The notes under the pieces are model-generated. The model did not search any database. It was not told the DNA's origin and saw nothing but the letters and a program-made list of their open reading frames with translations. From positions 372,001-436,000 of the forward strand of contig NZ_CP066203.1 of the NCBI RefSeq assembly GCF_017310545.1: 64,000 nt of DNA, in the 5' to 3' direction. This document shows, piece by piece, positions 1 through 64,000 of the stretch; the first letter of the stretch is position 1, and every line of letters starts with the position of its first letter. This stretch comes from Methylacidimicrobium sp. B4 (GTDB taxonomy: Bacteria > Verrucomicrobiota > Verrucomicrobiia > Methylacidiphilales > Methylacidiphilaceae). The translations under genes were made by a program, and so were the position numbers.

Positions 1-318
1 GTCTGGAACCTCCGGGAGATCCGACGCTACGAGGACCCGAAGCGTCCCGGATATCTGACGGTGGCGGGCAAGTGCGACCGCGCCCGATACCGGATCGAAA
101 ACGGCGTCCACGATATCGTCAGCGAGCAGATCGTGATCCTCTTCTATTTGAGCCAAGTTCACAACACTCCGACGAACCCGCTCGGGTTGCGGCTCGAAGG
201 GGTGGAGGAGATCAAGGGAGCGGAAGCCGATAAGGCCTGGGCGATGACGGCACCCTTCATCAATCCCGACCTGATCAAGCAGGAGCCGCTCCCCGGAGCC
301 CGGGAAAAGAAGCCATGA
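1..318 (+). CDS. VirB8/TraE-like conjugation protein, 3' part
   Basis: The reading frame is open from the first base of the window, so the N-terminus lies outside it; about 105 C-terminal residues are visible. A segment reading NPLGLRLEGVEEIKG resembles the conserved NPLGF region near the end of VirB8-family proteins, which are inner-membrane assembly factors of type IV secretion channels. Its place just before a VirB9/TraK-like gene matches the traE-traK-traB order of F-type systems. The stop codon overlaps the start of the next gene by four bases (ATGA), so the two are translationally coupled. The family call rests on one short motif and on synteny. Without the N-terminal membrane anchor it cannot be made firm. 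Confidence 0.5.
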   Translation, partial: VWNLREIRRYEDPKRPGYLTVAGKCDRARYRIENGVHDIVSEQIVILFYLSQVHNTPTNPLGLRLEGVEEIKGAEADKAWAMTAPFINPDLIKQEPLPGAREKKP

Positions 319-1310
319 ACGCTAAGCGCGCCCTTTCGCTCGCCTTTCTCTTTCTTTCCCTTCCTTGGGGAAGCACCCTCTCCGCCGATCCCCTCCCAGC
401 GGCACTTCCGTCGGGCACGATCCCGCAGCCGAACCTGCCCTCGGGTGTCAACGAGGCGCTGGCGAACCAGAACGGGCAGAACAAGCAGGTCGTCGAGGAA
501 GAGGCTCCTCCTGTTCTGATCGACGGGAGACGGGCGGACGAGCTGAGTGAGGACGAGCTGCTTGGCTTTCTTCAGGGGAAGGTCCGAACGATCCAGCAAG
601 GGGACGGGCAGGTGGAGATGCTGCGAATCGCTCCCGGATACCCGCTCGTCCTCGAATTCTCCGATCCGGTTTCCGGCTGGGAACTCGGTGATGGCAAGCT
701 CGTTTCGGTCAAGCGCGCCTACCAATCCCTGATCCTTCGGGCCACCGAAGAGGGCGGGGACACCTCGCTCATCGTCTTTTTCGGCGGTGGGAAGACCAGA
801 CCCTACCATGTCTTCGTCGAGCAGTCCTTCGCGAAGGCGCAAACCATCGTTCGAGTCTCTCCCTTTGCCAAGCGGGATGGATTGCTGCAAAAGGCCTCGT
901 GGAGCGGTGGCGCACAGCCCGGGCAATACGCGGATGTCGCCGAGGTCGCGCGAGTCGTGGAAAATTACGAGCTCCTCCTGCGCGAGGGCTCGATCACCCC
1001 GCGCGATATCCAGCGGCTCATCCTCTTTCACCGTTCCCAACTGACCGGCTTCGACTACTACTACCTCTACCGGTTCGCGTCCGGGCCCTTGGCCATCACC
1101 TTCTCCTGGCGGAATCCCTTTCCCTATCCGGTGCGCCTCGATGAATCGACGCTTCGGGTCGCGATCGGGCAGAGCCGGTTCATCCCCGACTTCGTCTCCC
1201 TGAACAAGGACAGGCTTCCGCCGAAGGCGGCCACCTCCGGATTTCTCATCCTCTTCGATCCGCCCTTTGCGCCCGAGCAGCCCTTTACCTTGGTCTGGAA
1301 ACCGAAATGA
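315..1310 (+). CDS. VirB9/TraK-like T4SS outer-membrane-complex protein
   Basis: A 331-residue exported protein with an N-terminal signal peptide (hydrophobic ALSLAFLFLSLPWGS, cleavage near residue 24). The middle carries a beta-rich module, PLVLEFSDPVSGWELGDGKL, of the kind that opens VirB9/TraK proteins (F-D-x-I, G-D, then a nucleation of strands), and the C-terminal half looks like a second beta domain. In known systems this protein forms the periplasmic and outer-membrane core ring with VirB7 and VirB10, both of which have candidates directly downstream. The start ATG overlaps the upstream stop. The next gene begins 33 bases after the stop. Sequence is diverged from textbook VirB9; the call combines fold-like motifs, export signal and position. 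Confidence 0.6.
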   Translation: MNAKRALSLAFLFLSLPWGSTLSADPLPAALPSGTIPQPNLPSGVNEALANQNGQNKQVVEEEAPPVLIDGRRADELSEDELLGFLQGKVRTIQQGDGQVEMLRIAPGYPLVLEFSDPVSGWELGDGKLVSVKRAYQSLILRATEEGGDTSLIVFFGGGKTRPYHVFVEQSFAKAQTIVRVSPFAKRDGLLQKASWSGGAQPGQYADVAEVARVVENYELLLREGSITPRDIQRLILFHRSQLTGFDYYYLYRFASGPLAITFSWRNPFPYPVRLDESTLRVAIGQSRFIPDFVSLNKDRLPPKAATSGFLILFDPPFAPEQPFTLVWKPK

Positions 1311-1343
1311 GACGCGAAGCCGATCTGTAGGAGACTGTTCGCC

Positions 1344-2636
1344 ATGCACCGAATCCGACCTCTTCTGAGCAAAGCCCGCGACTGGTTCCGGCAGCATCGG
1401 GAGCTGAGCCTCTTTGGGGCGATCGGCCTCCTGGTCCTGCTCCTCTTGGTTGGTGCCGATTATGGCGTGAACGCGCTCGCCCATCAACTGGTCGAGCATG
1501 CGCGGAGCGTCTATCGGCAACGGCAAGTGCCTACGCGCTTGGCGACGATTCCACAGAGCCGAGTCCTTGCCCGCAAGGAGCAGCCTCCCGCCCGCAAGGA
1601 GCCGGTTCTCGTCGTGCAAAAGAACCCTGCGGGTCCGGCTCCGTCGGTTGTGCCCCTCGACGTGGCCAAGGCGCATGAAAAGCCGCCGGAGAGCCCAACC
1701 GCCCCGATTCAGATCAACCCGCCTCCCAAGGAAAAGGAGAGAAACTCCCTGGGGCCACTCGAAGGGGCCCCGCCCAATCGCCAAGCACCGGTCCCCACTG
1801 GGCTGGTCAACCAGCATGCCCTTGTCGACGGCTCCGGGGAGAGCACTCCTGTCTTCACCCGGGTGGCCAAGAAGCGCTACCTCTTCCGCAACCTGACGGA
1901 CTCGGCCGTGGAGACGAGCGCAGGGGGCAAGGGAGAGGAAGATGAGCGCTCGAAGATCAATCTCGATACCTTTGCCCCGCGCGGTGAGATCATCGAAGCG
2001 GCAGCCACCATGTCCGCCTTCAGCTCCAACACCGACATCGACGTCGTGGCCGCCGTCTGGCTCCCCTTTTACTTTCAAGGGAACCTGCTCTTGGAGCCGG
2101 GCGATCGTCTCCTGGGTGCATCCAAAGGGAACTCCGCCTTCCGGGATCGCATGCCCGTCAAGTTCGACCGCGTCGTGCTCAAGGATGGACGGACGTTGCC
2201 GATCGACGGCGTCGCCCTCCACACCGACGGCACCGAAGGGATCAAAGGATATCGGATCAGCGAGCTCGGGAAGCAGATGGTTGGTCCCCTGCTCGGCGCT
2301 CTCACCCAGGGAGTGCTCTACTCCCTCATGATGCAGGCATCGCTCTTCACGATGAATCCCTACCTGGGGAGCGGCTATTCCCCCTACGGGATGATGGGCG
2401 GGCTTCCCTACAGTGGCATGATGCCCAATAGCGGGATCAACGGAAACCAGATGATGCAGCAGGGGTTGATGATGGGAGGCATGATGGGCGGATCGCAAGC
2501 GGTCAACCAGATCATGCAGATCGTCAATCAGGATGTCGGCCAGTATAAGCCCTATACCTTTGTTCCCGCAGGAACCCGCTTCCGCGTCTACCTCAAGAAC
2601 TACGTCGATGTTTCCCAGGCCGACTATGGGAAATGA
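1344..2636 (+). CDS. VirB10/TraB-like T4SS scaffold protein
   Basis: 430 residues. One membrane helix lies near residues 23-45, followed by a proline-rich periplasmic linker (about residues 70-150). A C-terminal domain then shows VirB10 hallmarks: FAPRGEIIEA, a GNLLLEPGDRLLG stretch, MPVKFDRVVLKDGRTLPI and a final VPAGTRFRVYL. VirB10-type proteins span from inner to outer membrane and gate the channel. The region that corresponds to the outer-membrane antenna (residues about 335-385) is unusually rich in Met, Gly and Tyr (repeated MMGG). A lipoprotein of the VirB7/TraV type follows 28 bases downstream, which supports one core-complex operon. Confidence 0.75.
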   Translation: MHRIRPLLSKARDWFRQHRELSLFGAIGLLVLLLLVGADYGVNALAHQLVEHARSVYRQRQVPTRLATIPQSRVLARKEQPPARKEPVLVVQKNPAGPAPSVVPLDVAKAHEKPPESPTAPIQINPPPKEKERNSLGPLEGAPPNRQAPVPTGLVNQHALVDGSGESTPVFTRVAKKRYLFRNLTDSAVETSAGGKGEEDERSKINLDTFAPRGEIIEAAATMSAFSSNTDIDVVAAVWLPFYFQGNLLLEPGDRLLGASKGNSAFRDRMPVKFDRVVLKDGRTLPIDGVALHTDGTEGIKGYRISELGKQMVGPLLGALTQGVLYSLMMQASLFTMNPYLGSGYSPYGMMGGLPYSGMMPNSGINGNQMMQQGLMMGGMMGGSQAVNQIMQIVNQDVGQYKPYTFVPAGTRFRVYLKNYVDVSQADYGK

Positions 2637-2664
2637 TCTTTTCCATTCCACCGCAAGGAGAAAC

Positions 2665-3540
2665 ATGCCAATCAGACCCCTACTGATCTCTGGAGGCGTC
2701 GGGCTCTGCTCCCTGACGCTGATCGGATGCGCCTCCCATGAGCGAACGGCCGCCGTTCCGGTCGACCCCGCGCTGATCCAAAACAGCTACGACTATACCA
2801 AGCCACGCGATGTGCACGACAAGACCAAGCCCGTCTACATGCTCCCCGTGATCAACACGGGTTGGGTGAAGGCCGAGGTCGATGCGAAGACCGGCCAGTG
2901 GCTCGGCGGGCACTATGTGGGAACGGTCGTCGACCAAGGGCACTGGGCGACGCTGGAAGAGGCGGAGCTCTCCGGAAGGCCCTACATGAGGGCTGACAAC
3001 GGCCAGATGATCGTTCCCAATCCGACAGAGGCCAATCCCGGTACGGGAGATAATGGGATGGAGATCGATCTGACGACCATGCGCAACCGGCTCGATAAGC
3101 TGGAAAGCACGATGGCGGACGCCGTTCCGAGCAATCCCGTCAGGGAGTCGATTGCCGCCAATGCCGCACAGCGAAAAAAAGGCGGTTCGCCCGCGAAGAG
3201 CTTTCCCTCCATTCAGGTCGGGGAGCCAGAGATGGAGGGGGCAACCGGGAAGTCATCCGCTGGGCTAAGGCGCACCAAGCCTTCCGCAATCCTGGTGGGA
3301 GAAGAAGAGCCGAAGCAGGCGGCCTCCTCATCGGAAGGGCAGGGGAGCCGGGTCAGCACCGTCCTCGAAGTCCCCATCGGCAAAGCGGGTCAAGCCATGG
3401 CGGTCAAGGCGCCTCAGGGCGACTATGTCGTGCTTGAGTTTCTGCCCAACCGCGCTGTCAAGGCGGTCTATCGCGGCCAGACGATCCGCAGGCTTGCTCC
3501 CGAAGGCAAGGATGTGGTGCAGCTGACCCTTCCGCAATGA
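2665..3540 (+). CDS. VirB7/TraV-like lipoprotein
   Basis: 291 residues starting at the ATG behind AAGGAG (2655-2660). A lipoprotein signal peptide ends in the lipobox LIGC, so Cys22 would be lipidated. The mature chain has a conserved-looking N-terminal domain (about residues 30-110) with several Trp/Gly-rich turns, a short coiled segment (residues about 130-155), a low-complexity linker and a small C-terminal domain ending in VVQLTLPQ. Position after the VirB9- and VirB10-like genes matches the VirB7/TraV lipoprotein of the outer-membrane core, though it is longer than classical members and fold assignment is not possible by eye. It is the last gene of the first + strand block before the opposing sigma/ParB cassette. 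Confidence 0.55.
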   Translation: MPIRPLLISGGVGLCSLTLIGCASHERTAAVPVDPALIQNSYDYTKPRDVHDKTKPVYMLPVINTGWVKAEVDAKTGQWLGGHYVGTVVDQGHWATLEEAELSGRPYMRADNGQMIVPNPTEANPGTGDNGMEIDLTTMRNRLDKLESTMADAVPSNPVRESIAANAAQRKKGGSPAKSFPSIQVGEPEMEGATGKSSAGLRRTKPSAILVGEEEPKQAASSSEGQGSRVSTVLEVPIGKAGQAMAVKAPQGDYVVLEFLPNRAVKAVYRGQTIRRLAPEGKDVVQLTLPQ

Positions 3541-3565
3541 GGTTGCCGGGTCCGGGATCCGGCGG

Positions 3566-5146
3566 TCAGCCGGTTGCCGCAATGCGTTTTGCCGTCCTGC
3601 CGGACCGCAGACGCATCCGGCTTGCCTCGAGGTCGAGGACTGGCTGCACCTCTCGGGAGACGGCCTCCACATCGATCTCGAGCCGTGCGCAGAGCTCCCG
3701 GAGAAGATCCGGAACCTTGAGAAGGCGCTCCGCCTCCAGCTCGGCACTAAAGAGCAGATCCACGAGGAGAGCTCGTCGCTTGGAAGGATCGAGCGAGAGA
3801 CCGAGCGCCACGGTCTCTTCGTGCGTCCCGAGCTTGGTCTGCTGCCGCTCAAAGACGGCAGCGACAACCAGCCGCGGTACGAGTCGGAGAATGCAGCCCA
3901 GAAAGAGATCATCGAAGCAGACGTCGGTTCGTAGCGCGGCCTTTTGACTCGCTTGCGAGACGAGAGAACGGCAGCTCAACCGGATGAATTCTGCTCGCTG
4001 CCTTTCGTTCTGCTTCCGTAGATTTTCTTCGGTGAGCGAGGCATAGGCCTTCCGAGCGAAAGTGTGACCTCGCCGTTTCAGCATCGAGAGCGCTTCTTCC
4101 TTCTTCACAAGCTCATGGATCGTCCCCACCGGGCTCCGGGCAAGAATGAGGCGCAATCTCGAGTCGGGGTCACGATGCTGCAACTCCTCCGCGAGGAGAG
4201 AGCTCCACCGGCGACCCGCCGGATCCCATGGGCACTTGGCTTCGAGATCGACATATCGCGACCCCTCGTTTAGTTGCGAGGTCCCCAAGATAAACTCGTC
4301 CACCGCCTCGGGATCGGGCAGGACCCCTTTGCCCTCTGCTTGGGCCCGTTGACAGCGGCGCGTCCAGTCCGCCTCCCGCTTGCGCGCAAAGCAGTCAGGA
4401 TCGGTACAGATCATAGGATCGGAAATGTCCGAATAGAGGTCTTTGGCATTCCCTGTGCGCCTGGGGCATTCGAGGCAGCTGGAGACTTCGGGAAGAAGGT
4501 CCGCGGCGTGGAGGGAAAACTCTGCCTTCCGCAAATCCAGGAGGTAATGCTCGAGCACGAGCTTGGCTACCTCTGCCGTGGAAAGCCGATTGGCCAATGT
4601 TTCTGACGTCACGAGCGACCGAAGCGCGGGGAGAGGGATGCGGGCAATGTACCAGCCGGTCCGTCGCCCCAGCCGGCCAGCACGGATCGCCTCCTTGGCG
4701 GCCTCCGGGAGGCGATTGAGCAGGAGCATCCGCGCGATGTAATCCCGTCCCTTGCCCACCACGGAGGCCGCCTCTCGCAGGCTCATTTTACCCACATCGA
4801 TCATCGCCTGCAGGCCGGCCGCCTCTTCGATGGGATTGAGACCCGAGCGCTGCACATTCTCCATCACGGCGATACAGATCGCGGTCTTTTCGTCGAGCTC
4901 TCGGATGAAGCATTCGATCGTGGCCCGACCGAGGCGTCGACAGGCGCGCCAGCGTCTCTCCCCGGCGACGATTTGATAGCGACGATCGCCGCGCGGCGTC
5001 ACGAGGATTGGATGGAGCAGTCCATGGGATTCGATCGATTGTGCCAGCTCGGCCAACCCTTCGTCAGAAAAGCTCCTTCTCGGGTTGTGCGGCGAAGCAA
5101 CAATTTGATCCAAGGGAAGCAGCTTGATCTCGGAGTCATTCTTCAT
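3566..5146 (-). CDS. ParB/RepB/Spo0J-family protein (large)
   Basis: 526 residues from the ATG at 5146 (GGAGGTGGA just upstream). The N-terminal ParB domain shows SPHNPRRSF, the GERRWRA box and ENVQRSGLNPIEEA, followed by a helix-turn-helix (MSLREAASVVGKGRDYIARM). A cysteine cluster (SSCLECPRRTGN, then ICTDPDCF) suggests a metal-binding or structural knuckle. The long helical C-terminal half is absent from chromosomal ParB. The architecture is typical of plasmid or integrative-element ParB-like proteins, which either segregate DNA or act as regulators. Its start overlaps the stop of the upstream sigma-factor gene (ATGA), so both come from one transcript. No ParA gene is adjacent, which leaves a true partition role uncertain. 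Confidence 0.8.
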   Translation of the reverse strand: MKNDSEIKLLPLDQIVASPHNPRRSFSDEGLAELAQSIESHGLLHPILVTPRGDRRYQIVAGERRWRACRRLGRATIECFIRELDEKTAICIAVMENVQRSGLNPIEEAAGLQAMIDVGKMSLREAASVVGKGRDYIARMLLLNRLPEAAKEAIRAGRLGRRTGWYIARIPLPALRSLVTSETLANRLSTAEVAKLVLEHYLLDLRKAEFSLHAADLLPEVSSCLECPRRTGNAKDLYSDISDPMICTDPDCFARKREADWTRRCQRAQAEGKGVLPDPEAVDEFILGTSQLNEGSRYVDLEAKCPWDPAGRRWSSLLAEELQHRDPDSRLRLILARSPVGTIHELVKKEEALSMLKRRGHTFARKAYASLTEENLRKQNERQRAEFIRLSCRSLVSQASQKAALRTDVCFDDLFLGCILRLVPRLVVAAVFERQQTKLGTHEETVALGLSLDPSKRRALLVDLLFSAELEAERLLKVPDLLRELCARLEIDVEAVSREVQPVLDLEASRMRLRSGRTAKRIAATG

Positions 5147-6063
5147 TCCACCTCCTCCATGCTCTCCTCCTCCCGGGAGGCAACCTGGTTGAGCTGATGC
5201 GCACCTATTCCAACCGGAAGAGGATGGAGCGCATAGCAGCGCTCTTGGCGCAGAAGCCCGAGCCGCATCGCCTCGAGAGATCGCCTCAAGATGGATTCGA
5301 CCTGGCTTGCGGAGAGACCCAGCCGCTTGGCAATCTCCCGTGAGCTCAACGGGCGGCGCTCCTCCTCGTCGAGCCCAAAGGAGAGGCGGACGATGCGCCG
5401 TGCCTGCAGATCTATCCCCGAAAGAAGCATCTTGAGGATGAGCAGACGATCTTCTTGTCTCCACTCTTCCTGCTGATCCGCTTCCTCGGGGGCGGGCAAG
5501 AGATCGAGGGAAGTCCGATCATCGTCTTCTCCAGGGCGCCCGACCCGAGCGTGAAGGCTCGCATCTCCGCGATAGACTCCGACGATCGAGGCGATGGTCG
5601 ATTCCGAGCAGCCCCACCGTTGCCCGATTTCCTCCCAATCGAGCCCTTCCTCGAGCAAGCGCTCCATCTTCCGATAGGCTCGAAAGATCCATGCGGGCCG
5701 GCGGACCGGGCTGCGGTGGCTTTGTGCAAATTCCCGGACGCGATTCCCGATGTGATGGACGGCGTAGTCGAGGAAACAGACACCAGCAGAGGCCTTCCAT
5801 CGCTGGAGCGCGTCCATGACTCCGATCCAGCCGACGTTTTCCGCATCCGGCCACAAATCGGCTCTTCCCGGCAAATAGAATCGAGCCGCCTCCTTGCGAG
5901 CCAGCTCCGTATGCGCGCAAAGCCATCGCAAGTCGGCGGGATCGCCCGCCTGGGCGGCCAAGACCCGGGGCTGCTCCTCATCCAACCGGCCTTCGTATCC
6001 CTTTGTGCGCTCCCGAGCGCGCACGCCCCACCTCACTCCCTTTCTTTTCCGTAGAGCTTTCAT
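5143..6063 (-). CDS. Sigma-70-family sigma factor
   Basis: 306 residues; start chosen at the ATG 3' of AGGAGGTGGAAGG. Region 2 is recognisable: DLWPDAENVGWIGVMDALQ followed by a DYAVHHIGNRVREFA stretch that corresponds to the -10 recognition helix. Region 4 near residues 235-270 reads LSSREIAKRLGLSASQVESILRR, the -35 binding helix-turn-helix. It is shorter than a housekeeping RpoD and has no region 1.1. It forms a two-gene operon with the ParB-like gene and lies in the opposite direction to the conjugation genes on both sides, so it may switch element genes on. That role is inference. Its own control region would be 6064-6494. Confidence 0.75.
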   Translation of the reverse strand: MKALRKRKGVRWGVRARERTKGYEGRLDEEQPRVLAAQAGDPADLRWLCAHTELARKEAARFYLPGRADLWPDAENVGWIGVMDALQRWKASAGVCFLDYAVHHIGNRVREFAQSHRSPVRRPAWIFRAYRKMERLLEEGLDWEEIGQRWGCSESTIASIVGVYRGDASLHARVGRPGEDDDRTSLDLLPAPEEADQQEEWRQEDRLLILKMLLSGIDLQARRIVRLSFGLDEEERRPLSSREIAKRLGLSASQVESILRRSLEAMRLGLLRQERCYALHPLPVGIGAHQLNQVASREEESMEEVE

Positions 6064-6494
6064 CCTTCCACCTCCTCTTTTGTGCGCTTCTTGAAGAAAC
6101 GGCAATGTGGCGGACAAGAGCATAAAGAGAAATTCAGGAGGTTCTATGTTACGTTTCGGTGATTTTTTTATCGCAACTGCCTAAACGAAGATCCGCATGC
6201 TTTTTGCCAATACCCACTGATGCAGACCACGAGGTACCGCGGATTCTCACCGGGAATGGAGCGAGTGCACCAGAGGAGCGTAGCGAAGCAAGCCCGATCC
6301 AGATGGCGAACGGCCGGCACCGCCGAAAAGGAAGGAATTCCTTAGGAAATAGCCGTCCGCATCGCTTGGAAGCCACTCTAAGAGCGTTGCGGCAGCGAAG
6401 CCTGTCCGTGTAAAGAAATCGCATCTATTAAGGCCGCGCTTCGCAAGGGAAACTGCGAGTAGCATCGCGAGATCGATCGACCCACGGGAGAGTC
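6064..6494. other. Intergenic control region of sigma/parB and tra genes
   Basis: About 430 bases between the divergently read sigma-factor gene and the next + strand gene. I see no substantial gene. It contains a perfect 12-base palindrome AAGGAATTCCTT at 6332-6343 and a tiny + strand frame at 6146-6184 (12 codons) preceded by AGGAGG. Either may be regulatory; promoters for both directions should lie here, but no convincing -35/-10 pair stands out. Confidence 0.5.
6146..6184 (+). CDS. Candidate 12-codon leader peptide
   Basis: ATG at 6146 follows AGGAGG by four bases, an optimal ribosome-binding site, and the frame encodes MLRFGDFFIATA before TAA. It is too short to judge by composition and lies in the control region ahead of the second conjugation block. 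It could be a leader peptide or a chance match. Confidence 0.2.
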   Translation: MLRFGDFFIATA

Positions 6495-7937
6495 ATGAAC
6501 AACCGCTTGGCCGCTCTCCTTGGCGTCACCCTTTTGTGGATCAGCACCGCTTCCGGCTTTGCCGAGGTTTCTTCGAGGCCCCAACGGGGCGACCCTCTGG
6601 ATCGTGGGATCGAGAACCTCACTCTTCACGCGGAAGAAGCTGGGCGCTGGCTTTCCCGTGGAGCCCGGAAATGGAACCGAGCGATCACGCCCGCATGCCT
6701 CGCCCTGGCCATCGGCATCGCCGCGTGGCGCGTGCTCCACGGGCGTTCCAACGGCGGCACCGCATCCCAGATCACTCTCTATCTCCTGCTCTCGCTTCTT
6801 CTCGCTTTCCGAGCGCCCGAGATCTTCTTCCACCCCTCCAAGGGTCTCCTGCCGAAGGCGGCACGGTATACCGCTCTTCACCTCGCCCGGCTTTCTCCCG
6901 AGCGGGCACAGGGAACGAATCTTCGACAATGGTGGAGAGGTTGGATTGGCAACCTCGATGATCCGAGCGCCTGCAAGCTTTCCCCGGTTTACGCCCAGGA
7001 GAGAGTCCTGGGCTTTCCGGAAGGAGGATCTCAGGCACGCCGCTTTCTCGTCAATCAGGCGCGCCATGCGCTCATCGCCATGACAAAACAGGATCCGCTT
7101 CCGGGAAGGAAGCTCGACAATGCGATCCACGCTCTCCTTCTCCTGGCCGAAAGGAAGTTGCTCCGCTTCCTCTTGGTTCTCTGCCTCGTGCTTCTGGGTG
7201 TCTCCTTCTTTCTCTTCTCGCTGCTTCATCTTCTCTGCTGGGGGGGGAGCACGTTTCTTTGGGAGCTGATCATGGCCACGGCGCTCATGGCGCTTCCTCT
7301 GATTCTGGTGACCTCTCCTCCGCGCTGCGGGAGGTTCTGGCTTCGGCTCTTTCTTGCAGCTTCGCTCCTCCCGATCGCCTGGCATCTCCTCGCCGCCACC
7401 TCCTATCTCGGCCTGACAACGCTCTTTGCTTCGGTTCTCGGGGAACGAGGCCTCTTGGGAGAGCTTCGAGAGACGGGAGGGGAGCTGCTCAAGGGGATGA
7501 TCAGCAAAAGATCGCTTCTTTTCTCGTTCTGGTCGCTCACCCCGGAACTTCCTCGAACGATCCTCCTCGGCCTTTATGAGCTGATGGCGGGATTGATCAG
7601 CTTCTGCAGCGTAGCGGTCGCCGTCTGCTCTACCGTGTTTCTGGGAGCGGTCCTTCCGCTGGTTGGTGTCGGGTGGCTCCTGCGCCGAACGGGAGCCATG
7701 GCGGATTCCCTGATTGCCGGATGGGGAGAGCTGCGCCGGGAAATTGCCCTCGCCGCAACCGCCCTCGAGAGCTTCCTGGCAGCACAGCTCGCGCGGCTCA
7801 ACGCCGAGGAGCCAGCGATCGCGATCCTCAAGGGTCTCTCCGATGGGGAAGTGGCCTCCTCCCACGCGAGTTCCGGGATGGACCCCCACGCGGCGCGGCT
7901 GCAGAAGCGGGAGGTTCCAGGCAGAGCAGCGAGCTGA
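6495..7937 (+). CDS. Polytopic membrane protein, possible VirB6/TraG-N-like
   Basis: 480 residues beginning with a signal-like helix (MNNRLAALLGVTLLWIST). It has several further membrane segments: around residues 60-80 and 88-108, a pair at about 215-270, a long hydrophobic block at 280-325, and another at 355-400. Such a polytopic protein at the head of the second conjugation block is the expected position for the inner-membrane channel component (VirB6/TrbL/TraG N-domain), none of which is otherwise visible here. No diagnostic VirB6 motif can be named. The C-terminal 80 residues are soluble and helical. The function is inferred from topology and context only. Confidence 0.5.
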   Translation: MNNRLAALLGVTLLWISTASGFAEVSSRPQRGDPLDRGIENLTLHAEEAGRWLSRGARKWNRAITPACLALAIGIAAWRVLHGRSNGGTASQITLYLLLSLLLAFRAPEIFFHPSKGLLPKAARYTALHLARLSPERAQGTNLRQWWRGWIGNLDDPSACKLSPVYAQERVLGFPEGGSQARRFLVNQARHALIAMTKQDPLPGRKLDNAIHALLLLAERKLLRFLLVLCLVLLGVSFFLFSLLHLLCWGGSTFLWELIMATALMALPLILVTSPPRCGRFWLRLFLAASLLPIAWHLLAATSYLGLTTLFASVLGERGLLGELRETGGELLKGMISKRSLLFSFWSLTPELPRTILLGLYELMAGLISFCSVAVAVCSTVFLGAVLPLVGVGWLLRRTGAMADSLIAGWGELRREIALAATALESFLAAQLARLNAEEPAIAILKGLSDGEVASSHASSGMDPHAARLQKREVPGRAAS

Positions 7938-8068
7938 CCGCTATCCTATTGGCATTCGAAGATGCTTTGAACCGGATCTGGAAGAGGCGATCCGTTCTCC
8001 ACGGCTTCGGCTGAGAGATCAGGGACGCGAAGGCCGCTGAGCAGCCTCAAGGAAGGAGAGAGCGCGTG

Positions 8069-8794
8069 ATGAAAAGATTATGGGCCATTTCGATCGCTGT
8101 CCTTTGGGGGGCGACTGGCTGGGCGGATCCTCCACCGATCCTGCCAGGGTTTCCGGCAGATACGAGCCCGGCCTCGTCCGCGCACAAGAAGGAGAAGATG
8201 CGGAGCGCAACGGAGGCAGACAATGCAAGTGCGCCACGAGCGCCAGCGACAGCGCCACCGGCGTCGGCGGAGCCGCAGCCGGCAAGCGGCACCAATCCGG
8301 CAGCGGAGGAGGCAACCGGATCGGACGAGCCAGCCAGCCGGGAGACGCAGCCTCCGGAGCCGGGAGCTTCCGGCGTCGTCCTCGACTTTCGAACCCGTGA
8401 GTTGATGGAGCTCAAGAGAATCGCCCGAGAGCTGGGAGGCAATCTCGTCATCACGATCGAGCCCCGCGGGATCTCTCCTGCCGATCTGATCATCCCGCTC
8501 AAGAGCTCGGGCCTCTTCGAGGTTTCCTCCAAGGACGGAAAAACCTTTTTGGTTACTTCGAACGGCGAGGGCCAGAAGCGCGAGATGGAACGCGAGATCG
8601 GAGCTCTGGCACGAAGGCAGGCGGCTCTTTTGCGTAATATCGAGGTGCTGGAAGCGATGCGGGCGGAGGGGAGGATTCCCGACCCGACAGGCGGGCAAGG
8701 GCAGGGGGACAAGAGCAGCGTCGCGGAGCAGGAGAGCCCTCCCAGCACGCCTCCCCAGGCCGGCGGCTCTGAATACGCTCTTCCGACGAGGTGA
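8069..8794 (+). CDS. Exported protein of the conjugation locus, unknown
   Basis: 241 residues starting at ATG 8069 behind AAGGAAGGAGAG; a GTG three bases upstream is an alternative. A signal peptide (RLWAISIAVLWGATGWAD) is followed by a long Ala/Pro/Ser-rich segment (residues about 25-100). A compact domain comes next (VVLDFRTRELMELKRIARE to a TFLVTSNGEGQ strand), then a helical tail (REMEREIGALARRQAALLRNI). The small alpha/beta domain loosely recalls secretin N-domain or TrbC/TraW-like periplasmic modules, but I do not recognise it. It sits two bases before the next gene, in the same transcription unit as the pilin, VirB3 and VirB4 candidates, so a periplasmic assembly role is likely. Confidence 0.7.
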   Translation: MKRLWAISIAVLWGATGWADPPPILPGFPADTSPASSAHKKEKMRSATEADNASAPRAPATAPPASAEPQPASGTNPAAEEATGSDEPASRETQPPEPGASGVVLDFRTRELMELKRIARELGGNLVITIEPRGISPADLIIPLKSSGLFEVSSKDGKTFLVTSNGEGQKREMEREIGALARRQAALLRNIEVLEAMRAEGRIPDPTGGQGQGDKSSVAEQESPPSTPPQAGGSEYALPTR

Positions 8795-8795
8795 G

Positions 8796-9548
8796 ATGCG
8801 CCAACTGCGCCTCGCGATCTTCGCTTGCCTCCTAGCTGCATGGGGCGCAAGCGTCCTCCGCGCACGGGAAATTCCCGACCTGCTCGGCAGGCCGAAAGTC
8901 ACGACGGCGCCCAAGCCGGAAGCAACGAGAGAGGGCCGACTTCCTTCGAAGGAAGCCCGCGGGGATGCGCCGCAGCCGCAACCACAGATCACCCGGCCCG
9001 GAGCGGCGCCGCTGCGGTGGCTCTTGCCCGGTGCGATGCGGAAGAGCCTCGCCCTTCCAGAGGAGAATGGATATTGGGTCGCCCGATGGATCCATCCCGA
9101 TGGTCAAGAGAGTGAACCGATTCCGCTCTGGATCGACCGGGAGGGGAACGGCCATCTCTTCCTTCAGGCCACGATGGTCTTGGGAGAAGAACAACCACCG
9201 CGGATCCGGGCGCCGCGTGTCTCTGCTTGCCAGGTATTGAGCTTCTTCCAAGAGCCGGGAGGGGGCTTCCGTCCCGTCGCCTCGGATGTTTGGATTGAAT
9301 GGTCGGGAGCGGAGGGAGGGGCGGGATATCGCCGGACGGGGAAGGGGCGGTGGAGCGGCGCCGGGAAGCTCGTTGCGGCCCGGAATGTCTTTTCTCCCTT
9401 CTTATCGGCGCTTCGGGAAGCTGCCGATCCCGAAGTCCACCGACTCGCGAGCTTTCGTTGGCCCGATCTTGCCCTCGTCCATCACCGCGGGAATCCACCG
9501 CCTTTTGAGGAGTCAGAGGATGCGCCAGGAAACGCGACGGCAGAATAG
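8796..9548 (+). CDS. Exported protein of the conjugation locus, unknown
   Basis: 250 residues with an N-terminal signal peptide (RLAIFACLLAAWGASVLRA) and a proline-rich stretch to about residue 65. A beta-rich domain follows, with many Trp and Gly residues (ENGYWVARWIHPDGQESEPIPLWID). It has a single cysteine in the mature part, so no disulfide-based TraW or TrbC signature. The ATG lies one base after the upstream stop codon, showing tight coupling. I do not recognise the family. Location between a VirB6-position gene and a pilin candidate argues for a structural or assembly factor acting in the periplasm. Confidence 0.7.
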   Translation: MRQLRLAIFACLLAAWGASVLRAREIPDLLGRPKVTTAPKPEATREGRLPSKEARGDAPQPQPQITRPGAAPLRWLLPGAMRKSLALPEENGYWVARWIHPDGQESEPIPLWIDREGNGHLFLQATMVLGEEQPPRIRAPRVSACQVLSFFQEPGGGFRPVASDVWIEWSGAEGGAGYRRTGKGRWSGAGKLVAARNVFSPFLSALREAADPEVHRLASFRWPDLALVHHRGNPPPFEESEDAPGNATAE

Positions 9549-9569
9549 TCGGGAGGAGCCGCCGTCCGC

Positions 9570-9629
9570 ATGGCGAAGGCAGAAAAAAAGTTCGAGCCGA
9601 CCCGCAATCGCATCGGGCTGTCCTATTAG
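9570..9629 (+). CDS. Candidate 19-residue small ORF before the pilin gene
   Basis: An ATG ten bases after GGGAGGAG opens a 19-codon frame (MAKAEKKFEPTRNRIGLSY, stop TAG) that ends seven bases before the pilin start codon. The pilin gene itself has no good ribosome-binding site, so translation of this frame could deliver ribosomes to it. It is lysine- and arginine-rich. Length alone makes chance occurrence quite possible. Confidence 0.3.
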   Translation: MAKAEKKFEPTRNRIGLSY

Positions 9630-9636
9630 ATCCCCC

Positions 9637-9981
9637 ATGAAAACAAATCTTCCATCCGTTGGTTATCGCGCGTTCTTGGGAATCCTGCTGGTGCTCGTCG
9701 TGCTCCTCTCTGCCGATCCGCTTTGGGCCCAAACTTCGGTGATGCCGTCGCTGCAGGGATCGAGCGGGTATTCGGCACCGATTGTCGCAGCTCGCCAGAT
9801 CCTGACCGATTACGCGTTTCAAATTGCCATGGCGATGCTGGTCTTTGGAGGCGTGATGTGGTTCTTCAATCGACCCGCGTTCACGATCGGGGCGATCGTG
9901 GCCGCCGCCGTGATCTATGGAGGGCCCTGGCTCGCCCAAGGCGTTGCGACTATGGCAAGTTCTGCCGCAGGGGGGCATTAG
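9637..9981 (+). CDS. VirB2/TrbC-like pilin precursor
   Basis: 114 residues. A long signal peptide (hydrophobic FLGILLVLVVLLSADPLWA) precedes a mature chain of about 80 residues. The mature chain has two membrane helices (LTDYAFQIAMAMLVFGGVMWFF and FTIGAIVAAAVIYGGPW) separated by a short polar loop, which is the layout of VirB2/TrbC major pilins. Pilins of this type are cleaved, stored in the inner membrane and assembled into the conjugative pilus. Downstream lie another small membrane protein and the VirB3-VirB4 pair, matching the virB2-B3-B4 order. The start ATG at 9637 is favoured by the signal peptide; longer frames upstream would add an implausible soluble leader. Confidence 0.65.
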   Translation: MKTNLPSVGYRAFLGILLVLVVLLSADPLWAQTSVMPSLQGSSGYSAPIVAARQILTDYAFQIAMAMLVFGGVMWFFNRPAFTIGAIVAAAVIYGGPWLAQGVATMASSAAGGH

Positions 9982-10066
9982 GCTGTCGGCAATCCCAGTC
10001 CCATCGGGCTTACGATACCGGAGAGGAGAGGATTCAGAAAAAGACTTCGCAGGAGGGCGAGGATCT

Positions 10067-10339
10067 ATGGATCCGATGCCGACCATTCCCTGGATCCTCG
10101 CTCAATCCCTCTCTCAGCCGGTGATCTCGGTGGTTCAGACGGCCTATGCGCAGATCCTGGCTCCCGTTAGCCTCGAGCTTCTCTCTCTCTACACGATCTA
10201 CCTCGGGCTTTCGCATTCGATTCATACTGTGGAGATGGAACGCTGGTTTGCCTTCTTTGCGGGAGCTCTGGTGATCGTGAGCGCAACCGGACTCGGGCAG
10301 ATCTTCCTGCAAGCTTTCTCCGGGGGAGGGGGTCCGTGA
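10067..10339 (+). CDS. Small membrane protein, second pilin-like candidate
   Basis: 90 residues; ATG at 10067 follows AGGAGGGCGAGG. Two hydrophobic segments are visible: one in the middle (LLSLYTIYLGLSHS) and a stronger one near the C-terminus (WFAFFAGALVIVSATGLGQIF). The chain ends in a glycine run. The N-terminal QSLSQPVISVVQTAYAQ could act as an amphipathic or signal-like segment. Size and topology resemble VirB2-type pilins or small accessory membrane proteins of T4SS loci, and it lies between the pilin candidate and VirB3-like gene. I cannot distinguish a second pilin from a dedicated accessory subunit. Confidence 0.55.
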   Translation: MDPMPTIPWILAQSLSQPVISVVQTAYAQILAPVSLELLSLYTIYLGLSHSIHTVEMERWFAFFAGALVIVSATGLGQIFLQAFSGGGGP

Positions 10340-10439
10340 GACATATTCGCGGAGAGCGGAGCGGACGAGCCCCGATGGACGCAGCAGAGGCCGCCATCGG
10401 CTTCCGGCGAGGGAAACGGCCTCCCACGGAGAAAAGCCC

Positions 10440-10832
10440 ATGATCGATCCCACTCGAGGAGTCGGTCTTCAGCCGGCCCACCCGGTTTCCAGCCGTCAGA
10501 GCGGTCCGGAAAAGCGGGGCGGCCTACCGGTGACCCGCTCGGTCGTGCTCGCCAACGAAAAGGAGACCTTCCTCGGCCTTGAAGGGCCACTCATCTTCGT
10601 ACCCTCCTTCGCCTTCATTATCCTTCACAAGATGACGAAGAACTTCCCGCTCTGCCTCCTCGTCTTCGTCGTTGTCTACCTTTTCCTCCGCATCTACTTG
10701 AGTGACAAGCCAAAGGACTTCCTGAAGCTGATGGCGGACTATCACCAGATCCCAAAGCGATATGAGCATCGCTTCCGTAACGTCCTGGCTCCCTACGATC
10801 CCTCTACCCTCTTTGTCCGGCGCGTCTCATGA
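10440..10832 (+). CDS. VirB3/TraL-like membrane protein
   Basis: 130 residues. After a polar N-terminus there are two adjacent membrane helices (IFVPSFAFIILHKM and CLLVFVVVYLFLRIYL), then a basic C-terminal tail (KDFLKLMADYHQIPKRYEHRF). This is the topology of VirB3/TraL, a small inner-membrane partner of the VirB4 ATPase. The stop overlaps the start of the VirB4-like gene (ATGA), the usual virB3-virB4 coupling. The N-terminal 40 residues before the first helix are longer than in most VirB3 proteins. Sequence identity cannot be judged by eye; topology and adjacency carry the call. Confidence 0.65.
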   Translation: MIDPTRGVGLQPAHPVSSRQSGPEKRGGLPVTRSVVLANEKETFLGLEGPLIFVPSFAFIILHKMTKNFPLCLLVFVVVYLFLRIYLSDKPKDFLKLMADYHQIPKRYEHRFRNVLAPYDPSTLFVRRVS

Positions 10833-13495
10833 ACGGCTCCTTCTTTGCCCCTCCCCAGCGGCTCTGGGAAAAGGGTCAGTTCTTTCACGCCAAGAAGGCG
10901 CCTATCTTCCGCGACTGGAGCGATGCCTGTCCCTATGTTGGACTCTACGATCGCTTCCTGATCGACAAGTTTGGAGGCGTCCACGCTTTCTATCGGACCT
11001 ATTTTCCGCAGGCAGACATTGCAAGCCCGGAACGGCTTTCTGAGCTTCAGGAGCAGCTCCGGCTGATCTTGATTCAGCTCCCTCCCGAGATCGCCCAGAC
11101 CCAACACCTCTTTACCTGCAATGGAGATTATGGCCCGGTCCTGGAAGAGTTTACCCGGATCGCCTCCCACCCCGCGGTGGCCCCGATGCGGGCGAACAAG
11201 GCCCAGCGGCTCACCGAGCGGATGCTCCGCCGCAAGCTTGTCTGGATCGAAACCCACACGATCCTGACTGCGGTCCCGTCCGGTTCCGCCGTGGGAGGAG
11301 GGAGCGAGTGGAACCAACGCATCAGCGGCCAGGGCGCTCCTTCCATTCAACGGCGACGGCTCACTCGGGAGGAGTTCGATGCAGCGGTCCATAGCCTTGA
11401 AACGGCAGAATCGGTCCTTGCCGACACCGCCCGTCGCGCGGGAGCACAAATCCACCCTCTCGAGGCGCACGGAATCGCCGACTACTTCTTCCGCCTCTGG
11501 AATCCCGGCTTGGCCGTCGAAAATGGCACCCGCCTCAACTACGACTACAACTCGATGCCCTTCGTCGACTCCTGGATGCTCCAGGAAATGCGCGTGGAGA
11601 GGGATTACCTCCAGATTGGAGACTATGCGCATGGCCTGGTCTCGATGGTCGGCCTGCCATTGGAGACACGGCCCAGGGATATGGAGCGGATGACGGTCGG
11701 ACTCCCGTTTCGGGATGTCCGCGTCAGCCTGATCGTCCGGCGCACCGACAAGCTGGCCGAAATGGAGAGGCTGCGAAAGCGAATCGACTGGGCGGACCAG
11801 CGGATGCGGATGGGGTTGAACCTGATCGACATGCTTCACAAGCCACACGACGACCGGCGCGATTCGGGCGTTCAGAATATCGAAGCCTGGATGCAGATCG
11901 AGGAGGCCCAGTCGCTCCTGAGCGACGTCCGCTCCGGAGCCGACGATCTGGTCCAGGTTCAGCTGACCGTTCACTCGTGGCACAGGGAGCCCAATGAGGT
12001 GCGCCGCCGGGCCAAGCTGCTTCTCAACCGCTTTGGGGATCTCGCCCGGGCGCGAGGATGGATCGAGCGGTCAAGCCTCTTGCCCGTGCTCATGACCGAG
12101 ATGCCGGGAGTCTACGCTCCGCTGCTTCGGCCGCTGCTGGTGCGCGCGCGAATGGCCGCCGATCTCCTGCCGATCTTCCGCGGCTTGGAGAGCGAGGAGA
12201 AGCCGGTCCACCTTTTTGGAAACACGACCGGAGGCTTGGTCGCGCTCAACCTGGAGGACAAGCGGAACGAAGGGGCGAGCATGCTCTACATCAGCGGGGT
12301 CAAAGGGTCGGGAAAGAGCGTGCTCGCCCAGCTCATCCTCCTCCGGCATCTCGGTCCTGAGGCGATCCTTCTCATCATCGACAAGGGATCGAGCTACGAT
12401 CGGCTAGTCGAGCTCCTCGGGGGGACGACCGTCCGGCTCGAGGCCGACCGGCCGATCTGCTTCAATCCCTTTCAAGTCTATGTCGGTGCGACCGAATCGG
12501 GAGAGCTGCGGGAGCCTGAGCCCGGAGAGCTCGCGAAGGTGATCCACTGCCTGGAGATCCTTGCGAACGCCGGCCAGGAGGAGCTTTCGACCGAGGAGCG
12601 GAACATCCTCGAGGCGATCGCCCGGCAGACCTTTTCGAACGCCGTCAAGAATCGGGAACGCCTGGTGACGCTGAGCGACTTTTCCCTTCAGCTCGCCTAC
12701 CGATCGGACGCCCGCTTCCTGGCGGAACGGCTGAAGCCGTTCGTCGAGGGGCGCTACCGCTCCTGGTTCAACGGGGAGACGCAATTTCACCTCAAAAGCC
12801 GGGTCGTCCATTTCGACTTCGAGCATATCTCCCAAGACGAGAGCCTGGCGGCCGCCCTCATTCCGATGTCGACCCTCTTCGTGAGCGATATGATCCTCTC
12901 GCATCCCGAGGCATTCAAGATCCTCGTCTTTGGAGAGATGTGGCAGCACATCAACAATCCGACGACTGCGAACCTGATCGTCGACGCCTTCAAGACCTAC
13001 CGCAAGAAGCGGTGCGCGATTATCGGCGAGTCCCAGGCAATCCTCGACCTGACCGACAGCTCCAAGGTGGCAAAGGCGGTCATTCAAAACGTCGATACCT
13101 GGATCCTGCTGCCGCAAGGAAGCGAGCAGCATGTGGAATTTGCCGTCCACGAGCTCGAGCTCACCAAGGGGCAACGCGACTGCCTGCTCAACCTCAGGAA
13201 CGCCGCCCGTCTCCATCCCGATGGGGAGGCCGAGCTCTGGCGGGAGGCTTTCTACCTGCGGGGCAGGGGCGTCGATGCGCTCTCCGGGATCGTGCGGGTC
13301 GAGATCGAGCCGGAAGAGTATTGGCTCACGACGACCACGCCAGCGGATCTGCCCGCTTGGAAGGCGGCGCGGGAAGCGTTTGGAAACGACCTTTCCCAAG
13401 CTCTCGCGGCTCTGGCGCGCCAGTTCCCGACCGGCGTTCGGGAAGAGGTGGCGGGTGCAACGAAAATGCCCGAGCAGCCGATCGCAATCCGATGA
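10829..13495 (+). CDS. VirB4/TraC-like conjugation ATPase
   Basis: 888 residues, the normal size for VirB4/TraC ATPases that power pilus assembly and substrate transfer at the inner membrane. The N-terminal half is the VirB4 domain. The RecA-like motor begins with Walker A SGVKGSGKSVLAQ at about residue 488. Further motor features include LLIIDKGSSYDRLVELLGG, the arginine-containing CFNPFQVY region and the AIIGESQAILDL strand. The Walker B candidate reads FKILVFGEMWQHI, where Gly replaces the usual Asp before the catalytic Glu. The gene overlaps its neighbours by four bases on both sides, placing it in the middle of one operon. Confidence 0.85.
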   Translation: MNGSFFAPPQRLWEKGQFFHAKKAPIFRDWSDACPYVGLYDRFLIDKFGGVHAFYRTYFPQADIASPERLSELQEQLRLILIQLPPEIAQTQHLFTCNGDYGPVLEEFTRIASHPAVAPMRANKAQRLTERMLRRKLVWIETHTILTAVPSGSAVGGGSEWNQRISGQGAPSIQRRRLTREEFDAAVHSLETAESVLADTARRAGAQIHPLEAHGIADYFFRLWNPGLAVENGTRLNYDYNSMPFVDSWMLQEMRVERDYLQIGDYAHGLVSMVGLPLETRPRDMERMTVGLPFRDVRVSLIVRRTDKLAEMERLRKRIDWADQRMRMGLNLIDMLHKPHDDRRDSGVQNIEAWMQIEEAQSLLSDVRSGADDLVQVQLTVHSWHREPNEVRRRAKLLLNRFGDLARARGWIERSSLLPVLMTEMPGVYAPLLRPLLVRARMAADLLPIFRGLESEEKPVHLFGNTTGGLVALNLEDKRNEGASMLYISGVKGSGKSVLAQLILLRHLGPEAILLIIDKGSSYDRLVELLGGTTVRLEADRPICFNPFQVYVGATESGELREPEPGELAKVIHCLEILANAGQEELSTEERNILEAIARQTFSNAVKNRERLVTLSDFSLQLAYRSDARFLAERLKPFVEGRYRSWFNGETQFHLKSRVVHFDFEHISQDESLAAALIPMSTLFVSDMILSHPEAFKILVFGEMWQHINNPTTANLIVDAFKTYRKKRCAIIGESQAILDLTDSSKVAKAVIQNVDTWILLPQGSEQHVEFAVHELELTKGQRDCLLNLRNAARLHPDGEAELWREAFYLRGRGVDALSGIVRVEIEPEEYWLTTTTPADLPAWKAAREAFGNDLSQALAALARQFPTGVREEVAGATKMPEQPIAIR

Positions 13496-15975
13496 AGCGC
13501 CTCCTACAAGCCTCGTTGCCGGCATCGGTGGCTCTTCTGCTGGGCCTCTCGGTTGGAGGAGGGGCGGTGCTCCGTGCGGGAACGCTTCCCGAAGCGGTCG
13601 ATTCCGACCCGGTGCTCGCCCAGAGCGGGGGGAAGGATCGGACCTTGAAATGGCTGATCGCCTCAGGAAATTCCCGCGACTTTCTGCGAGCCGACTGGCT
13701 CGACGCGATTTTACTTCAGTTCTTCCGGAAGGAGGAGGCCCGAGCTCTTATCCAGCGGGACCTGTTGCGTGGAGACGGCCTCCTGGCCAATGCGCTGACG
13801 CTAGCCTTCCAGATCCTTCGGGTCGGGAGCCAGACGGCCCGAGAGCAGGTCGGGGAGCTGGCGCGGGAAGGGCGTTGCCGCCTCTGGACGAGCCTTTCCG
13901 GGAGCCCTCGAGCCCTGGGGGCCATCCGCGATTACCTGCTTTCCCTTCCCTCCGGTTACCCGGCCGCGCTCTTTGCCCTGGAAGCATGGGAGCACGACGA
14001 TCGCGACGCCTTCCCCTCCTCGGTCATGGAGACGGCGATGCGCTCCCTTCTCCTGCCGCCCAAGAAGCCGGAGGGCCTGGAACCGAGCTGGGAGGTGGGG
14101 ACGCGGCTGGGGCCTCTGATCGGGGAAGGGGGTGGGGCTCTCCTGCTCCTGACGACCTTTCCCAAGAAGGAGGCGACCTTTTATGACACCGTCTGGCAGC
14201 TCGCCTGGCGAGCCATGGTCGAAGATCCTCCCCTTGTCAAGGAGTATCGCGATCGCGTCCTCTCTTGCTCCACGAGCCGTCGCTGGCTCGTACAGACCTT
14301 GCAGAGCTCTCTTGATTCCATGGAGGGAGACCGCTTCCTCCGCCACTATTTCGCCCTGGACTTCCTTCATCCCACCCCGGTCGGCCGGGCGAAGTGGCTC
14401 TGGGAAGCGCTGGTGGGGCCGCGGGCGGGAGGAGGCCTCCTGCCGCTCGCCAAAAAGAAGCTCGCTACCCTTTTGCTGAGTGATGACCGCTATGCCGACT
14501 TTCTCCTCTGGCATCTGACGCGGCCGGCTGAAGCAGCCGCCCAAGCGACCCGAGAGGCGCTCACCCACGCGCTCCGGCGGGAAGAGGGGGTGGTCCGCAA
14601 GGCCCTGCAGACGATTTGGGAAGGGCAGACGGAGCTCGCGGGCCGACTCGAGGAATCTCCCTGGTGGACACTCTGCGAGGTGACGCGGGGAAAGAGCGCA
14701 GCGGACCTCCGCCGGAGCTGCTCCCGCGGCGAGCTCGATCGGACCTCGCTCCTTGCGGTCGGCGGAGTCATCGCCTCTCTGCTGGAACGGAGCGACTCCG
14801 CATGGAGCTCCCTCTTCCTCAACAAGGCAGAGGGTACGGCTCAAGGCTCACCCTTCTTTCTTTCGGTCTTTCCCACCCTGGTACAGATCACCCCGGAATG
14901 CGCGCTAGCCTGGATCGATACGCTGCTCCACAACGACCAGGAGGCCTTCGTCGCCTTCGGCCGCTGGATCTCTTCGCGTCCCCAAGCGCGGGTGACGGTT
15001 CAGGAATATGCCCCCTGGCTCCAAGGAGCGGGCGACCAGATGCGGCAAGCCCTGGAGAAGAATAGCCCGATCCTCGGGGAGGAGGCCCAGCTCTTCGTGG
15101 AAGCGTTTTCCCAGTGGACGAGCGAGACGGGCTGGGAGCGCGTGCTCCATCGGCTGCAGCGGGAGATCGGCGTTGCCGAGGAGCTTCGCGAGATCTTCCT
15201 GGGAAGCTGGCGGGCCAATCCCGAGGAATTTTGGCGTGTCTATGGCGGGCTCGCCTACCTGCCGGGCGCCAAGAGCGCCTGCGAGCGGGCGGCGGACACC
15301 TTGGTCACCTTCGGAGGTCCCGAAAACGCTCTCCGCGCCATCGCCGGATGGGATTATGCGGTTGGCGACGCCTGCGGTCGCGTCTGGGATGTACTCTGGG
15401 AGTCATCTCCGGATCGGGAGCGTCTGCTCCAAGCGGTCCTCCATTCCGACGGGCTCAGCGACCTCAACAGCGTGCTCGTGATGGCCACCAAGAACGTCTT
15501 GGAGCGGCCGGGGGCGCGAACGCTTGCGGAAAAGATCTCCCGATCGCTCGGCAAGACCGCCGACCTCCTCCAGATCCTGGCCGAAGATCCAACCACGACG
15601 CGAGAGATCCTCGCTGGCTGCCTTCCCGACCCCTCGTTCCGGGAGAGTTGGGAGAGATCGGTCTTCCTTGTTGCCAAGTTCGGCGACCAGTCGCCCGTAA
15701 TCGCCCAGTGGATCCTCTCACGAAAGGAGGCGCTCGATGGATGGAAGAATGCCTTTGCCATCGCTTTGAAAGACCACCCGCTCTTCCTTCGTGCTGTCGT
15801 CGTCCGGATGGCGAAGGCGAAGGGAGGAGAGCTCACCTGGGCGTTCGAGATGCGGAAGCTCGAGGAGGCGATCATGATGGCCGTTCTCACCGACCGCCTT
15901 CTTTGGGAAGACCTAATAGAAGATAAGACGGGAGGAATCGCGAGCTATGTACGAAAGAACGTTTCGATTCCCTAA
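13492..15975 (+). CDS. Large exported helical protein, unknown
   Basis: 827 residues from the ATG at 13492 (overlapping the VirB4-like stop). It opens with a signal peptide (SLPASVALLLGLSVGGGAVL). The remainder is almost entirely alpha-helical, with regularly spaced Trp/Leu-rich helices and repeated LL-x-x-R patterns, and no cysteine-rich, ATPase or peptidase motif that I can see. The texture suggests an alpha-solenoid (HEAT/TPR-like) scaffold facing the periplasm. I do not recognise the family. Its position immediately after VirB4 and before two lipoproteins makes it a lineage-specific component of the secretion apparatus or of mating-pair stabilisation, which is inference. Confidence 0.75.
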   Translation: MKRLLQASLPASVALLLGLSVGGGAVLRAGTLPEAVDSDPVLAQSGGKDRTLKWLIASGNSRDFLRADWLDAILLQFFRKEEARALIQRDLLRGDGLLANALTLAFQILRVGSQTAREQVGELAREGRCRLWTSLSGSPRALGAIRDYLLSLPSGYPAALFALEAWEHDDRDAFPSSVMETAMRSLLLPPKKPEGLEPSWEVGTRLGPLIGEGGGALLLLTTFPKKEATFYDTVWQLAWRAMVEDPPLVKEYRDRVLSCSTSRRWLVQTLQSSLDSMEGDRFLRHYFALDFLHPTPVGRAKWLWEALVGPRAGGGLLPLAKKKLATLLLSDDRYADFLLWHLTRPAEAAAQATREALTHALRREEGVVRKALQTIWEGQTELAGRLEESPWWTLCEVTRGKSAADLRRSCSRGELDRTSLLAVGGVIASLLERSDSAWSSLFLNKAEGTAQGSPFFLSVFPTLVQITPECALAWIDTLLHNDQEAFVAFGRWISSRPQARVTVQEYAPWLQGAGDQMRQALEKNSPILGEEAQLFVEAFSQWTSETGWERVLHRLQREIGVAEELREIFLGSWRANPEEFWRVYGGLAYLPGAKSACERAADTLVTFGGPENALRAIAGWDYAVGDACGRVWDVLWESSPDRERLLQAVLHSDGLSDLNSVLVMATKNVLERPGARTLAEKISRSLGKTADLLQILAEDPTTTREILAGCLPDPSFRESWERSVFLVAKFGDQSPVIAQWILSRKEALDGWKNAFAIALKDHPLFLRAVVVRMAKAKGGELTWAFEMRKLEEAIMMAVLTDRLLWEDLIEDKTGGIASYVRKNVSIP

Positions 15976-16453
15976 AAGGGCGAGAAGCGCGGTCGTCTGC
16001 CTGGCCGCCGCTACCCTCCTCGCCGGCTGCGCCAGCCAACCCTATACCCAAGGGGATTCGACGGGCCAGCAAGTGGCCGACAACGCCGTCCGTTATGGCT
16101 CGATGGCCGCCGCAGGCGCGGGCGGCTATTTCGCGGGCAAGGCGATCGGAGGCTCGCCCACCGCGGGCGCCGTGGGCGCCGGTGTCGGGGTATTGGGGCA
16201 GTGGGCGGTCAACAAGTTCAACGATAAAAAGCGGAAGGACGCATTCGAGCAGGGTGTGGCCGATGGAAAAGCTCAAGTAACAGCCAACATTTTAAACGAA
16301 AAATGGAAGAAAGAGGCGGAGTATGGCATTCCCCCCGAAGGGAAAAAGGCGGGGGTCCCCAACTACCGGACGGCATACATTCCCTCCCGCAAGGACGAGA
16401 GCTCGGGAGTTACCTATCCTGGGACCTACCAGACGGTCCCGGTCTACCGCTGA
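15947..16453 (+). CDS. Glycine-zipper lipoprotein, copy 1
   Basis: 168 residues. The signal peptide ends in the lipobox LAGC (Cys28). A glycine-zipper membrane-inserting segment follows (AAAGAGGYFAGKAIGG to AVGAGVGVLGQW), then a basic helical part (NKFNDKKRKDAFEQG). The C-terminal motif ends in VTYPGTYQTVPVYR. The start overlaps the end of the preceding gene by 29 bases, with GGAGG upstream. The next gene is a clear paralogue with the same architecture and an almost identical C-terminal motif. Glycine-zipper lipoproteins often oligomerise at the outer membrane. Exact role in the conjugation machinery is unknown. Confidence 0.7.
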   Translation: MYERTFRFPKRARSAVVCLAAATLLAGCASQPYTQGDSTGQQVADNAVRYGSMAAAGAGGYFAGKAIGGSPTAGAVGAGVGVLGQWAVNKFNDKKRKDAFEQGVADGKAQVTANILNEKWKKEAEYGIPPEGKKAGVPNYRTAYIPSRKDESSGVTYPGTYQTVPVYR

Positions 16454-16475
16454 CCCTCCAGATGGAGAACCCTTG

Positions 16476-16952
16476 ATGAAGAAGATCCCCCTCCCCAGCG
16501 CTCTCCTCTTGATCCTGTTTGCTGCCGGTTGTTCGCATGAGGTCTACAACCAGTACGACAGCCCGACCCGCTCCATGACCGACGGAGCCGTCCGCTATGG
16601 AAGCATCGGCGGAGCGGGAGCCCTCGGCTATTTTGCCGGTCGGGGGGTGGGGGGCAGCGGAGCCGCTGGAGCTGCCGGAGCGGGCGTGGGGGCGGTCGGA
16701 GAGTACGGGGTGCAGAAGTACAACGACAAGCGGCGGATGGACGCCTACAACAAAGGGATCCCCGTCGGGAAAGCCCAGGCCCTGGCCGAGCTCGCCCAAA
16801 ACGAAGCCGAGCTCAAGAAGTACGAGGTCTATCCCTACAACCAGCGAGCCAATGCCCCGAGCTACCGGAGCACCTATGTCCCCTCCCGGAAGGATACCGC
16901 CAGCGACGTCACCTACCCCGGAACGTACCAGACCGTTCCGGTATACCGGTAG
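16476..16952 (+). CDS. Glycine-zipper lipoprotein, copy 2
   Basis: 158 residues, lipobox AAGC (Cys19). It repeats the plan of the upstream gene: N-terminal (A/N)xVRYGS motif, glycine zipper (GALGYFAGRGVGGSGAAGAAG), KYNDKRRMDAYNKG basic helix and the shared tail ending VTYPGTYQTVPVYR. The tandem pair therefore arose by duplication, and strong conservation of the tail against a looser middle suggests the tail binds a common partner. It is the last gene of the conjugation block; about 140 bases later an oppositely oriented, broken gene begins. Confidence 0.7.
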   Translation: MKKIPLPSALLLILFAAGCSHEVYNQYDSPTRSMTDGAVRYGSIGGAGALGYFAGRGVGGSGAAGAAGAGVGAVGEYGVQKYNDKRRMDAYNKGIPVGKAQALAELAQNEAELKKYEVYPYNQRANAPSYRSTYVPSRKDTASDVTYPGTYQTVPVYR

Positions 16953-17090
16953 TAATGCCGCGGCAGGCAAATCGCTTTCGCGCTGCTCCGGCGAATCGGA
17001 GGGATTGGCGCCAAGTGCTGGGTGACTTGCCGGAACTACCGGCAGCATGAGGATGGTCGCGGAAGAGGCAGCTCCCACTCCGAGCAGCCC

Positions 17091-17770
17091 TCAGGGCTTC
17101 TCTCGCTCCGAGGAAGCCTTTGGCTCCGAAGGCTTGGGGCGCATGATCTCGCTGAGCTCGCGGCTCGCCTTTTCCGCTGCCGCTTTATCCCCTTGGGCAT
17201 TGGCGCGGACGAGCTCCGAAAGCTTCTCGGTAATCGCCCGGTTTTGCTCCGGGGTAAACTGAGGCTTGGGCTCTTCTTCCCTGAGCATGATCCGCAAAGA
17301 CCGCTGGCGGGGCGGCGAAAGAGGAGGCGGAACAAAATCCTTGGGCAAGAGACCAAGCTCCTTTTGGGCTTCGATCACCTCGGGGTAGTAGTCATCGATA
17401 GTATGCCGAACCCCTTTCTGCATGTAGCTATGAAGGGATCCCTTTCGCGCCTCTTCGAATCCCCAGAGCTGGATCAGCTTTTCGTAAACCTGCTTTTCCA
17501 TCGCCACCGCTTCGGCGAAGGTAAGTCCCAGCCGAACCCACGGAGGGGCATCGTCGCCAAACCACTGGAAGCGCCAGGGCACCAGAACCTGTCCGTCTTC
17601 CGCAAGAACATAGGTAGCTGTTCCGCCGATGCCTCGACGAAGCGGATCGGGATCCCAATTCCGAAACTCGTAGTAGGTGATCCCATTGGCCGCCTTGAGC
17701 CGGGCAACGATGACCTGCGCTTCTCCCCCAAAGATCTTCTGCCAATCTTCGGTGGAAAGATTGTGCAACC
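17091..17770 (-). pseudogene. Exported-family member truncated at its 5' end by the IS
   Basis: The frame runs from the IS256-family element border to 17091. It starts directly at the shared core (STEDWQKIFGGEAQVI) and has lost its signal peptide and N-terminal region. A TTG at 17768 could still start translation, but without export signal. The core is nearly identical to that of the broken copy on the other side of the element (WVRLGLTFAEAVAMEKQV versus the same with few changes). The C-terminal part, with ELGLLPKDF, matches the complete paralogue at 21002-21760. Family function is unknown. Confidence 0.7.
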
Positions 17771-17773
17771 CCT

Positions 17774-19066
17774 TTTCTGTAAATTTCGGTGTCGGCGCTC
17801 ATCCGCGTAGGGCTACGGGTTGAGGGTGAGGTAAACCTTGCTGGTCATCCACTCGTCGTCGAGTTCGGCAAGGAGAGCCGAGACGAGCCGTAGGCAGGAT
17901 TCGGGATTGGGGAAGATGCTGGCCACACGGGTGCGGCGTCTCAGTTCCCGGTTGATACGCTCCAAGCCGTTGGTGGTGCGCAGCCGCAGGTGGTGCTCGG
18001 GCGGGAAGTCGAAGACCGTCAGACCCTCAGCAATGGCCTCCTCGGCCCAGCGTGCGAGCTTGGGGTGTTCCTTATGCCAAAGCGCAAGGGTGATCTTCAA
18101 CAGCCGCTCGGCTTCGGCCCGGTCGGGGGCATTGAAGATGGCGCGCAACTGAGCGGCAACCGTCATTCTCGCCTCGACGCGGGTGACGAACTGACGGGCG
18201 TTTTGTTGCAGGTGGAACTGGCAGCGTTGCCAGGGAACCGCAGGCAACACCGCTCGGCGGGCGGCCTTGAGCCCCGCGTGGTCGTCGGCAACGATGAGCC
18301 TCACCCCCTTGAGCCCTCGACGCATGAGGCCCTCCAGACAGTGCCGCCAATGGATCTCGGCTTCCGAAGTGGCCACCTCACAGCCCAGCACCCGGCGCTT
18401 GCCCGAAGCCTCGACGCCGACCGCGACCAAGACGGCGCAATCGACGATTCTTCCCTCCAGGCGGACTTTCTCGTAGCGGGCATCGAGAAAGAGGTAGGGC
18501 ACTTCGCCCAAGGGACGCTCACGCCAGGCGGAAAGCCCCTCATCGAGCTTGGCGGCGGCGCGACTGACCTGGGCCGAAGAAAGCTTGATTTCTGGCCCCA
18601 AGAGCCGCTGCAACACATCGATCACGCGCCGGGTCGACACACCCTGGACATACATCTCGGCCAGAGCGAGATGGACGGCTTGATCGGTGCGCGTTCCCTT
18701 TTCCAGAGCGGAGGGATAAAAGTCACCCGAGCGCACTTGCGGTACCTCGAAGGTAATCTCGCCCAGCTTGGTCAGAACCGTCTTGGGTTTGAAGCCGTTG
18801 GCATAATCGCGCCGGTTTACGCTGCGCTCGTAGGGCAGGGCGCCCAGAAAGTGCGAACGCTCCATCCTGGCGGCCTCGTTGACGAGGATGCGCAAGGCTT
18901 CGCCAGCGCCCTCCAGGCCGTGCTCCAGCAGTACCGCATAGGCTGCCTCTAGTGGATTGGGTTCGATTCGCATTGCCATGAGCACATACTCCTTTCTCAA
19001 AGCCTTGGCACCATGACCGCTGCCCGGCGAGCTTTCAGCCTACTGCTGAAAAGGAATTTACAGAAA
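17774..19066 (-). mobile_element. IS256-family insertion sequence
   Basis: About 1.29 kb bounded by imperfect inverted repeats: the left end reads TTTCTGTAAATTTC and the reverse complement of the right end reads TTTCTGTAAATTCC. One transposase gene fills it. The eight bases outside each end (CAACCCCT on the left, GAACGATA on the right) do not match, so no target duplication is visible. It lies exactly between two broken paralogues, which fits deletion or recombination after insertion rather than a simple insertion. Exact ends may be off by a few bases. Confidence 0.8.
17813..19000 (-). CDS. IS256-family (MULE-type) transposase
   Basis: 395 residues, full length for the family. The DDE triad can be placed: Asp in YLFLDARYEKVR, Asp in LIVADDHAGLKAA, and Glu in TTNGLERINRELRRR, with the C/H-containing WQRCQFHLQQN between the second and third. 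Upstream the N-terminal part carries FLGALPYERS...ANGFKPKTV typical of IS256 transposases, which move by copy-out through a circular intermediate. The frame is intact, so the element may still be active. Methionines within the first ten residues give alternative starts. Confidence 0.92.
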   Translation of the reverse strand: MRKEYVLMAMRIEPNPLEAAYAVLLEHGLEGAGEALRILVNEAARMERSHFLGALPYERSVNRRDYANGFKPKTVLTKLGEITFEVPQVRSGDFYPSALEKGTRTDQAVHLALAEMYVQGVSTRRVIDVLQRLLGPEIKLSSAQVSRAAAKLDEGLSAWRERPLGEVPYLFLDARYEKVRLEGRIVDCAVLVAVGVEASGKRRVLGCEVATSEAEIHWRHCLEGLMRRGLKGVRLIVADDHAGLKAARRAVLPAVPWQRCQFHLQQNARQFVTRVEARMTVAAQLRAIFNAPDRAEAERLLKITLALWHKEHPKLARWAEEAIAEGLTVFDFPPEHHLRLRTTNGLERINRELRRRTRVASIFPNPESCLRLVSALLAELDDEWMTSKVYLTLNP

Positions 19067-19570
19067 GAACGATACGCAACTGATGTACTTTTCGAAAACC
19101 TGCTTTTCCATGGCAACCGCTTCGGGAAAGCTCAGTCCCAGCCGAACCCACGGGGGAGCATCGTCGCCAAATACCGCAATGCGCCAGGGAACACGGACTT
19201 CCCTGTTTTCTACGAGGACATAGGTGCGGGCGCCGCCGATACCTCGGTGAAGCGGATCCCAATTCCGAAACTCGTAGTAGGTGATCCCATTGGCCGCCTT
19301 GAGCTGCGCAGCGATCACCTGCGCTTCTCCCCCAAAGATCTTCTGCCAATCTTCGGTGGAAATCTCTGGAGGACGCGGGGAGGGCGGAAGCGACGGCTCG
19401 GTCGCGGGAGGAGAGGGGGCGCTTGGCCCCTGGCCGGGAAACGCCTCGTTTTGGACGCCTTCTATCACTTGGCCGAGAGATGAAGCCAAGAGGAAGAGCC
19501 AGAGGGTGGCTGAAAGGAGCGGCGCAAGAAGCGAGGCAGGGGTGCGCGATCGAGCGAGAACAAGCTCCAT
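19058..19570 (-). pseudogene. Exported-family member truncated at its 3' end by the IS
   Basis: Starts at ATG 19570 (GGAGA eight bases upstream). A signal peptide (LLAPLLSATLWLFLLASSLG) and a proline-rich linker lead to the family core STEDWQKIFGGEAQVI and a LKAANGITYYEFRNWDP segment. The frame then crosses into the insertion sequence after EKQVFEKYIS, and its stop codon TAA is supplied by the inverted repeat. Compared with the intact paralogue about 90 C-terminal residues are missing. Core identity with the fragment across the element shows these were tandem copies. Confidence 0.75.
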
Positions 19571-19903
19571 CGTGCTTCTCCATAGGACAAGCCCGAAGGC
19601 ACGGGGTGAGCCGCAGGGGAAGCTCGACTCGCCCGGAAGCCAAAAAGCCGCTGCCAACTACAAGAGAGGGGGACAAGCAAGTGATGGCGCGACCCTGGCA
19701 AGGAGGATGGCTGTCCACTCTTGCCCAATCCGAGGTGCGAGTCCGCACGGCTGGAAGGGAGGCCACTCCCTTGGGGAAAGAAGGGGGACGGGTTGCGGTT
19801 GACGGCCGGCAAGCCACCCTATTGAATAGTAAGCCAGTAGACCAAAAGGATCGACTGGCAAACCAAAAAGCGGAGGCTACCCAAAAGCCCGTTGGGAGAT
19901 ACC
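19571..19903. other. Intergenic region, no gene seen
   Basis: About 330 bases between a minus-strand gene start and the + strand Sel1 protein. It must hold promoters for both, but I see no convincing -35/-10 pair, repeat or RNA structure. Open frames here read as arginine/serine-rich noise. Confidence 0.5.
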
Positions 19904-20710
19904 ATGAGGATCTTACTTCTTCTCGCCGTAGCGATCTTGAGTCCACTCGTCGCGAACATCCCCGCAAGGGCCACGAGCGTGGCTCAACTCGAGCAAGCCG
20001 CCAAGGAGGGGGACATCAAGGCGGAAACCAACCTGGGCCTTGCCTACTACTACGGCCAAGGCGTGCCGCAGGATTACACCCAAGCGGTCTATTGGTTCCG
20101 AAAAGCCGCGGAGAAGGGCTATGCCGTGGCGGAGGACCGTCTGGGGGTTGCCTATTACTACGGCCTAGGCGTTTCAAAGGACTACACCCAAGCGGTCTAT
20201 TGGTTCCGAAAAGCCGCTGAACAGGGATACGCGTCGGCGGAAGCAAACCTGGGCGCTGTTTATTCCGAAGGAGAAGGCGGGACTCACGATTACACCCAAG
20301 CGGTCTATTGGTACCGCAAGGCCGCCGCCCAGGGTAATGTCGATGCGGAAGGCGGCCTGGGCCTTGCCTATTTCAAGGGTCAAGGCGTCCCTCAGGATTA
20401 CACCCAAGCCGCCTTTTGGTACTGGAGAGCCGCGAATCATGGCGATGCCGTCGCAGCAAGCATCCTGGGTCATGCCTATTTCCGTGGCCTAGGCGTGACC
20501 CCGGATTATACTCAGGGGGTCCATTGGCTCCGAAAGGCCGCGGAGAAGGGAGTCCCTGAGGCGCAGCATGCGCTGGGCGTTGCCTATGAGTACGGCCGTG
20601 GGGTGACGCGCGATTCGAGCGAGGCGATCTCCTGGTACAGGAAAGCCGCCGCGCAGGGCGATGCCGATGCGAAGAAACGGCTTGCTCGCCTCGAAGGCGG
20701 AGGAAATTAG
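19904..20710 (+). CDS. Exported Sel1-repeat protein
   Basis: 268 residues, ATG 19904 with GGGAG five bases upstream (a TTG at 19892 is an alternative). A signal peptide (LLLLAVAILSPLVANIPARA) precedes six complete 36-residue Sel1-like repeats and a partial one. The pattern is A-x-x-x-LG-x-AYYYG-x-GV-x-x-DYTQAVYWFRKAA-x-x-G, with the first copies nearly identical at the DNA level. Sel1 repeats fold into alpha-alpha solenoids that bind partner proteins; exported members often serve envelope assembly or host contact. The repeats are recent duplications, so copy number may vary between strains. Neighbours are members of an unknown exported family on the other strand. Confidence 0.85.
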   Translation: MRILLLLAVAILSPLVANIPARATSVAQLEQAAKEGDIKAETNLGLAYYYGQGVPQDYTQAVYWFRKAAEKGYAVAEDRLGVAYYYGLGVSKDYTQAVYWFRKAAEQGYASAEANLGAVYSEGEGGTHDYTQAVYWYRKAAAQGNVDAEGGLGLAYFKGQGVPQDYTQAAFWYWRAANHGDAVAASILGHAYFRGLGVTPDYTQGVHWLRKAAEKGVPEAQHALGVAYEYGRGVTRDSSEAISWYRKAAAQGDADAKKRLARLEGGGN

Positions 20711-21001
20711 GCGCAATCGGAGGCCATCTGCCTTCACCCGCCACATCCGCAGCCCCCTCTTTTGCGCTGCCGGTCTCATGACCCTGGTGGCCTCTCCCGG
20801 GCTCCCAGCCTTTCCTGGGTTTTCCAGCGGCATCAGGAAATAATCCCTCGGCCAGGACGGGAATGAGACCTGCTGATGGCTTGCTCGCGTCCTGGATCGC
20901 TGCCCTGTGGCGCGCGGGCGAGCCAGCCTTGCTACCCAGGCTCGAGCCGAGGCAAGGAGGACGGTCGGGCCTGCTTCTGTCGGCTCGGAGGCCTGCCCGG
21001 A

Positions 21002-21760
21002 TCATTTCGGAGAGCTCTTTTGTGCCGCTTGATTGCAGGCTTCCTCGGCGCGAGTGGGTGGCTTGGCCTTCTCAATGCCGAGCCTGGCATTGAGGATGTG
21101 CTGATCCTCGGGGGCAAGAGCAGGTAGGATGAAATCCTTTGGAAGAAGGCCCAGCTCCCTGGCCGCTTCCAGATGCTCTGGATAGTAATAGGAAGCATAG
21201 ACTTCGAAGTCTCGAATGGGCGTTCCCGGCTTCCGGTCATACCTTTTGCGCCAGCACTCAGCAACCGCCTCCCGTCCCTCCTTTTGAATGGCATCTCCTA
21301 CGTACTTCCGGATCAGTTGCTTCTCCATCTCCACCGCTTCCGGAAACGTGAGCCCAGCAGCGGTCCATGGGGGCTGGGGCGGACCATCGATTACATCATT
21401 AGTCCAGAGCACGATCGCCTTGCCGGCCTTCACGCGCACATAGCTTCCAATGGGACCGGCCCCATCCTCGTCCTCTGGATTCCAATGGATGATGCTGTAG
21501 TAGGTAGCACCGTCGGCCGCATGGACCTGTGCTTCGATGACCTGCGGCCTTCCTCCAAAGAGTCGCTGCCACTCTTCCGGGGGAATTTCCGCCGGCCGCG
21601 CAGAGGGCTCTCGGAATAGAGGCTCGGCAGCGAAGAGGACGGTGGGGATCAGCGGGAGAAGGCAGAGGATCCAAGGGAGCCGGTACTTCCCGCGACAGGC
21701 GCGGATCCAGAATCCTGTTAAGAGAGGCACGCGGTCTTGCAATCTGGGGTTTCTTTTCAT
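21002..21760 (-). CDS. Intact member of the DWQ-type exported family, unknown function
   Basis: 252 residues from ATG 21760. This start gives a membrane segment or signal (LPWILCLLPLIPTVLFAAEP); no strong ribosome-binding site is visible, and longer starts upstream are possible. The core motif PPEEWQRLFGGRPQVIEAQ aligns with STEDWQKIFGGEAQVI of the two IS-broken copies. Further shared blocks are PPWTAAGLTFPEAVEMEKQL, a YYYPEHLEAARELGLLPKDF segment and a charged helical C-terminus. It is the only complete copy of three in this window. I do not recognise the family. Export plus paralogy suggests an envelope or secreted protein that diversifies. Confidence 0.7.
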   Translation of the reverse strand: MKRNPRLQDRVPLLTGFWIRACRGKYRLPWILCLLPLIPTVLFAAEPLFREPSARPAEIPPEEWQRLFGGRPQVIEAQVHAADGATYYSIIHWNPEDEDGAGPIGSYVRVKAGKAIVLWTNDVIDGPPQPPWTAAGLTFPEAVEMEKQLIRKYVGDAIQKEGREAVAECWRKRYDRKPGTPIRDFEVYASYYYPEHLEAARELGLLPKDFILPALAPEDQHILNARLGIEKAKPPTRAEEACNQAAQKSSPK

Positions 21761-22066
21761 GGCTTTGGTTTTGCAGAAGTCAGGTCTTCGCAACGGCAGG
21801 GATGGATTCCCAATCCCAACACCCATGAGCCAGGGAGAGCGGCGGTTTCCGGACCCTTTCGGTAGAAGGAAGCCGAGCCGCTCTCCGAGAGATGCTCGCG
21901 TAGGCAATCAGGCGGGAATCGGCTGCATCTAGCCATTCAAGAGGAAGAGGAGACGCCGAGAGCCACAGTTCGAAAGCAGCGGGGGAGCTCAAGCTCCTCT
22001 TTTTTCCTTCGCTCACGGCTCTGACCTCCGCAGAGGCAGGCAAGCTCGGGCTTTTCCATGAGGGCC
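21761..22066 (-). other. Region downstream of the coiled-coil gene
   Basis: About 300 bases. A minus-strand frame continuing to 21937 carries sequence that looks like a continuation of the coiled-coil protein (AEVESAKALMEKPEL, then RERRKKEELELPRCF). If the annotated gene is frameshifted, the true gene would end at 21937. No other feature is seen. Confidence 0.35.
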
Positions 22067-23350
22067 TTAGCGCTCTCGACCTCCGCCTCGATCCCGACGA
22101 ACCGAAGGGGAGTATTGTTGAGCCTCCCGGTATTCGGCCTGAACTTCCTGGTTGAGTTGCCGAGCGGTCTTGCGGAGCGAGGGGTCCTCCTTGCCCATTT
22201 CTTGCGCAAGGCGGCTGATCGCCTGGGCTTCCTTCCCAACAAGCCGCTCCTTCTTGTTGATCTCCGCTTGGTCCTGAGCAACCGTCCTGCGATCTTCCCA
22301 CATGCGCTTGATGTCTTTCGGATTGTCTATTGCATCTTTTTGGGCACGAAGCAGGTCCTCAGCGTACCGATTTTTTCGGGCGATCAGCTCCTGAGAGCTC
22401 TTTTCAAAGATTTCCACCTCTCCGCGGGCCTTGGTGACGATCTTGCGGGTGGGAGAAGAGTGTTCGCCTGCTTCCTTGCGAAGCATCTCCATCATCTGCT
22501 GGGCATGCCCCTGCGGATGAGGGGCTTGGCCGTGATGTGACGGCCTGTCGGGAACGACTGGGTGGTGGAGAATCCCGCTTTCGCGCCTGGCCTCCACGAC
22601 AAGGGTGTGCGTGGCCCAGGCCATCTCAGGATTCGCCCTTCCAAAGGCGGTCGCATCCTTCTCCAGGGAGCGGGCAGCCTGTTGGCCCTCTGCCTCGATT
22701 TGCTGAAGCCGTTTCTCAGCTTTGCTGAGCTTCTCTTGATCCGCTGTCACCCTCTTCGGGTCGTGAAGCCGGTCGTTCTCAAGCTTCTTCTCGGCTTTGA
22801 GAACTTCTCCTTCCTGCGTGCGAAAAGCCTTCTCGTCAGCCTGGAGCGCTTTGAGCTCCCCCGCCAGCCGCTTGGCTTCCGCAGGAGCTCGGCCGCCAAC
22901 TTCCCGGCTACCCCGCTCAACCTCGCGGAGAGCTCTGCGCGCCTCAGCGGGAGTGGTGAGCTCTTGTGCCCCGAAGTCGCGGAGCCCCTTGTTTTGGTGT
23001 TGGAGGGCCTGGTCTCGTTGTTCGAGCCCAGCGATTCTTTTTTGGGCGTTATGCCACAAGTTCCCGAGAGCTTCGTTTTCTCCCAAGAGATGTTGGTTTT
23101 GCTGCGTTAGGTCTTCGTTTTCTTGCTTGGCCTGATCGAATCGTGCACCGAGTTGGCTTTTCTCGTTGCTGAGAGCCTGGATTGCCTTGTCTTGATCCTG
23201 GATTCTTGCGTCGCGCTTTGTAAGTTCGCCTTTCAACACGGCGTTCTCTTGTTCGGATCGTGTGTTTGCCTTTCGCAGTTGCGCGAGCTCAAATTCGAGC
23301 TGTTGTATCTTTCTCTTGTTCTCAAGTTCTTCCTGTGTGGGTTCTCCCAT
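22067..23350 (-). CDS. Long coiled-coil protein, possibly frameshifted near its 3' end
   Basis: 427 residues starting at ATG 23350 (GGAGG seven bases upstream). The chain is almost wholly coiled coil: heptads rich in Glu, Lys, Gln and Arg run from about residue 5 to 110, and again from 150 to 230 and 320 to 415. A His/Pro-rich break (HHPVVPDRPSHHGQAPHPQ) lies in between. There is no signal peptide or membrane helix, so it is probably cytoplasmic. The final residues (YSPSVRRDRGGGRER) change character abruptly, while another frame continues with coiled-coil-like sequence (FVGIEAEVESAKALMEKPEL), which suggests a frameshift near 22110. No catalytic motif is visible. Confidence 0.7.
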   Translation of the reverse strand: MGEPTQEELENKRKIQQLEFELAQLRKANTRSEQENAVLKGELTKRDARIQDQDKAIQALSNEKSQLGARFDQAKQENEDLTQQNQHLLGENEALGNLWHNAQKRIAGLEQRDQALQHQNKGLRDFGAQELTTPAEARRALREVERGSREVGGRAPAEAKRLAGELKALQADEKAFRTQEGEVLKAEKKLENDRLHDPKRVTADQEKLSKAEKRLQQIEAEGQQAARSLEKDATAFGRANPEMAWATHTLVVEARRESGILHHPVVPDRPSHHGQAPHPQGHAQQMMEMLRKEAGEHSSPTRKIVTKARGEVEIFEKSSQELIARKNRYAEDLLRAQKDAIDNPKDIKRMWEDRRTVAQDQAEINKKERLVGKEAQAISRLAQEMGKEDPSLRKTARQLNQEVQAEYREAQQYSPSVRRDRGGGRER

Positions 23351-23450
23351 GGTTGCCTCCGGATTTTTCGAGAGCGAGGGCTCCTTTCTTCTATTGTTAG
23401 GCGATCGAGCCTCTCCGCGCACCCGGTCCGGGAAGAATTTCGTCCCTCGG

Positions 23451-23479
23451 TTGACACAATTCTTACGTTTCGCAATGAT
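23451..23479 (+). promoter_or_regulatory. Candidate sigma-70 promoter for the envelope cluster
   Basis: A perfect TTGACA at 23451-23456 is followed after 17 bases by AATGAT (four of six matches to TATAAT), 21 bases before the first start codon of the envelope gene cluster. Spacing is ideal, but the -10 is weak. Confidence 0.45.
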
Positions 23480-23499
23480 CCGGGGCCGTCCTCCTTCCC

Positions 23500-24435
23500 A
23501 TGGCAGCCCCACCAAAGAGCCCGCCCGCGTCGTGTCCTAGGCTCTGGAAGGAGTCAAGGCGAGGGCGGGTCGCGATCGGCCTGCTCTTCCTGGTCGTTGC
23601 GGCCCCCTTGCCGTCGATTGCCGGACCAGTCGCCTCCGAGGAGCTTTCCGTCGACGAGCCCTCCCTGGAGAAGGCGAAACGGCGGCTCGAGCTGCTCCGC
23701 CCTCCGGAGCCCGAGCCGGGCTGGACCAAGGGGCTCGTCGTTGGCGGCTTCTTTGGTGGGGCATGGCCCACGGCGCAGCGGGTTTCGGGGATCGCGCAGA
23801 CCCCGGAAGGCCCGCAAAGCTCTCATGGCTACTCGCAGGCGCATACCGGAATCTTCGCTGGCCCCTATCTCGGCTACAATTTCGTGGACGATGGGCTGCC
23901 GCTGACCCGGGATGGAAGCTGGAAGGCGATCCCCGGAGTCCTTCTGATCCTCAACTATGCGGAACTGAGCTCCTCCGCCCTCTCTTACGGCCCCCATCCT
24001 GGACCACCTTCGGTCTCCACGGGCTCGAGCCGTACTTTTCTTCCGGAGATTGGTGGGGTGGTACTCTTCTCCAACCCCTCCCGTTTCGTCCCCTTCCTGG
24101 GTGCGACCGCCGGGGTGGCGCTCTCCTGGACGAGCGGAAATTCCGTGGTGAACGCCTCGGGCATCGAGCTGGTTGCTCCCGGACAAACGGCCTTCGCCTA
24201 CGCCCCCTCGACCAAGGTGCTGGCGGGGGTGGCGATCCGCATCGTCCCTCATTGGAACTGGATCCTGGGATATGCGACCCGCTTCATCGCTCCAACCAGC
24301 TCGACCGTCGAAGGGCTCCATCCGGATCTGGTCTCCTCGATCCGTTCCGAGACCGGCTGGTACCAGGATTTCGAAGGGTGGGTCGCCCTCCAGTATGACT
24401 TCGGCACGATTCGCCAGGCGGTTCCCATGCCCTAG
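23500..24435 (+). CDS. Outer-membrane beta-barrel candidate
   Basis: 311 residues. A basic N-terminus and hydrophobic segment (VAIGLLFLVVAAPLPSIAG) form a signal peptide. A short helix-rich part follows, then from about residue 75 alternating strands rich in Gly, Ser and aromatics (GLVVGGFFGGAWP, IFAGPYLGYNFVDDG, FVPFLGATAGVALSW, WNWILGYATRF). The chain ends with a strand VALQYDFGTIRQ. This is the texture of an 8-12 stranded outer-membrane barrel, as in OmpW/OmpA-like surface proteins. Specific function is not evident. It heads a run of envelope genes, and a candidate promoter lies just upstream. Confidence 0.6.
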   Translation: MAAPPKSPPASCPRLWKESRRGRVAIGLLFLVVAAPLPSIAGPVASEELSVDEPSLEKAKRRLELLRPPEPEPGWTKGLVVGGFFGGAWPTAQRVSGIAQTPEGPQSSHGYSQAHTGIFAGPYLGYNFVDDGLPLTRDGSWKAIPGVLLILNYAELSSSALSYGPHPGPPSVSTGSSRTFLPEIGGVVLFSNPSRFVPFLGATAGVALSWTSGNSVVNASGIELVAPGQTAFAYAPSTKVLAGVAIRIVPHWNWILGYATRFIAPTSSTVEGLHPDLVSSIRSETGWYQDFEGWVALQYDFGTIRQAVPMP

Positions 24436-24526
24436 CCGGTCCTTCCTTTCCGGCCGGCAACGAAACCGCCTCCCCCGCTTTGGCTTTGACAGACCTTCTT
24501 TCCCGTTTCACGCTACGGGGCTACCG

Positions 24527-25477
24527 GTGAGGGAGTCGATCGAGGTATCCGCCATCCTTGTGACCTACAACAGCCGTCCGGTGCTGGACGGCTGCCTCCG
24601 TTCGCTTCAGGCCCAAGAGGGGATTGGGCTCGAGATTCTCGTGGTCGACAACGCCTCCAAGGACGGGACGGGGGATTGGCTCGCCGAGCGCTTCCCCGAG
24701 ATCCGGCTCTGGCGAAATCGCGAAAACGTGGGTTTTGGAAGGGCCTGCAACCAGGGGATGCGAGAGGCAAGGGGAGAGGTGCTCCTTTTTGTGAACCCGG
24801 ACCTCCGGTTCCCCGAGCCCGATGCGGTGGCGCAGCTGGCTGGCGCCTTGCGCGCCGACCCGTCTTTGGGCGCGGTGGGGCCGACCCTCTACGGGGAGGA
24901 TGGCTTGCGGCAGCCGAGCACGGCCCGGGGGTATCCCAACGAGCGGTGGACCAGGGGCGAGCTTGGGTCTTTGCCCGGCGAGCTTGCCGCTCTCTTGGGC
25001 GCCTGCCTGGCATTACCTGCGGAGACCGCAAAGGCGGTCGGGGGGTTCGACGAGGATTTCTTTCTCTATGGGGAGGACCAGGATCTCTGCCTGCGCCTGC
25101 GGCGGAAGGGGTTGAGGCTCGCCTGCCTTTCCGAGGTGCGGGCCCGGCATATCGGCCGGCATAGCGAGGAAGGGACGAGCCCGCGGGAGTATTGGCGCAA
25201 GAAGCTGCAAGGGGAATATCTCTTCTACCGCAAGCACTATGCGGCCCATTCTCTCCGCCGGATTCGGATCCGCCAATGGGTGAAGAGCTCGTGGGAGCTT
25301 CTCCTGCTCGCGCTCTGTTGGCCGATTGCCGGGAGGGCGAGCGGCTGGAAGGAGCGATGGGGCAAGTATGCGGCCATTCGGGAGGCGGCGGAGGGCAGGG
25401 AAGGGAATAACGGAAAGGCGGAGATCGCTCCGGTCAGGCATTCGGAAGCGGCCCTCCTGGGAGCAGATCGAGAATGA
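24527..25477 (+). CDS. Family 2 glycosyltransferase (rhamnosyltransferase-like)
   Basis: 316 residues from GTG 24527 (ACGGGG six bases upstream). The GT-A fold is clear: VSAILVTYNSRPVLDGCLRSL at the N-terminus, VVDNASKDGTGDWL for nucleotide binding, VNPDLRFPEP at the metal-binding DxD position, and GGFDEDFFLYGEDQDLCLR for acceptor and catalysis. This combination matches the WbbL/rhamnosyltransferase branch that adds sugars to surface polysaccharide. A C-terminal hydrophobic stretch (SSWELLLLALCWPIAGRA) may attach it to the membrane. Its stop overlaps the next gene's start (ATGA). The transferred sugar cannot be deduced. Confidence 0.85.
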   Translation: MRESIEVSAILVTYNSRPVLDGCLRSLQAQEGIGLEILVVDNASKDGTGDWLAERFPEIRLWRNRENVGFGRACNQGMREARGEVLLFVNPDLRFPEPDAVAQLAGALRADPSLGAVGPTLYGEDGLRQPSTARGYPNERWTRGELGSLPGELAALLGACLALPAETAKAVGGFDEDFFLYGEDQDLCLRLRRKGLRLACLSEVRARHIGRHSEEGTSPREYWRKKLQGEYLFYRKHYAAHSLRRIRIRQWVKSSWELLLLALCWPIAGRASGWKERWGKYAAIREAAEGREGNNGKAEIAPVRHSEAALLGADRE

Positions 25478-26262
25478 CCCAGGACTTCCGGAAGGATTTC
25501 GACGAGCTTCTGGATCTCTTCGATTCCGGAAAGCCATTCGCCTTTGCCCGCTACAACGATGGGGAGGCGAGCATCCTGGCCAACCAGCCGATCGGATGCA
25601 GGCACGAGTGGCAATACCGGCCCGGAAAGGACCTCCATTTTCGCTCGTCGCTCCGGGAATCGCTCCGCGTGCGGGACGATCGCTATTTTTACGGCCTTCC
25701 CTCCTGGGACATGAGCCCATGGATGCACGACCTGGTTCGCGGCCTCACGATCGCGGAGCTCGACCGCCTGACCTTTGCCGCCCTCTTCGCCAACGGAAAT
25801 CACGATCGATTCCTGGAGGAGTTCGTTCCCCGACTCCGCCGCCGGGACCGGCCGATCCTCTTCGTGGGTAACGCCCGCCTCAGCCGCCGGCGGCTCGAGG
25901 AGACCCTCGGCATCTCGGATTTTCTCCCTCTTTTGGGAGATTGCGTCCAGCTCTGGAAGAGAAGGGAGCGAGAGCTTCTCGATCTGCTCGACCTCAAGGC
26001 TTCGCTCGCCCGGGGGGCGCTTTTCCTGGTTGCTGGAGGTCCCCTCGGGAAGATCCTGATCCATGCTCTGTGGAAGGTTTCGACCGAAAATGTCTACCTC
26101 GATGTCGGGTCCGCCCTCGATCCGCTGCTTTTCGAAAAGCCGACGCGAGCCTATCATCGAGATCCCGCCAACCGGGCCGTGATCCCGTGCTGGAAGCCGG
26201 ATGGAGAATCGGCGGCGGCGACCCAGACGGCGGAACCCCATCCGAAGGAGCAACCAAGCTGA
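25474..26262 (+). CDS. GT-D-fold glycosyltransferase (DUF1792-like)
   Basis: 262 residues. The N-terminal FAFARYNDGEASIL corresponds to the conserved RxGDGE-type motif of GT-D enzymes (DUF1792), which transfer glucose onto glycoprotein or polysaccharide acceptors in some Gram-positive bacteria. A later strand-loop (RPILFVGNARLSRR) and GALFLVAGGPLGKILIHAL followed by YLDVGSALDP fit the Rossmann-like second half with a terminal DxG. It overlaps both neighbours: ATGA with the upstream glycosyltransferase, and TGATG with the downstream one. The three enzymes probably build one glycan. A conserved motif, not an overall alignment, supports the family. Confidence 0.7.
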   Translation: MTQDFRKDFDELLDLFDSGKPFAFARYNDGEASILANQPIGCRHEWQYRPGKDLHFRSSLRESLRVRDDRYFYGLPSWDMSPWMHDLVRGLTIAELDRLTFAALFANGNHDRFLEEFVPRLRRRDRPILFVGNARLSRRRLEETLGISDFLPLLGDCVQLWKRRERELLDLLDLKASLARGALFLVAGGPLGKILIHALWKVSTENVYLDVGSALDPLLFEKPTRAYHRDPANRAVIPCWKPDGESAAATQTAEPHPKEQPS

Positions 26263-27263
26263 TGCCCGATCCCCAAAAGCCACGGGTCACGGTAGGAATC
26301 CCGGTCTTCAATGGCGCCCGGTTTGTCGCGCAGGCGATCGAGAGCGCTCTAGCCCAAAGCTGGCCACCGGAGGAAGTGATCGTCGTGGACGACGGCTCCA
26401 AGGATGAGACGCCGGAAGTCCTGGAGAGGTATCGCGGCCGGGTCACGATCCTGCGCCAAAGCAACCAGGGCGCCCCCGCGGCGAGAAACCGGATCCTCTT
26501 GGAGGCCCAAGGGGAGTGGATCCAGTACCTGGATGCCGACGACTACCTGGAGCCCGGGAAGATCGAGCGCCAGTGGTCCGAATGCCCCAATCGGGAGGCG
26601 GATGCGATCCTTTCTCCCCTGCTCGAGGAGCGGTGGGAGGGGGGGAGACCCTTGCCGGTCCGACAACCGCCGGACGAGGGGGATCCGGATCCCATCGTCC
26701 GCTGGTTTCAACGCAAGAACCCGCAAGTAGCCGCCGGGCTGTGGCGGAAAAAGTCGCTCCTCCGCATCGGAGGATGGAACCGCTCGATTCGCTGCGCCAC
26801 CGAGGACAACGATCTCTACCTCCGATCCCTGCAGGCGGATTTCCGCTTCGCTTGGACGCCGACAGCCGGGGCGGTCTATCGGGCCGACTGGTCGCTCGGG
26901 TCGTTCTGCCATCGGAACCATGCGGAGCTTTTCCAGACCGAGCTTACCCTCCTCGACCGGATGGCCGGATGGCTCCACGAGCGGGGGCAATGGACGGATG
27001 CACGCAGGGAAGCTGCGGCACGGGCCTACTTCCAGACGCTCCGGGAGATTGCGAAGGATGACCTGAGAGAGGCGACACGGCTCTACGAGGAGCGGAAAAA
27101 AAGCGGCCTTGTCTACCCTTGTGGTCCGAAGGCGTCGCCAACCTATCGCACGATCTTCGGCCTGCTCGGCTTCGAGGGAACCGAACGGATCTGCCGGGTG
27201 GCGGACCAGCTGCGGCCGCTGGAGCAGCGTTTTCGGAAGCGGAGGAGAGAGCATGCGATATGA
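26262..27263 (+). CDS. Family 2 glycosyltransferase
   Basis: 333 residues. The N-terminal GT-A domain reads VTVGIPVFNGARFVAQAIES, then VIVVDDGSKDETPEVL, NQGAPAARNRILLEA and YLDADDYLEPGKIE, where LDADD supplies the metal-binding aspartates. A later NRSIRCATEDNDLYLR matches the ED acceptor motif. The second half is helical. It is the third glycosyltransferase in an overlapping series starting at 24527. Its start codon shares a base with the upstream stop. Sugar donor and acceptor are unknown. Confidence 0.87.
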   Translation: MPDPQKPRVTVGIPVFNGARFVAQAIESALAQSWPPEEVIVVDDGSKDETPEVLERYRGRVTILRQSNQGAPAARNRILLEAQGEWIQYLDADDYLEPGKIERQWSECPNREADAILSPLLEERWEGGRPLPVRQPPDEGDPDPIVRWFQRKNPQVAAGLWRKKSLLRIGGWNRSIRCATEDNDLYLRSLQADFRFAWTPTAGAVYRADWSLGSFCHRNHAELFQTELTLLDRMAGWLHERGQWTDARREAAARAYFQTLREIAKDDLREATRLYEERKKSGLVYPCGPKASPTYRTIFGLLGFEGTERICRVADQLRPLEQRFRKRRREHAI

Positions 27264-27376
27264 GGAGGCTCCCCACCTCGAGCGCGCCCACCGCATTCGC
27301 GGCTTCGACGAACGGCTTGACGGTGCGCGTGATTTGGCACCTATCTATCCATTACTCTTTTTGAAAGGAGGGCCTC

Positions 27377-28156
27377 ATGCATCGTGCCGTTGATCCATCA
27401 CCGGTGTCCGGCGAGAGGGTTTATTTTTCCGATATCCGGGCCGGATTCGCGAAGCTCCTTGCCGATCGCTTCTGGTTTCCCAAGATTTTTCTCGGCGGCT
27501 TCCTCCTGATCAATCCGGTTCTCTTGTCGCTCGCCCCGAAGTGGGCGGGCGAGCTCGCCCAGCACAAAACGCTGCTCTTCTCCCTGCTCGCCGTCAACGT
27601 CTCCAGCTTCTGGTTCTCCTTGGGCTTTACCTACGAGGTTCTCCGCCGGGCACGCTTCGGCGGCCAGCAGCTACCCGGATGGAGCGTGCGCGTTCTTGGC
27701 CAATATGTGCGCGAAGGGGCGGTGAAGTTCGCCATCTCCCTCACGACGTTGCTCTTGCCGCTCTTGGCTTGGGTCGCCTTCTGCTACGGCCTCTTCATCC
27801 GGCTCCTCGGGCTTCCTTCAACCTTGCTCTCGCTCTTCGTCCCTCTCGGCAGCTGGCTCGTGGTTCCGTTCTGCGCCGTGGCCTGTTGCCGCTGGCTCGA
27901 TGGCGCCCCGGTAGCCGCTTGCGCGCTTGACTACCGGGAAAATCTACGGATTTTGTGGAGAAAGCGAGGGGACTTCCTCATCGCTTCTGCTTTCCTGGGC
28001 GGGCTCAACGCCATCCTCATCTCTTGCTTTTATACGCTCCCGTTCGCGCTCTTTTTCGGGCTCTGCCTGGTCGATACCTGGTTTGGTCCCATTTATGCTT
28101 CTGCGGTAGAAAACCAGCCCCGCTCGTTCGCCTCCACGGGCTCACGAACTCCCTAG
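27377..28156 (+). CDS. DUF4013-type polytopic membrane protein
   Basis: 259 residues with about six membrane helices (for example IFLGGFLLINPVLLSLAP, LLFSLLAVNVSSFWFSLGF, FAISLTTLLLPLLAWVAFCYGLF, LNAILISCFYTLPFALFF). A GGxQLPxW-type motif (GGQQLPGWSVRVLGQY) after the second helix is the signature of DUF4013 proteins, whose role is unknown. AGGAGG lies upstream. It belongs to the same + strand run as the glycosyltransferases and the PAP2 phosphatase, which suggests a transport or lipid-carrier role in envelope synthesis, but this is inference. Confidence 0.7.
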   Translation: MHRAVDPSPVSGERVYFSDIRAGFAKLLADRFWFPKIFLGGFLLINPVLLSLAPKWAGELAQHKTLLFSLLAVNVSSFWFSLGFTYEVLRRARFGGQQLPGWSVRVLGQYVREGAVKFAISLTTLLLPLLAWVAFCYGLFIRLLGLPSTLLSLFVPLGSWLVVPFCAVACCRWLDGAPVAACALDYRENLRILWRKRGDFLIASAFLGGLNAILISCFYTLPFALFFGLCLVDTWFGPIYASAVENQPRSFASTGSRTP

Positions 28157-28180
28157 GCTCCAGCCACTCGGCAACACTCC

Positions 28181-29386
28181 GTGATCTTCTTGGACTCGGC
28201 AGCGGCGAACCCGGTCCTTCCGGCGGTGCTGGAAGCGATGCTTCCCTTTTTCCGGGAGCCGGGCAATTCCGCTAGCCTCCACAGCGCCGGTGTGCGGGCG
28301 AGGGAAGCCTTGGAGCGGGCGCGGGAGGCGGTTGCAGCCTTCCTGGGGGCCGCTCCCACCGAGATCTTCTTCACCTCCGGTGGCACCGAATCGATCAATC
28401 TCGCCATCAAAGGGTTCTACGAAGCCAACCGCAAACGGGGCGGCCGCATCCTCTGCTCTCCTCTCGAATCGGCCGCGGTGTTGCGCTCGCTCGACTGGCT
28501 GCGCGGGCAGGGCGCGGAGATCGTATCGGTCCCGATCGACCGGGAAGGGCGCGTCGATCCCTCCGCCATCGCCGCGACGCTCAACCCCGAGACCATCCTG
28601 GTCTGCGTCCAGTGGGCCAATGGCGAAACGGGCACGATGCAACCGATCCGGGAAATCGGGGAGATCTGCGAGGGGGCGGGGGTGGCTCTCTTCTGCGACG
28701 CGACGGCAGCCACGGGCTGGACGCCGGTCGATTTCCACGACGTCCCGGTCGCTCTCTCCGCGGTACACTTCCGCGGGTGCGGAGGTCCCGTGGGGGTTGG
28801 TGCCCTCTACAAACGAGAGGGAGTCGCTCTCCAGGCGCAGATTCATGGGGGTCCGCAAGAGAAGGGAGTGCGCGCGGGAACAGAGAATCTTCCGGGAATC
28901 GTCGGGACGGGCAAGGCGGCGGAGCTGGCCACGGGGACTGTGGCTGCCACGGAGGTTCGCCTGCGCTCCCTTTCGGACAAGCTCTGGACGGCGCTCCGCA
29001 ACGAGGTTCCCGAGCTCCATTGGCACGGTCCTCCTCCCGGGGAGGGGCGTCTGCCCCATCATCTGGCTTGGAGTGCTGAAGGAATCGAAGGAGAGGCGCA
29101 GGTGCTCGCCTGCGATCTCCAGGGAGCGGCAATCGCCGCAGGTCCGAGCTGCATGAGCCAGTCGCTCCGGGGCAGCCCTGTTCTTCGGGCGATCGGCGTT
29201 CCAGCGCGGCTGATTTTCTCAGCCATCCAGGTCACGCTCCACCGGGGGATCACCGAAACGGATCTCGACTCGTTCCGCCGAATCTATTCCAAGGTTGTCG
29301 AAAGGTTGCGATCGCTCTCGCCCGCCTGGCAGATCGCGAAGGAGCGACTAGCTTCGTCCCCCTCTGCGGACGGGGGGGGCCGGTGA
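28181..29386 (+). CDS. Cysteine desulfurase homologue lacking the PLP lysine
   Basis: 401 residues with the fold-type I signature of NifS/IscS: FLDSAAANPVLPAVLEAM at the start, EIFFTSGGTESINLAIKG, WANGETGTMQPIREIGE, QAQIHGGPQEKGVRAGTEN and a Cys loop AAGPSCMSQSLRGSPVLRA. However, key cofactor residues are missing. The SxHK motif that carries the PLP lysine is replaced by SAVHFRGCGGPVGVGALY with no lysine. The His of TEHxAV is Ser (SPLESAAV), and the Gln of DAxQ is Ala (CDATAATG). It probably cannot bind PLP covalently and may be a regulatory or structural pseudoenzyme. It overlaps the PAP2 gene (GTGA). Confidence 0.8.
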   Translation: MIFLDSAAANPVLPAVLEAMLPFFREPGNSASLHSAGVRAREALERAREAVAAFLGAAPTEIFFTSGGTESINLAIKGFYEANRKRGGRILCSPLESAAVLRSLDWLRGQGAEIVSVPIDREGRVDPSAIAATLNPETILVCVQWANGETGTMQPIREIGEICEGAGVALFCDATAATGWTPVDFHDVPVALSAVHFRGCGGPVGVGALYKREGVALQAQIHGGPQEKGVRAGTENLPGIVGTGKAAELATGTVAATEVRLRSLSDKLWTALRNEVPELHWHGPPPGEGRLPHHLAWSAEGIEGEAQVLACDLQGAAIAAGPSCMSQSLRGSPVLRAIGVPARLIFSAIQVTLHRGITETDLDSFRRIYSKVVERLRSLSPAWQIAKERLASSPSADGGGR

Positions 29387-30156
29387 GCGATTCACGGAGC
29401 TCAGCGACAGATCAGCCGGACGGAGGGGTCGAGCCGGAGAAAAAGCGCTGGCTCCACCGGCTTGCGCTTTCCATAGGCCTTTTGGCCGCGGGACTCTTCC
29501 TCACGTTCCCGCTCGATTTTCGCACCTATCACACTCTGGAGCGGATCGACCGGCCCGTCTTTCAACACCTGGCACAGCAGTTGAGTCTCTGGGGAGACTA
29601 CTTTCCCGGAAGCATTCTCGTGTCGGTTCTCTTGTTTGCTGGAGGCTGGGTGGCCAGGAGCCGGCGGGCCCGCTTGGCCGCCCTGGCAAGTTTGCTGGCG
29701 GCCACCGCCTCCGGCCTGACCGTCGACGCCGGCCGCTTCTCCTTGGGCCGGCCTCGGCCCTACGCCACGGCAGCGGAGGCTCTGACGATCGGGTACCGGC
29801 CGGTGCCGAGGGTCTCCTTCGGAAGGATCCGTCCGGACAATGACCTTCTCGACGGGTTCTACGGCCCGGTCGGCATCCACATGTTTCAGGGATTTCCCTC
29901 GGGCCATGCCGCCTCGTCGATGGCGAGCGCCATCGCCATCGTCCCACTGGTTCCGGAACTCGGCCTTCCCTTGAGCCTTCTTTCCGCAGGAGTCTGCTGG
30001 TCGCGAATGGAGCTCCGGCAGCACTACCTCTCGGATGTCACCGTCGGGGCAACTTGGGGCGCATTGTGGGGGATTTATCTCGGTGGACTCTTCTCTCGAC
30101 GCATCACCCATCGGCCGAGACCGGCTCCCGCCTCGCCGCCCAAAAGGGAGATTTGA
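29383..30156 (+). CDS. PAP2-family membrane phosphatase
   Basis: 257 residues from a GTG start overlapping the upstream stop. Membrane helices include LALSIGLLAAGLFLTF and ILVSVLLFAGGWVA, with others around residues 95-110 and 185-235. All three catalytic signatures are present: RFSLGRPRP (motif 1, here beginning with Arg rather than Lys), FPSGHAAS (motif 2) and SRMELRQHYLSDV (motif 3 with the nucleophile-polarising His and Asp). Such enzymes dephosphorylate lipid phosphates, for example undecaprenyl pyrophosphate or phosphatidic acid. As the last gene of a glycan cluster, recycling of a lipid carrier is a reasonable inference. A strong terminator follows. Confidence 0.85.
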   Translation: MSDSRSSATDQPDGGVEPEKKRWLHRLALSIGLLAAGLFLTFPLDFRTYHTLERIDRPVFQHLAQQLSLWGDYFPGSILVSVLLFAGGWVARSRRARLAALASLLAATASGLTVDAGRFSLGRPRPYATAAEALTIGYRPVPRVSFGRIRPDNDLLDGFYGPVGIHMFQGFPSGHAASSMASAIAIVPLVPELGLPLSLLSAGVCWSRMELRQHYLSDVTVGATWGALWGIYLGGLFSRRITHRPRPAPASPPKREI

Positions 30157-30231
30157 ACGAAAGCGGAAGAGGCTGCGTCGAACTTATCAGAAACCTCGAA
30201 AGAATCGTTTTCCTCCTCTAACGATTCCCCG

Positions 30232-30267
30232 AAGAGCGGCACGGTCGCCCGTGCCGCTCTTCTTTTG
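30232..30267 (+). terminator. Intrinsic terminator after the envelope cluster
   Basis: A perfect 13-base-pair stem (AAGAGCGGCACGG / CCGTGCCGCTCTT) with a 4-base loop is followed by CTTTTG. It ends the + strand cluster. The same hairpin lies 3' of glnA on the other strand but has no T run in that direction. Confidence 0.85.
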
Positions 30268-30335
30268 CCTTGGCAGAAAGAAGGCCACGCCTCTCGACGC
30301 AGCCTTCCTTGCTCCTGCGATCCAAGGCGGATAGG

Positions 30336-31769
30336 TCAGATGTCGTAATACATCTGGTATTCGATCGGGTGCGGACGGAGTCGCAACGTGTCGTAATCCT
30401 TCTTCCGCAACTCGAGGATCGTCTCGATCACATCCTTGGTGAAGACGTCGCCCTTGAGGAGGAACTCGTGATCTTTCTCCAGCGCCTCGACGGCTCCCCG
30501 CAGCGAGTCGGGGACGGTCGGAACCTTCTTGAGCTCCTCGGGCGGAAGCTCGTAGATGTTCTTCTCGAGCGGCTCGCCCGGGTCGATTCGATTCTGGATC
30601 CCGTCCAAGCCCGCCATCATCATCGCCGCACACGCCAAATAGATGTTCGCCGCTGGATCCGGGGTGCGGAACTCGATGCGCTTGGCCTTCGGACTCGGAG
30701 AGTAGATGGGAATGCGAACCGAAGCACTCCGGTTCCGAGCCGAGTAGGCGAGGTTGACCGGAGCCTCGAACCCGGGGACGAGGCGCTTGTAGCTGTTCGT
30801 CGTCGGATTGGTGATGGCCGTCAACGCGGGTGCATGCCTGAGGATTCCGCCGATGTAGTGGAGGGCGAGCTCACTCAATCCCGCATAGCGATTGCCCGCG
30901 AAGAGCGGCTTCCCGTCCTTCCAGAGAGACTGATGGGTATGCATCCCCGAGCCGTTATCGCCGAAGAGCGGCTTCGGCATGAACGTCACGGTCTTGCCGA
31001 ATCGGCGGGCGACGTTCTTGATGACATACTTGTACGTCATCATGTCATCCCCGGTCCGGAGCAGGGTGTTGAAGCGGATGTCGATCTCGGCCTGTCCCGC
31101 CGTGGCGACCTCGTGATGCTGCCTTTCGACGGGGACCCCCAGGCTTTCCAGCCCCAAGACCATCTGATCCCGCACGTCCTGGAGCGTATCGGCCGGGGGC
31201 ACGGGAAAATACCCTTCCTTGTGACGAATCTTATGCCCGAGATTCGGCTCCTCATCGCGGCCCGTATTCCAGATGCCCTCGACCGAGTCGACCTCGTAGA
31301 ACGATCCGTTCGGCTGATTCTCATAGCGGACGTCATCGAAGATGAAGAACTCGGCTTCCGGACCAAAGTAGGCGGTGTCCGCGATCCCGGTGCTCTTCAA
31401 ATAGGCCTCCGCACGGATCGCAATGCTCCGCGGGTCCCGGACGTAGGTCTGCCGGGTGATCGGATCCGAAATCGCGCAGATGAAGCTCAAGGTCGGCTCG
31501 GCGATGAACGGATCGATGAACGCCGTGTAGGGATCGGGCATGACCAGCATGTCCGATTCCTGGATGCCTCGCCATCCCCGGATCGAGGAACCGTCGAAGC
31601 CGAGCCCCTCGACGAAGGCTTCGGCAGGCACCTCGTTGATCCCCATCGTGAAGTGTTGCCAAGTTCCGAGAAGATCGGAGAACTTCAAATCCACCAGGCG
31701 CACATTGTGTTCACGCCCGAATGCCAGCGCCTCTTCTCCCGAACCGCATCGTTTGTACTTTTCCGCCAT
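30336..31769 (-). CDS. glnA: Glutamine synthetase type I
   Basis: 477 residues from ATG 31769 with GGGAG upstream. It condenses ammonia and glutamate to glutamine using ATP as a dodecamer in the cytoplasm. Visible signatures include [11 protein letters not shown] near the N-terminus, [12 protein letters not shown] for metal binding, [36 protein letters not shown] and [21 protein letters not shown]. The adenylylation loop [10 protein letters not shown] retains the tyrosine equivalent to E. coli Tyr397. The adenylyltransferase gene glnE is also in this window (47542-50139), so covalent control is likely. It lies downstream of glnB in the same direction. Confidence 0.97.
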
Positions 31770-32092
31770 ATACGACTCCCTGTTCCTCCTGTGATTGAAT
31801 CCCACCCCTTTTTGGGAGGTCCTGAACGGTATCCGGCGATAGCGCCGGCCCTTCCGTCCGATTTTTTTGCGCTCGGATCATCCGGATCGAACTCGGATCC
31901 GTTGCCCTAGCGCAAAATAGACGCAAAATGGTTCTGGCCCATCCTGAATGCCCGTCCTGCAGGTGCAGCCCATGGGTTCTTCTTCTTCCACCGACTTAGA
32001 GGGAAGGAAGAAAAGCCGACGACCATGCGGCCGCGGCGGTGCCACGACGGGGTGTCGTCTTCCGCCATGGCGAAAGAGCAGGGGGCCAAGCC

Positions 32093-32849
<757 letters not shown>

Positions 32850-33200
32850 TCAGTTCGACCCGCCGTGCTTCCAACCCAAGGGTTCGCCGCCCAGCAGGTG
32901 GAGGTGCAGATGCGGGACGCTTTCGCCCGCATCTTTCCCGTTGTTGATGATCATCCGGAAGCCGGTGTCCGCGATCCCGAGCTGCGCGGCAACCTTCGTT
33001 GCGACGAGGAGCAGATATCCCAGGAGGTCTTGGTCTCCCGACTCGGCTTCGGAAAGACGTGGGATCGGCTTTTTGGGAATCAGCAGCGCGTGAACTCGGG
33101 CGACCGGATGGATGTCGTGAATCGCAATGCAGCGCTCGTCCTCGTAGACGACTTGCGCCGGAAGCTCTCGATCGATGATTCGGCTGAACAGGCTTTTCAT
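32850..33200 (-). CDS. HIT-family nucleotide hydrolase (HinT-like)
   Basis: 116 residues. It starts SLFSRIIDRELPAQVVYEDE, carries HDIHPVARVHALLIPKKP in the middle and ends in the histidine triad PHLHLHLLGG. HinT-type enzymes cleave AMP from phosphoramidates such as adenosine 5'-phosphoramidate and act as small cytoplasmic dimers. The length is normal for the family and all triad histidines are present. It lies 22 bases downstream of nrdR in the same direction, so both are probably one transcript. Confidence 0.9.
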   Translation of the reverse strand: MKSLFSRIIDRELPAQVVYEDERCIAIHDIHPVARVHALLIPKKPIPRLSEAESGDQDLLGYLLLVATKVAAQLGIADTGFRMIINNGKDAGESVPHLHLHLLGGEPLGWKHGGSN

Positions 33201-33222
33201 AGAGAGTTCAGAATAGATGGGC

Positions 33223-33705
33223 TTACAGGAGGGGCAGCGTCTCCGATTTCGGAGGAGTTCGGTTCAACTTTTTTACTGCGTGGACGAAGTCGCTCGCGTC
33301 TCGAAACTTTCGGTAGACGGAAGCGAAGCGGACGTAGGCGACTTCATCGAGCGTTCGCAGGCGCTCGATGATCCCTTCTCCAATGGCGCTCGAAGGGATC
33401 TCTTGGCCATGGGCCTGCACAAGCTCGGCGATCACGCGGTCGACGAGATCCTCGATCGTCTTGAGGCTGATCGGTCGCTTTTCGCACGCTTTCTCTATGC
33501 CCAGGATCGTCTTCTGGCGATCGAAGAGCTCGAAGCTGCCATCGCGCTTTTGGACTCGAAGGGCAACTCGCTCAATCTCCTCGTAGGTGGTGAAACGAGC
33601 CCCGCACTTGACGCATTCCCGACGTCGGCGGACAACCGTCCCATTCTGCAGCGGCCGTGAATCAATCACTCGATCCCGCAGTTCCCCGCATTTTGGGCAT
33701 TTCAT
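33223..33705 (-). CDS. nrdR: Transcriptional repressor NrdR
   Basis: 160 residues from ATG 33705. The N-terminal zinc ribbon has CPKC and CVKC pairs around RVIDSRPLQNGTVVRRRRE, followed by FTTYEEIE. The ATP-cone domain runs from about residue 48 (VQKRDGSFELFDRQK) to the end. NrdR senses dATP/ATP and represses ribonucleotide reductase genes by binding paired NrdR boxes. No ribonucleotide reductase gene lies in this window. The frame is open further upstream, but the MKCPKC start is universal in the family. Confidence 0.95.
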   Translation of the reverse strand: MKCPKCGELRDRVIDSRPLQNGTVVRRRRECVKCGARFTTYEEIERVALRVQKRDGSFELFDRQKTILGIEKACEKRPISLKTIEDLVDRVIAELVQAHGQEIPSSAIGEGIIERLRTLDEVAYVRFASVYRKFRDASDFVHAVKKLNRTPPKSETLPLL

Positions 33706-33757
33706 CGTGACTCGACTGCGACCCCAGGCCTCTGCATCCTTCCGGAAAAGAATAGCC

Positions 33758-33994
33758 CTACTCCTCGCAAAGGTATAGTCGACACCGCTCACAAATTGCG
33801 CACGCATGGCTCGGCTGGAGAGAGGCACCCTCGGGAAGAGTCATCTCACCGGCCTGCCCCCCCTGCTCCAAGGAACCAGGGGGAAGACGATGGCAGAGGT
33901 CATCCCGGAACGCCTTCCCCCTCTCCTTTTCCGCCGGCGCACTTTTTCGCCTTTTTAGTGGAAAAGCGCGCTTTCGTGGGCTTACTTGGGCCAT
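33758..33994 (-). CDS. Candidate small Cys-containing protein
   Basis: A 78-codon frame upstream of nrdR whose ATG lies opposite the yceD start. It has a very basic N-terminus (PRKRAFPLKRRKSAP) and ends in CAICERCRLYLCEE, a cysteine arrangement that could bind metal. There is no ribosome-binding site before the ATG, and high GC content produces many such frames, so it may not be a gene. Confidence 0.25.
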   Translation of the reverse strand: MAQVSPRKRAFPLKRRKSAPAEKERGKAFRDDLCHRLPPGSLEQGGQAGEMTLPEGASLQPSHACAICERCRLYLCEE

Positions 33995-34454
33995 GAAAAT
34001 CAAGACGGCCAGTCTTTCGGCGGAACCGCTTCGCGTGCAAGCGCTCCTGCAACCGGCGATTCTCGGGTTGGATGAGCCGGCCGCTCGGGGAAAAGATCCG
34101 ATCTCGATCGACCTCTCCCTCTTTCTGATCGACGATCTGGTCCTCGGCAGAGGGCGGGTTGAGACCACCGTCGAGTTGCAATGTGGCCGATGCTGCCGCT
34201 GGATGCCCTGGCCGATTCGCCTGCCGGATTTTCAAGTTCGCCTCCGGCCCCCTTTGCCCTTGTGGATCGACTTGACACCCTTTGTCCGAGAGGACATCCT
34301 GTTGGCCCTTCCGATGGTAGCCGTGTGCGACGAGCGGGCGGCGGGAGGCTGTTCCCCCGAAGGGATTCGAACACTGAACGAAACCGAAGTACAACAGTCG
34401 ATTCACGGAACGGATATTTGGGGAATCCTGGAACGGTTCCAGAGGAATCGCTGA
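33993..34454 (+). CDS. YceD/DUF177-family protein
   Basis: 153 residues. The central RVETTVELQCGRCCRWMPWPI with its CxxC is the hallmark of DUF177 (YceD) proteins, and the DLTPFVREDILLALPM segment fits the conserved acidic C-terminal half. The family is nearly always found immediately before rpmF, as here. It has been linked to 23S rRNA accumulation in plants and E. coli, though its mechanism is not settled. The usual second cysteine region is only partly kept (VCDERAAGGCSPEG). It begins the yceD-rpmF-plsX-fabH operon. Confidence 0.8.
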   Translation: MKIKTASLSAEPLRVQALLQPAILGLDEPAARGKDPISIDLSLFLIDDLVLGRGRVETTVELQCGRCCRWMPWPIRLPDFQVRLRPPLPLWIDLTPFVREDILLALPMVAVCDERAAGGCSPEGIRTLNETEVQQSIHGTDIWGILERFQRNR

Positions 34455-34539
34455 TCCCGCTTTCTGAACGACGCCGGAACAAGGGCGGAAAAATCAATGG
34501 ATTGCGGATTTCCCGCAGAGCACTAAAAAAGGAGATATC

Positions 34540-34725
34540 ATGGGAGTTCCCAAGCGCAAGACGTCAAAGGCCCGCCTTCGTTCTCGAAAAGCGGCGAACC
34601 GCTGGAAGCCTCCGGGTCTTTTCAAAGACCCGAAGACCGGTAACCTCCACCTCCCCCATTGCGTCGATCCCGCAACTGGCAGCTATCGCGATCGCCAAGT
34701 CCTGACCCAGACGACCGAGGAATGA
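34540..34725 (+). CDS. rpmF: 50S ribosomal protein L32
   Basis: 61 residues, start ATG 34540 with AAGGAG upstream. The opening GVPKRKTSKARLRSRKAANRW is diagnostic for L32. The zinc-binding cysteine pairs found in some bacteria are absent; only one cysteine (LPHCVDP) is present, so this is the zinc-independent form. It sits between yceD and plsX, the classical arrangement that links ribosome and phospholipid synthesis. The plsX start is 17 bases after its stop. Confidence 0.95.
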   Translation: MGVPKRKTSKARLRSRKAANRWKPPGLFKDPKTGNLHLPHCVDPATGSYRDRQVLTQTTEE

Positions 34726-34741
34726 GAGACAGCTAGAGCGG

Positions 34742-35779
34742 ATGAAGATCGCTTTAGATGTGATGGGTGGCGATTTTGCGCCGCAAAACCCTCTCTTGGG
34801 GGCCGTGGAAGCCCTTCAAGCCTATCCCGACGCTTTCCTCTTCCTCGTCGGAGATCAAGATCAGGTCGCCAAGGAATTCTGGCGGCACGGAGGCCGTCCT
34901 TTCTCCAAGCGTGTCGAGTTCGTCCATGCCACGCAAGTCGTCGCAATGGACGCGCAGGCCATCGAGAGCGTCAGGCAGAAGCGAGACTCCTCGATCAGTC
35001 GCTGCGTCCGGCTGGTGAAGGAAGGCAAAGCCGATGCCATGGTTTCCGCCGGGCATACGGGAGCGGTGGTCGCAGCGGCCACGATCCTATTGCGAACGCT
35101 TCCCGGGATCCCGCGAGCCGGCATTGCCACGGTGATCCCGACCGAGCAGAAGCCGTTTGTGCTCATTGACTCCGGGGCCAACATCGATTCTGATCCCACG
35201 CACCTTCTCGGCTACGCGATCATGGGCAGCATCTATTCGCGCGAGGTGCTTCATGTCGCCAATCCGCGAGTTGGCCTCTTGAGCATCGGGACCGAAGACC
35301 TCAAAGGAAACGAACTGACCAAGCAAGCCTTCAAGCTGCTGACACAGGCGGGCATCGACTTCAGTGGCAATGTGGAGGGTCATGACCTATTCGAAAACCC
35401 CGTGGATGTGGTCGTCTGCGACGGATTCGTCGGCAATGTGGTTCTGAAAACGGCCGAGAGCATCGCGAAGGCCGTCATGCACTGGTTGCGTTCCGAGCTC
35501 GGCCGGAATCCCCTTCGAATGCTCGGCGCCTATCTTGCTCGGGGAGCTTTCTTGTCGGTGAAGCGGAAATCGAGCTACGAGGAATATGGAGGAGCCCTGC
35601 TCCTTGGGATCAACGGGACATGCATCATCGCCCATGGAGCTTCGACTCCGAAAGCCATTCGCAATGCGATTCGCATCGCGCGGGAAGCCGTGACGCAGAA
35701 CGTGAACAACCGGATCGTCCAGGAGATGAAACGTCATTGTGAGGCGGAATCCGAAAATGCAACGGCTTCGAGAGCCTAA
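34742..35779 (+). CDS. plsX: Phosphate acyltransferase PlsX
   Basis: 345 residues. The N-terminus IALDVMGGDFAPQNPLLGAV is the PlsX signature, with DAMVSAGHTGAVVAAATILL, LLSIGTEDLKGNELTKQAFKL and VVVCDGFVGNVVLKTAES further on. PlsX converts acyl-ACP and phosphate to acyl-phosphate, the donor for PlsY in the first step of phospholipid synthesis, at the inner face of the membrane. It is the normal length and overlaps the downstream fabH by 23 bases. Confidence 0.97.
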   Translation: MKIALDVMGGDFAPQNPLLGAVEALQAYPDAFLFLVGDQDQVAKEFWRHGGRPFSKRVEFVHATQVVAMDAQAIESVRQKRDSSISRCVRLVKEGKADAMVSAGHTGAVVAAATILLRTLPGIPRAGIATVIPTEQKPFVLIDSGANIDSDPTHLLGYAIMGSIYSREVLHVANPRVGLLSIGTEDLKGNELTKQAFKLLTQAGIDFSGNVEGHDLFENPVDVVVCDGFVGNVVLKTAESIAKAVMHWLRSELGRNPLRMLGAYLARGAFLSVKRKSSYEEYGGALLLGINGTCIIAHGASTPKAIRNAIRIAREAVTQNVNNRIVQEMKRHCEAESENATASRA

Positions 35780-36752
35780 ACCCGCGATCGTGGGCACAGG
35801 TGCCTACGTGCCCGCAAAGATTCTCCGCAACAGCGACCTCGAGCGGATGGTGGAAACGAGCGACCACTGGATCGTCGAGAGAACGGGCATCCGGGAACGG
35901 AGGATCGCCGGGGAAAAGGAGTGTCCGTCCGACATGGGGGCCGCAGCGGCCATGATGGCACTGGAGCGAGCCGACCTGCAACCTTACGATCTCGATTTGA
36001 TTATCGTTGCGACGACGACCTCGGACACCCTCTTTCCCTCGACGGCTTGCCAGATTCAGCAAAAGATCGGAGCCCGCAAGATTCCCGCCTTCGACCTGCA
36101 AGCAGCCTGTTCCGGCTTTCTCTACGGCCTCGTGATGGCCCATCACCTGGTTGCCCAGGAAACCTATCGAACCATTCTTGTGATCGGTGCGGAAAAGCTC
36201 TCTTCCATCGTAAACTGGACCGATCGGAATACCTGCGTCCTCTTCGGCGACGGCGCGGGTGCCGTGATCGTCCGAAAGTCCACCGAGGGCGGACAGATGA
36301 TCTCGCACGATTTGGGATCGGACGGATCCCAAGGTCAGGTGCTCACTGTTCCGGCGGGCGGCTCACGGATGCCTCTCACCGCAGAAAACATCGGAGAAGG
36401 CTTGCAGTATATCCAGATGGTGGGCAAGAAGGTCTTCCGTCTCGCCGTCGATGCCATGGAATCCACCGCGAGAACCTGTCTGAAAAAGGCGGGCCTCCCC
36501 ACCGAAGAGGTGAGCTACGTCATCCCCCATCAAGCCAACCTGCGGATCATTGAGCTGCTTGCCGAGCGCCTGAACCTGCCGCTCGAGCGCTTCTTCACCC
36601 ACTTGGAACGTTACGGCAACACCTCAGCCGCCTGCATCCCGATCGCCCTCCACGAAGCCCTGACCGCAGGGGAAATTCGGCCGGAAGAAAAGGTCCTCCT
36701 GATCGCTTTCGGCGGCGGACTCACCTGGGCCAGCAGCCTCCTCGAGTGGTGA
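35757..36752 (+). CDS. fabH: 3-oxoacyl-ACP synthase III
   Basis: 331 residues from ATG 35757, inside the end of plsX. It starts fatty acid synthesis by condensing acetyl-CoA with malonyl-ACP. The catalytic triad is complete: Cys in FDLQAACSGFLYGL, His in SYVIPHQANLRI and Asn in ERYGNTSAACIP. The N-terminal AIVGTGAYVPAKILRN and ETSDHWIVERTGIRER are typical. The C-terminal GGGLTWASSLLEW is the usual end. No other fab gene follows; convergent genes of unrelated origin come next. Confidence 0.96.
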   Translation: MQRLREPKPAIVGTGAYVPAKILRNSDLERMVETSDHWIVERTGIRERRIAGEKECPSDMGAAAAMMALERADLQPYDLDLIIVATTTSDTLFPSTACQIQQKIGARKIPAFDLQAACSGFLYGLVMAHHLVAQETYRTILVIGAEKLSSIVNWTDRNTCVLFGDGAGAVIVRKSTEGGQMISHDLGSDGSQGQVLTVPAGGSRMPLTAENIGEGLQYIQMVGKKVFRLAVDAMESTARTCLKKAGLPTEEVSYVIPHQANLRIIELLAERLNLPLERFFTHLERYGNTSAACIPIALHEALTAGEIRPEEKVLLIAFGGGLTWASSLLEW

Positions 36753-36803
36753 CGGACCATAGGCCCACCCTCCCCCTATACCCAGGGACTCGCCTCCGCC
36801 GGC

Positions 36804-37514
36804 TCAGGGAAAAATGACTTCCGCGAGCCGGTCGAATTGATCGAAGATGCCGCGCTGATACCGCCGGAAACGGCTTCTCATCATCGTATCGGTGAGCCCC
36901 GGAATTTTTTCCTTCAGGGCTAGGGCGCTCCCCAGAGAGAGGTTGTTCTTGTTGAGTTCGGCAACGGCCGAGGAAGGTGCAAGCAAAGGGATCCGAACCT
37001 CTTCCGGACGCCGCTTTTTCAGGAATTCCGCCCCCTCCTTCGTCTGCTCCAGCGCAGCCATCTCCTTCCCGTCCTTCTCGTTCTTGACGACAACGTACTG
37101 AAGCCGATCCCCCAAGGAGCTTGCCCATCGCAACAGCACGACGACGGAATCCGGATCGGTGGTCACGCAACCCCAGCCGACGAAGCGCACCGCGTCTCGC
37201 AACTCATCGAAAGGCACGTCCTCGAACCACTGCAACATCTCCTCGCCGCTACCCGCACGCAAATCGACAAGCACGATGCGATGGTCGCCGCTCTCCGCCA
37301 TTGCGACGACCGAGTCGACGCTACGGACGTTTCGAGGATTCACCAGCACGGATTCAGGAAAAAACCGGTGAAACGAATGGTTTTCATCATCCGCATCCAC
37401 AAGCAGGTGCGGGACGTGCTGCCCTGCGAGATAATCCGCCAAGTGGCAGGCTAAGGTTGTTTTTCCTACCCCGCCCTTCGTGCCGAGGACGATATGGATG
37501 ACGCTTTTGGACAT
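36804..37514 (-). CDS. ParA/MinD-type ATPase, TraL-like
   Basis: 236 residues. A deviant Walker A KGGVGKTTLACHLADYL is followed by LLVDADDENHSFHRFF (switch I/A' region) and IVLVDLRAGSGEEMLQWF. The protein lacks the canonical DxPP motif of chromosomal ParA and is small, like IncP TraL and other nucleotide-binding proteins of conjugation modules. It is preceded at 21 bases by a gene resembling IncP TraK, and traK-traL is the order in RP4. No parB is adjacent; the ParB-like gene of this window is 31 kb away. Function is inferred from pairing. Confidence 0.7.
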   Translation of the reverse strand: MSKSVIHIVLGTKGGVGKTTLACHLADYLAGQHVPHLLVDADDENHSFHRFFPESVLVNPRNVRSVDSVVAMAESGDHRIVLVDLRAGSGEEMLQWFEDVPFDELRDAVRFVGWGCVTTDPDSVVVLLRWASSLGDRLQYVVVKNEKDGKEMAALEQTKEGAEFLKKRRPEEVRIPLLAPSSAVAELNKNNLSLGSALALKEKIPGLTDTMMRSRFRRYQRGIFDQFDRLAEVIFP

Positions 37515-37535
37515 TGCCAGTAACTCCGAGTGTCT

Positions 37536-38162
37536 TTACGCCGTGGATGATTTGCGAGAAGAGGGGCCACGGCGTCGGCCCTTTTCCGTCGTCGGCTCCT
37601 TTTCCTCCGACTCCTGCTCTCGCCGGGAAGGAAGGAATGTAAGCCCTTCGATCCGCTCGACGGATTCCGCTGTCGTTCTGTGAGCCGCGCGCCCCTTGGC
37701 CGCGGCTTTGGCCGCGGCGATTGCGCCTTCCAAGCTGATCTCCTTCGAGGCGATCGGGCGTTCCTGCGGCCGCTCTTCCGGGAGATGGAACGCGGGAGGC
37801 TTCGTCTTCTTCACCCCTGCCTTGGCCTCGGACTTCGGCTCGGGCCCGACCGCCTCACGGTCCTCCCCCCCCTCTCCCGTTCCAATGGAGCTCGAGTGGG
37901 GAAGCTCGCTGAATTTTCCTTCTCGAGCCCATTTCCTACGCACCTGCACAAAGTTGTACAATGCATGCTGGCTCACGTCTACGCCGCGCCCGCGCAGAAT
38001 TTCGGTGATTTCGCGCCAACTTTTTCGTCGCTGACGCAATTCGCGGATCGTATCCCAGTGAGCCTCCAGCTTGCTCCGGTAGGGCTTCCCGGCCATGATC
38101 GCTTTTGTAGGCGCCCCTATTCCTCTCGTCAAAGCAAAAATGCGTCTTATGCCAGAAAGCAT
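37536..38162 (-). CDS. TraK-like oriT-binding protein candidate
   Basis: 208 residues when started at ATG 38162, which has AGGAAGG upstream; ATG 38096 (MAGKPYRSK) is an alternative that better fits family length. The N-terminal part (about residues 25-75) reads KLEAHWDTIRELRQRRKSWREI and then GVDVSQHALYNFVQVRRKW. This resembles the DNA-binding region of TraK-family proteins. The rest is a low-complexity basic and acidic tail (EAKAGVKKTKPP, AAAKAAAKGRAAH), as in RP4 TraK. TraK wraps oriT DNA in the relaxosome. A ParA-like TraL candidate follows. Neither traI nor traJ is present nearby. Confidence 0.6.
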   Translation of the reverse strand: MLSGIRRIFALTRGIGAPTKAIMAGKPYRSKLEAHWDTIRELRQRRKSWREITEILRGRGVDVSQHALYNFVQVRRKWAREGKFSELPHSSSIGTGEGGEDREAVGPEPKSEAKAGVKKTKPPAFHLPEERPQERPIASKEISLEGAIAAAKAAAKGRAAHRTTAESVERIEGLTFLPSRREQESEEKEPTTEKGRRRGPSSRKSSTA

Positions 38163-38167
38163 CCTGC
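38160..38167 (+). promoter_or_regulatory. Nic-like motif (possible oriT remnant)
   Basis: CATCCTGC matches the YATCCTGY consensus at the nick site of IncP/Ti-type origins of transfer. It is flanked by an imperfect inverted repeat (CAGAAAGC and GCCTTCCTG). It sits at the 5' end of the TraK-like gene, where an oriT would be expected, but it also coincides with that gene's ribosome-binding site and start codon. Confidence 0.3.
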
Positions 38168-38297
38168 CTTCCTGATTGACCATTGAATGAGTATCCTTAT
38201 TACATCGTTTAGTCATTGTTCAGCGGTCCCGGGACTCACGGCTTCTTTATCCATTCTTGCCCTTGTGCACTCGCCCGCGGTGCGTTATCAATCGGTA

Positions 38298-39728
38298 GTG
38301 CGCATTTATCCCGGGGAAGAGTGCGGGGTCGTCGCCGTATACGGCCATCCTAACGCAGCCACCCTTGCTACCTATGGCCTTTACGCGTTGCAGCATCGCG
38401 GAGAAGAAAGCGCCGGGATCGCCACGTCGGATGGAAAGCATCCCTTTCGGATCCACAGGGGAATGGGGCTGGTCTCGCAGGTGTTCGACTCATCCTCCCT
38501 GGCCGCACTTCCCGGGCAGATGGCGGTCGGGCATGTCCGCTATTCGACCACGGGCTCGAGCAACCTCACGAATGCGCAGCCGATCGCGGTCGTCTGCTCC
38601 CAAGGGGAGTTGGCTCTGGCGCATAACGGGGATATTGTCAACGCATCCCATCTTCGCGCCCGCCTGGAGGGACGCGGCTCGATTTTTCAGACGACCACGG
38701 ATAGCGAGGTGATCCTTCATCTCATGGCCCAGCAGGTCGGAAAGTCGGTAGAAGAGGCATTTGTCTGGGCTGTCGATCAAGCGGAAGGCGCTTATTCCCT
38801 GGTTCTCATGGCCAAGGACCGGATCCTCGCGGCGAGAGACCCTCACGGTTTTCGCCCCTTGTCACTCGGGCGGCTGGACGACGGTTACTTCTTGGCGAGC
38901 GAAACGTGCGCGTTCGATCTGCTCCATGCGGAGTTCCTCCGGGATATTGCTCCGGGAGAGGTGATTGCCATCGACGCAGACGGAGTGCGCACGTTGCGGC
39001 CGCCGAAGCCGATCGAAACGTCGGCCTTCTGCATCTTCGAATACGTCTACTTTGCGCGGCCGGATAGCACGATCCATGGCATCAACGTCAGTCAGGCCCG
39101 GATGCAAATGGGGCGCGAATTAGCTCGGCTCCATCCCGTCGAGGCGGATCTTGTCATCCCGGTGCCGGACTCGGGGAACTATGCCGCGCTCGGCTTCGCG
39201 GAAGAGGCGGGCGTTGCGTTCGACTTGGCGTTCGTACGCAACCACTATATCGGCCGTACGTTTCTCCAGCCCACGCAGCTCATCCGGGACTTCAACGTCC
39301 GGATCAAGCTGAATCTGGTCCAAGAGTCGGTTCGCGGGAAGCGCGTGGTCGTGGTGGACGACTCGATCGTTCGAGGCACCACGGCTCGTGCCCGGGTCGC
39401 CAACCTCAGGGAAGCGGGCGCCTCCGAAGTGCATATCCGCGTGAGCTGTCCGCCTCACCGCTTCGCCTGTCATTACGGGATCGATTTTCCCGACCCGAGC
39501 TCTCTCTTGGCCAATCAATTGCCAGTCGAGCGCATCCAATCCTACCTCAATGCCGATTCGATCGGATATCTCGACATCGCTGGCCTGCTCCGAGCGTGTG
39601 GATCGAGGCAGCCCAGCATGGGCTTCTGCACCGCTTGCTTCACCGGAAATTATCCCGTTGCCTTCCACCGAGGGCTCTACAAGGAGATCCTGGAGAACGG
39701 GCAAACGGCTCGGCTAGCCACCAAATAG
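38298..39728 (+). CDS. purF: Amidophosphoribosyltransferase
   Basis: 476 residues if started at GTG 38298, which gives MRIYPGEECGVVAVYG and a short propeptide before the catalytic Cys. An in-frame ATG at 38187 would add 37 residues. PurF makes phosphoribosylamine from PRPP and glutamine, the first step of purine synthesis. The glutaminase domain shows HRGEESAGIA, GHVRYSTTGSSNLTNAQP and AHNGDIVNA. The PRPP motif VVVVDDSIVRGTTARARV is near residue 350. Cysteines in EYVYFARPD-flanking (FCIFEY), PPHRFACHYG and GFCTACFTG regions are those that bind a 4Fe-4S cluster in the Bacillus-type enzyme. purM follows after 25 bases. Confidence 0.95.
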   Translation: MRIYPGEECGVVAVYGHPNAATLATYGLYALQHRGEESAGIATSDGKHPFRIHRGMGLVSQVFDSSSLAALPGQMAVGHVRYSTTGSSNLTNAQPIAVVCSQGELALAHNGDIVNASHLRARLEGRGSIFQTTTDSEVILHLMAQQVGKSVEEAFVWAVDQAEGAYSLVLMAKDRILAARDPHGFRPLSLGRLDDGYFLASETCAFDLLHAEFLRDIAPGEVIAIDADGVRTLRPPKPIETSAFCIFEYVYFARPDSTIHGINVSQARMQMGRELARLHPVEADLVIPVPDSGNYAALGFAEEAGVAFDLAFVRNHYIGRTFLQPTQLIRDFNVRIKLNLVQESVRGKRVVVVDDSIVRGTTARARVANLREAGASEVHIRVSCPPHRFACHYGIDFPDPSSLLANQLPVERIQSYLNADSIGYLDIAGLLRACGSRQPSMGFCTACFTGNYPVAFHRGLYKEILENGQTARLATK

Positions 39729-39753
39729 AGAGCGGCGCTCCGGTATTCTGCTT

Positions 39754-40767
39754 ATGGATCGATACAGCCAAGCCGGAGTCGACCTCGATCTGGCAGCCTC
39801 GGTGAAGGCCGGCCTGCGGGGCATCGCTCGAAAAAGCGCGCGCCCCGAGGTTCTTGGGGCGATCGGCGGTTTCGGCGGCCTGTTTCGCCCAGTCCTTTCT
39901 GCCTTTCGGGAACCTGTCCTCGTGGCAAGCATCGACGGAGTCGGCACGAAGCTCAAGGTCGCCGCCCTGGCTCACCGCCACCAGGGTGTAGGAGAAGACC
40001 TGGTCCATCATTGCGTCAATGATATCGCCACTACGGGCGCGGAACCTCTTTTTTTTCTGGATTACGTCGGAACCTCTCGCCTGGATCCGTCCTGCTTTCA
40101 TTCCATCCTGCGGGGAATGGCTCGCGCCTGCCGGAGGACCGGCTGCGCTCTCCTGGGAGGAGAGACGGCCCAGATGCCGGGGATGTACCGGGACGACGAA
40201 TATGATCTGGTGGGGGCGATCGTCGGCATTGTGGATCGTCAGGCGCTGCTCCCCAGCGTCGGGATGCGGGTGGGGGATCTCCTCATTGGCCTTCGTTCCT
40301 GCGGCCTTCACACCAACGGGTACTCCCTGGCGAGAAAAATCCTGTTCGAGGAACAGAACCTTTCGCTCGATGCCCGCATTCCCGGCTGCCCCCTCCCCCT
40401 GGGCGAAGAGCTCCTCCGCGTGCATCGCTCGTACCTGCCTGAGCTTCGCCGACTGCGCCGTCTCGAACTTCCGGTCAAGGGAATCGCTCATATCACCGGA
40501 GGCGGGCTTCTGGAGAATCTCCCGCGCATTCTCCCGAAACGGCTCGACGCCCAGATCGATGTTGGAAGTTGGCGAGTTCCGCCTCTGTTCCGCTTTCTGA
40601 CAAAGGTGGGGAAGCTCTCGCCGGAAGAAAGCTATCGCGTGTTCAACATGGGGATCGGAATGGTCCTGATCGCCTCGGCCGATTGCGGCGAGCGCATCGC
40701 TCAAGCGACTGACGGACGAATCATCGGGAAGCTTGTCTCGGGCGAAGGACGCGTTCTCTTCCGCTGA
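39754..40767 (+). CDS. purM: Phosphoribosylformylglycinamidine cyclo-ligase
   Basis: 337 residues. Signatures of AIR synthetase are present: YSQAGVDLDLAASVKAGL at the N-terminus, VASIDGVGTKLKVA, a HHCVNDIATTGAEPLFFLDY stretch, GGETAQMPGMYRDDEYDL and GLHTNGYSLARKI. The C-terminal GIAHITGGGLLENLPRIL follows. It closes the imidazole ring of the purine precursor, using ATP. It follows purF by 25 bases in one operon. The C-terminal region is complete. The tmRNA gene lies just downstream on the opposite strand. Confidence 0.96.
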   Translation: MDRYSQAGVDLDLAASVKAGLRGIARKSARPEVLGAIGGFGGLFRPVLSAFREPVLVASIDGVGTKLKVAALAHRHQGVGEDLVHHCVNDIATTGAEPLFFLDYVGTSRLDPSCFHSILRGMARACRRTGCALLGGETAQMPGMYRDDEYDLVGAIVGIVDRQALLPSVGMRVGDLLIGLRSCGLHTNGYSLARKILFEEQNLSLDARIPGCPLPLGEELLRVHRSYLPELRRLRRLELPVKGIAHITGGGLLENLPRILPKRLDAQIDVGSWRVPPLFRFLTKVGKLSPEESYRVFNMGIGMVLIASADCGERIAQATDGRIIGKLVSGEGRVLFR

Positions 40768-40804
40768 GCGAGCTTTTTCCCGTCTTTGGAGAAAAACAGC
40801 AAGA

Positions 40805-41187
40805 TGGAGGCGGAGGGAGTCGAACCCTCGTCTTCTCGTGGAACTACGTTCGCTTCTACAAGTTTAGTAGCTCGATTGACAGACCGCGCACCGCCGCTTG
40901 CCGAGCTACCCGCGACGCAGGCGATACGCCGGCTTTTCCTTGCAACTCGCTCCTGGAGCCCGCAACCATGAGCGCGTCGTCCGGTAATAAAACACGCTTG
41001 TCTCGCTCCTACCGGCGCGAGTCGAAACAAACGCTTGCTGTTCAGCGGTTCGCTTAGGCAGCAAGAGCCAACTCGTGGTCGGCAGTTATCTTCTTCGAGC
41101 AGGTTTTTTTACGAGGCCAACCTACTCGTGAGCCCTCGACTTGCCACGAACGGAGATGCACGAGAATCGATTACCGTTTGCGCCCCC
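40805..41187 (-). ncRNA. ssrA: Transfer-messenger RNA
   Basis: The 5' end (minus strand) GGGGGCG pairs with CGCCTCC near the 3' end, forming the tRNA-like acceptor stem with one G-T wobble. Just before it the T arm reads GAGGGTTCGACTCCCTC. Internally GGTTGGCCTCGTAAAAA matches the conserved segment before the tag frame in E. coli tmRNA. The reading frame resumes after GATAACT at GCC, giving the tag ADHELALAA followed by TAA (41065-41095 region). The 3' CCA is not encoded. Length is 383 bases, the usual one-piece form. smpB lies about 290 bases away on the same strand. Confidence 0.93.
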
Positions 41188-41202
41188 GTGAATTTCAATT
41201 CA

Positions 41203-41231
41203 AGCTTACGAAGAGAACCGTCCCTTGTCAA
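41203..41231 (-). promoter_or_regulatory. Candidate ssrA promoter
   Basis: On the minus strand a perfect TTGACA (41226-41231) is followed after 17 bases by TAAGCT (41203-41208). The tmRNA 5' end is 16 bases downstream of this -10, so a short leader would be removed by RNase P. Confidence 0.45.
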
Positions 41232-41324
41232 ATGGTGCCGCCGCGTTTTCTTAGGGAGGCGAAGAAAGAGGACCTCATGTAAAACCCCGGCCCGATTCGG
41301 ACCGGAAAGCGGAGATCGCGGATC

Positions 41325-41483
41325 GTGGTGGGAAATCCCAAGTGGCCTCCGGACGGCGAGGGAGACGAACGGCGGATCCTGCGCACCTTTCTGCTTTGCA
41401 TCCTCTTGCTCTTCGCGCTGTCCGTCATTCAATTCGCGATCGGGCTTCTCGTCGCCCTCGGCTTGCGGATCTACCCCGGCTAG
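41325..41483 (+). CDS. Candidate small membrane protein
   Basis: A GTG at 41325 (or 41328), with GGAG about ten bases upstream, opens a frame of about 52 codons. It has a charged N-terminus (PKWPPDGEGDERRI) and one strong membrane helix (FLLCILLLFALSVIQFAIGLLVALGL), ending in RIYPG. This composition is unlikely by chance in such a short frame. It overlaps the last codons of smpB on the other strand. I do not recognise it. Confidence 0.4.
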   Translation: MVGNPKWPPDGEGDERRILRTFLLCILLLFALSVIQFAIGLLVALGLRIYPG

Positions 41484-41944
41484 CGCCGCCGATGCACCGC
41501 GCTACGGATGTCCTTTTTTGCTTCCGCGGCCCGAAGCGCTTCCCTTTTGTCATGCTCCGCCTTCCCGACCCCGAGCCCGAGAAGGACCTTGATCGTACCG
41601 TTTTTCCAATAGAGCTTCAGTGGAATCAGGGCACGCCCCTTGAGAGAGGTCGCTCCGAAAAGCTTCCGAATCTCTCCCTTGTGGAGCAACAACTTCCTAC
41701 GTGCTTTCGGGTCTCGGGTAGTAAAGCCGACCGCATTCTCGTAGAGAGGAATGTTTGCTTGGTAGAGCCAAGCTTCTCCCTCTTCGATCTGGGCATAGGC
41801 TCCATCGATTTGCCCTCTCCCCTGACGGAGAGATTTTACCTCGGAACCGAGGAGCACCAGGCCCGCTTCGTAGGTGTCGAGAAAAGAGTAATCCCGACGG
41901 GCGCGGCGGTTCACCACCAGATCGACGACAGCTCTTTCACTCAC
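41480..41944 (-). CDS. smpB: SsrA-binding protein
   Basis: 154 residues. The OB-fold start VVNRRARRDYSFLDTYEAGLVL is followed by GSEVKSLRQGRGQIDGAYA, the PKARRKLLLHKGEI loop that contacts tmRNA, and KGRALIPLKLYWKNGTIKVLLGL. The basic C-terminal tail (KREALRAAEAKKDIRSAVHRRR) enters the decoding site on stalled ribosomes. SmpB delivers tmRNA for trans-translation. The ssrA gene lies just downstream on the same strand, and rpoZ lies upstream. Confidence 0.96.
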   Translation of the reverse strand: MSERAVVDLVVNRRARRDYSFLDTYEAGLVLLGSEVKSLRQGRGQIDGAYAQIEEGEAWLYQANIPLYENAVGFTTRDPKARRKLLLHKGEIRKLFGATSLKGRALIPLKLYWKNGTIKVLLGLGVGKAEHDKREALRAAEAKKDIRSAVHRRR

Positions 41945-42030
41945 GATCTGTCTAACGGATAGTTACGCCCTTATGAGGTACAGCGCGAGGGAGCTCGCTT
42001 CGGGAGCCCTCCCCGTCGTGCCAGGCGGGG

Positions 42031-42297
42031 TTAGACCGTCGGTTCTTCCGAAACCAGCGAGGTGAATGCTGTGGGAGCCTCTTCCCCGGGAGCCACCGTC
42101 AGCTTCCCGTCCGCAATCTCCTTCAGGGCCACGTGGAGAAAGCTCCATTGAGGATGAACTTCCACCAGGGGTCTCGCACCCTTCGCGAGCAACCGAACCC
42201 GCCCCGACACGGCATTGATCAATACCTCGGGAGAGCCCATTTTGCCGAGAGCCGCGGAAAGAAGTGCGTTAATCGTATCGCTCACTGTTCGACCCAA
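42031..42297 (-). CDS. rpoZ: RNA polymerase omega subunit
   Basis: 88 residues. The stretch SPEVLINAVSGRVRLLAKGARPLVEVHPQWSFLHVALKEIADGKL follows the omega pattern: a helix with VxxRVRxL, then GxRPLV, then a DxALKEIAxGK-type helix (LHVALKEIADGKLTV). The classical first helix is replaced by SDTINALLSAALGKMG. Omega helps assemble and stabilise the beta' subunit. The C-terminal tail (APGEEAPTAFTSLVSEEPTV) is acidic and probably disordered. It lies upstream of smpB with an 86-base gap in the same direction. Confidence 0.75.
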   Translation of the reverse strand: MGRTVSDTINALLSAALGKMGSPEVLINAVSGRVRLLAKGARPLVEVHPQWSFLHVALKEIADGKLTVAPGEEAPTAFTSLVSEEPTV

Positions 42298-42418
42298 TTC
42301 TCAGGTTAAGGGATTAAGTTTATGAACATCCGCCAGAAAAAGCAACTCTTTCTACAAGAAACTGATTGCGGCAGGAATTGCGCAATCAAGCTCGGTCCAG
42401 GGGAGAACACGGGTCGCG

Positions 42419-43123
42419 CTACCCTGCAACGAACAAGATGCGCCCGCAGTTTTCGCAAAAAGCCAGTTCCGCCGCAGCCCCTGCCCGCAAGAGCGTCTGT
42501 CGAGTCAGCTTCATGTGGCAACCCCCGCAGCCCCCGTGCACGACCGGGACGACGGCATTTTCTCGGTGGCCTTGCACGAGCATTTGATACCGAGCCAACA
42601 GTGTCGTCTCCACGACCCTCTTTTTCCTTTCGCGCTCCTCTTCGGCCTGGGCCAGCTGGCTCATCAGTCGCGATTCCTTCTCCGCCAGCTCCTTCCTCTT
42701 TCGTCGGGCATCCTCTTCTGCCTCCTCCGCTTTCCGCTCCTCCCGCTTCACGCCGATTTGCAAGTCATCGGCCTTCTCGAGTAGCAGTAAGACCTCGTCC
42801 TCTTCCCGCTCCACCTCGCCCTTGACCTGAAGAATCTCATGGGAGAGTGCTTGATATTCCTCGTTTTTCCGCGCCTGCATCTGTTGGGCTTGATAGCGGG
42901 TCAGCCGGCGCCGCAACTCCTCGATCTCCCCTTCCATTTGCCGCCGAAGAAGCTCGGTGGACTGCTGTGCCTGCTTGGCCTCCTGCAGCTTCCGCTTTGC
43001 TTCTTCGGACGCCGCTTCTACCCGTCTCTTGGCAACAGGCAGTTGGGCGAGCTCCGACCGAAGTCGGACAATCTTCTGATCGAGCTCTTGCAGCTCAATT
43101 AACAAGGGAAGGTCTGGATGCAT
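42419..43123 (-). CDS. Coiled-coil zinc-ribbon protein (DUF164/C4-type)
   Basis: 234 residues from ATG 43123 with GGAAGGA upstream. A long antiparallel coiled coil occupies about residues 1-170 (LIELQELDQKIVRLRSELAQL, then EEIEELRRRLTRYQAQQ). A C-terminal zinc ribbon follows with CGGC and CENC pairs separated by about 23 residues (GGCGGCHMKLTRQTL, then FCENCGRIL). This layout matches the CT398/DUF164 family, which in Chlamydia interacts with sigma-54 and secretion proteins; role here is unknown. It may share a transcript with the upstream SIMPL-domain gene, 72 bases away. Confidence 0.8.
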   Translation of the reverse strand: MHPDLPLLIELQELDQKIVRLRSELAQLPVAKRRVEAASEEAKRKLQEAKQAQQSTELLRRQMEGEIEELRRRLTRYQAQQMQARKNEEYQALSHEILQVKGEVEREEDEVLLLLEKADDLQIGVKREERKAEEAEEDARRKRKELAEKESRLMSQLAQAEEERERKKRVVETTLLARYQMLVQGHRENAVVPVVHGGCGGCHMKLTRQTLLRAGAAAELAFCENCGRILFVAG

Positions 43124-43195
43124 CCTTCCTTCCCATACAACCCCCAAGGAGCAAAGGCAAGGAGTGCCCGCCTCCTTTCACGCTGCGCAACCGCT

Positions 43196-43960
43196 TCACC
43201 GCAAGCGATAGACCGCGTGCACGGAGGCGCGGACTTTCATCTCTCCGCCACTGACAGGAACGGAGGGCAGCCCACCCAGCACTCCGCCCAAAGAGGCACC
43301 GGCGGCACCCATGATCGGTACGCTCCGATACATCTGATAGGGCTCCTCGCCCCCTTCCACGATGCTCCAGACCGGTCCCAGTTGAGCACCGGCCGCCTTA
43401 GCCAAAAGCTCCGCCTTCTCCCTCGCCTTCTCCATCGCCTCTGCCAGTACTCGTCGGTAGAGAGCCTCCCGGCGATCCGAGAGCCACTCGACTTCCTTTA
43501 CCTCGTCGACTGCCGCCTCAAAGAGAGCGGCAAGCAACCCACCCAACCGCAAAAACTCCGCCAGTTCAATCGCTTCCCTCCGGGTCACCCGATACCCGAC
43601 ACGCTGCTCCTTGCTGACCTTCTTCCCCTTTTCCTTCTCCTCCACCTCCACCGTCACGGGCTGCAACCGAATTTCCCACGTACGCCAACTCCCCTTCCCG
43701 CCCCATTCGCGATCGACCCGCTTCCGCACCTCGCCCACGCGGGCCTCATCCTTTTGTTCCGCCTCCCGCGGTGTCTTCCCCTCGCTCACCAACACAAACT
43801 CGACAACGGCTCGATCAATCGGCACCGACTCCTCTGCCTCTGCGCTGACCCGGACCGACTCCACGCTCACCGCCTCTGCGCGGGCGGCGCCCATCCCCGC
43901 CCAGCCAATCCACAATAGCGCCACGAAAACCGCGCCCGCTCGGGAAGCACGACTGCACAT
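43196..43960 (-). CDS. Exported SIMPL-domain (DUF541) protein
   Basis: 254 residues from ATG 43960. A signal peptide (AGAVFVALLWIGWAGMGAARA) precedes a beta-alpha domain: VSVESVRVSAEAEESVPIDRA, YRVTRREAIELAEFL and a helical segment ALYRRVLAEAMEKAREKAELLAKAAG. The last segment, with GPVWSIVEG after it, is the most typical part of SIMPL proteins. The chain ends VRASVHAVYRLR, matching the usual terminal strand. Periplasmic members such as E. coli YggE reduce oxidative stress by unknown means. Upstream frames are open but would lack the signal. Confidence 0.8.
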   Translation of the reverse strand: MCSRASRAGAVFVALLWIGWAGMGAARAEAVSVESVRVSAEAEESVPIDRAVVEFVLVSEGKTPREAEQKDEARVGEVRKRVDREWGGKGSWRTWEIRLQPVTVEVEEKEKGKKVSKEQRVGYRVTRREAIELAEFLRLGGLLAALFEAAVDEVKEVEWLSDRREALYRRVLAEAMEKAREKAELLAKAAGAQLGPVWSIVEGGEEPYQMYRSVPIMGAAGASLGGVLGGLPSVPVSGGEMKVRASVHAVYRLR

Positions 43961-44185
43961 CGCGAACCGCCTCCCCCGAGTGGTTCTCTGCACACGCCAG
44001 CCCACTACCTTCGCCTCCTGCGTAAGAAACGGGCAAGGATCACCCGTGTTTTTTACGCTCACCCGTGAAAACCCTCCCGTTGCTCGCTTCCAAGAGAGGC
44101 TTGTCAACTCAGGAAAGATTCGAGTCGACCGGATCCTCCACGAGCGGCTCTGTTGCCTCCACGACAACCTCCCAGGGAATCTGAC

Positions 44186-44257
<72 letters not shown>

Positions 44258-44383
44258 TCGTCAGCCTTAGCGTAGTGGAAACCCCAGCGCGGGGGCAAGG
44301 AAAGAAAGCATCGACCGCAAGCGCCCCCGGGGTGTCCTCGTCCTCCGTGTTTGTCATCCATCCTCGCCATGCTACACTCCTCC

Positions 44384-44980
44384 ATGCAGACGGTACACCT
44401 CGCCTCCACCAATCCGCACAAGCTGGCGGAGTTTCAGCGTCTTGTCGGGCGGTACTTTCGACTCCAACCCTCCTCATTTCCTTCCAGCTACCATCCATGG
44501 AAAGAAGATGGTTTGTCCTTTATGGATAATGCCATTAAAAAAGCTGTACTTTATAGCCTTGGCTGTTCCGGCTGGGTCCTCGCCGATGATTCCGGTCTTT
44601 CCGTCGCCGCGCTTGGAGGGGAGCCCGGCGTCTACTCCGCCCGCTATGCCGGGTCCCAGGCGACCGATGCGGACAATCGCCGCCTGCTCCTTGACCGTCT
44701 CGCGAATACGCCAGAAGAAGGGCGGACCGCCGCCTTTCACTGTGCGCTGGCCGTCGCTTGCCAGGGCAAGCTCATGGCCATTGCGGAAGCGAGCTGTCCC
44801 GGCACGATCACCCACTTGCCCAGAGGAGCAAAAGGCTTCGGCTATGATCCGATCTTCCTTCCCCACGGCGCCAGCTCTACCTTCGCGGAGATGGCACCGG
44901 AGGAAAAGGACGATCACAGTCATCGGGCCCGCGCAGTCGCTCGGCTCCTGGCTTCCCTTCCCGCTGAGGCTTGGAGCTGA
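44384..44980 (+). CDS. rdgB: Non-canonical purine NTP pyrophosphatase (HAM1/RdgB)
   Basis: 198 residues starting at MQTVHLAST (an ATG 33 bases upstream is an alternative). The N-terminal HLASTNPHKLAEF supplies the substrate-binding SxNxxKxxE pattern. Other signatures are SFMDNAIKKAV, VLADDSGLSVAALGGEPGVYSARYAG and GAKGFGYDPIFLP near the C-terminus. The enzyme removes ITP, XTP and dITP to prevent their incorporation. tRNA-Val lies upstream on the other strand. A nucleotidyltransferase gene follows 67 bases later. Confidence 0.93.
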   Translation: MQTVHLASTNPHKLAEFQRLVGRYFRLQPSSFPSSYHPWKEDGLSFMDNAIKKAVLYSLGCSGWVLADDSGLSVAALGGEPGVYSARYAGSQATDADNRRLLLDRLANTPEEGRTAAFHCALAVACQGKLMAIAEASCPGTITHLPRGAKGFGYDPIFLPHGASSTFAEMAPEEKDDHSHRARAVARLLASLPAEAWS

Positions 44981-45047
44981 TTTTCCCGTACCACTTTGTC
45001 TTCCATTCCGCTCGACCTTTCCGGAGCGCTTCGACCACAATTCGCCC

Positions 45048-45755
45048 ATGAAAGCGTTGATCCTGGCGGCAGGTAAGGGCACTCGCATGGGTTCGCTGAC
45101 TTCCGAGACCCCAAAGCCGATGCTGGGCGTCGGCGGACGCCCTGTCCTCGAATGGATCGTTTCCGGACTGCGCGACTCCGCAGACGTGACCGAGTTCTGC
45201 CTCGTCATCGGCCATCAAAAGGAACGCATCCTCTCTCATTTCCAGGACGGCACCGCATTGGGAGTCTCCATCACCTACCGAGAGCAGAAGGTCCTCGACG
45301 GGACGGGCCGCGCACCGCTTCTTGCTCGTGACTGGATCCGGGATGAGCCGTTCCTTCTTTCCTACGGAGACATCCTGGTCAACCCGCACGAATACCGCCG
45401 TTTGGTCGCTGCCTATCGCGACGATGGTGTGATTGCCGTCTGCTCCAGCCAGGACATCCGGCTGGGCGGAGCCGTGCTACTCGATTCTGCTGGCCTAGTG
45501 CACGATATTATTGAAAAACCGGAAAATCCGGAGCTTCTTCCGGGCAGCTATTATAATGCGGGGATCTACGCTTTTTCCCCACGCGTTTTTCTTTTTATGG
45601 ATGAGCTAAAAAAATCCGCAAGGGGCGAGTACGAGCTGACGGACGCCGTCCGCCAGCTCGCCCGGAGCGGCAAGGTCCATGGCCTCGTCTTGAACGGCGA
45701 TTGGGCTGACGTACGAGATCCTCAAATCTTGGCGAAGCTCAACCGGGAACGCTAG
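45048..45755 (+). CDS. Sugar-phosphate nucleotidyltransferase
   Basis: 235 residues. The N-terminal KALILAAGKGTRMGSLTSETPKPML is the nucleotide-binding signature (GxGTRxxPxTxxxPKPM). Further motifs are LLSYGDILVN (metal-binding Asp), IIEKPENPELLPGSYYNAGIY and a final NGDWADVRDP strand. It resembles the N-terminal domains of GlmU, MurU and mannose-1-phosphate guanylyltransferases; a MurU-type role in peptidoglycan recycling is possible by its short length. The sugar cannot be assigned. It is followed after 13 bases by the Xer recombinase gene. Confidence 0.82.
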   Translation: MKALILAAGKGTRMGSLTSETPKPMLGVGGRPVLEWIVSGLRDSADVTEFCLVIGHQKERILSHFQDGTALGVSITYREQKVLDGTGRAPLLARDWIRDEPFLLSYGDILVNPHEYRRLVAAYRDDGVIAVCSSQDIRLGGAVLLDSAGLVHDIIEKPENPELLPGSYYNAGIYAFSPRVFLFMDELKKSARGEYELTDAVRQLARSGKVHGLVLNGDWADVRDPQILAKLNRER

Positions 45756-45768
45756 GAGGCGCTGTCTT

Positions 45769-46692
45769 GTGAACCAGATCGATGGAGCCGCTTGGACGGG
45801 AGCAATCGAATCCACGTTACGCTATCTCGCCACCGAAAGGGATCACTCGGCTAACACCCAACTGACCAACCGGCTCCTCCTCGAAGCGTTTGGACGATGG
45901 GCGATCGAGCAGCGACTCTCCAATCCTGCCGAGATGACGCTGGCTCACGTCCAGAGGTATCTGGCTAGCGAGCGGGGAAGAGGACTGGCTCCGAGCTCCC
46001 TGAAGGCGCTCATCGTGGCCCTGCGCCATCTTTTTACGCACTTGCGACGAGACGGAACAATCCCCGTGGATCTTTGCCAGGAACTGGATTTGCCTAAAGT
46101 CGGCCTGCGGATTCCTCGGATCTTATCCGAAAAGGATGTAAACCATCTGATGACCATTGAATATCCAGCTACGCCGGAAGGCCTGCGCAACCGCGCGATC
46201 GTCGAGATGCTCTACGGCTGCGGGCTGCGGGCAAGCGAGCTGATCGATCTCCGGCTCACCTCTTTCTTGTCGGATGAACGGATGTTGCGCGTCTTCGGAA
46301 AGGGACGAAAAGAGCGGATCGTTCCCTTAGGCACTCCCGCCATTCGTGCGCTTGAGGCCTATCTCGCAGAAAGTCGCCCTCGCCTTCTCGGCTCGCGAAG
46401 AAGCGATATACTCTTCTTGAAGCGAGGCGGCAACCCGCTCAGCCGCTTCGCCTTGAACCAGCTCCTTTCTCGTCTGGCCCGAAGAATCGGGCTCCGACAT
46501 GGGATTCCCCCCCATCTTTTGCGCCATTCGTTCGCCACCCATCTTCTTCACCACGGCGCAGACCTCCGCTCCTTGCAGCTTTTGCTCGGCCACGCCGATC
46601 TTTCGACCACCCAGATCTATACCCATGTCGATGCAGACCGACTACGGGAGGTTCATCGTCGATTTCACCCTAGAGGGCAACGTCTTGCATAG
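45769..46692 (+). CDS. xerC: Xer-type tyrosine recombinase
   Basis: 307 residues from GTG 45769 with AGGAGGC upstream. The N-terminal SAM-like core-binding domain spans about residues 10-95. The catalytic domain shows all six residues: Arg in YGCGLRASELIDL, Lys in GKGRKERIVPLG, His-x-x-Arg in HLLRHSFATHLL, His in LLGHADLSTTQ and the nucleophile Tyr in IYTHVD. It resolves chromosome dimers at dif. XerC and XerD cannot be separated securely here, so the symbol is provisional. No attachment-site-like repeat is seen next to it, which argues against a phage or element integrase. Confidence 0.88.
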   Translation: MNQIDGAAWTGAIESTLRYLATERDHSANTQLTNRLLLEAFGRWAIEQRLSNPAEMTLAHVQRYLASERGRGLAPSSLKALIVALRHLFTHLRRDGTIPVDLCQELDLPKVGLRIPRILSEKDVNHLMTIEYPATPEGLRNRAIVEMLYGCGLRASELIDLRLTSFLSDERMLRVFGKGRKERIVPLGTPAIRALEAYLAESRPRLLGSRRSDILFLKRGGNPLSRFALNQLLSRLARRIGLRHGIPPHLLRHSFATHLLHHGADLRSLQLLLGHADLSTTQIYTHVDADRLREVHRRFHPRGQRLA

Positions 46693-46886
46693 CGAACAAA
46701 CCGTTTTTACTTGTTCGGAGCGAAAGTCCGGTTGTCCCGTGCCCCTCTTGCATGCCGGGACCAGGAAATTCCCGGAATCCATATCTGTTCTCGGGACCCG
46801 CTCGATTCCTCAGGAGTGCGCTCGAACCAGCACGCCGGTCGCGCAAGCCAATGGGTGCTTTCCTTTTTACGTAGCATAGAAAGAAC

Positions 46887-47627
46887 GTGCCGATGAAGGG
46901 GAAGCGCTTCCAGGAAGCCATTGGGCATGAATTCCGCGACCCGCTATTGCTGCGTGAGGCGCTCACCCATCCTTCCTACACGGCGGAAGCTCAATCCGAC
47001 GGGCCGAACTATCAGCGATTGGAGTTTCTGGGCGACGCCGTGCTTCAGCTTGCCATTACCGACTGCCTCTACTCCCTTTTCCCGCGGTATAAGGAGGGCT
47101 TGCTGACGAAGACGCGTTCCTTTCTTGTCAATCGCTCCAGCCTTGGAGCGATTGCCAGGGATCTCGGCCTGGGGACCCATCTCCGATTGGGCAAAGGGGA
47201 AGAGCGAAGCGGCGGTCGGGAAAAGGAGTCGAATCTTGCCGACTCCTTCGAAGCCCTGATCGGCGCCGTTTATCAAGATGGTGGGTGGCGCAAAGCCAAG
47301 ACGGTCATCCGCAAGCTTTTTTCCAAAGCCCTCAGGCAGGTCGCTTCTTCGCCAGAAGCCCTCCCAGGCAATCCGAAGGGGTTGTTGCAGGAATTGCTGC
47401 AAAAGCGAGGGGGCGAGCCCCCCCGTTATCGATGTATTGGACAATCCGGGGCGGCGCACCGGAAATCGTACAATGTCATCGTCGAATGGGGCGAGCTGCG
47501 CCTCGGCGAAGGGTGTGGCAGCAGCAAAAAGGAAGCAGAGCTCAACGCGGCGAGCGCTGCGCTCGCTCGCATAGCTCCGAATAGCCCGCACGGATCGCCT
47601 TTCGCTGCGCTTCGTAAGCCTCGATGA
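46887..47627 (+). CDS. rnc: Ribonuclease III
   Basis: 246 residues from GTG 46887; an ATG six bases later is equally possible. The nuclease domain contains LREALTHPSY, the catalytic signature LEFLGDAVLQLAITD and ESNLADSFEALIGAVYQDGG. The C-terminal double-stranded RNA-binding domain has NPKGLLQELLQKRGGEPPRY and GSSKKEAELNAASAAL. It processes rRNA and structured mRNAs as a dimer. The last 86 bases overlap the 3' end of glnE on the other strand. Confidence 0.95.
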   Translation: MPMKGKRFQEAIGHEFRDPLLLREALTHPSYTAEAQSDGPNYQRLEFLGDAVLQLAITDCLYSLFPRYKEGLLTKTRSFLVNRSSLGAIARDLGLGTHLRLGKGEERSGGREKESNLADSFEALIGAVYQDGGWRKAKTVIRKLFSKALRQVASSPEALPGNPKGLLQELLQKRGGEPPRYRCIGQSGAAHRKSYNVIVEWGELRLGEGCGSSKKEAELNAASAALARIAPNSPHGSPFAALRKPR

Positions 47628-50139
47628 ACCCCTCGAGAGTGGGGTATCCCAAGCGCCGGCCAAGCTGTTTCCAGGCCGCGGGCCCTTCCGGCAGCACCTC
47701 TTGCTGCTGATTCCGTTCTCTGCGAAGCACAGCCTCCATGCGTCGCAGGAATCGATAGCCCTCCTCGAAAACTCGGGCCAGCTCGGGTCCGGTGGAGCGA
47801 AATGCGACGAGCGCGTTCCAGAAGTTGGGCTCCCTCATCCCTTCTCCCATCAACCAGAGTGTGATCCCGAATTCGATGTCGAGAATCCCCCCCACCCCGG
47901 TCTTGAACCGTCGGAAGGCAGCAATGTCCCCATGTCGCTCCTGTTCGAGGCGCTCCCGCATGGCGACGACTTCGGCCACCGGGCAGGACGCGCTTCGATC
48001 GCGCCAGATCCGCTCCACCATCGCCATCCATCTTTCCCCCATCCTCCTGTTGCCGGCGACGAAGCGGGCGCGGGTCAGTGCCTGGATCTCCCAGAACTGC
48101 GCCGCGTCCCGGTAATAGCTCTCGTAAGCTTCGAACGGAAGAGCAAGCGGGCCTTCCCCGTGAGGCCGGAGCCGGTAATCCATGGGGAAAAGAATGCCGG
48201 CCGGAAGCGATTCCCCGAGGAATCGATGCACGGCTAATGCCGCTTCCTCCCGGGAACCGATACAGAGGCAATCGAGATCAGATCCGTACGCCAGCTCCCC
48301 GCCTCCGAATCGTCCAAGCGCCACGTAGGCCAAGTCCTCCGCACCCAAGCTTTGGCAAGCGAGCTCAAGGCAGGCTTCCGCAAGCGCCGTATATTCCTGC
48401 TGGATCGCGGGGAGATCCGCCAGCTTCAGAATATCCCGAAGGAGGATGCGCAAGAGCTCGCCGCGACGGTAGATTCGCGCGGCGAGCGCCACCTCCCCCG
48501 ACAGGCCGCTCATCTCGGCGAGATAGTCCGCCTTCCTCTTCTGCTCCCCTAACGACCGGCTCTGCGTGATCTCTTCGAAGAGCTCTGGCTGGGCAAAGAG
48601 GATTTCGCTAAAAAAGGAGCTGGCATCAAAAAGCTGGATCAAAAGCTCGAGCGCCTTCGGGCTCGATGCGAGCGTCTCAAAGAGGAACGATCGCGCCCCA
48701 TATTTGGAGACAAAGGAGACGAGGCGGCGGAGAACGGCGTCCGGATCGACGGCCATGGCAAGCGCTTTGCCCAGGAATGGAGCCAAGCGTCGGAAGGCAC
48801 GTGCCGCCCGTGGTGCGCTCAGGAGGGAGTCCCGTGCCTGTAGCGCTTCGAGGTTCCGTTTCGCCTCTTCCGGAACGGCGAAGAGACTAATGGGAATGTC
48901 AATGCCATTAACATTGTTTTTGATGAAATATTGCTGGAATAGTTCATGAACGAGCGAACGGTGGGCTCGCAACGTCGACTCAAAATCCGGCGGTGACAAT
49001 CCCAGCGACTCCGCGATCTGTGCACGCGCCTCGTCCCCAATCGGAAGCAAGTGAGTCTGGATCTCTTCTACCATTTGTAGCCGGTGCTCGAGGTTCCGCA
49101 GAAAGCCGTACGCACCCCAGAGCGCCTCCACTCGGCCCTGCGGCAAGATCCCCACCGTCGCCAGGGCCCGTAGCGCGGCACAGGTGGAACGGACCTGAAC
49201 GATCGGTTGCCGCGCTCCATAAAAGAGTTGTAGCGCCTGCGCGAGAAATTCGATCTCCCGTATGCCTCCGGAACCAAGCTTCACGTCTCTGAGCCTCCGG
49301 TCTCCCAGCAAGATTTCCGCATCGATCCGAGCCTTCATCTGGGCGATCTCCTCGAAGACCTCCTCCGTGAGATGACGCGGAAAGCAGAACTGCTGTCGCA
49401 GCACCTCGAACTCGTACCCGAGATCGGGATCCCCCGCGACGAACCGCGCTTTGATTAGCGCCATTCTCTCCCAGGTTTCGCCCGACGCGGCGTAATACCG
49501 CTCGCACTCGGAAAAGGAAGGAACGAGCGCACCGGAGTTCCCGTCGGGGCGCAGGCGCAAATCCACCCGAAAAAGCGCACCGACGCCGCTCGAACCCGAG
49601 AGCGCGGACACGACGCGTTGAGCAATGGTCGTGCGGAGGGGCTGCGCAAAAGGGGTCTCTTCGTCACCGGCGATGAACATGATGTCGATGTCGGAGCTAT
49701 AGTTGAGCTCTTGTCCGCCCAGCTTCCCGAGCGCCAGGACGGCAAGAGGGCCCTGCTCCACGCGAAGCTCTTCGGCAACGGCTTGAAGGACGCAACCGAT
49801 CGAAAAATCGGCGAGCCGGGAAAGGGCCAGGACCGTTTCTTCCCAGGAATGACGACCTGCAAAATCGAGGAAACCGATCCCCAGCTGCTCTCGCTGCTTC
49901 AGGATCCGCAGCGCGTCGAGCTTCCGCGAAGGATCCGCGCCCGCCCCGCAAAGCTCTCGCCAGTCCACCCCCCACCGGCCGGGGCCCCGATTTCGCGTCG
50001 AGGCCGTAGCTGCAACCCCAGCAAGCCATTCCAGCCAATCGGGATGAGAAGCCAGGCGACTGCGCGACACCGGGGAAAAGCGCAAGAACGCAGACAAGGC
50101 GGCTTCAAAATTCGGAAAGCGCCCGAACCCCTCGTCCAT
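47542..50139 (-). CDS. glnE: Glutamine synthetase adenylyltransferase
   Basis: 865 residues from ATG 50139 (GGAGGAGG upstream). Two nucleotidyltransferase halves are visible. The N-terminal half has KLGGQELNYSSDIDIMFI (deadenylylase), GALFRVDLRLRPDGNSGALV and GGIREIEFLAQ. The C-terminal half has GRFGGGELAYGSDLDCLCIG (adenylylase), LFPMDYRLRPHGEGP and GVGGILDIEFG. The enzyme adds AMP to, and removes it from, a tyrosine of glutamine synthetase in response to P-II and glutamine. glnA in this window keeps that tyrosine and glnB is beside it. The chain is about 80 residues shorter than E. coli GlnE. It ends inside the rnc 3' end. Confidence 0.93.
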   Translation of the reverse strand: MDEGFGRFPNFEAALSAFLRFSPVSRSRLASHPDWLEWLAGVAATASTRNRGPGRWGVDWRELCGAGADPSRKLDALRILKQREQLGIGFLDFAGRHSWEETVLALSRLADFSIGCVLQAVAEELRVEQGPLAVLALGKLGGQELNYSSDIDIMFIAGDEETPFAQPLRTTIAQRVVSALSGSSGVGALFRVDLRLRPDGNSGALVPSFSECERYYAASGETWERMALIKARFVAGDPDLGYEFEVLRQQFCFPRHLTEEVFEEIAQMKARIDAEILLGDRRLRDVKLGSGGIREIEFLAQALQLFYGARQPIVQVRSTCAALRALATVGILPQGRVEALWGAYGFLRNLEHRLQMVEEIQTHLLPIGDEARAQIAESLGLSPPDFESTLRAHRSLVHELFQQYFIKNNVNGIDIPISLFAVPEEAKRNLEALQARDSLLSAPRAARAFRRLAPFLGKALAMAVDPDAVLRRLVSFVSKYGARSFLFETLASSPKALELLIQLFDASSFFSEILFAQPELFEEITQSRSLGEQKRKADYLAEMSGLSGEVALAARIYRRGELLRILLRDILKLADLPAIQQEYTALAEACLELACQSLGAEDLAYVALGRFGGGELAYGSDLDCLCIGSREEAALAVHRFLGESLPAGILFPMDYRLRPHGEGPLALPFEAYESYYRDAAQFWEIQALTRARFVAGNRRMGERWMAMVERIWRDRSASCPVAEVVAMRERLEQERHGDIAAFRRFKTGVGGILDIEFGITLWLMGEGMREPNFWNALVAFRSTGPELARVFEEGYRFLRRMEAVLRRERNQQQEVLPEGPAAWKQLGRRLGYPTLEGFIEAYEAQRKAIRAGYSELCERAQRSPR

Positions 50140-50256
50140 CGATCCTCCTCCTTGTCGTCCGTCGCCTAGGAAGCGGAGGGCTTTGCTCCAGGACCCGCCC
50201 GGCTCTTCGGTCAACCATGCGCCGATGGATTCCCTGCGCTGCCGATCGGGTGCTGA

Positions 50257-51258
50257 TCATGCAACCCCCACGAAGGAAGGGGCGAAATAGGTAAAAATCA
50301 GATCCGCCCCCGCGCGCTTGATGGCAAGCAGGGATTCCCGATACGCCGCTTCCCAATCGATCCAGCCGTTTTTTGCCGCAGCCACAATTTGCGCATACTC
50401 GCCACTGACCTGGTATGCGGCAACAGGCAGCAAGGTTTGGTCACGAACCTTGGCAATCACGTCGAGGTAGGGTCCCGCCGGCTTGACCATGAGAATATCG
50501 GCTCCTTCCTCCTCGTCCAGCTGAGCTTCCCGCAAGCCTTCGCGAAGGTTGGCCGGATTGAGCTGATAGGTCCTCTTGTCCAAGTATCCCTTCCCCCTCC
50601 GACTTCCGATCGCATCACGAAAGGGTCCATAAAAAGCAGAGGCAAACTTTACGGCGTAGGCAAGGACGCCCACCCGCTCCAGCTCCGCCGCGTCCAGGCT
50701 TGCCCGGATCGCCCCGACTCTTCCATCCATCATGTCGGACGGAGCGACGAAATCGACCCCTGCTTCCCCAAGAACCCGCGCCATCTCGCAGAGAAGGAAG
50801 ACGGTGGGATCATTCTCAATCTCCCCACTCTCCGGATTCCAAACCCCGTCATGGCCATGGTTCGTATAGGGATCGAGCGCGACGTCGGCGATTACCAGGA
50901 GGCCGGGCGCCCGCTCCTTGATCTCCCGCACCACGTGGGGAACCAGGCCCGTGGGGTCCAACCCGGCCGACCCCTTCGCGTCCTTTTTCCCTTCCGGAAG
51001 GCACGGAAAGAGAGCGATGGCAGGGATCCCCGCGTCATGAAGGTCGAGCGCGAACCGGGCGGCATCATCGGGATTATGGCGAAACACTCCGGGCATCGAC
51101 TCGATCCCCTCCCGCGGACCGCTTTCCTTGCAAAACACCGGAGCCACCAGATCGTTGGCGCTCAAGCTACATTCCTCGATCAGCCGCCGGACCCCTTCCG
51201 TGGCCCGGAGCCTCCGAGGGCGCCGCCGCAAGACAAGCTTTTCGGAAGACTTTGCCAT
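50257..51258 (-). CDS. hemB: Porphobilinogen synthase
   Basis: 333 residues. It condenses two 5-aminolevulinate molecules to porphobilinogen for haem and corrinoids. Visible motifs are DLVAPVFCKE near the N-terminus, VIADVALDPYTNHGHDGV (which lacks the zinc-binding cysteine triplet, so the magnesium-type site), FVAPSDMMDGRVGAIR, AYAVKFASAFYGPFRDA with the first Schiff-base lysine, and ILMVKPAGPYLDVI with the second. Length is normal. It lies 117 bases upstream of glnE in the same direction. Confidence 0.95.
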   Translation of the reverse strand: MAKSSEKLVLRRRPRRLRATEGVRRLIEECSLSANDLVAPVFCKESGPREGIESMPGVFRHNPDDAARFALDLHDAGIPAIALFPCLPEGKKDAKGSAGLDPTGLVPHVVREIKERAPGLLVIADVALDPYTNHGHDGVWNPESGEIENDPTVFLLCEMARVLGEAGVDFVAPSDMMDGRVGAIRASLDAAELERVGVLAYAVKFASAFYGPFRDAIGSRRGKGYLDKRTYQLNPANLREGLREAQLDEEEGADILMVKPAGPYLDVIAKVRDQTLLPVAAYQVSGEYAQIVAAAKNGWIDWEAAYRESLLAIKRAGADLIFTYFAPSFVGVA

Positions 51259-51517
51259 GCCCCAAGCTACGTCTTCCTCTTTTCCCTTTCCAAGGGCTTT
51301 CTACAGGGGAGTGGCCGCGCGACTCATCCTGAAGCGGAGAGGCCATTACGGGTTTGACCGCTTCGTCCTCATCTAGGACAGGCCTCTGGGGTGCGCTTGA
51401 TCGGACATCGCCGGATCTGGCCAACTCGACGAGCCAAAAGGCGCCTTTAGCAACCTACTCCTTGCTTTTCAACAGCTTTTTGCCTCTTTAGAGCAGACTC
51501 ATACAAGGTCCTGGATC

Positions 51518-52177
51518 ATGCCGTGCCTGCATCACGTTCAGCATCCCATTCTTCTCGATCGAATTACCCGGATGCGCGATCGGCGCACCGACCAGCGGCT
51601 CTTCGTTCGTCTCCTGGAGGAAGCCTCTCTCGTTCTCGCTCTGGAAGCGACGCGGGACCTGGCGCTGCGGCCGACTCCCGTCGTCACTCCCTTGGAAGAA
51701 ACGCAGGGTGTGGTGCTCGCAGATGCGGTCGTTCTGGTGCCGATCCTGCGCTCTGGCCTCGGCATGCTCCCGCCCTTTCGCACCCTTCTGCCGCAAGCTG
51801 CCGTCTCCTTCGTCGGCGCACTGCGCAACGAGGAGACCCTCGAACCGTCCGTCTATCTCGACCGCGTTGCCTCGGTGACTCCCGACGCCTGCATCTTTCT
51901 CTTGGACCCGATGCTCGCAACCGGCGGCACCGCCGCCACCATCCTTACCCTGCTCAAGGAACGAGGAGCCAATCGGCTCCGGCTCGTCTGCTGTCTGGCC
52001 TCGCCGGAGGGAATCCGCAGGGTGCGGGAAGCCCATCCGGATACGGTCATCTACACTGGGGCAATCGATCGCGGGCTCGATGCGCGTGGCTTCCTTCTTC
52101 CCGGCCTGGGGGACGCCGGCGATCGCCAATTCGGAGCCTGCCCGAGTTGGCGACACGCCCCGGAACAGGAGCGATGA
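51518..52177 (+). CDS. upp: Uracil phosphoribosyltransferase
   Basis: 219 residues. It salvages uracil to UMP with PRPP. The PRPP-binding motif is FLLDPMLATGGTAATIL. The upstream VLVPILRSGLGMLPPFRTL and the uracil-recognition YTGAIDRGLDARGFLLPGLGDAGDRQFG at the C-terminus are typical of bacterial UPRTases. The N-terminal HHVQHPILLDRITRMRD also fits. A 40-codon frame lies in the upstream gap but looks like chance. No uracil permease is adjacent. Confidence 0.93.
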   Translation: MPCLHHVQHPILLDRITRMRDRRTDQRLFVRLLEEASLVLALEATRDLALRPTPVVTPLEETQGVVLADAVVLVPILRSGLGMLPPFRTLLPQAAVSFVGALRNEETLEPSVYLDRVASVTPDACIFLLDPMLATGGTAATILTLLKERGANRLRLVCCLASPEGIRRVREAHPDTVIYTGAIDRGLDARGFLLPGLGDAGDRQFGACPSWRHAPEQER

Positions 52178-52365
52178 GGACGCTTAGGTTTTCTTTGTCT
52201 ATCTATGTTCGGATCATTGCGGAGTGACCCAAGAAAGTTCCCGCTCTCTCCACTCCCTCTGGCCTCTCGAGCTTCGTGCTCGCCTCAGCTTGGCGATCGC
52301 CTCTTGCGCTGACTCTGGGGAAAAAGAGCCTTGCCTTCCCACGGCAAGCCAATAACGTTGCCGCA

Positions 52366-53328
52366 ATGGAGACCCTGGAGAGTCTTCGGGCGCTTTACGA
52401 TCAGCCCTTCCTTCCCCTGGTGACCCGAGCACGCGCCACTCATATAGCCCACCATCCGGAGTCTGAAGTCCAGCGCTGCGAGCTTGTGAACATCAAAGGC
52501 GGCAGCTGCCCGGAAGACTGCCGCTACTGCGCGCAGAGCGCGCGGTATACCACGGGGCTGGTGCCGCATGGGCTTCTTGACATCCCTTCCCTTCGCCGGG
52601 CGGCAGAGGAGGCGCGCGCCCACGGAGCCACCCGTCTCTGTCTTGGAGCCGCCTGGCGCGGCCTCAAGGAGCGAGACGGCCGGCTCGAGGAAGTCTGCCG
52701 GCTCGTGGAAGCGATCCGCGGGGAGGGCTTGGAGATTTGCGTCACCTTGGGACTGCTCGGGCCCACGGCGGCGCGTCGTCTCCGCGAGGCGGGGGTCACG
52801 ATCTACAATCACAACCTCAACTCCGGACCCAGCTTCTATCGCCAGGTTGCAACGACGCATACCTTCGCGGACCGGCTCTCCACCCTCCGTGTCGCGCAAG
52901 AAGCCGGCTTGCGCCTCTGCAGCGGGGGCATTCTCGGCATGGGGGAGAGCGTGGATGACCGCCTGGAGATGGTGCTGGCACTTCTTGAGCTCGATCCCGC
53001 GCCGGAAAGCGTCCCGCTCAACCTTCTCGTTCCCATTCCAGGCACTCCGCTCGCCTCACAGCCGCCAGTCAATCCGTTCGACCTGATTCGACTGATCAGC
53101 GTGACCCGCATCGTCCTGCCCCGCTCCCGCATCCGGTTGGCGGCTGGTCGTCGCAGCTTGTCGCCCGAGGCCCAGATGCTCTGCTTCCTGGCCGGGGCTA
53201 ACTCCCTTTTCGTCGGCGAGCGACTGCTGACCACGCCCAACGCCTCCTTCGACGCGGATCACGCGCTTTTCGAAACGTTAGGGATCGAGCCATCCGCTGC
53301 CAAATCCTGCACGAGCTCCCCGATTTAA
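52366..53328 (+). CDS. bioB: Biotin synthase
   Basis: 320 residues from ATG 52366. The radical SAM cluster motif is GGSCPEDCRYCAQSARY near residue 45. Typical later segments are LCLGAAWRGLKERDGRLEE, GVTIYNHNLNSGPSFYRQVATT and CSGGILGMGESVDDRLEM. The C-terminal RLAAGRRSLSPEAQMLCFLAGANSLFVGE contains the Arg that replaces sulfur-cluster cysteine ligation. It inserts sulfur into dethiobiotin. No other bio genes are nearby. The usual Cys residues of the second cluster should be in the middle region, where CVTLGLLG and LRLCSGG occur. Confidence 0.95.
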   Translation: METLESLRALYDQPFLPLVTRARATHIAHHPESEVQRCELVNIKGGSCPEDCRYCAQSARYTTGLVPHGLLDIPSLRRAAEEARAHGATRLCLGAAWRGLKERDGRLEEVCRLVEAIRGEGLEICVTLGLLGPTAARRLREAGVTIYNHNLNSGPSFYRQVATTHTFADRLSTLRVAQEAGLRLCSGGILGMGESVDDRLEMVLALLELDPAPESVPLNLLVPIPGTPLASQPPVNPFDLIRLISVTRIVLPRSRIRLAAGRRSLSPEAQMLCFLAGANSLFVGERLLTTPNASFDADHALFETLGIEPSAAKSCTSSPI

Positions 53329-53408
53329 AGGTTTTCCCCGGGTCAGCAGGCCAAGTCGGAAGGGAACTTCCTGGACAATCCAACCCTAATCCTTTTAGTC
53401 TATAGTGT

Positions 53409-54260
53409 ATGAAGGAATATGCGCATCCCGACGCTCTGGTGGAGACAGCATGGCTTGCCGAGCATCTGCAGGACCCCGGAGTTCGCATCATCGAGAGCAA
53501 CGAGGACGTTCTACTCTATGATACCGGCCATATTCCCGGAGCAGTGCACATCGACTGGCGGGCAGATCTCAACGATCCCCTGGTCCGGGACTACATCGCC
53601 CCAGACCGGTTCGCCGCTCTTTGCCGCAAGAACGGCATCAGCGAGACGACCACCTGCCTGTTTTACGGGGACAAGTCCAACTGGTGGGCCTGCTACGCCC
53701 TCTGGGCTTTTCGCCTGTACGGCCATGAGCGCGTAAAGATTCTCAACGGCGGCCGCGATAAATGGATTCGGGAGGGACGTCCACTCGTTCGCGAAAAGCC
53801 GGTCTACCCGGAAGCGTCCTACGCCGTGCCGGCCGAACGCCACGACAAGGAGATCCGGGCGTTTTACGAGGACGTGCGGGCCTTTTTGCCGACCGGCGGC
53901 CCCTTGATCGATGTCCGCAGCCCGGGCGAGTACACGGGCGAGCTTCTCCATATGCCCGAATACCCACAAGAGGGAGCCCTTCGGGGAGGACATATTCCGG
54001 GTGCCAGGAGCGTCCCATGGAAGACGGCGGTCCGCGAGGACGGAAGCTTCAAATCGGCCGATGAGCTCTCCCAGATTTACGAGGAGGGCTGCGGGCTCTC
54101 CGCAGACCGAGAAGCGATCGTCTACTGCCGCATCGGGGAGCGCTCGAGCCATACTTGGTTCGTTCTGAGCTACTTGCTCGGTCACAGGAAGGTGAGAAAC
54201 TACGACGGCTCGTGGACCGAATGGGGCAACAAGGTAGGAGCCCCGATTCAACGCCCGTAG
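53409..54260 (+). CDS. Thiosulfate/3-mercaptopyruvate sulfurtransferase
   Basis: 283 residues with two rhodanese domains. The inactive N-terminal domain (about residues 1-130) has [13 protein letters not shown] and [15 protein letters not shown]. The C-terminal domain has [27 protein letters not shown] and the active-site loop [14 protein letters not shown] with nucleophile Cys240. CRxGxR loops are typical of thiosulfate sulfurtransferases. It moves sulfane sulfur to cyanide or thiol acceptors. A SufE-like gene follows 45 bases downstream, which suggests a shared role in sulfur delivery. Confidence 0.92.
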
Positions 54261-54305
54261 AGCAACGGTTGACGTTCGCGCCAATTGAGATTTGATTGAT
54301 GCTCG

Positions 54306-54791
54306 ATGCAAAACGTCGATTCGTCATTGCCCGTCAACCTGCAAGAGATCGTCGATCTCTTTGTACATCTCCCCGAGCAGGAAAGGAGAGAGCTGCTCAT
54401 CGCCTATAGCGATCGTTCCGTCGAATGTTCGCCAAGGGAAGGGGAGAGCTTCACTCTCTCGGATGTCCGCAAGGACGAGGAGTGCACCGATTCGGTCGGG
54501 GTGTTTTTGAAGGCTGATTCGCAAGATCGCCTTCTTTTTCGAATGACCCTTGGTCCTCATGTGCAGACGCTCACGCGCGCCATGGCCTCCATCCTCTGTC
54601 AGGGATTGGCCGGCTCGACCGCCGAGGAAGTGATGGCGGTCCCAAGCAACTTTGTTCCCAAGATCGTGGGCACGGAGCTCGTGCGTCAGCGGAGCCAAAC
54701 CGTCTACTACATCCTCGCACGCATGAAGGGCGCTTGCCGCCAGCTCCTTGCGGAACGGCGACAGGCGAATTTGGCGAGCTCGGCCCCGTGA
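54306..54791 (+). CDS. SufE-like sulfur acceptor protein
   Basis: 161 residues. The pattern IVDLFVHLPEQERRELLIAY at the N-terminus, then EECTDSVGVFLKADSQDRLLF and LTRAMASILCQGLAGSTAEEVMAV follows SufE/CsdE order. The single Cys of the VxGCxSxVW loop is represented by EECTDSVGV, while the neighbouring residues are altered. SufE accepts sulfur from a cysteine desulfurase and passes it to Fe-S assembly. It lies between a rhodanese and a DUF721 protein, and its stop overlaps the next GTG (GTGA). The family call is based on pattern and length. Confidence 0.65.
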   Translation: MQNVDSSLPVNLQEIVDLFVHLPEQERRELLIAYSDRSVECSPREGESFTLSDVRKDEECTDSVGVFLKADSQDRLLFRMTLGPHVQTLTRAMASILCQGLAGSTAEEVMAVPSNFVPKIVGTELVRQRSQTVYYILARMKGACRQLLAERRQANLASSAP

Positions 54792-55420
54792 GCACCTCCT
54801 CGCAAGACGACGAGGATACGTACCGCTCGCTGGGACTAGGCCGAGCCCCATTGCGCCTGGATGGCGCATCGGGCTTTCGGGAAAGGGCGGTCGCTCTCGG
54901 GGGAGAGGCGCCGGAGTATCCTCGCATTCTCATCGGGCGAAGCCGCTATGAAGAGGTGCTGAACCGGCTTGTCGCCGCCCGTCTCCTTCGGTCTCCAGGA
55001 GACCCCTCCCTCTTTTCGGAAGGCTTTCTGGCGACCTATTTCCGGCAACGATTGCGATTTGCTACCTATGACGAGATCCTGCAAGGGTACGGCCCCCGAG
55101 CAGATCTCGCATCCAACGGAAAGCCGGCAGAGCGGCGCGCCAACCTCTACCGACGCACCCTCGTGCAGCGGCTCCTCACCCACATCGAAGGGCGACGGAT
55201 GAGCAGTCGTCCCTGGCTCGATCTGGTTTGGCAGAAGATCGTCGGTCCGCGCATCGCCGCGGAATCGCAACTCGTTCGCGTTGACCGAGACGCGCAGCGC
55301 GCGATCCTCCGGTCGCTCAATGCGTCGCTTGCTTTTGCGCTACGGCGGCGCGCCGATCTGCCTTCGCAGCTTTCCGACGCCCTGGGCATTCCGATTCGCG
55401 AGATCCGTGTGATCACCTGA
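54788..55420 (+). CDS. DUF721/DciA-like protein
   Basis: 210 residues from GTG 54788. The C-terminal 80 residues (RPWLDLVWQKIVGPRIAAESQLVRVDRDA, then LRSLNASLAFALRRRADLPSQLSD and IREIRVIT) resemble the DUF721 fold found in DciA. DciA loads the replicative helicase in most bacteria lacking DnaC. The N-terminal 120 residues are of unknown type. The usual conserved W-x-x-VVG is here W-x-x-IVG. Translation is coupled to the SufE-like gene. The assignment is moderate, as the family is short and diverse. Confidence 0.5.
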   Translation: MSTSSQDDEDTYRSLGLGRAPLRLDGASGFRERAVALGGEAPEYPRILIGRSRYEEVLNRLVAARLLRSPGDPSLFSEGFLATYFRQRLRFATYDEILQGYGPRADLASNGKPAERRANLYRRTLVQRLLTHIEGRRMSSRPWLDLVWQKIVGPRIAAESQLVRVDRDAQRAILRSLNASLAFALRRRADLPSQLSDALGIPIREIRVIT

Positions 55421-55452
55421 AGAACGAAGCGGCGAGGCAGCAGCCGGTCCGC

Positions 55453-56325
55453 TCACGCCATCGCCCGGGCCATGCCGCTTCCGATCTCGGCAGGAGAGAG
55501 GATCACAGGAATTCCCGCCGCCTCGAAGGCCTCGATTTTCGCCTTCACCGTTCCGCTGGCTCCGGTAATGACTGCACCCGCGTGCCCCATCCGCCTTCCG
55601 GGCGGTGCGGTGGCTCCGGCAAAGAACGCGGCGATCGGCTTTCGGGAAGAAGTCTTCCAAAACGCGGCCGCTTCCTGCTCCTCGCATCCACCGATCTCTC
55701 CGATGATCAAAATCGCCTCCGTCGCGGGATCCCGGTCGAGCATCTCCACGACCTGCCTCAGCCCCAGCCCATGAACCGGATCTCCGCCAATTCCGACGCA
55801 GCTGCTCTGGCCGATGCCCCGCTGCGAGAGCTGCCAAACCGCCTCGTAGGTGAGAGTCCCGCTGCGGGAGACGATGCCGACGGGGCCAGGCTTGTGGATG
55901 TAGCCCGGCATGATTCCGATCTTGCACTCTCCGGGCGTAATCACTCCCGGACAGTTGGGACCGATCAGGTGGGTGTTCTTTCCTTCCAAGCCGGCGAGGA
56001 CCCGAACCATGTCGAGGATCGGGATCCCTTCGGTAATGCAGACAATCAACCCGATCCCGGCGGCAGCCGCCTCGAGCATGGCATCCGCAGCTCCAGGCGC
56101 GGGTACGAAGATTAAGCTCGCATTGCACCCGGTTGCCTCCTTCGCTTCGGCAACCGAGTCAAAGATGGGCACCCGCTCGTCGAGCTTCTGCCCGCCCCTC
56201 CCCGGCGTCACTCCCGCCACGACCCTCGTCCCGTAATCGAGACAGGCGCGGGAATGAAAGCTTCCGGCTTTCCCGGTGATCCCCTGCACGACGACCCGGG
56301 TGGAACGATCCGCCAGGATCGACAT
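55453..56325 (-). CDS. sucD: Succinyl-CoA synthetase alpha subunit
   Basis: 290 residues. The CoA-binding Rossmann start is [24 protein letters not shown], followed by [21 protein letters not shown] and [17 protein letters not shown]. The phosphohistidine is in [10 protein letters not shown] near residue 240. With SucC it interconverts succinyl-CoA and succinate with substrate-level phosphorylation in the TCA cycle. The start ATG immediately follows the sucC stop. Length is normal. Confidence 0.96.
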
Positions 56326-57516
56326 CTACCTGGCCTCCCGAGCTGCCGCCACCGCTTGCTCTGCCGCATCTGCCAGATCGTCCGCAATCCGGATCGGGAG
56401 TCCCGACCGCTCCAAGATCTCCTTGCCCTCTCCGAAGTTCGTCCCCTGCAGCCGCACGACGATCGGCACCTTGGGTTTCACCTGAGAAAGCGCCTCCACC
56501 ATCCCCCGAGCAATCAGGTCGCACCGCATGATGCCTCCGAAGATATGAACCAGAATCGACCGCACCTTGGGATCTGTCACCAGGATGCCGAACGCCTTGG
56601 CTACCTGGTCCTGGTCGGCACCCCCGCCAACGTCGAGAAAGTTGGCCGGCTCAGCCCCGCACCGCTGGAGCATATCCATTGTGGCCATCGCCAGCCCGGC
56701 CCCATTGACCATGCAGCCGATCTCTCCGGAGAGTCCCACATAATTGAGCCGGGCCTTCACGGCCTCCGCCTCGCGGCTGTCCTCAATCAGCTCCTCCCGG
56801 TAACCGGCGATCTCGGGGTGGCGAAACAGCGCGTTTTCGTCAAAGCCGACCTTGGCGTCGATCACGGCGATCTCCTCATCCTCGACAACAGCGAGCGGGT
56901 TGATCTCCGCAAGGCTCGCATCATTCTCGTAAAAGAAACGATAGAGCCGAACCACCACGTCGGAAGCCCGGTTCAATAAAGCGCCGCGCAAGCCAAGGCG
57001 AGCGACAAACCCGCGCGCCTGGTAGGGCCAAAGCCCGGATTGCGGATCGATCCACATCCGATGGATCTCTTCAGGATCCTTTCGGGCAACCTCCTCGATG
57101 TCGACTCCGCCCCGAGAGCTTCCAACGAGCACCGGGCATCGATGTTCGCGATCGATGAGGATCGCCAGGTAGAGCTCGCCAACGATCTGAGGAGCCTCGG
57201 CGACCAGGACCCGATGGACCGGGCGCCCTTCCGGGCCGGTCTGCGCCGTGACCAAGGTCCCTCCCAGCATCGCCCGCGCGACTCCTTCCACTTGCGCCGG
57301 ATCTCCGCAAAGCCGCACACCCCCGGCGAACCCACTCAAAAAGTGCCCTTTCCCCCTACCCCCGGCGAGAATCTGCGCCTTTACGACAAGGGGGCGCTTG
57401 GTCAGCCTCTCCGCCACTTGCCGAGCCTCCTCGGGGCTCGAGGCCACGCGGCCGGCAGGGATGGGCAAGCCATATCGAGCCAGAAGATCTCGTGCTTGAT
57501 ATTCGAAAACGTTCAT
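56326..57516 (-). CDS. sucC: Succinyl-CoA synthetase beta subunit
   Basis: 396 residues from ATG 57516 (MNVFEYQARDLLARYGLPIP). The ATP-grasp domain shows VVKAQILAGGRGKG and later EINPLAVVEDEEIAVIDAKVGFDE with the metal-binding residues. The C-terminal ligase domain has SGEIGCMVNGAGLAMATMD, PANFLDVGGGADQDQV and IFGGIMRCDLIARG. It pairs with SucD. Its start overlaps the stop of an ATP-grasp-like gene upstream (ATGA), so the three are cotranscribed. Confidence 0.96.
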   Translation of the reverse strand: MNVFEYQARDLLARYGLPIPAGRVASSPEEARQVAERLTKRPLVVKAQILAGGRGKGHFLSGFAGGVRLCGDPAQVEGVARAMLGGTLVTAQTGPEGRPVHRVLVAEAPQIVGELYLAILIDREHRCPVLVGSSRGGVDIEEVARKDPEEIHRMWIDPQSGLWPYQARGFVARLGLRGALLNRASDVVVRLYRFFYENDASLAEINPLAVVEDEEIAVIDAKVGFDENALFRHPEIAGYREELIEDSREAEAVKARLNYVGLSGEIGCMVNGAGLAMATMDMLQRCGAEPANFLDVGGGADQDQVAKAFGILVTDPKVRSILVHIFGGIMRCDLIARGMVEALSQVKPKVPIVVRLQGTNFGEGKEILERSGLPIRIADDLADAAEQAVAAAREAR

Positions 57517-58913
57517 AGAGGCGCGTCGATCCTCTGCCCCCGCCCATCGGCACTCAAGGGTGCACGCGTTCCCCTCGCACGGGAGGCCGGCACCAGAATC
57601 GCATCGCGCATGCCATGAACCAGCTTCTTGTCCGCCGGACAAATCGTGGCCAAAACCCCGCGAAGCTCAGGCTTCCCATTGAGGACGAAATAGTAGGGCG
57701 AGATTCGGACGCGGCCCGCCATCCGTTCCTCCGCTCCGCTCGATGTAAAAAAGCGATGCTCGGCGAGCGAACCCTTGGCGAAGCGCTGCAGAACCCAAGG
57801 ATGTGACTCGAAATCGTCTAGGGAATGCTCAATGCGCTTTTGCCACTCGGCTTGCGCCAGATCGGATCCCACCAGGACCCCCCGAGAACCCCAAGCCAGA
57901 GGAGAAAACCCCGAGATCTTGAGGACGAGATCCCGTTCCGTTTGGCTGAAATGGCCGAGTTCTCTCCAATCATTGATCTCCAATCCAGGATAGACCGCCT
58001 GTGGAGGAAGGGGAGCGGGATCGAGAACCCAGCTCTCTGGGATGATTTCTCTCAGGAGCCGAAACCCTTTTTCCGTGAGTTGGCGTCTCCAGAAATCCCG
58101 AAGCGGCCGGAGCCAAAAGAGCGCAAGCCAAAGCTTCTCCTCCAGATAGGGCTTTGGCGGAGGCGTCATGACGGTCCGGTCCGGAGCGAAGCTCTCCCGG
58201 ATCGAGCGGAGCTTCTCCCAGTCAAAGCACTCGAAAAAGCGGTAGATCGGCTGGTCCCCGCAGCGATAATCTTCCGCCCAGCGGACGCGCTCCGGTCCGA
58301 CCAGGTACTCCATCTCGGGCCGGTAGGAAGAGGCCTCCTCGGAAACCACGACATCCCCGCTCGGAAAAATCTGGGAGAAGCCCTCCCTCATTCCACCCGG
58401 TCCGCCAAGCAGAGCCGAATCCCAGTGGGAGAATCGCTCCTGCAGCCAGGCCGTCACTCCGATACCCCCGGGCACGCTGTCGAGCTCGCAAAGCGCGAAG
58501 CCCGACTCGGTCCAGAGAAGATCGGGTCGAAGCAGACGAGGAAGCTGGCCCGCCAAGGAGGCGTCACGGGCAAGGCATACCAGCTCCCTGGGCTTGCCCC
58601 GATCGAGCAGCTCGGCGATCCAGGCCGGGGCCTTTCCTTGCACGCTCCATCGATAGAGGAGATTGCAGCCCTGCACAAAGTGCTGCAGGACCGGACCCAG
58701 CCGTTCTAGCAGTGCCACATGCCGCTCGCTCAGGGAAAACGCGGCATCGCTGATGCGCCATTCCTTTTCGGCAAGCAGCCCGGAATCCGGCATCCCGCTC
58801 TGCAGCAACGATAATCGATCGTGAGCGTTCAAAAACCAATCCGTTCCCAGACGACCGGGCCTAGGCTGCCTTCGTCCCCAAGAACTCGCCTGTTCAGATT
58901 TGCTCTGCGGCAC
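57513..58913 (-). CDS. ATP-grasp-like protein of unknown function, sucC operon
   Basis: 466 residues if started at GTG 58913; internal methionines allow shorter forms. FALCELDSVPGGIGVTAWLQERF in the first half resembles the xELNxxPGGIG element. In the second half, LVLKISGFSPLAWGSRGVLVGSDL followed by HPWVLQRFAKG resembles the lysine and glycine-rich loop of circularly permuted ATP-grasp ligases (glutathionylspermidine-synthase-like and DUF404-type). No known substrate motif is evident. The last four bases overlap sucC. Coexpression with succinyl-CoA synthetase is suggested by this overlap, but a metabolic link is not known to me. Confidence 0.65.
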   Translation of the reverse strand: MPQSKSEQASSWGRRQPRPGRLGTDWFLNAHDRLSLLQSGMPDSGLLAEKEWRISDAAFSLSERHVALLERLGPVLQHFVQGCNLLYRWSVQGKAPAWIAELLDRGKPRELVCLARDASLAGQLPRLLRPDLLWTESGFALCELDSVPGGIGVTAWLQERFSHWDSALLGGPGGMREGFSQIFPSGDVVVSEEASSYRPEMEYLVGPERVRWAEDYRCGDQPIYRFFECFDWEKLRSIRESFAPDRTVMTPPPKPYLEEKLWLALFWLRPLRDFWRRQLTEKGFRLLREIIPESWVLDPAPLPPQAVYPGLEINDWRELGHFSQTERDLVLKISGFSPLAWGSRGVLVGSDLAQAEWQKRIEHSLDDFESHPWVLQRFAKGSLAEHRFFTSSGAEERMAGRVRISPYYFVLNGKPELRGVLATICPADKKLVHGMRDAILVPASRARGTRAPLSADGRGQRIDAPL

Positions 58914-59239
58914 CCTCTCGACAAAAACGGCGCGTGCGTTCTCGTTCCCACCGCCGAGGCCTCAAGCGCAGGTGGAACGCCTGGGGCCCGCCTTTGGAAG
59001 GCGGATTCCAGCCAGGCTCTTCTATTAGCTCTCCCCCGTTACCTCGTCAACCTCTTCTCCGTCAAGCGAGAGCCGGCGCACCCTTGTCACGATCGCGGGG
59101 AAGGCGGGGATCCTCCGTGCGCCATCCGCTCTGCTCGATGGCCCAGTGCACTTGAACTTTCGCTGGAAGAAGCCCTCGGCCGAGAAAGCTTCCCGAGGGC
59201 TTGCGCCTTCTCCCGTTGGCCGCTTATATGGGCTTCTCT
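58914..59239. other. Intergenic region between divergent genes
   Basis: About 325 bases between the ATP-grasp-like gene and trxB. It contains a hairpin CCGCCTT-TGG-AAGGCGG near 58988 without a T run. I see no gene or recognisable promoter. Confidence 0.4.
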
Positions 59240-60184
59240 ATGGAAGAACTCATCATCATTGGTTCCGGTTGCGCTGGCTGGACCGCGGCTATCTACGCCG
59301 CGCGCGCCAACCTCCGTCCGCTCGTCATCACGGGAACCGAGCCCGGCGGCCTGTTGACGACAACCACCCTGGTGGAGAATTTTCCCGGCTTTCCCAGCGG
59401 AATCCAGGGGCCTGACTTGATGGCGGCCATGGAAGAGCAGGCCAAGCGGTTCGGGACGCGCATCCTCTCCATGGAGACCGTGATCCGGACCGAGCTTTCC
59501 GAGGGTTCCAAGCGGATCGTCCTCGAAGACAAGACCCTGGAGGCGAAGGCCGTGATCCTTGCCGTAGGCGCTCGCCCCAGGCATCTCGATGCGCCGGGAG
59601 AGGCGGAGCTCGAGACACGGGGAGTCAGCTATTGCGCCACCTGCGATGGTGCCCTTCCCCTGTTTCGCAACCGAACCCTGGCGGTCATCGGTGGCGGCGA
59701 CACCGCCTGCGAGGAGGCCCTCTATCTGACCCGCTTTGCCTCGGAGGTATGCCTCATCCACCGGCGTGACCAGTTGCGCGCCTCCCCCATCATGGCAGAG
59801 AGGGTCCTCGGCAACCCAAGGATCCGGCCAATCTGGAACACCGTGGTGACCGAGGTGATGGGGCGCGAAGAGGGCAAGCTCACCGGCCTGACCCTTCGGG
59901 AACTTCCCACGGGCAAGACCACCACCCTCGCCTGTGCGGGACTGTTCGTCGCCATTGGCCATCAACCGAGCACAGAGCCGTTTCGGGGCCAGATCGCTCT
60001 CGACGAACGAGGATACATCCAGGTCCACCACGGCTCTCTCACCAGCCAACCTGGGGTATTTGCCGCAGGGGATTGCGTCGATTTTACCTATCGGCAAGCC
60101 GTGACCGCGGCGGGAATGGGCTGCATGGCCGCCCTCGATGCGGAACGGTATCTCTCCTCGCTGGGTGCGGCTTCCCGCACTTGA
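59240..60184 (+). CDS. trxB: Thioredoxin reductase
   Basis: 314 residues when started at MEELIIIGSG; in-frame ATGs at 59228 and 59201 are possible. The FAD motif is GSGCAGWTAAIYAARA, with Cys in place of the usual Pro. The redox-active pair is in SYCATCDGALP near residue 135. The NADPH motif is GGGDTACEEALYLTRFA, followed by LIHRRDQLRAS, and the C-terminal FAD contact is GVFAAGDCVDFTYRQAVTAAGMGC. It reduces thioredoxin with NADPH. The trigger factor gene follows about 50 bases later. Confidence 0.95.
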   Translation: MEELIIIGSGCAGWTAAIYAARANLRPLVITGTEPGGLLTTTTLVENFPGFPSGIQGPDLMAAMEEQAKRFGTRILSMETVIRTELSEGSKRIVLEDKTLEAKAVILAVGARPRHLDAPGEAELETRGVSYCATCDGALPLFRNRTLAVIGGGDTACEEALYLTRFASEVCLIHRRDQLRASPIMAERVLGNPRIRPIWNTVVTEVMGREEGKLTGLTLRELPTGKTTTLACAGLFVAIGHQPSTEPFRGQIALDERGYIQVHHGSLTSQPGVFAAGDCVDFTYRQAVTAAGMGCMAALDAERYLSSLGAASRT

Positions 60185-60233
60185 TTCCCGGAAAACCGGG
60201 GATTATGGTGGCCTTTTTCACGAGAAAGCAAAC

Positions 60234-61535
60234 ATGGTGACTGTTCAAACCGAGGAGCTCGGCCCTTGCCGGAAACGACTCCGCATCGAGGTTTCCGCCG
60301 ATCAGGTAGCCCAAGTCCGGAAGGAAGTGGTGCAGCATTTTTCCCAAATGGCGCGGCTACCGGGCTTTCGCCCAGGAAAGGCACCTACGCCCTTGGTGGA
60401 AAGACAGTTTCAGAAGGACATCCATGACGAGCTGCAGAAGATGTTGATTAGCCAGGGCTTTCGCGAGGCGCTCCAAAGACAGCAGATCGATGCGGTCCGC
60501 GGGCTGGGAACCGAGGATGTCCGCTACCTCGAGGGCCTTTCCTTTTCCTTCGCGGCCCTGGTCGATTGCGCTCCCGCCTTTTCTCTGCCGGATTACTCGT
60601 CGATGACCATTCCTCAGGCGGAGACGGGGGTGAGCAAGGAAGATGTCGATCAGGCACTGGGCAAGCTCCTGGAAACCCGCGCTACGTTTGCTGACGCTCC
60701 CGACCGTCCCTTGGCGGAGGGAGACTATGCGGTCCTTCGGTACGAAGGCACGATCGATGGGCAACCGGTGAAATCGCTTTTCCCCATGGCCGGAGTTCTT
60801 GCCGGGAGCGAGGACCAGTGGCTCCTCGTAAAGCCGGGGGTCTTCGTTCCCGGATTTACGGAAGGCATCCTCGGAATGGAGATCGGGCAGACCCGCTCGC
60901 TCGCCCTCTCCTTCCCGGAGGATTGGTTCTTTGAGCCTCTCCGCGGAAAAACGGTCGACTATTCGGTCACCCTCTCGGCCATCAAGGAACGCCACCTTCC
61001 ATCGCTTTCCGATGATCTGGCCAAAGAGATTGCCGGAACCGACGAGTCGGGGCTCCGCACCATGCTGCAAACCGCAGTGGAGGCCGAGAAAAAACGGGCC
61101 GTGCACCGGGAGCAAGCCAACCACGTCCTGAAGACGCTCCTCGGCTCGGTCGAGTTCCCCCTTCCGGAGTCACTCGTGGAAGAGGAGACGGCAAACGCTG
61201 TTCGTGAGATCGTCGCGGAAAATCAAGAACGCGGAGTGCCCCTGGCGGTCCTCGAGGAGAAGAGGGGTGAAATCTTCTCGAATGCGAGAAGGCTGGCCGC
61301 CCAGCGGGTAAAGCTCCGTTTCGTTATCGAACGGATCGCGAAGAACGAGTCGGTGGAGGTCACCGAGGACGAGCTTTCCCGCGCGGTGGCTTCGCTCGCC
61401 CACCGGCAGAACCTTTCTCCCCGACAATGGGTCCAGCGTCTTCCGCGAGAGAGCTTCGAGGCTTTGAAAAGACAGATATTGATGGAGAAAGTAATGGACT
61501 TCCTCATCGAAAAAGCCAAGGTTGCGTCCGTATGA
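60234..61535 (+). CDS. tig: Trigger factor
   Basis: 433 residues from ATG 60234. The ribosome-binding signature [16 protein letters not shown] lies near residue 42. The FKBP-like peptidyl-prolyl isomerase domain starts near residue 165 ([21 protein letters not shown]). A helical C-terminal chaperone domain follows. Trigger factor binds nascent chains at the ribosome exit. The stop overlaps the clpP start (ATGA), continuing the conserved tig-clpP-clpX order. Confidence 0.95.
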
Positions 61536-62170
61536 CAGAGCAACGGTTCACCGCACAGATCATTCCGTCCGTCATTGAGCAGATCGGCCGAGAAGAACGT
61601 CGGTACGATGTCTATTCTCGCCTCCTCAAAGACCGCATTATTTTCCTGGGCGTTCCGATCGACGACATGATCGCCAACGTCGTGATCGCCCAGCTGCTTT
61701 TCCTCCAGATGGAAGACCCCAAGAAGGACGTGAGCATCTACATCCACTCCCCCGGCGGCTATGTCACGGCCGGCATGGCGATCTACGACACCCTCCAGTT
61801 CATCAGTTGCGACGTCGCGACCTATTGCATCGGGCAAGCGGCGAGCATGGCCGCCGTTCTGCTGGCCGCTGGCAGCAAGGGCAAGCGCTTTGCGTTACCC
61901 AACGCCCGCATCATGATCCATCAACCTCTGGGAGGAGCCCAAGGCCAAGCCTCGGACATCAGCATTCAGGCCAAGGAGATTCTGCGGACGAAGCGCCAGC
62001 TCAATCAGATCCTGGCGATGCACACCGGCCAGCCGCTCGACCGGCTGGAAAAGGACACCGATCGGGATTTCTTCATGTCCGCCGACGAGGCGAAGGAGTA
62101 TGGGATCGTGGACGAGGTCGTGAAAACGAAGGTCGTCATCCCGCAGGTGCCGGAGCCAACGATCACGTAG
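61532..62170 (+). CDS. clpP: ATP-dependent Clp protease proteolytic subunit
   Basis: 212 residues. The catalytic triad is visible: Ser in [14 protein letters not shown] (about residue 110), His in [15 protein letters not shown] (about 135) and Asp in [15 protein letters not shown]. Other signatures are [15 protein letters not shown] and [17 protein letters not shown]. It forms the tetradecameric protease chamber fed by ClpX, encoded seven bases downstream. Confidence 0.97.
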
Positions 62171-62177
62171 GAGCCCC

Positions 62178-63440
<1,263 letters not shown>

Positions 63441-63523
63441 GGGGGGAGAGCCATCCGCCGAGGCGCGGAGCGCAACGTCTCTCCACCCGATTTTCGTTCG
63501 GCCGCGGACACGGAAAAGGTAAG

Positions 63524-64000
63524 ATGGCTGCCAGACAGCGAGTGGTCGTAGGGATGAGCGGAGGAGTCGACTCCTCGGTGGCCGCCTACCTGCTCCAGCA
63601 GCAAGGGTTTGAGGTCATTGGCGTCACCCTCAAGGTCTGGTCCGACTCCTGCCTCTCCCGTTCCCAGGAAAAATGTTGCGGCCCTCAGTCGATCTCCGAT
63701 GCCCGGCTAGTCGCCCATCGGCTGGGAATCCCCCACTTCGTGCTCGACGAAGCGGAGGCCTTCGAAGAGGAAGTCATCGCTCCCTTTGTCCGAGAATATC
63801 GCCAAGGGCGCACTCCCAACCCGTGCGTACTCTGCAACGAGAAGATGAAATTCGGCCGGCTCCCACAAAAGGCTCGAGCATGGGGCGCGGAATATGTCGC
63901 CACTGGCCACTATGCCCGAATCGAGCGCGATGAGAGCGGGGGTGTGCGCCTCAGCAGGGCCAAGGACCAACGAAAGGATCAATCCTATTTCCTCTTCCGG
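63524..64000 (+). CDS. mnmA: tRNA-specific 2-thiouridylase, 5' part
   Basis: Starts at ATG 63524 and runs open past the window end; 159 residues are visible of an expected 350-380. The PP-loop GMSGGVDSSVAAYLLQQQG binds ATP, and GRTPNPCVLCNEKMKFG contains the first catalytic cysteine. ATGHYARIERDES and the KDQSYFLF end are characteristic. MnmA thiolates uridine 34 of tRNAs for Lys, Glu and Gln, receiving sulfur from a desulfurase relay. The gene is 84 bases after clpX in the same direction. Confidence 0.95.
   Translation, partial: MAARQRVVVGMSGGVDSSVAAYLLQQQGFEVIGVTLKVWSDSCLSRSQEKCCGPQSISDARLVAHRLGIPHFVLDEAEAFEEEVIAPFVREYRQGRTPNPCVLCNEKMKFGRLPQKARAWGAEYVATGHYARIERDESGGVRLSRAKDQRKDQSYFLFR

Follow-up and report, generated by a model that had tools for sequence, protein, structure and literature searches.

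The window, by which we mean the whole 64,000-nucleotide stretch of DNA analysed here, encodes a protein that is, to judge by its sequence matches, an IscS/NifS homologue in a Verrucomicrobiota genome (Methylacidimicrobium). Its gene lies between genes for a DUF4013-like membrane protein and a PAP2-family phosphatase (Table 1). All 401 codons up to the stop at 29386 are open, with zero internal stops. The product matches Pfam Aminotran_5 (E 9.2e-52, residues 2–364), i.e., the fold-type I, class V aminotransferase-like domain at full length, and it scores below the equivalog cut-offs of both NCBIfam NifS (E 2.9e-100, 335.7 bits; cut-off 530.75) and NCBIfam IscS (272.1 bits; cut-off 643.2). Together with full-length sequence matches to solved IscS proteins, this bears out the initial annotation, which had described NifS/IscS fold motifs in an intact 401-residue frame. 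The AlphaFold2 model (pLDDT 89.9, pTM 0.89) has very low confidence only at the Cys loop (residues 323–327) and the C-tail.

Table 1. Features in and around the lysine-less iscS gene (window coordinates).
Feature	Position	Strand	Remarks
DUF4013-like membrane protein	27377..28156	+	24 bp upstream of the iscS-like gene; below Pfam cut-off
Lysine-less IscS homologue	28181..29386	+	GTG start, 401 aa
Site of lost SxHK motif, H196-F-R198-G199-C200-G-G202 codons	28766..28786	+	
Cys324 (Cys-loop cysteine) codon	29150..29152	+	Conserved in every homologue compared
C-terminal R-L-R-S-L-S-P-A-W, residues 375–383	29303..29329	+	Matches IscU-binding end of IscS
PAP2-family phosphatase	29383..30156	+	Start overlaps stop of the iscS-like gene by 4 bp
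Terminator-like hairpin, 14 pairs, 3' of PAP2 gene	30231..30262	+	Consensus match only

The overlap with the PAP2 gene at 29383, already reported in the initial annotation, is present as described. The hairpin may mark the end of a three-gene unit; the count of terminator-like sites was not above shuffled expectation. The DUF4013-like gene adjoins the iscS-like gene in all three sampled genera of the window's family, and PAP2 follows directly downstream in two of them, Methylacidimicrobium and Methylacidiphilum. The proposed envelope glycan operon therefore holds in part: glycosyltransferases do lie upstream in Methylacidimicrobium, but were seen only there, and the unit common across genera is DUF4013-like, iscS-like and PAP2. 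Elsewhere in the window, a Mutator/IS256-type transposase-like ORF was recognized by eye about 9 kb upstream (17813–19000, minus strand). Two further minus-strand ORFs 1.3 kb apart (19058–19657 and 21002–21907) share a similar stretch (PPEISTEDWQKIFGG and PAEIPPEEWQRLFGG) and are apparently paralogues of an uncharacterised protein.

Residues Lost and Kept in the Cofactor Pocket

Residues were compared in a gap-free alignment with solved IscS proteins, using E. coli IscS numbering. Ser203-Gly-His205-Lys206 of E. coli IscS align to His196-Phe-Arg198-Gly199, and the aldimine lysine by which type I desulfurases hold PLP (Lys206) is thus Gly199, both here and in five congeners. The lysine loss claimed in the initial annotation is therefore correct, although the “SAVHF” segment to which it was assigned is not the SxHK site and sits a few residues before it. 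Two other replacements had also been recognized, namely histidine to serine in TEHxAV (H104S, Ser97) and glutamine to alanine in DAxQ (Q183A, Ala176). The joint loss of cofactor contacts extends further than was noted, to N155G (Gly148), S203H, H205R alongside K206G, and R354Q (Gln350), Arg354 being the likely substrate-carboxylate residue in E. coli IscS. At the aldimine position no second lysine, which would have overturned the original claim, was found in any of six orthologues, and the genus-invariant lysines are K77, K211, K228, and K245.

T76, D180, T243, and the catalytic C328 are kept, the last as Cys324; the Cys-loop cysteine had rightly been called as retained, and it is the sole cysteine conserved across every homologue compared. 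The dimer/phosphate-cup motif RAGTEN is also retained. A new cysteine, Cys200 (28778–28780), directly follows the position of the lost lysine; it is genus-invariant, and nearly all other members of the order have Phe there. Using published IscS interfaces for comparison (IscU-binding end and TusA side; PMC2854127), we found that the IscU-side surface (EGEAQVL and RLRSLSPAW) persists in Methylacidimicrobium despite the loss of IscU, and that the residues of E. coli IscS that contact TusA are partly kept (W45 is Val and R220 is Glu).

Five of the six other genomes of the genus encode full-length orthologues (70–88% identity) with the same pocket replacements, apart from one genome in which the N155 and R354 positions are both Ser; a search for orthologues sharing the substitutions had been suggested as a check. 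No close match was found in the sixth congener, an 83% complete draft (G003). Among congeners dN/dS is 0.12–0.25, a rough figure given that dS exceeds 1 in several pairs, and this is similar to the DUF4013-like neighbor and below PAP2 in most pairs. The shared pocket and the low dN/dS indicate that the gene is maintained. Conserved orthologues, purifying selection, and the invariant Cys-loop cysteine all support the earlier characterization as a maintained pseudoenzyme rather than a product of random decay.

An Old Lysine-Less Lineage and Its Neighbors

Lysine-less homologues occur in six of the nine sampled families of the order. The residue at the lysine position is mostly Arg; one sequence has His, Methylacidiphilum has Gln, and Methylacidimicrobium has Gly. 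Records that carry the labels Aminicenantota, Acidobacteriota, Bacillota, Thermodesulfobacteriota, Myxococcota, Nitrospirota, and Aquificota contain others, as does one archaeon. When 194 Verrucomicrobiota genomes were searched with a strict cut-off (1e-78), matches came from the window's own order only. In a tree of 84 sequences, for which no root was inferred, 42 bacterial lysine-less sequences from eight phyla fall on one side of a single branch (SH-aLRT 99.9). The branch persists after removal of nine pocket motifs (SH-aLRT 97.9), which rules out that the grouping is an artefact of shared pocket losses. A tree joining the archaeal lysine-less pair to the bacterial sequences was not rejected (p-AU 0.657) and scores above the free quick tree. 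Thus one or two lysine losses both fit, and a separate archaeal origin is unsupported as fact, since the data accommodate a single origin equally well or better. All lysine-less sequences tabulated have a change at the Gln183 position, and all but those of Methylacidiphilum have one at the Arg354 position too, a pattern that speaks for loss of the entire chemistry rather than of a single residue. Overall, the window protein is a locally modified end of an old lysine-less lineage that spans the order and several phyla, and these relatives rule out that it is unique to this operon.

In a second genus of the window's family, which from its place there we infer to be Methylacidiphilum, the pocket is altered even more than in the window protein while the loop cysteine is kept: at five loci (L027, L028, L030, L031, L034) the phosphate-binding motif TSGGTE has become TGGIWE or TGGSWE, and RAGTEN has become WGGTEN or WGGSEN.

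In another family of the order (f9) the gene order is iscU, lysine-less iscS, mrp. IscU (about 1e-49) directly adjoins the lysine-less gene in 12 f9 genomes, and the f9 IscU examined scores above the NifU_clost equivalog cut-off. Proteins of the f9 units (G033, G020, G025) are direct homologues of the window protein (41–43% identity) with the same Cys-loop cysteine; they have Arg at the lysine position and keep His104 and the IscU and Mrp neighbors, unlike the window protein. Because lysine-less relatives in the order are still found in such units, the lysine loss is older than the placement beside PAP2. IscU also lies beside lysine-less genes in Aminicenantota, Bacillota, Myxococcota, Thermodesulfobacteriota, Nitrospirota, and one archaeon, mrp adjoins them at L041, L067, and other loci, and an Rrf2 regulator is found beside some.

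Outside the genus, TusA is encoded within 3.5 kb of 7 of 19 lysine-less loci (L046, L060, L063, L074, L095, L096, L099) versus 0 of 57 lysine-containing ones (Fisher p 2.3e-5), a count in which the loci are related to each other and some flanks are short. A test by independent pairs includes one or two independent lysine losses, too few for significance, and we treat the association as a lead and not as proof. DsrE joins TusA at Bacillota and archaeal loci. For example, the order TusA, DsrE, lysine-less IscS, IscU is seen in a Methanomethylicus genome (L095:53–2276), and the same four genes occur in Bacillota (L060, L063).

The situation in the window's family is different. No IscU was found among its 13 genomes, each of which has a single NifU_N match that scores like a SufU. 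In G000 this match is a SufU adjoining SufS (SufU equivalog 141.8 bits; cut-off 92.5). Thus, with SufU only in the genome, the gene is not encoded with an IscU-type scaffold, as A. fulgidus-type or MIS pairs are, and the best-documented partner is missing, which counts against the relay reading. TusA is present in 13 of 13 genomes of the family versus 4 of 47 others of the order, and DsrE-like, TusA, and SQR-like genes stand in a row (G000:C1 ~1280895–1282862, equal to L203:4896–6863; G011, L205:4409–6275) far from the iscS-like gene. This lack of linkage, with contact residues only partly kept, counts against a TusA relay here. The window genome keeps three lysine-containing NifS/IscS-type proteins as well as SufS with SufU, and ordinary desulfuration is therefore independent of the lysine-less protein.

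Lysine-Less IscS Proteins Already Known

IscS without the lysine is already known as a kind, from A. fulgidus, from M. acetivorans (IscS1), and, to judge by sequence, from recent Aquificales PDB entries. The A. fulgidus protein, with Asp in place of Lys, is described as having no desulfurase activity and as giving a Cys ligand to the [2Fe-2S] cluster of IscU (PMC7585200, citing Marinoni 2012, Yamanaka 2013, Pagnier 2014). Like A. fulgidus IscS2 (PDB 4eb5, 4eb7, 4hvk), the window protein has the IscS fold with the aldimine lysine replaced, the Gln183 and Arg354 positions lost, and the Cys-loop cysteine kept. It differs in having Gly where IscS2 has Asp, in lacking the His104, Asn155, and Ser203 that IscS2 keeps, and in belonging to a family without IscU, with which IscS2 forms a complex; in a further IscS2 entry (PDB 4r5f), the sequence shows Lys where the others have Asp. 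M. acetivorans IscS1 is likewise described as being without the catalytic lysine (PMC7585200); it is archaeal and, unlike the window protein, encoded with IscU. Minimal IscS/IscU pairs of this sort are now named the MIS system, according to PMC12442378.

PDB 9wfy and its variants (9wep, 9wer, 9wew, 9wf8, 9wfb, 9wfe) are a lysine-less IscS of Aquificales type close to L067, which has Leu at the lysine position, an adjacent mrp, and a place inside the same bacterial lysine-less group as the window protein. The pocket of 9wfy is less altered than that of the window protein and has Leu where the latter has Gly. The other entries shown carry Lys and further canonical residues, and we read the set, from the deposited sequences, as a probable stepwise reversion series towards canonical residues. 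No paper on this PDB series was found in the open-licence literature, and the same literature yielded no description of how widely the bacterial clade is spread, of its linkage to TusA/DsrE, or of the form without IscU in the window's family, which is weak evidence of absence.

A Proposed PLP-Free Role for the Loop Cysteine and Its Rivals

Having lost the aldimine lysine, His104, Gln183, and the substrate Arg, the window protein should not desulfurate cysteine: the internal aldimine with which the reaction starts presumably could not form, and both PLP binding and desulfurase activity are predicted to be absent. In canonical IscS the loop cysteine is mobile and carries the persulfide. Since this is the part that has been kept, a PLP-free role as relay or ligand is favored. 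Our preferred reading, which we would call about evenly balanced, is that of a PLP-independent pseudo-desulfurase that works through Cys324. The cysteine might accept and relay sulfane sulfur made elsewhere, for which TusA/DsrE would be the most plausible donor in the wider clade, or it might serve as a Cys ligand or scaffold for a partner, with IscU as the likely partner across that clade. For the window's family itself, a relay role and its partner are put forward as a hypothesis.

Among the rivals, a purely structural pseudoenzyme whose partner, either an envelope protein (DUF4013-like, PAP2) or an active desulfurase subunit, is regulated or localised by it, with Cys324 incidental, seems rather unlikely though worth weighing. 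The three-gene neighborhood is conserved in two genera even though the IscS homologues are only about 37% identical, IscU is gone from the family, and Methylacidimicrobium keeps the RAGTEN motif, whose Thr in IscS serves the site of the partner subunit. An incidental role is hard to square with a cysteine that is the only one present in every homologue, however, and the neighbors, which are not the same elsewhere in the order, cannot explain the origin of the lineage. Less probable still is a new activity or ligand (e.g., metal, thiol, or disulfide) at the former PLP site involving His196, Arg198, Cys200, Ser97, and Cys324. Such a site would fit the new, genus-invariant Cys200 and pocket positions whose invariance within the genus is slightly above background (10 of 12, p ~0.05, weak statistics), but the quite different pocket of the sister genus Methylacidiphilum (Gln, Tyr, Trp) argues against a shared new site.

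The two remaining explanations are very improbable. An ordinary desulfurase that holds PLP without a lysine, or with another one, would be in keeping with the retained cofactor contacts Asp180, Thr76, and Thr243, yet six orthologues lack a lysine at the aldimine position and Arg354, His104, Asn155, and Gln183 are gone. A slowly decaying gene or an annotation artefact might account for a branch that is longer in the tree than that of the f9 lineage. Decay is disfavored by purifying selection, with dN/dS like that of the DUF4013-like gene, and by the frame being full-length in every congener that gave a match, and the fold is confidently predicted.

On a wider scale, we tentatively suggest that lysine-less IscS could be a second, widespread type of Fe-S and sulfur-transfer component in bacteria, PLP-free, that takes sulfane sulfur from TusA/DsrE rather than from cysteine and passes it on by the loop cysteine; the extreme form in Methylacidiphilaceae would then have outlived IscU and might now serve another acceptor, supplied by SQR-DsrE-TusA sulfide oxidation. 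The sulfur for ISC-type Fe-S assembly is assumed to come from cysteine, and annotations call IscS a desulfurase in whatever genome it occurs. If a large clade encoded beside IscU, Mrp, and often TusA/DsrE is unable to desulfurate, many “cysteine desulfurase” annotations would be wrong, and the same clade would make a cysteine-independent sulfur supply directly testable. The window protein would be a useful extreme in this respect, as it has lost both pocket and scaffold and kept the cysteine.
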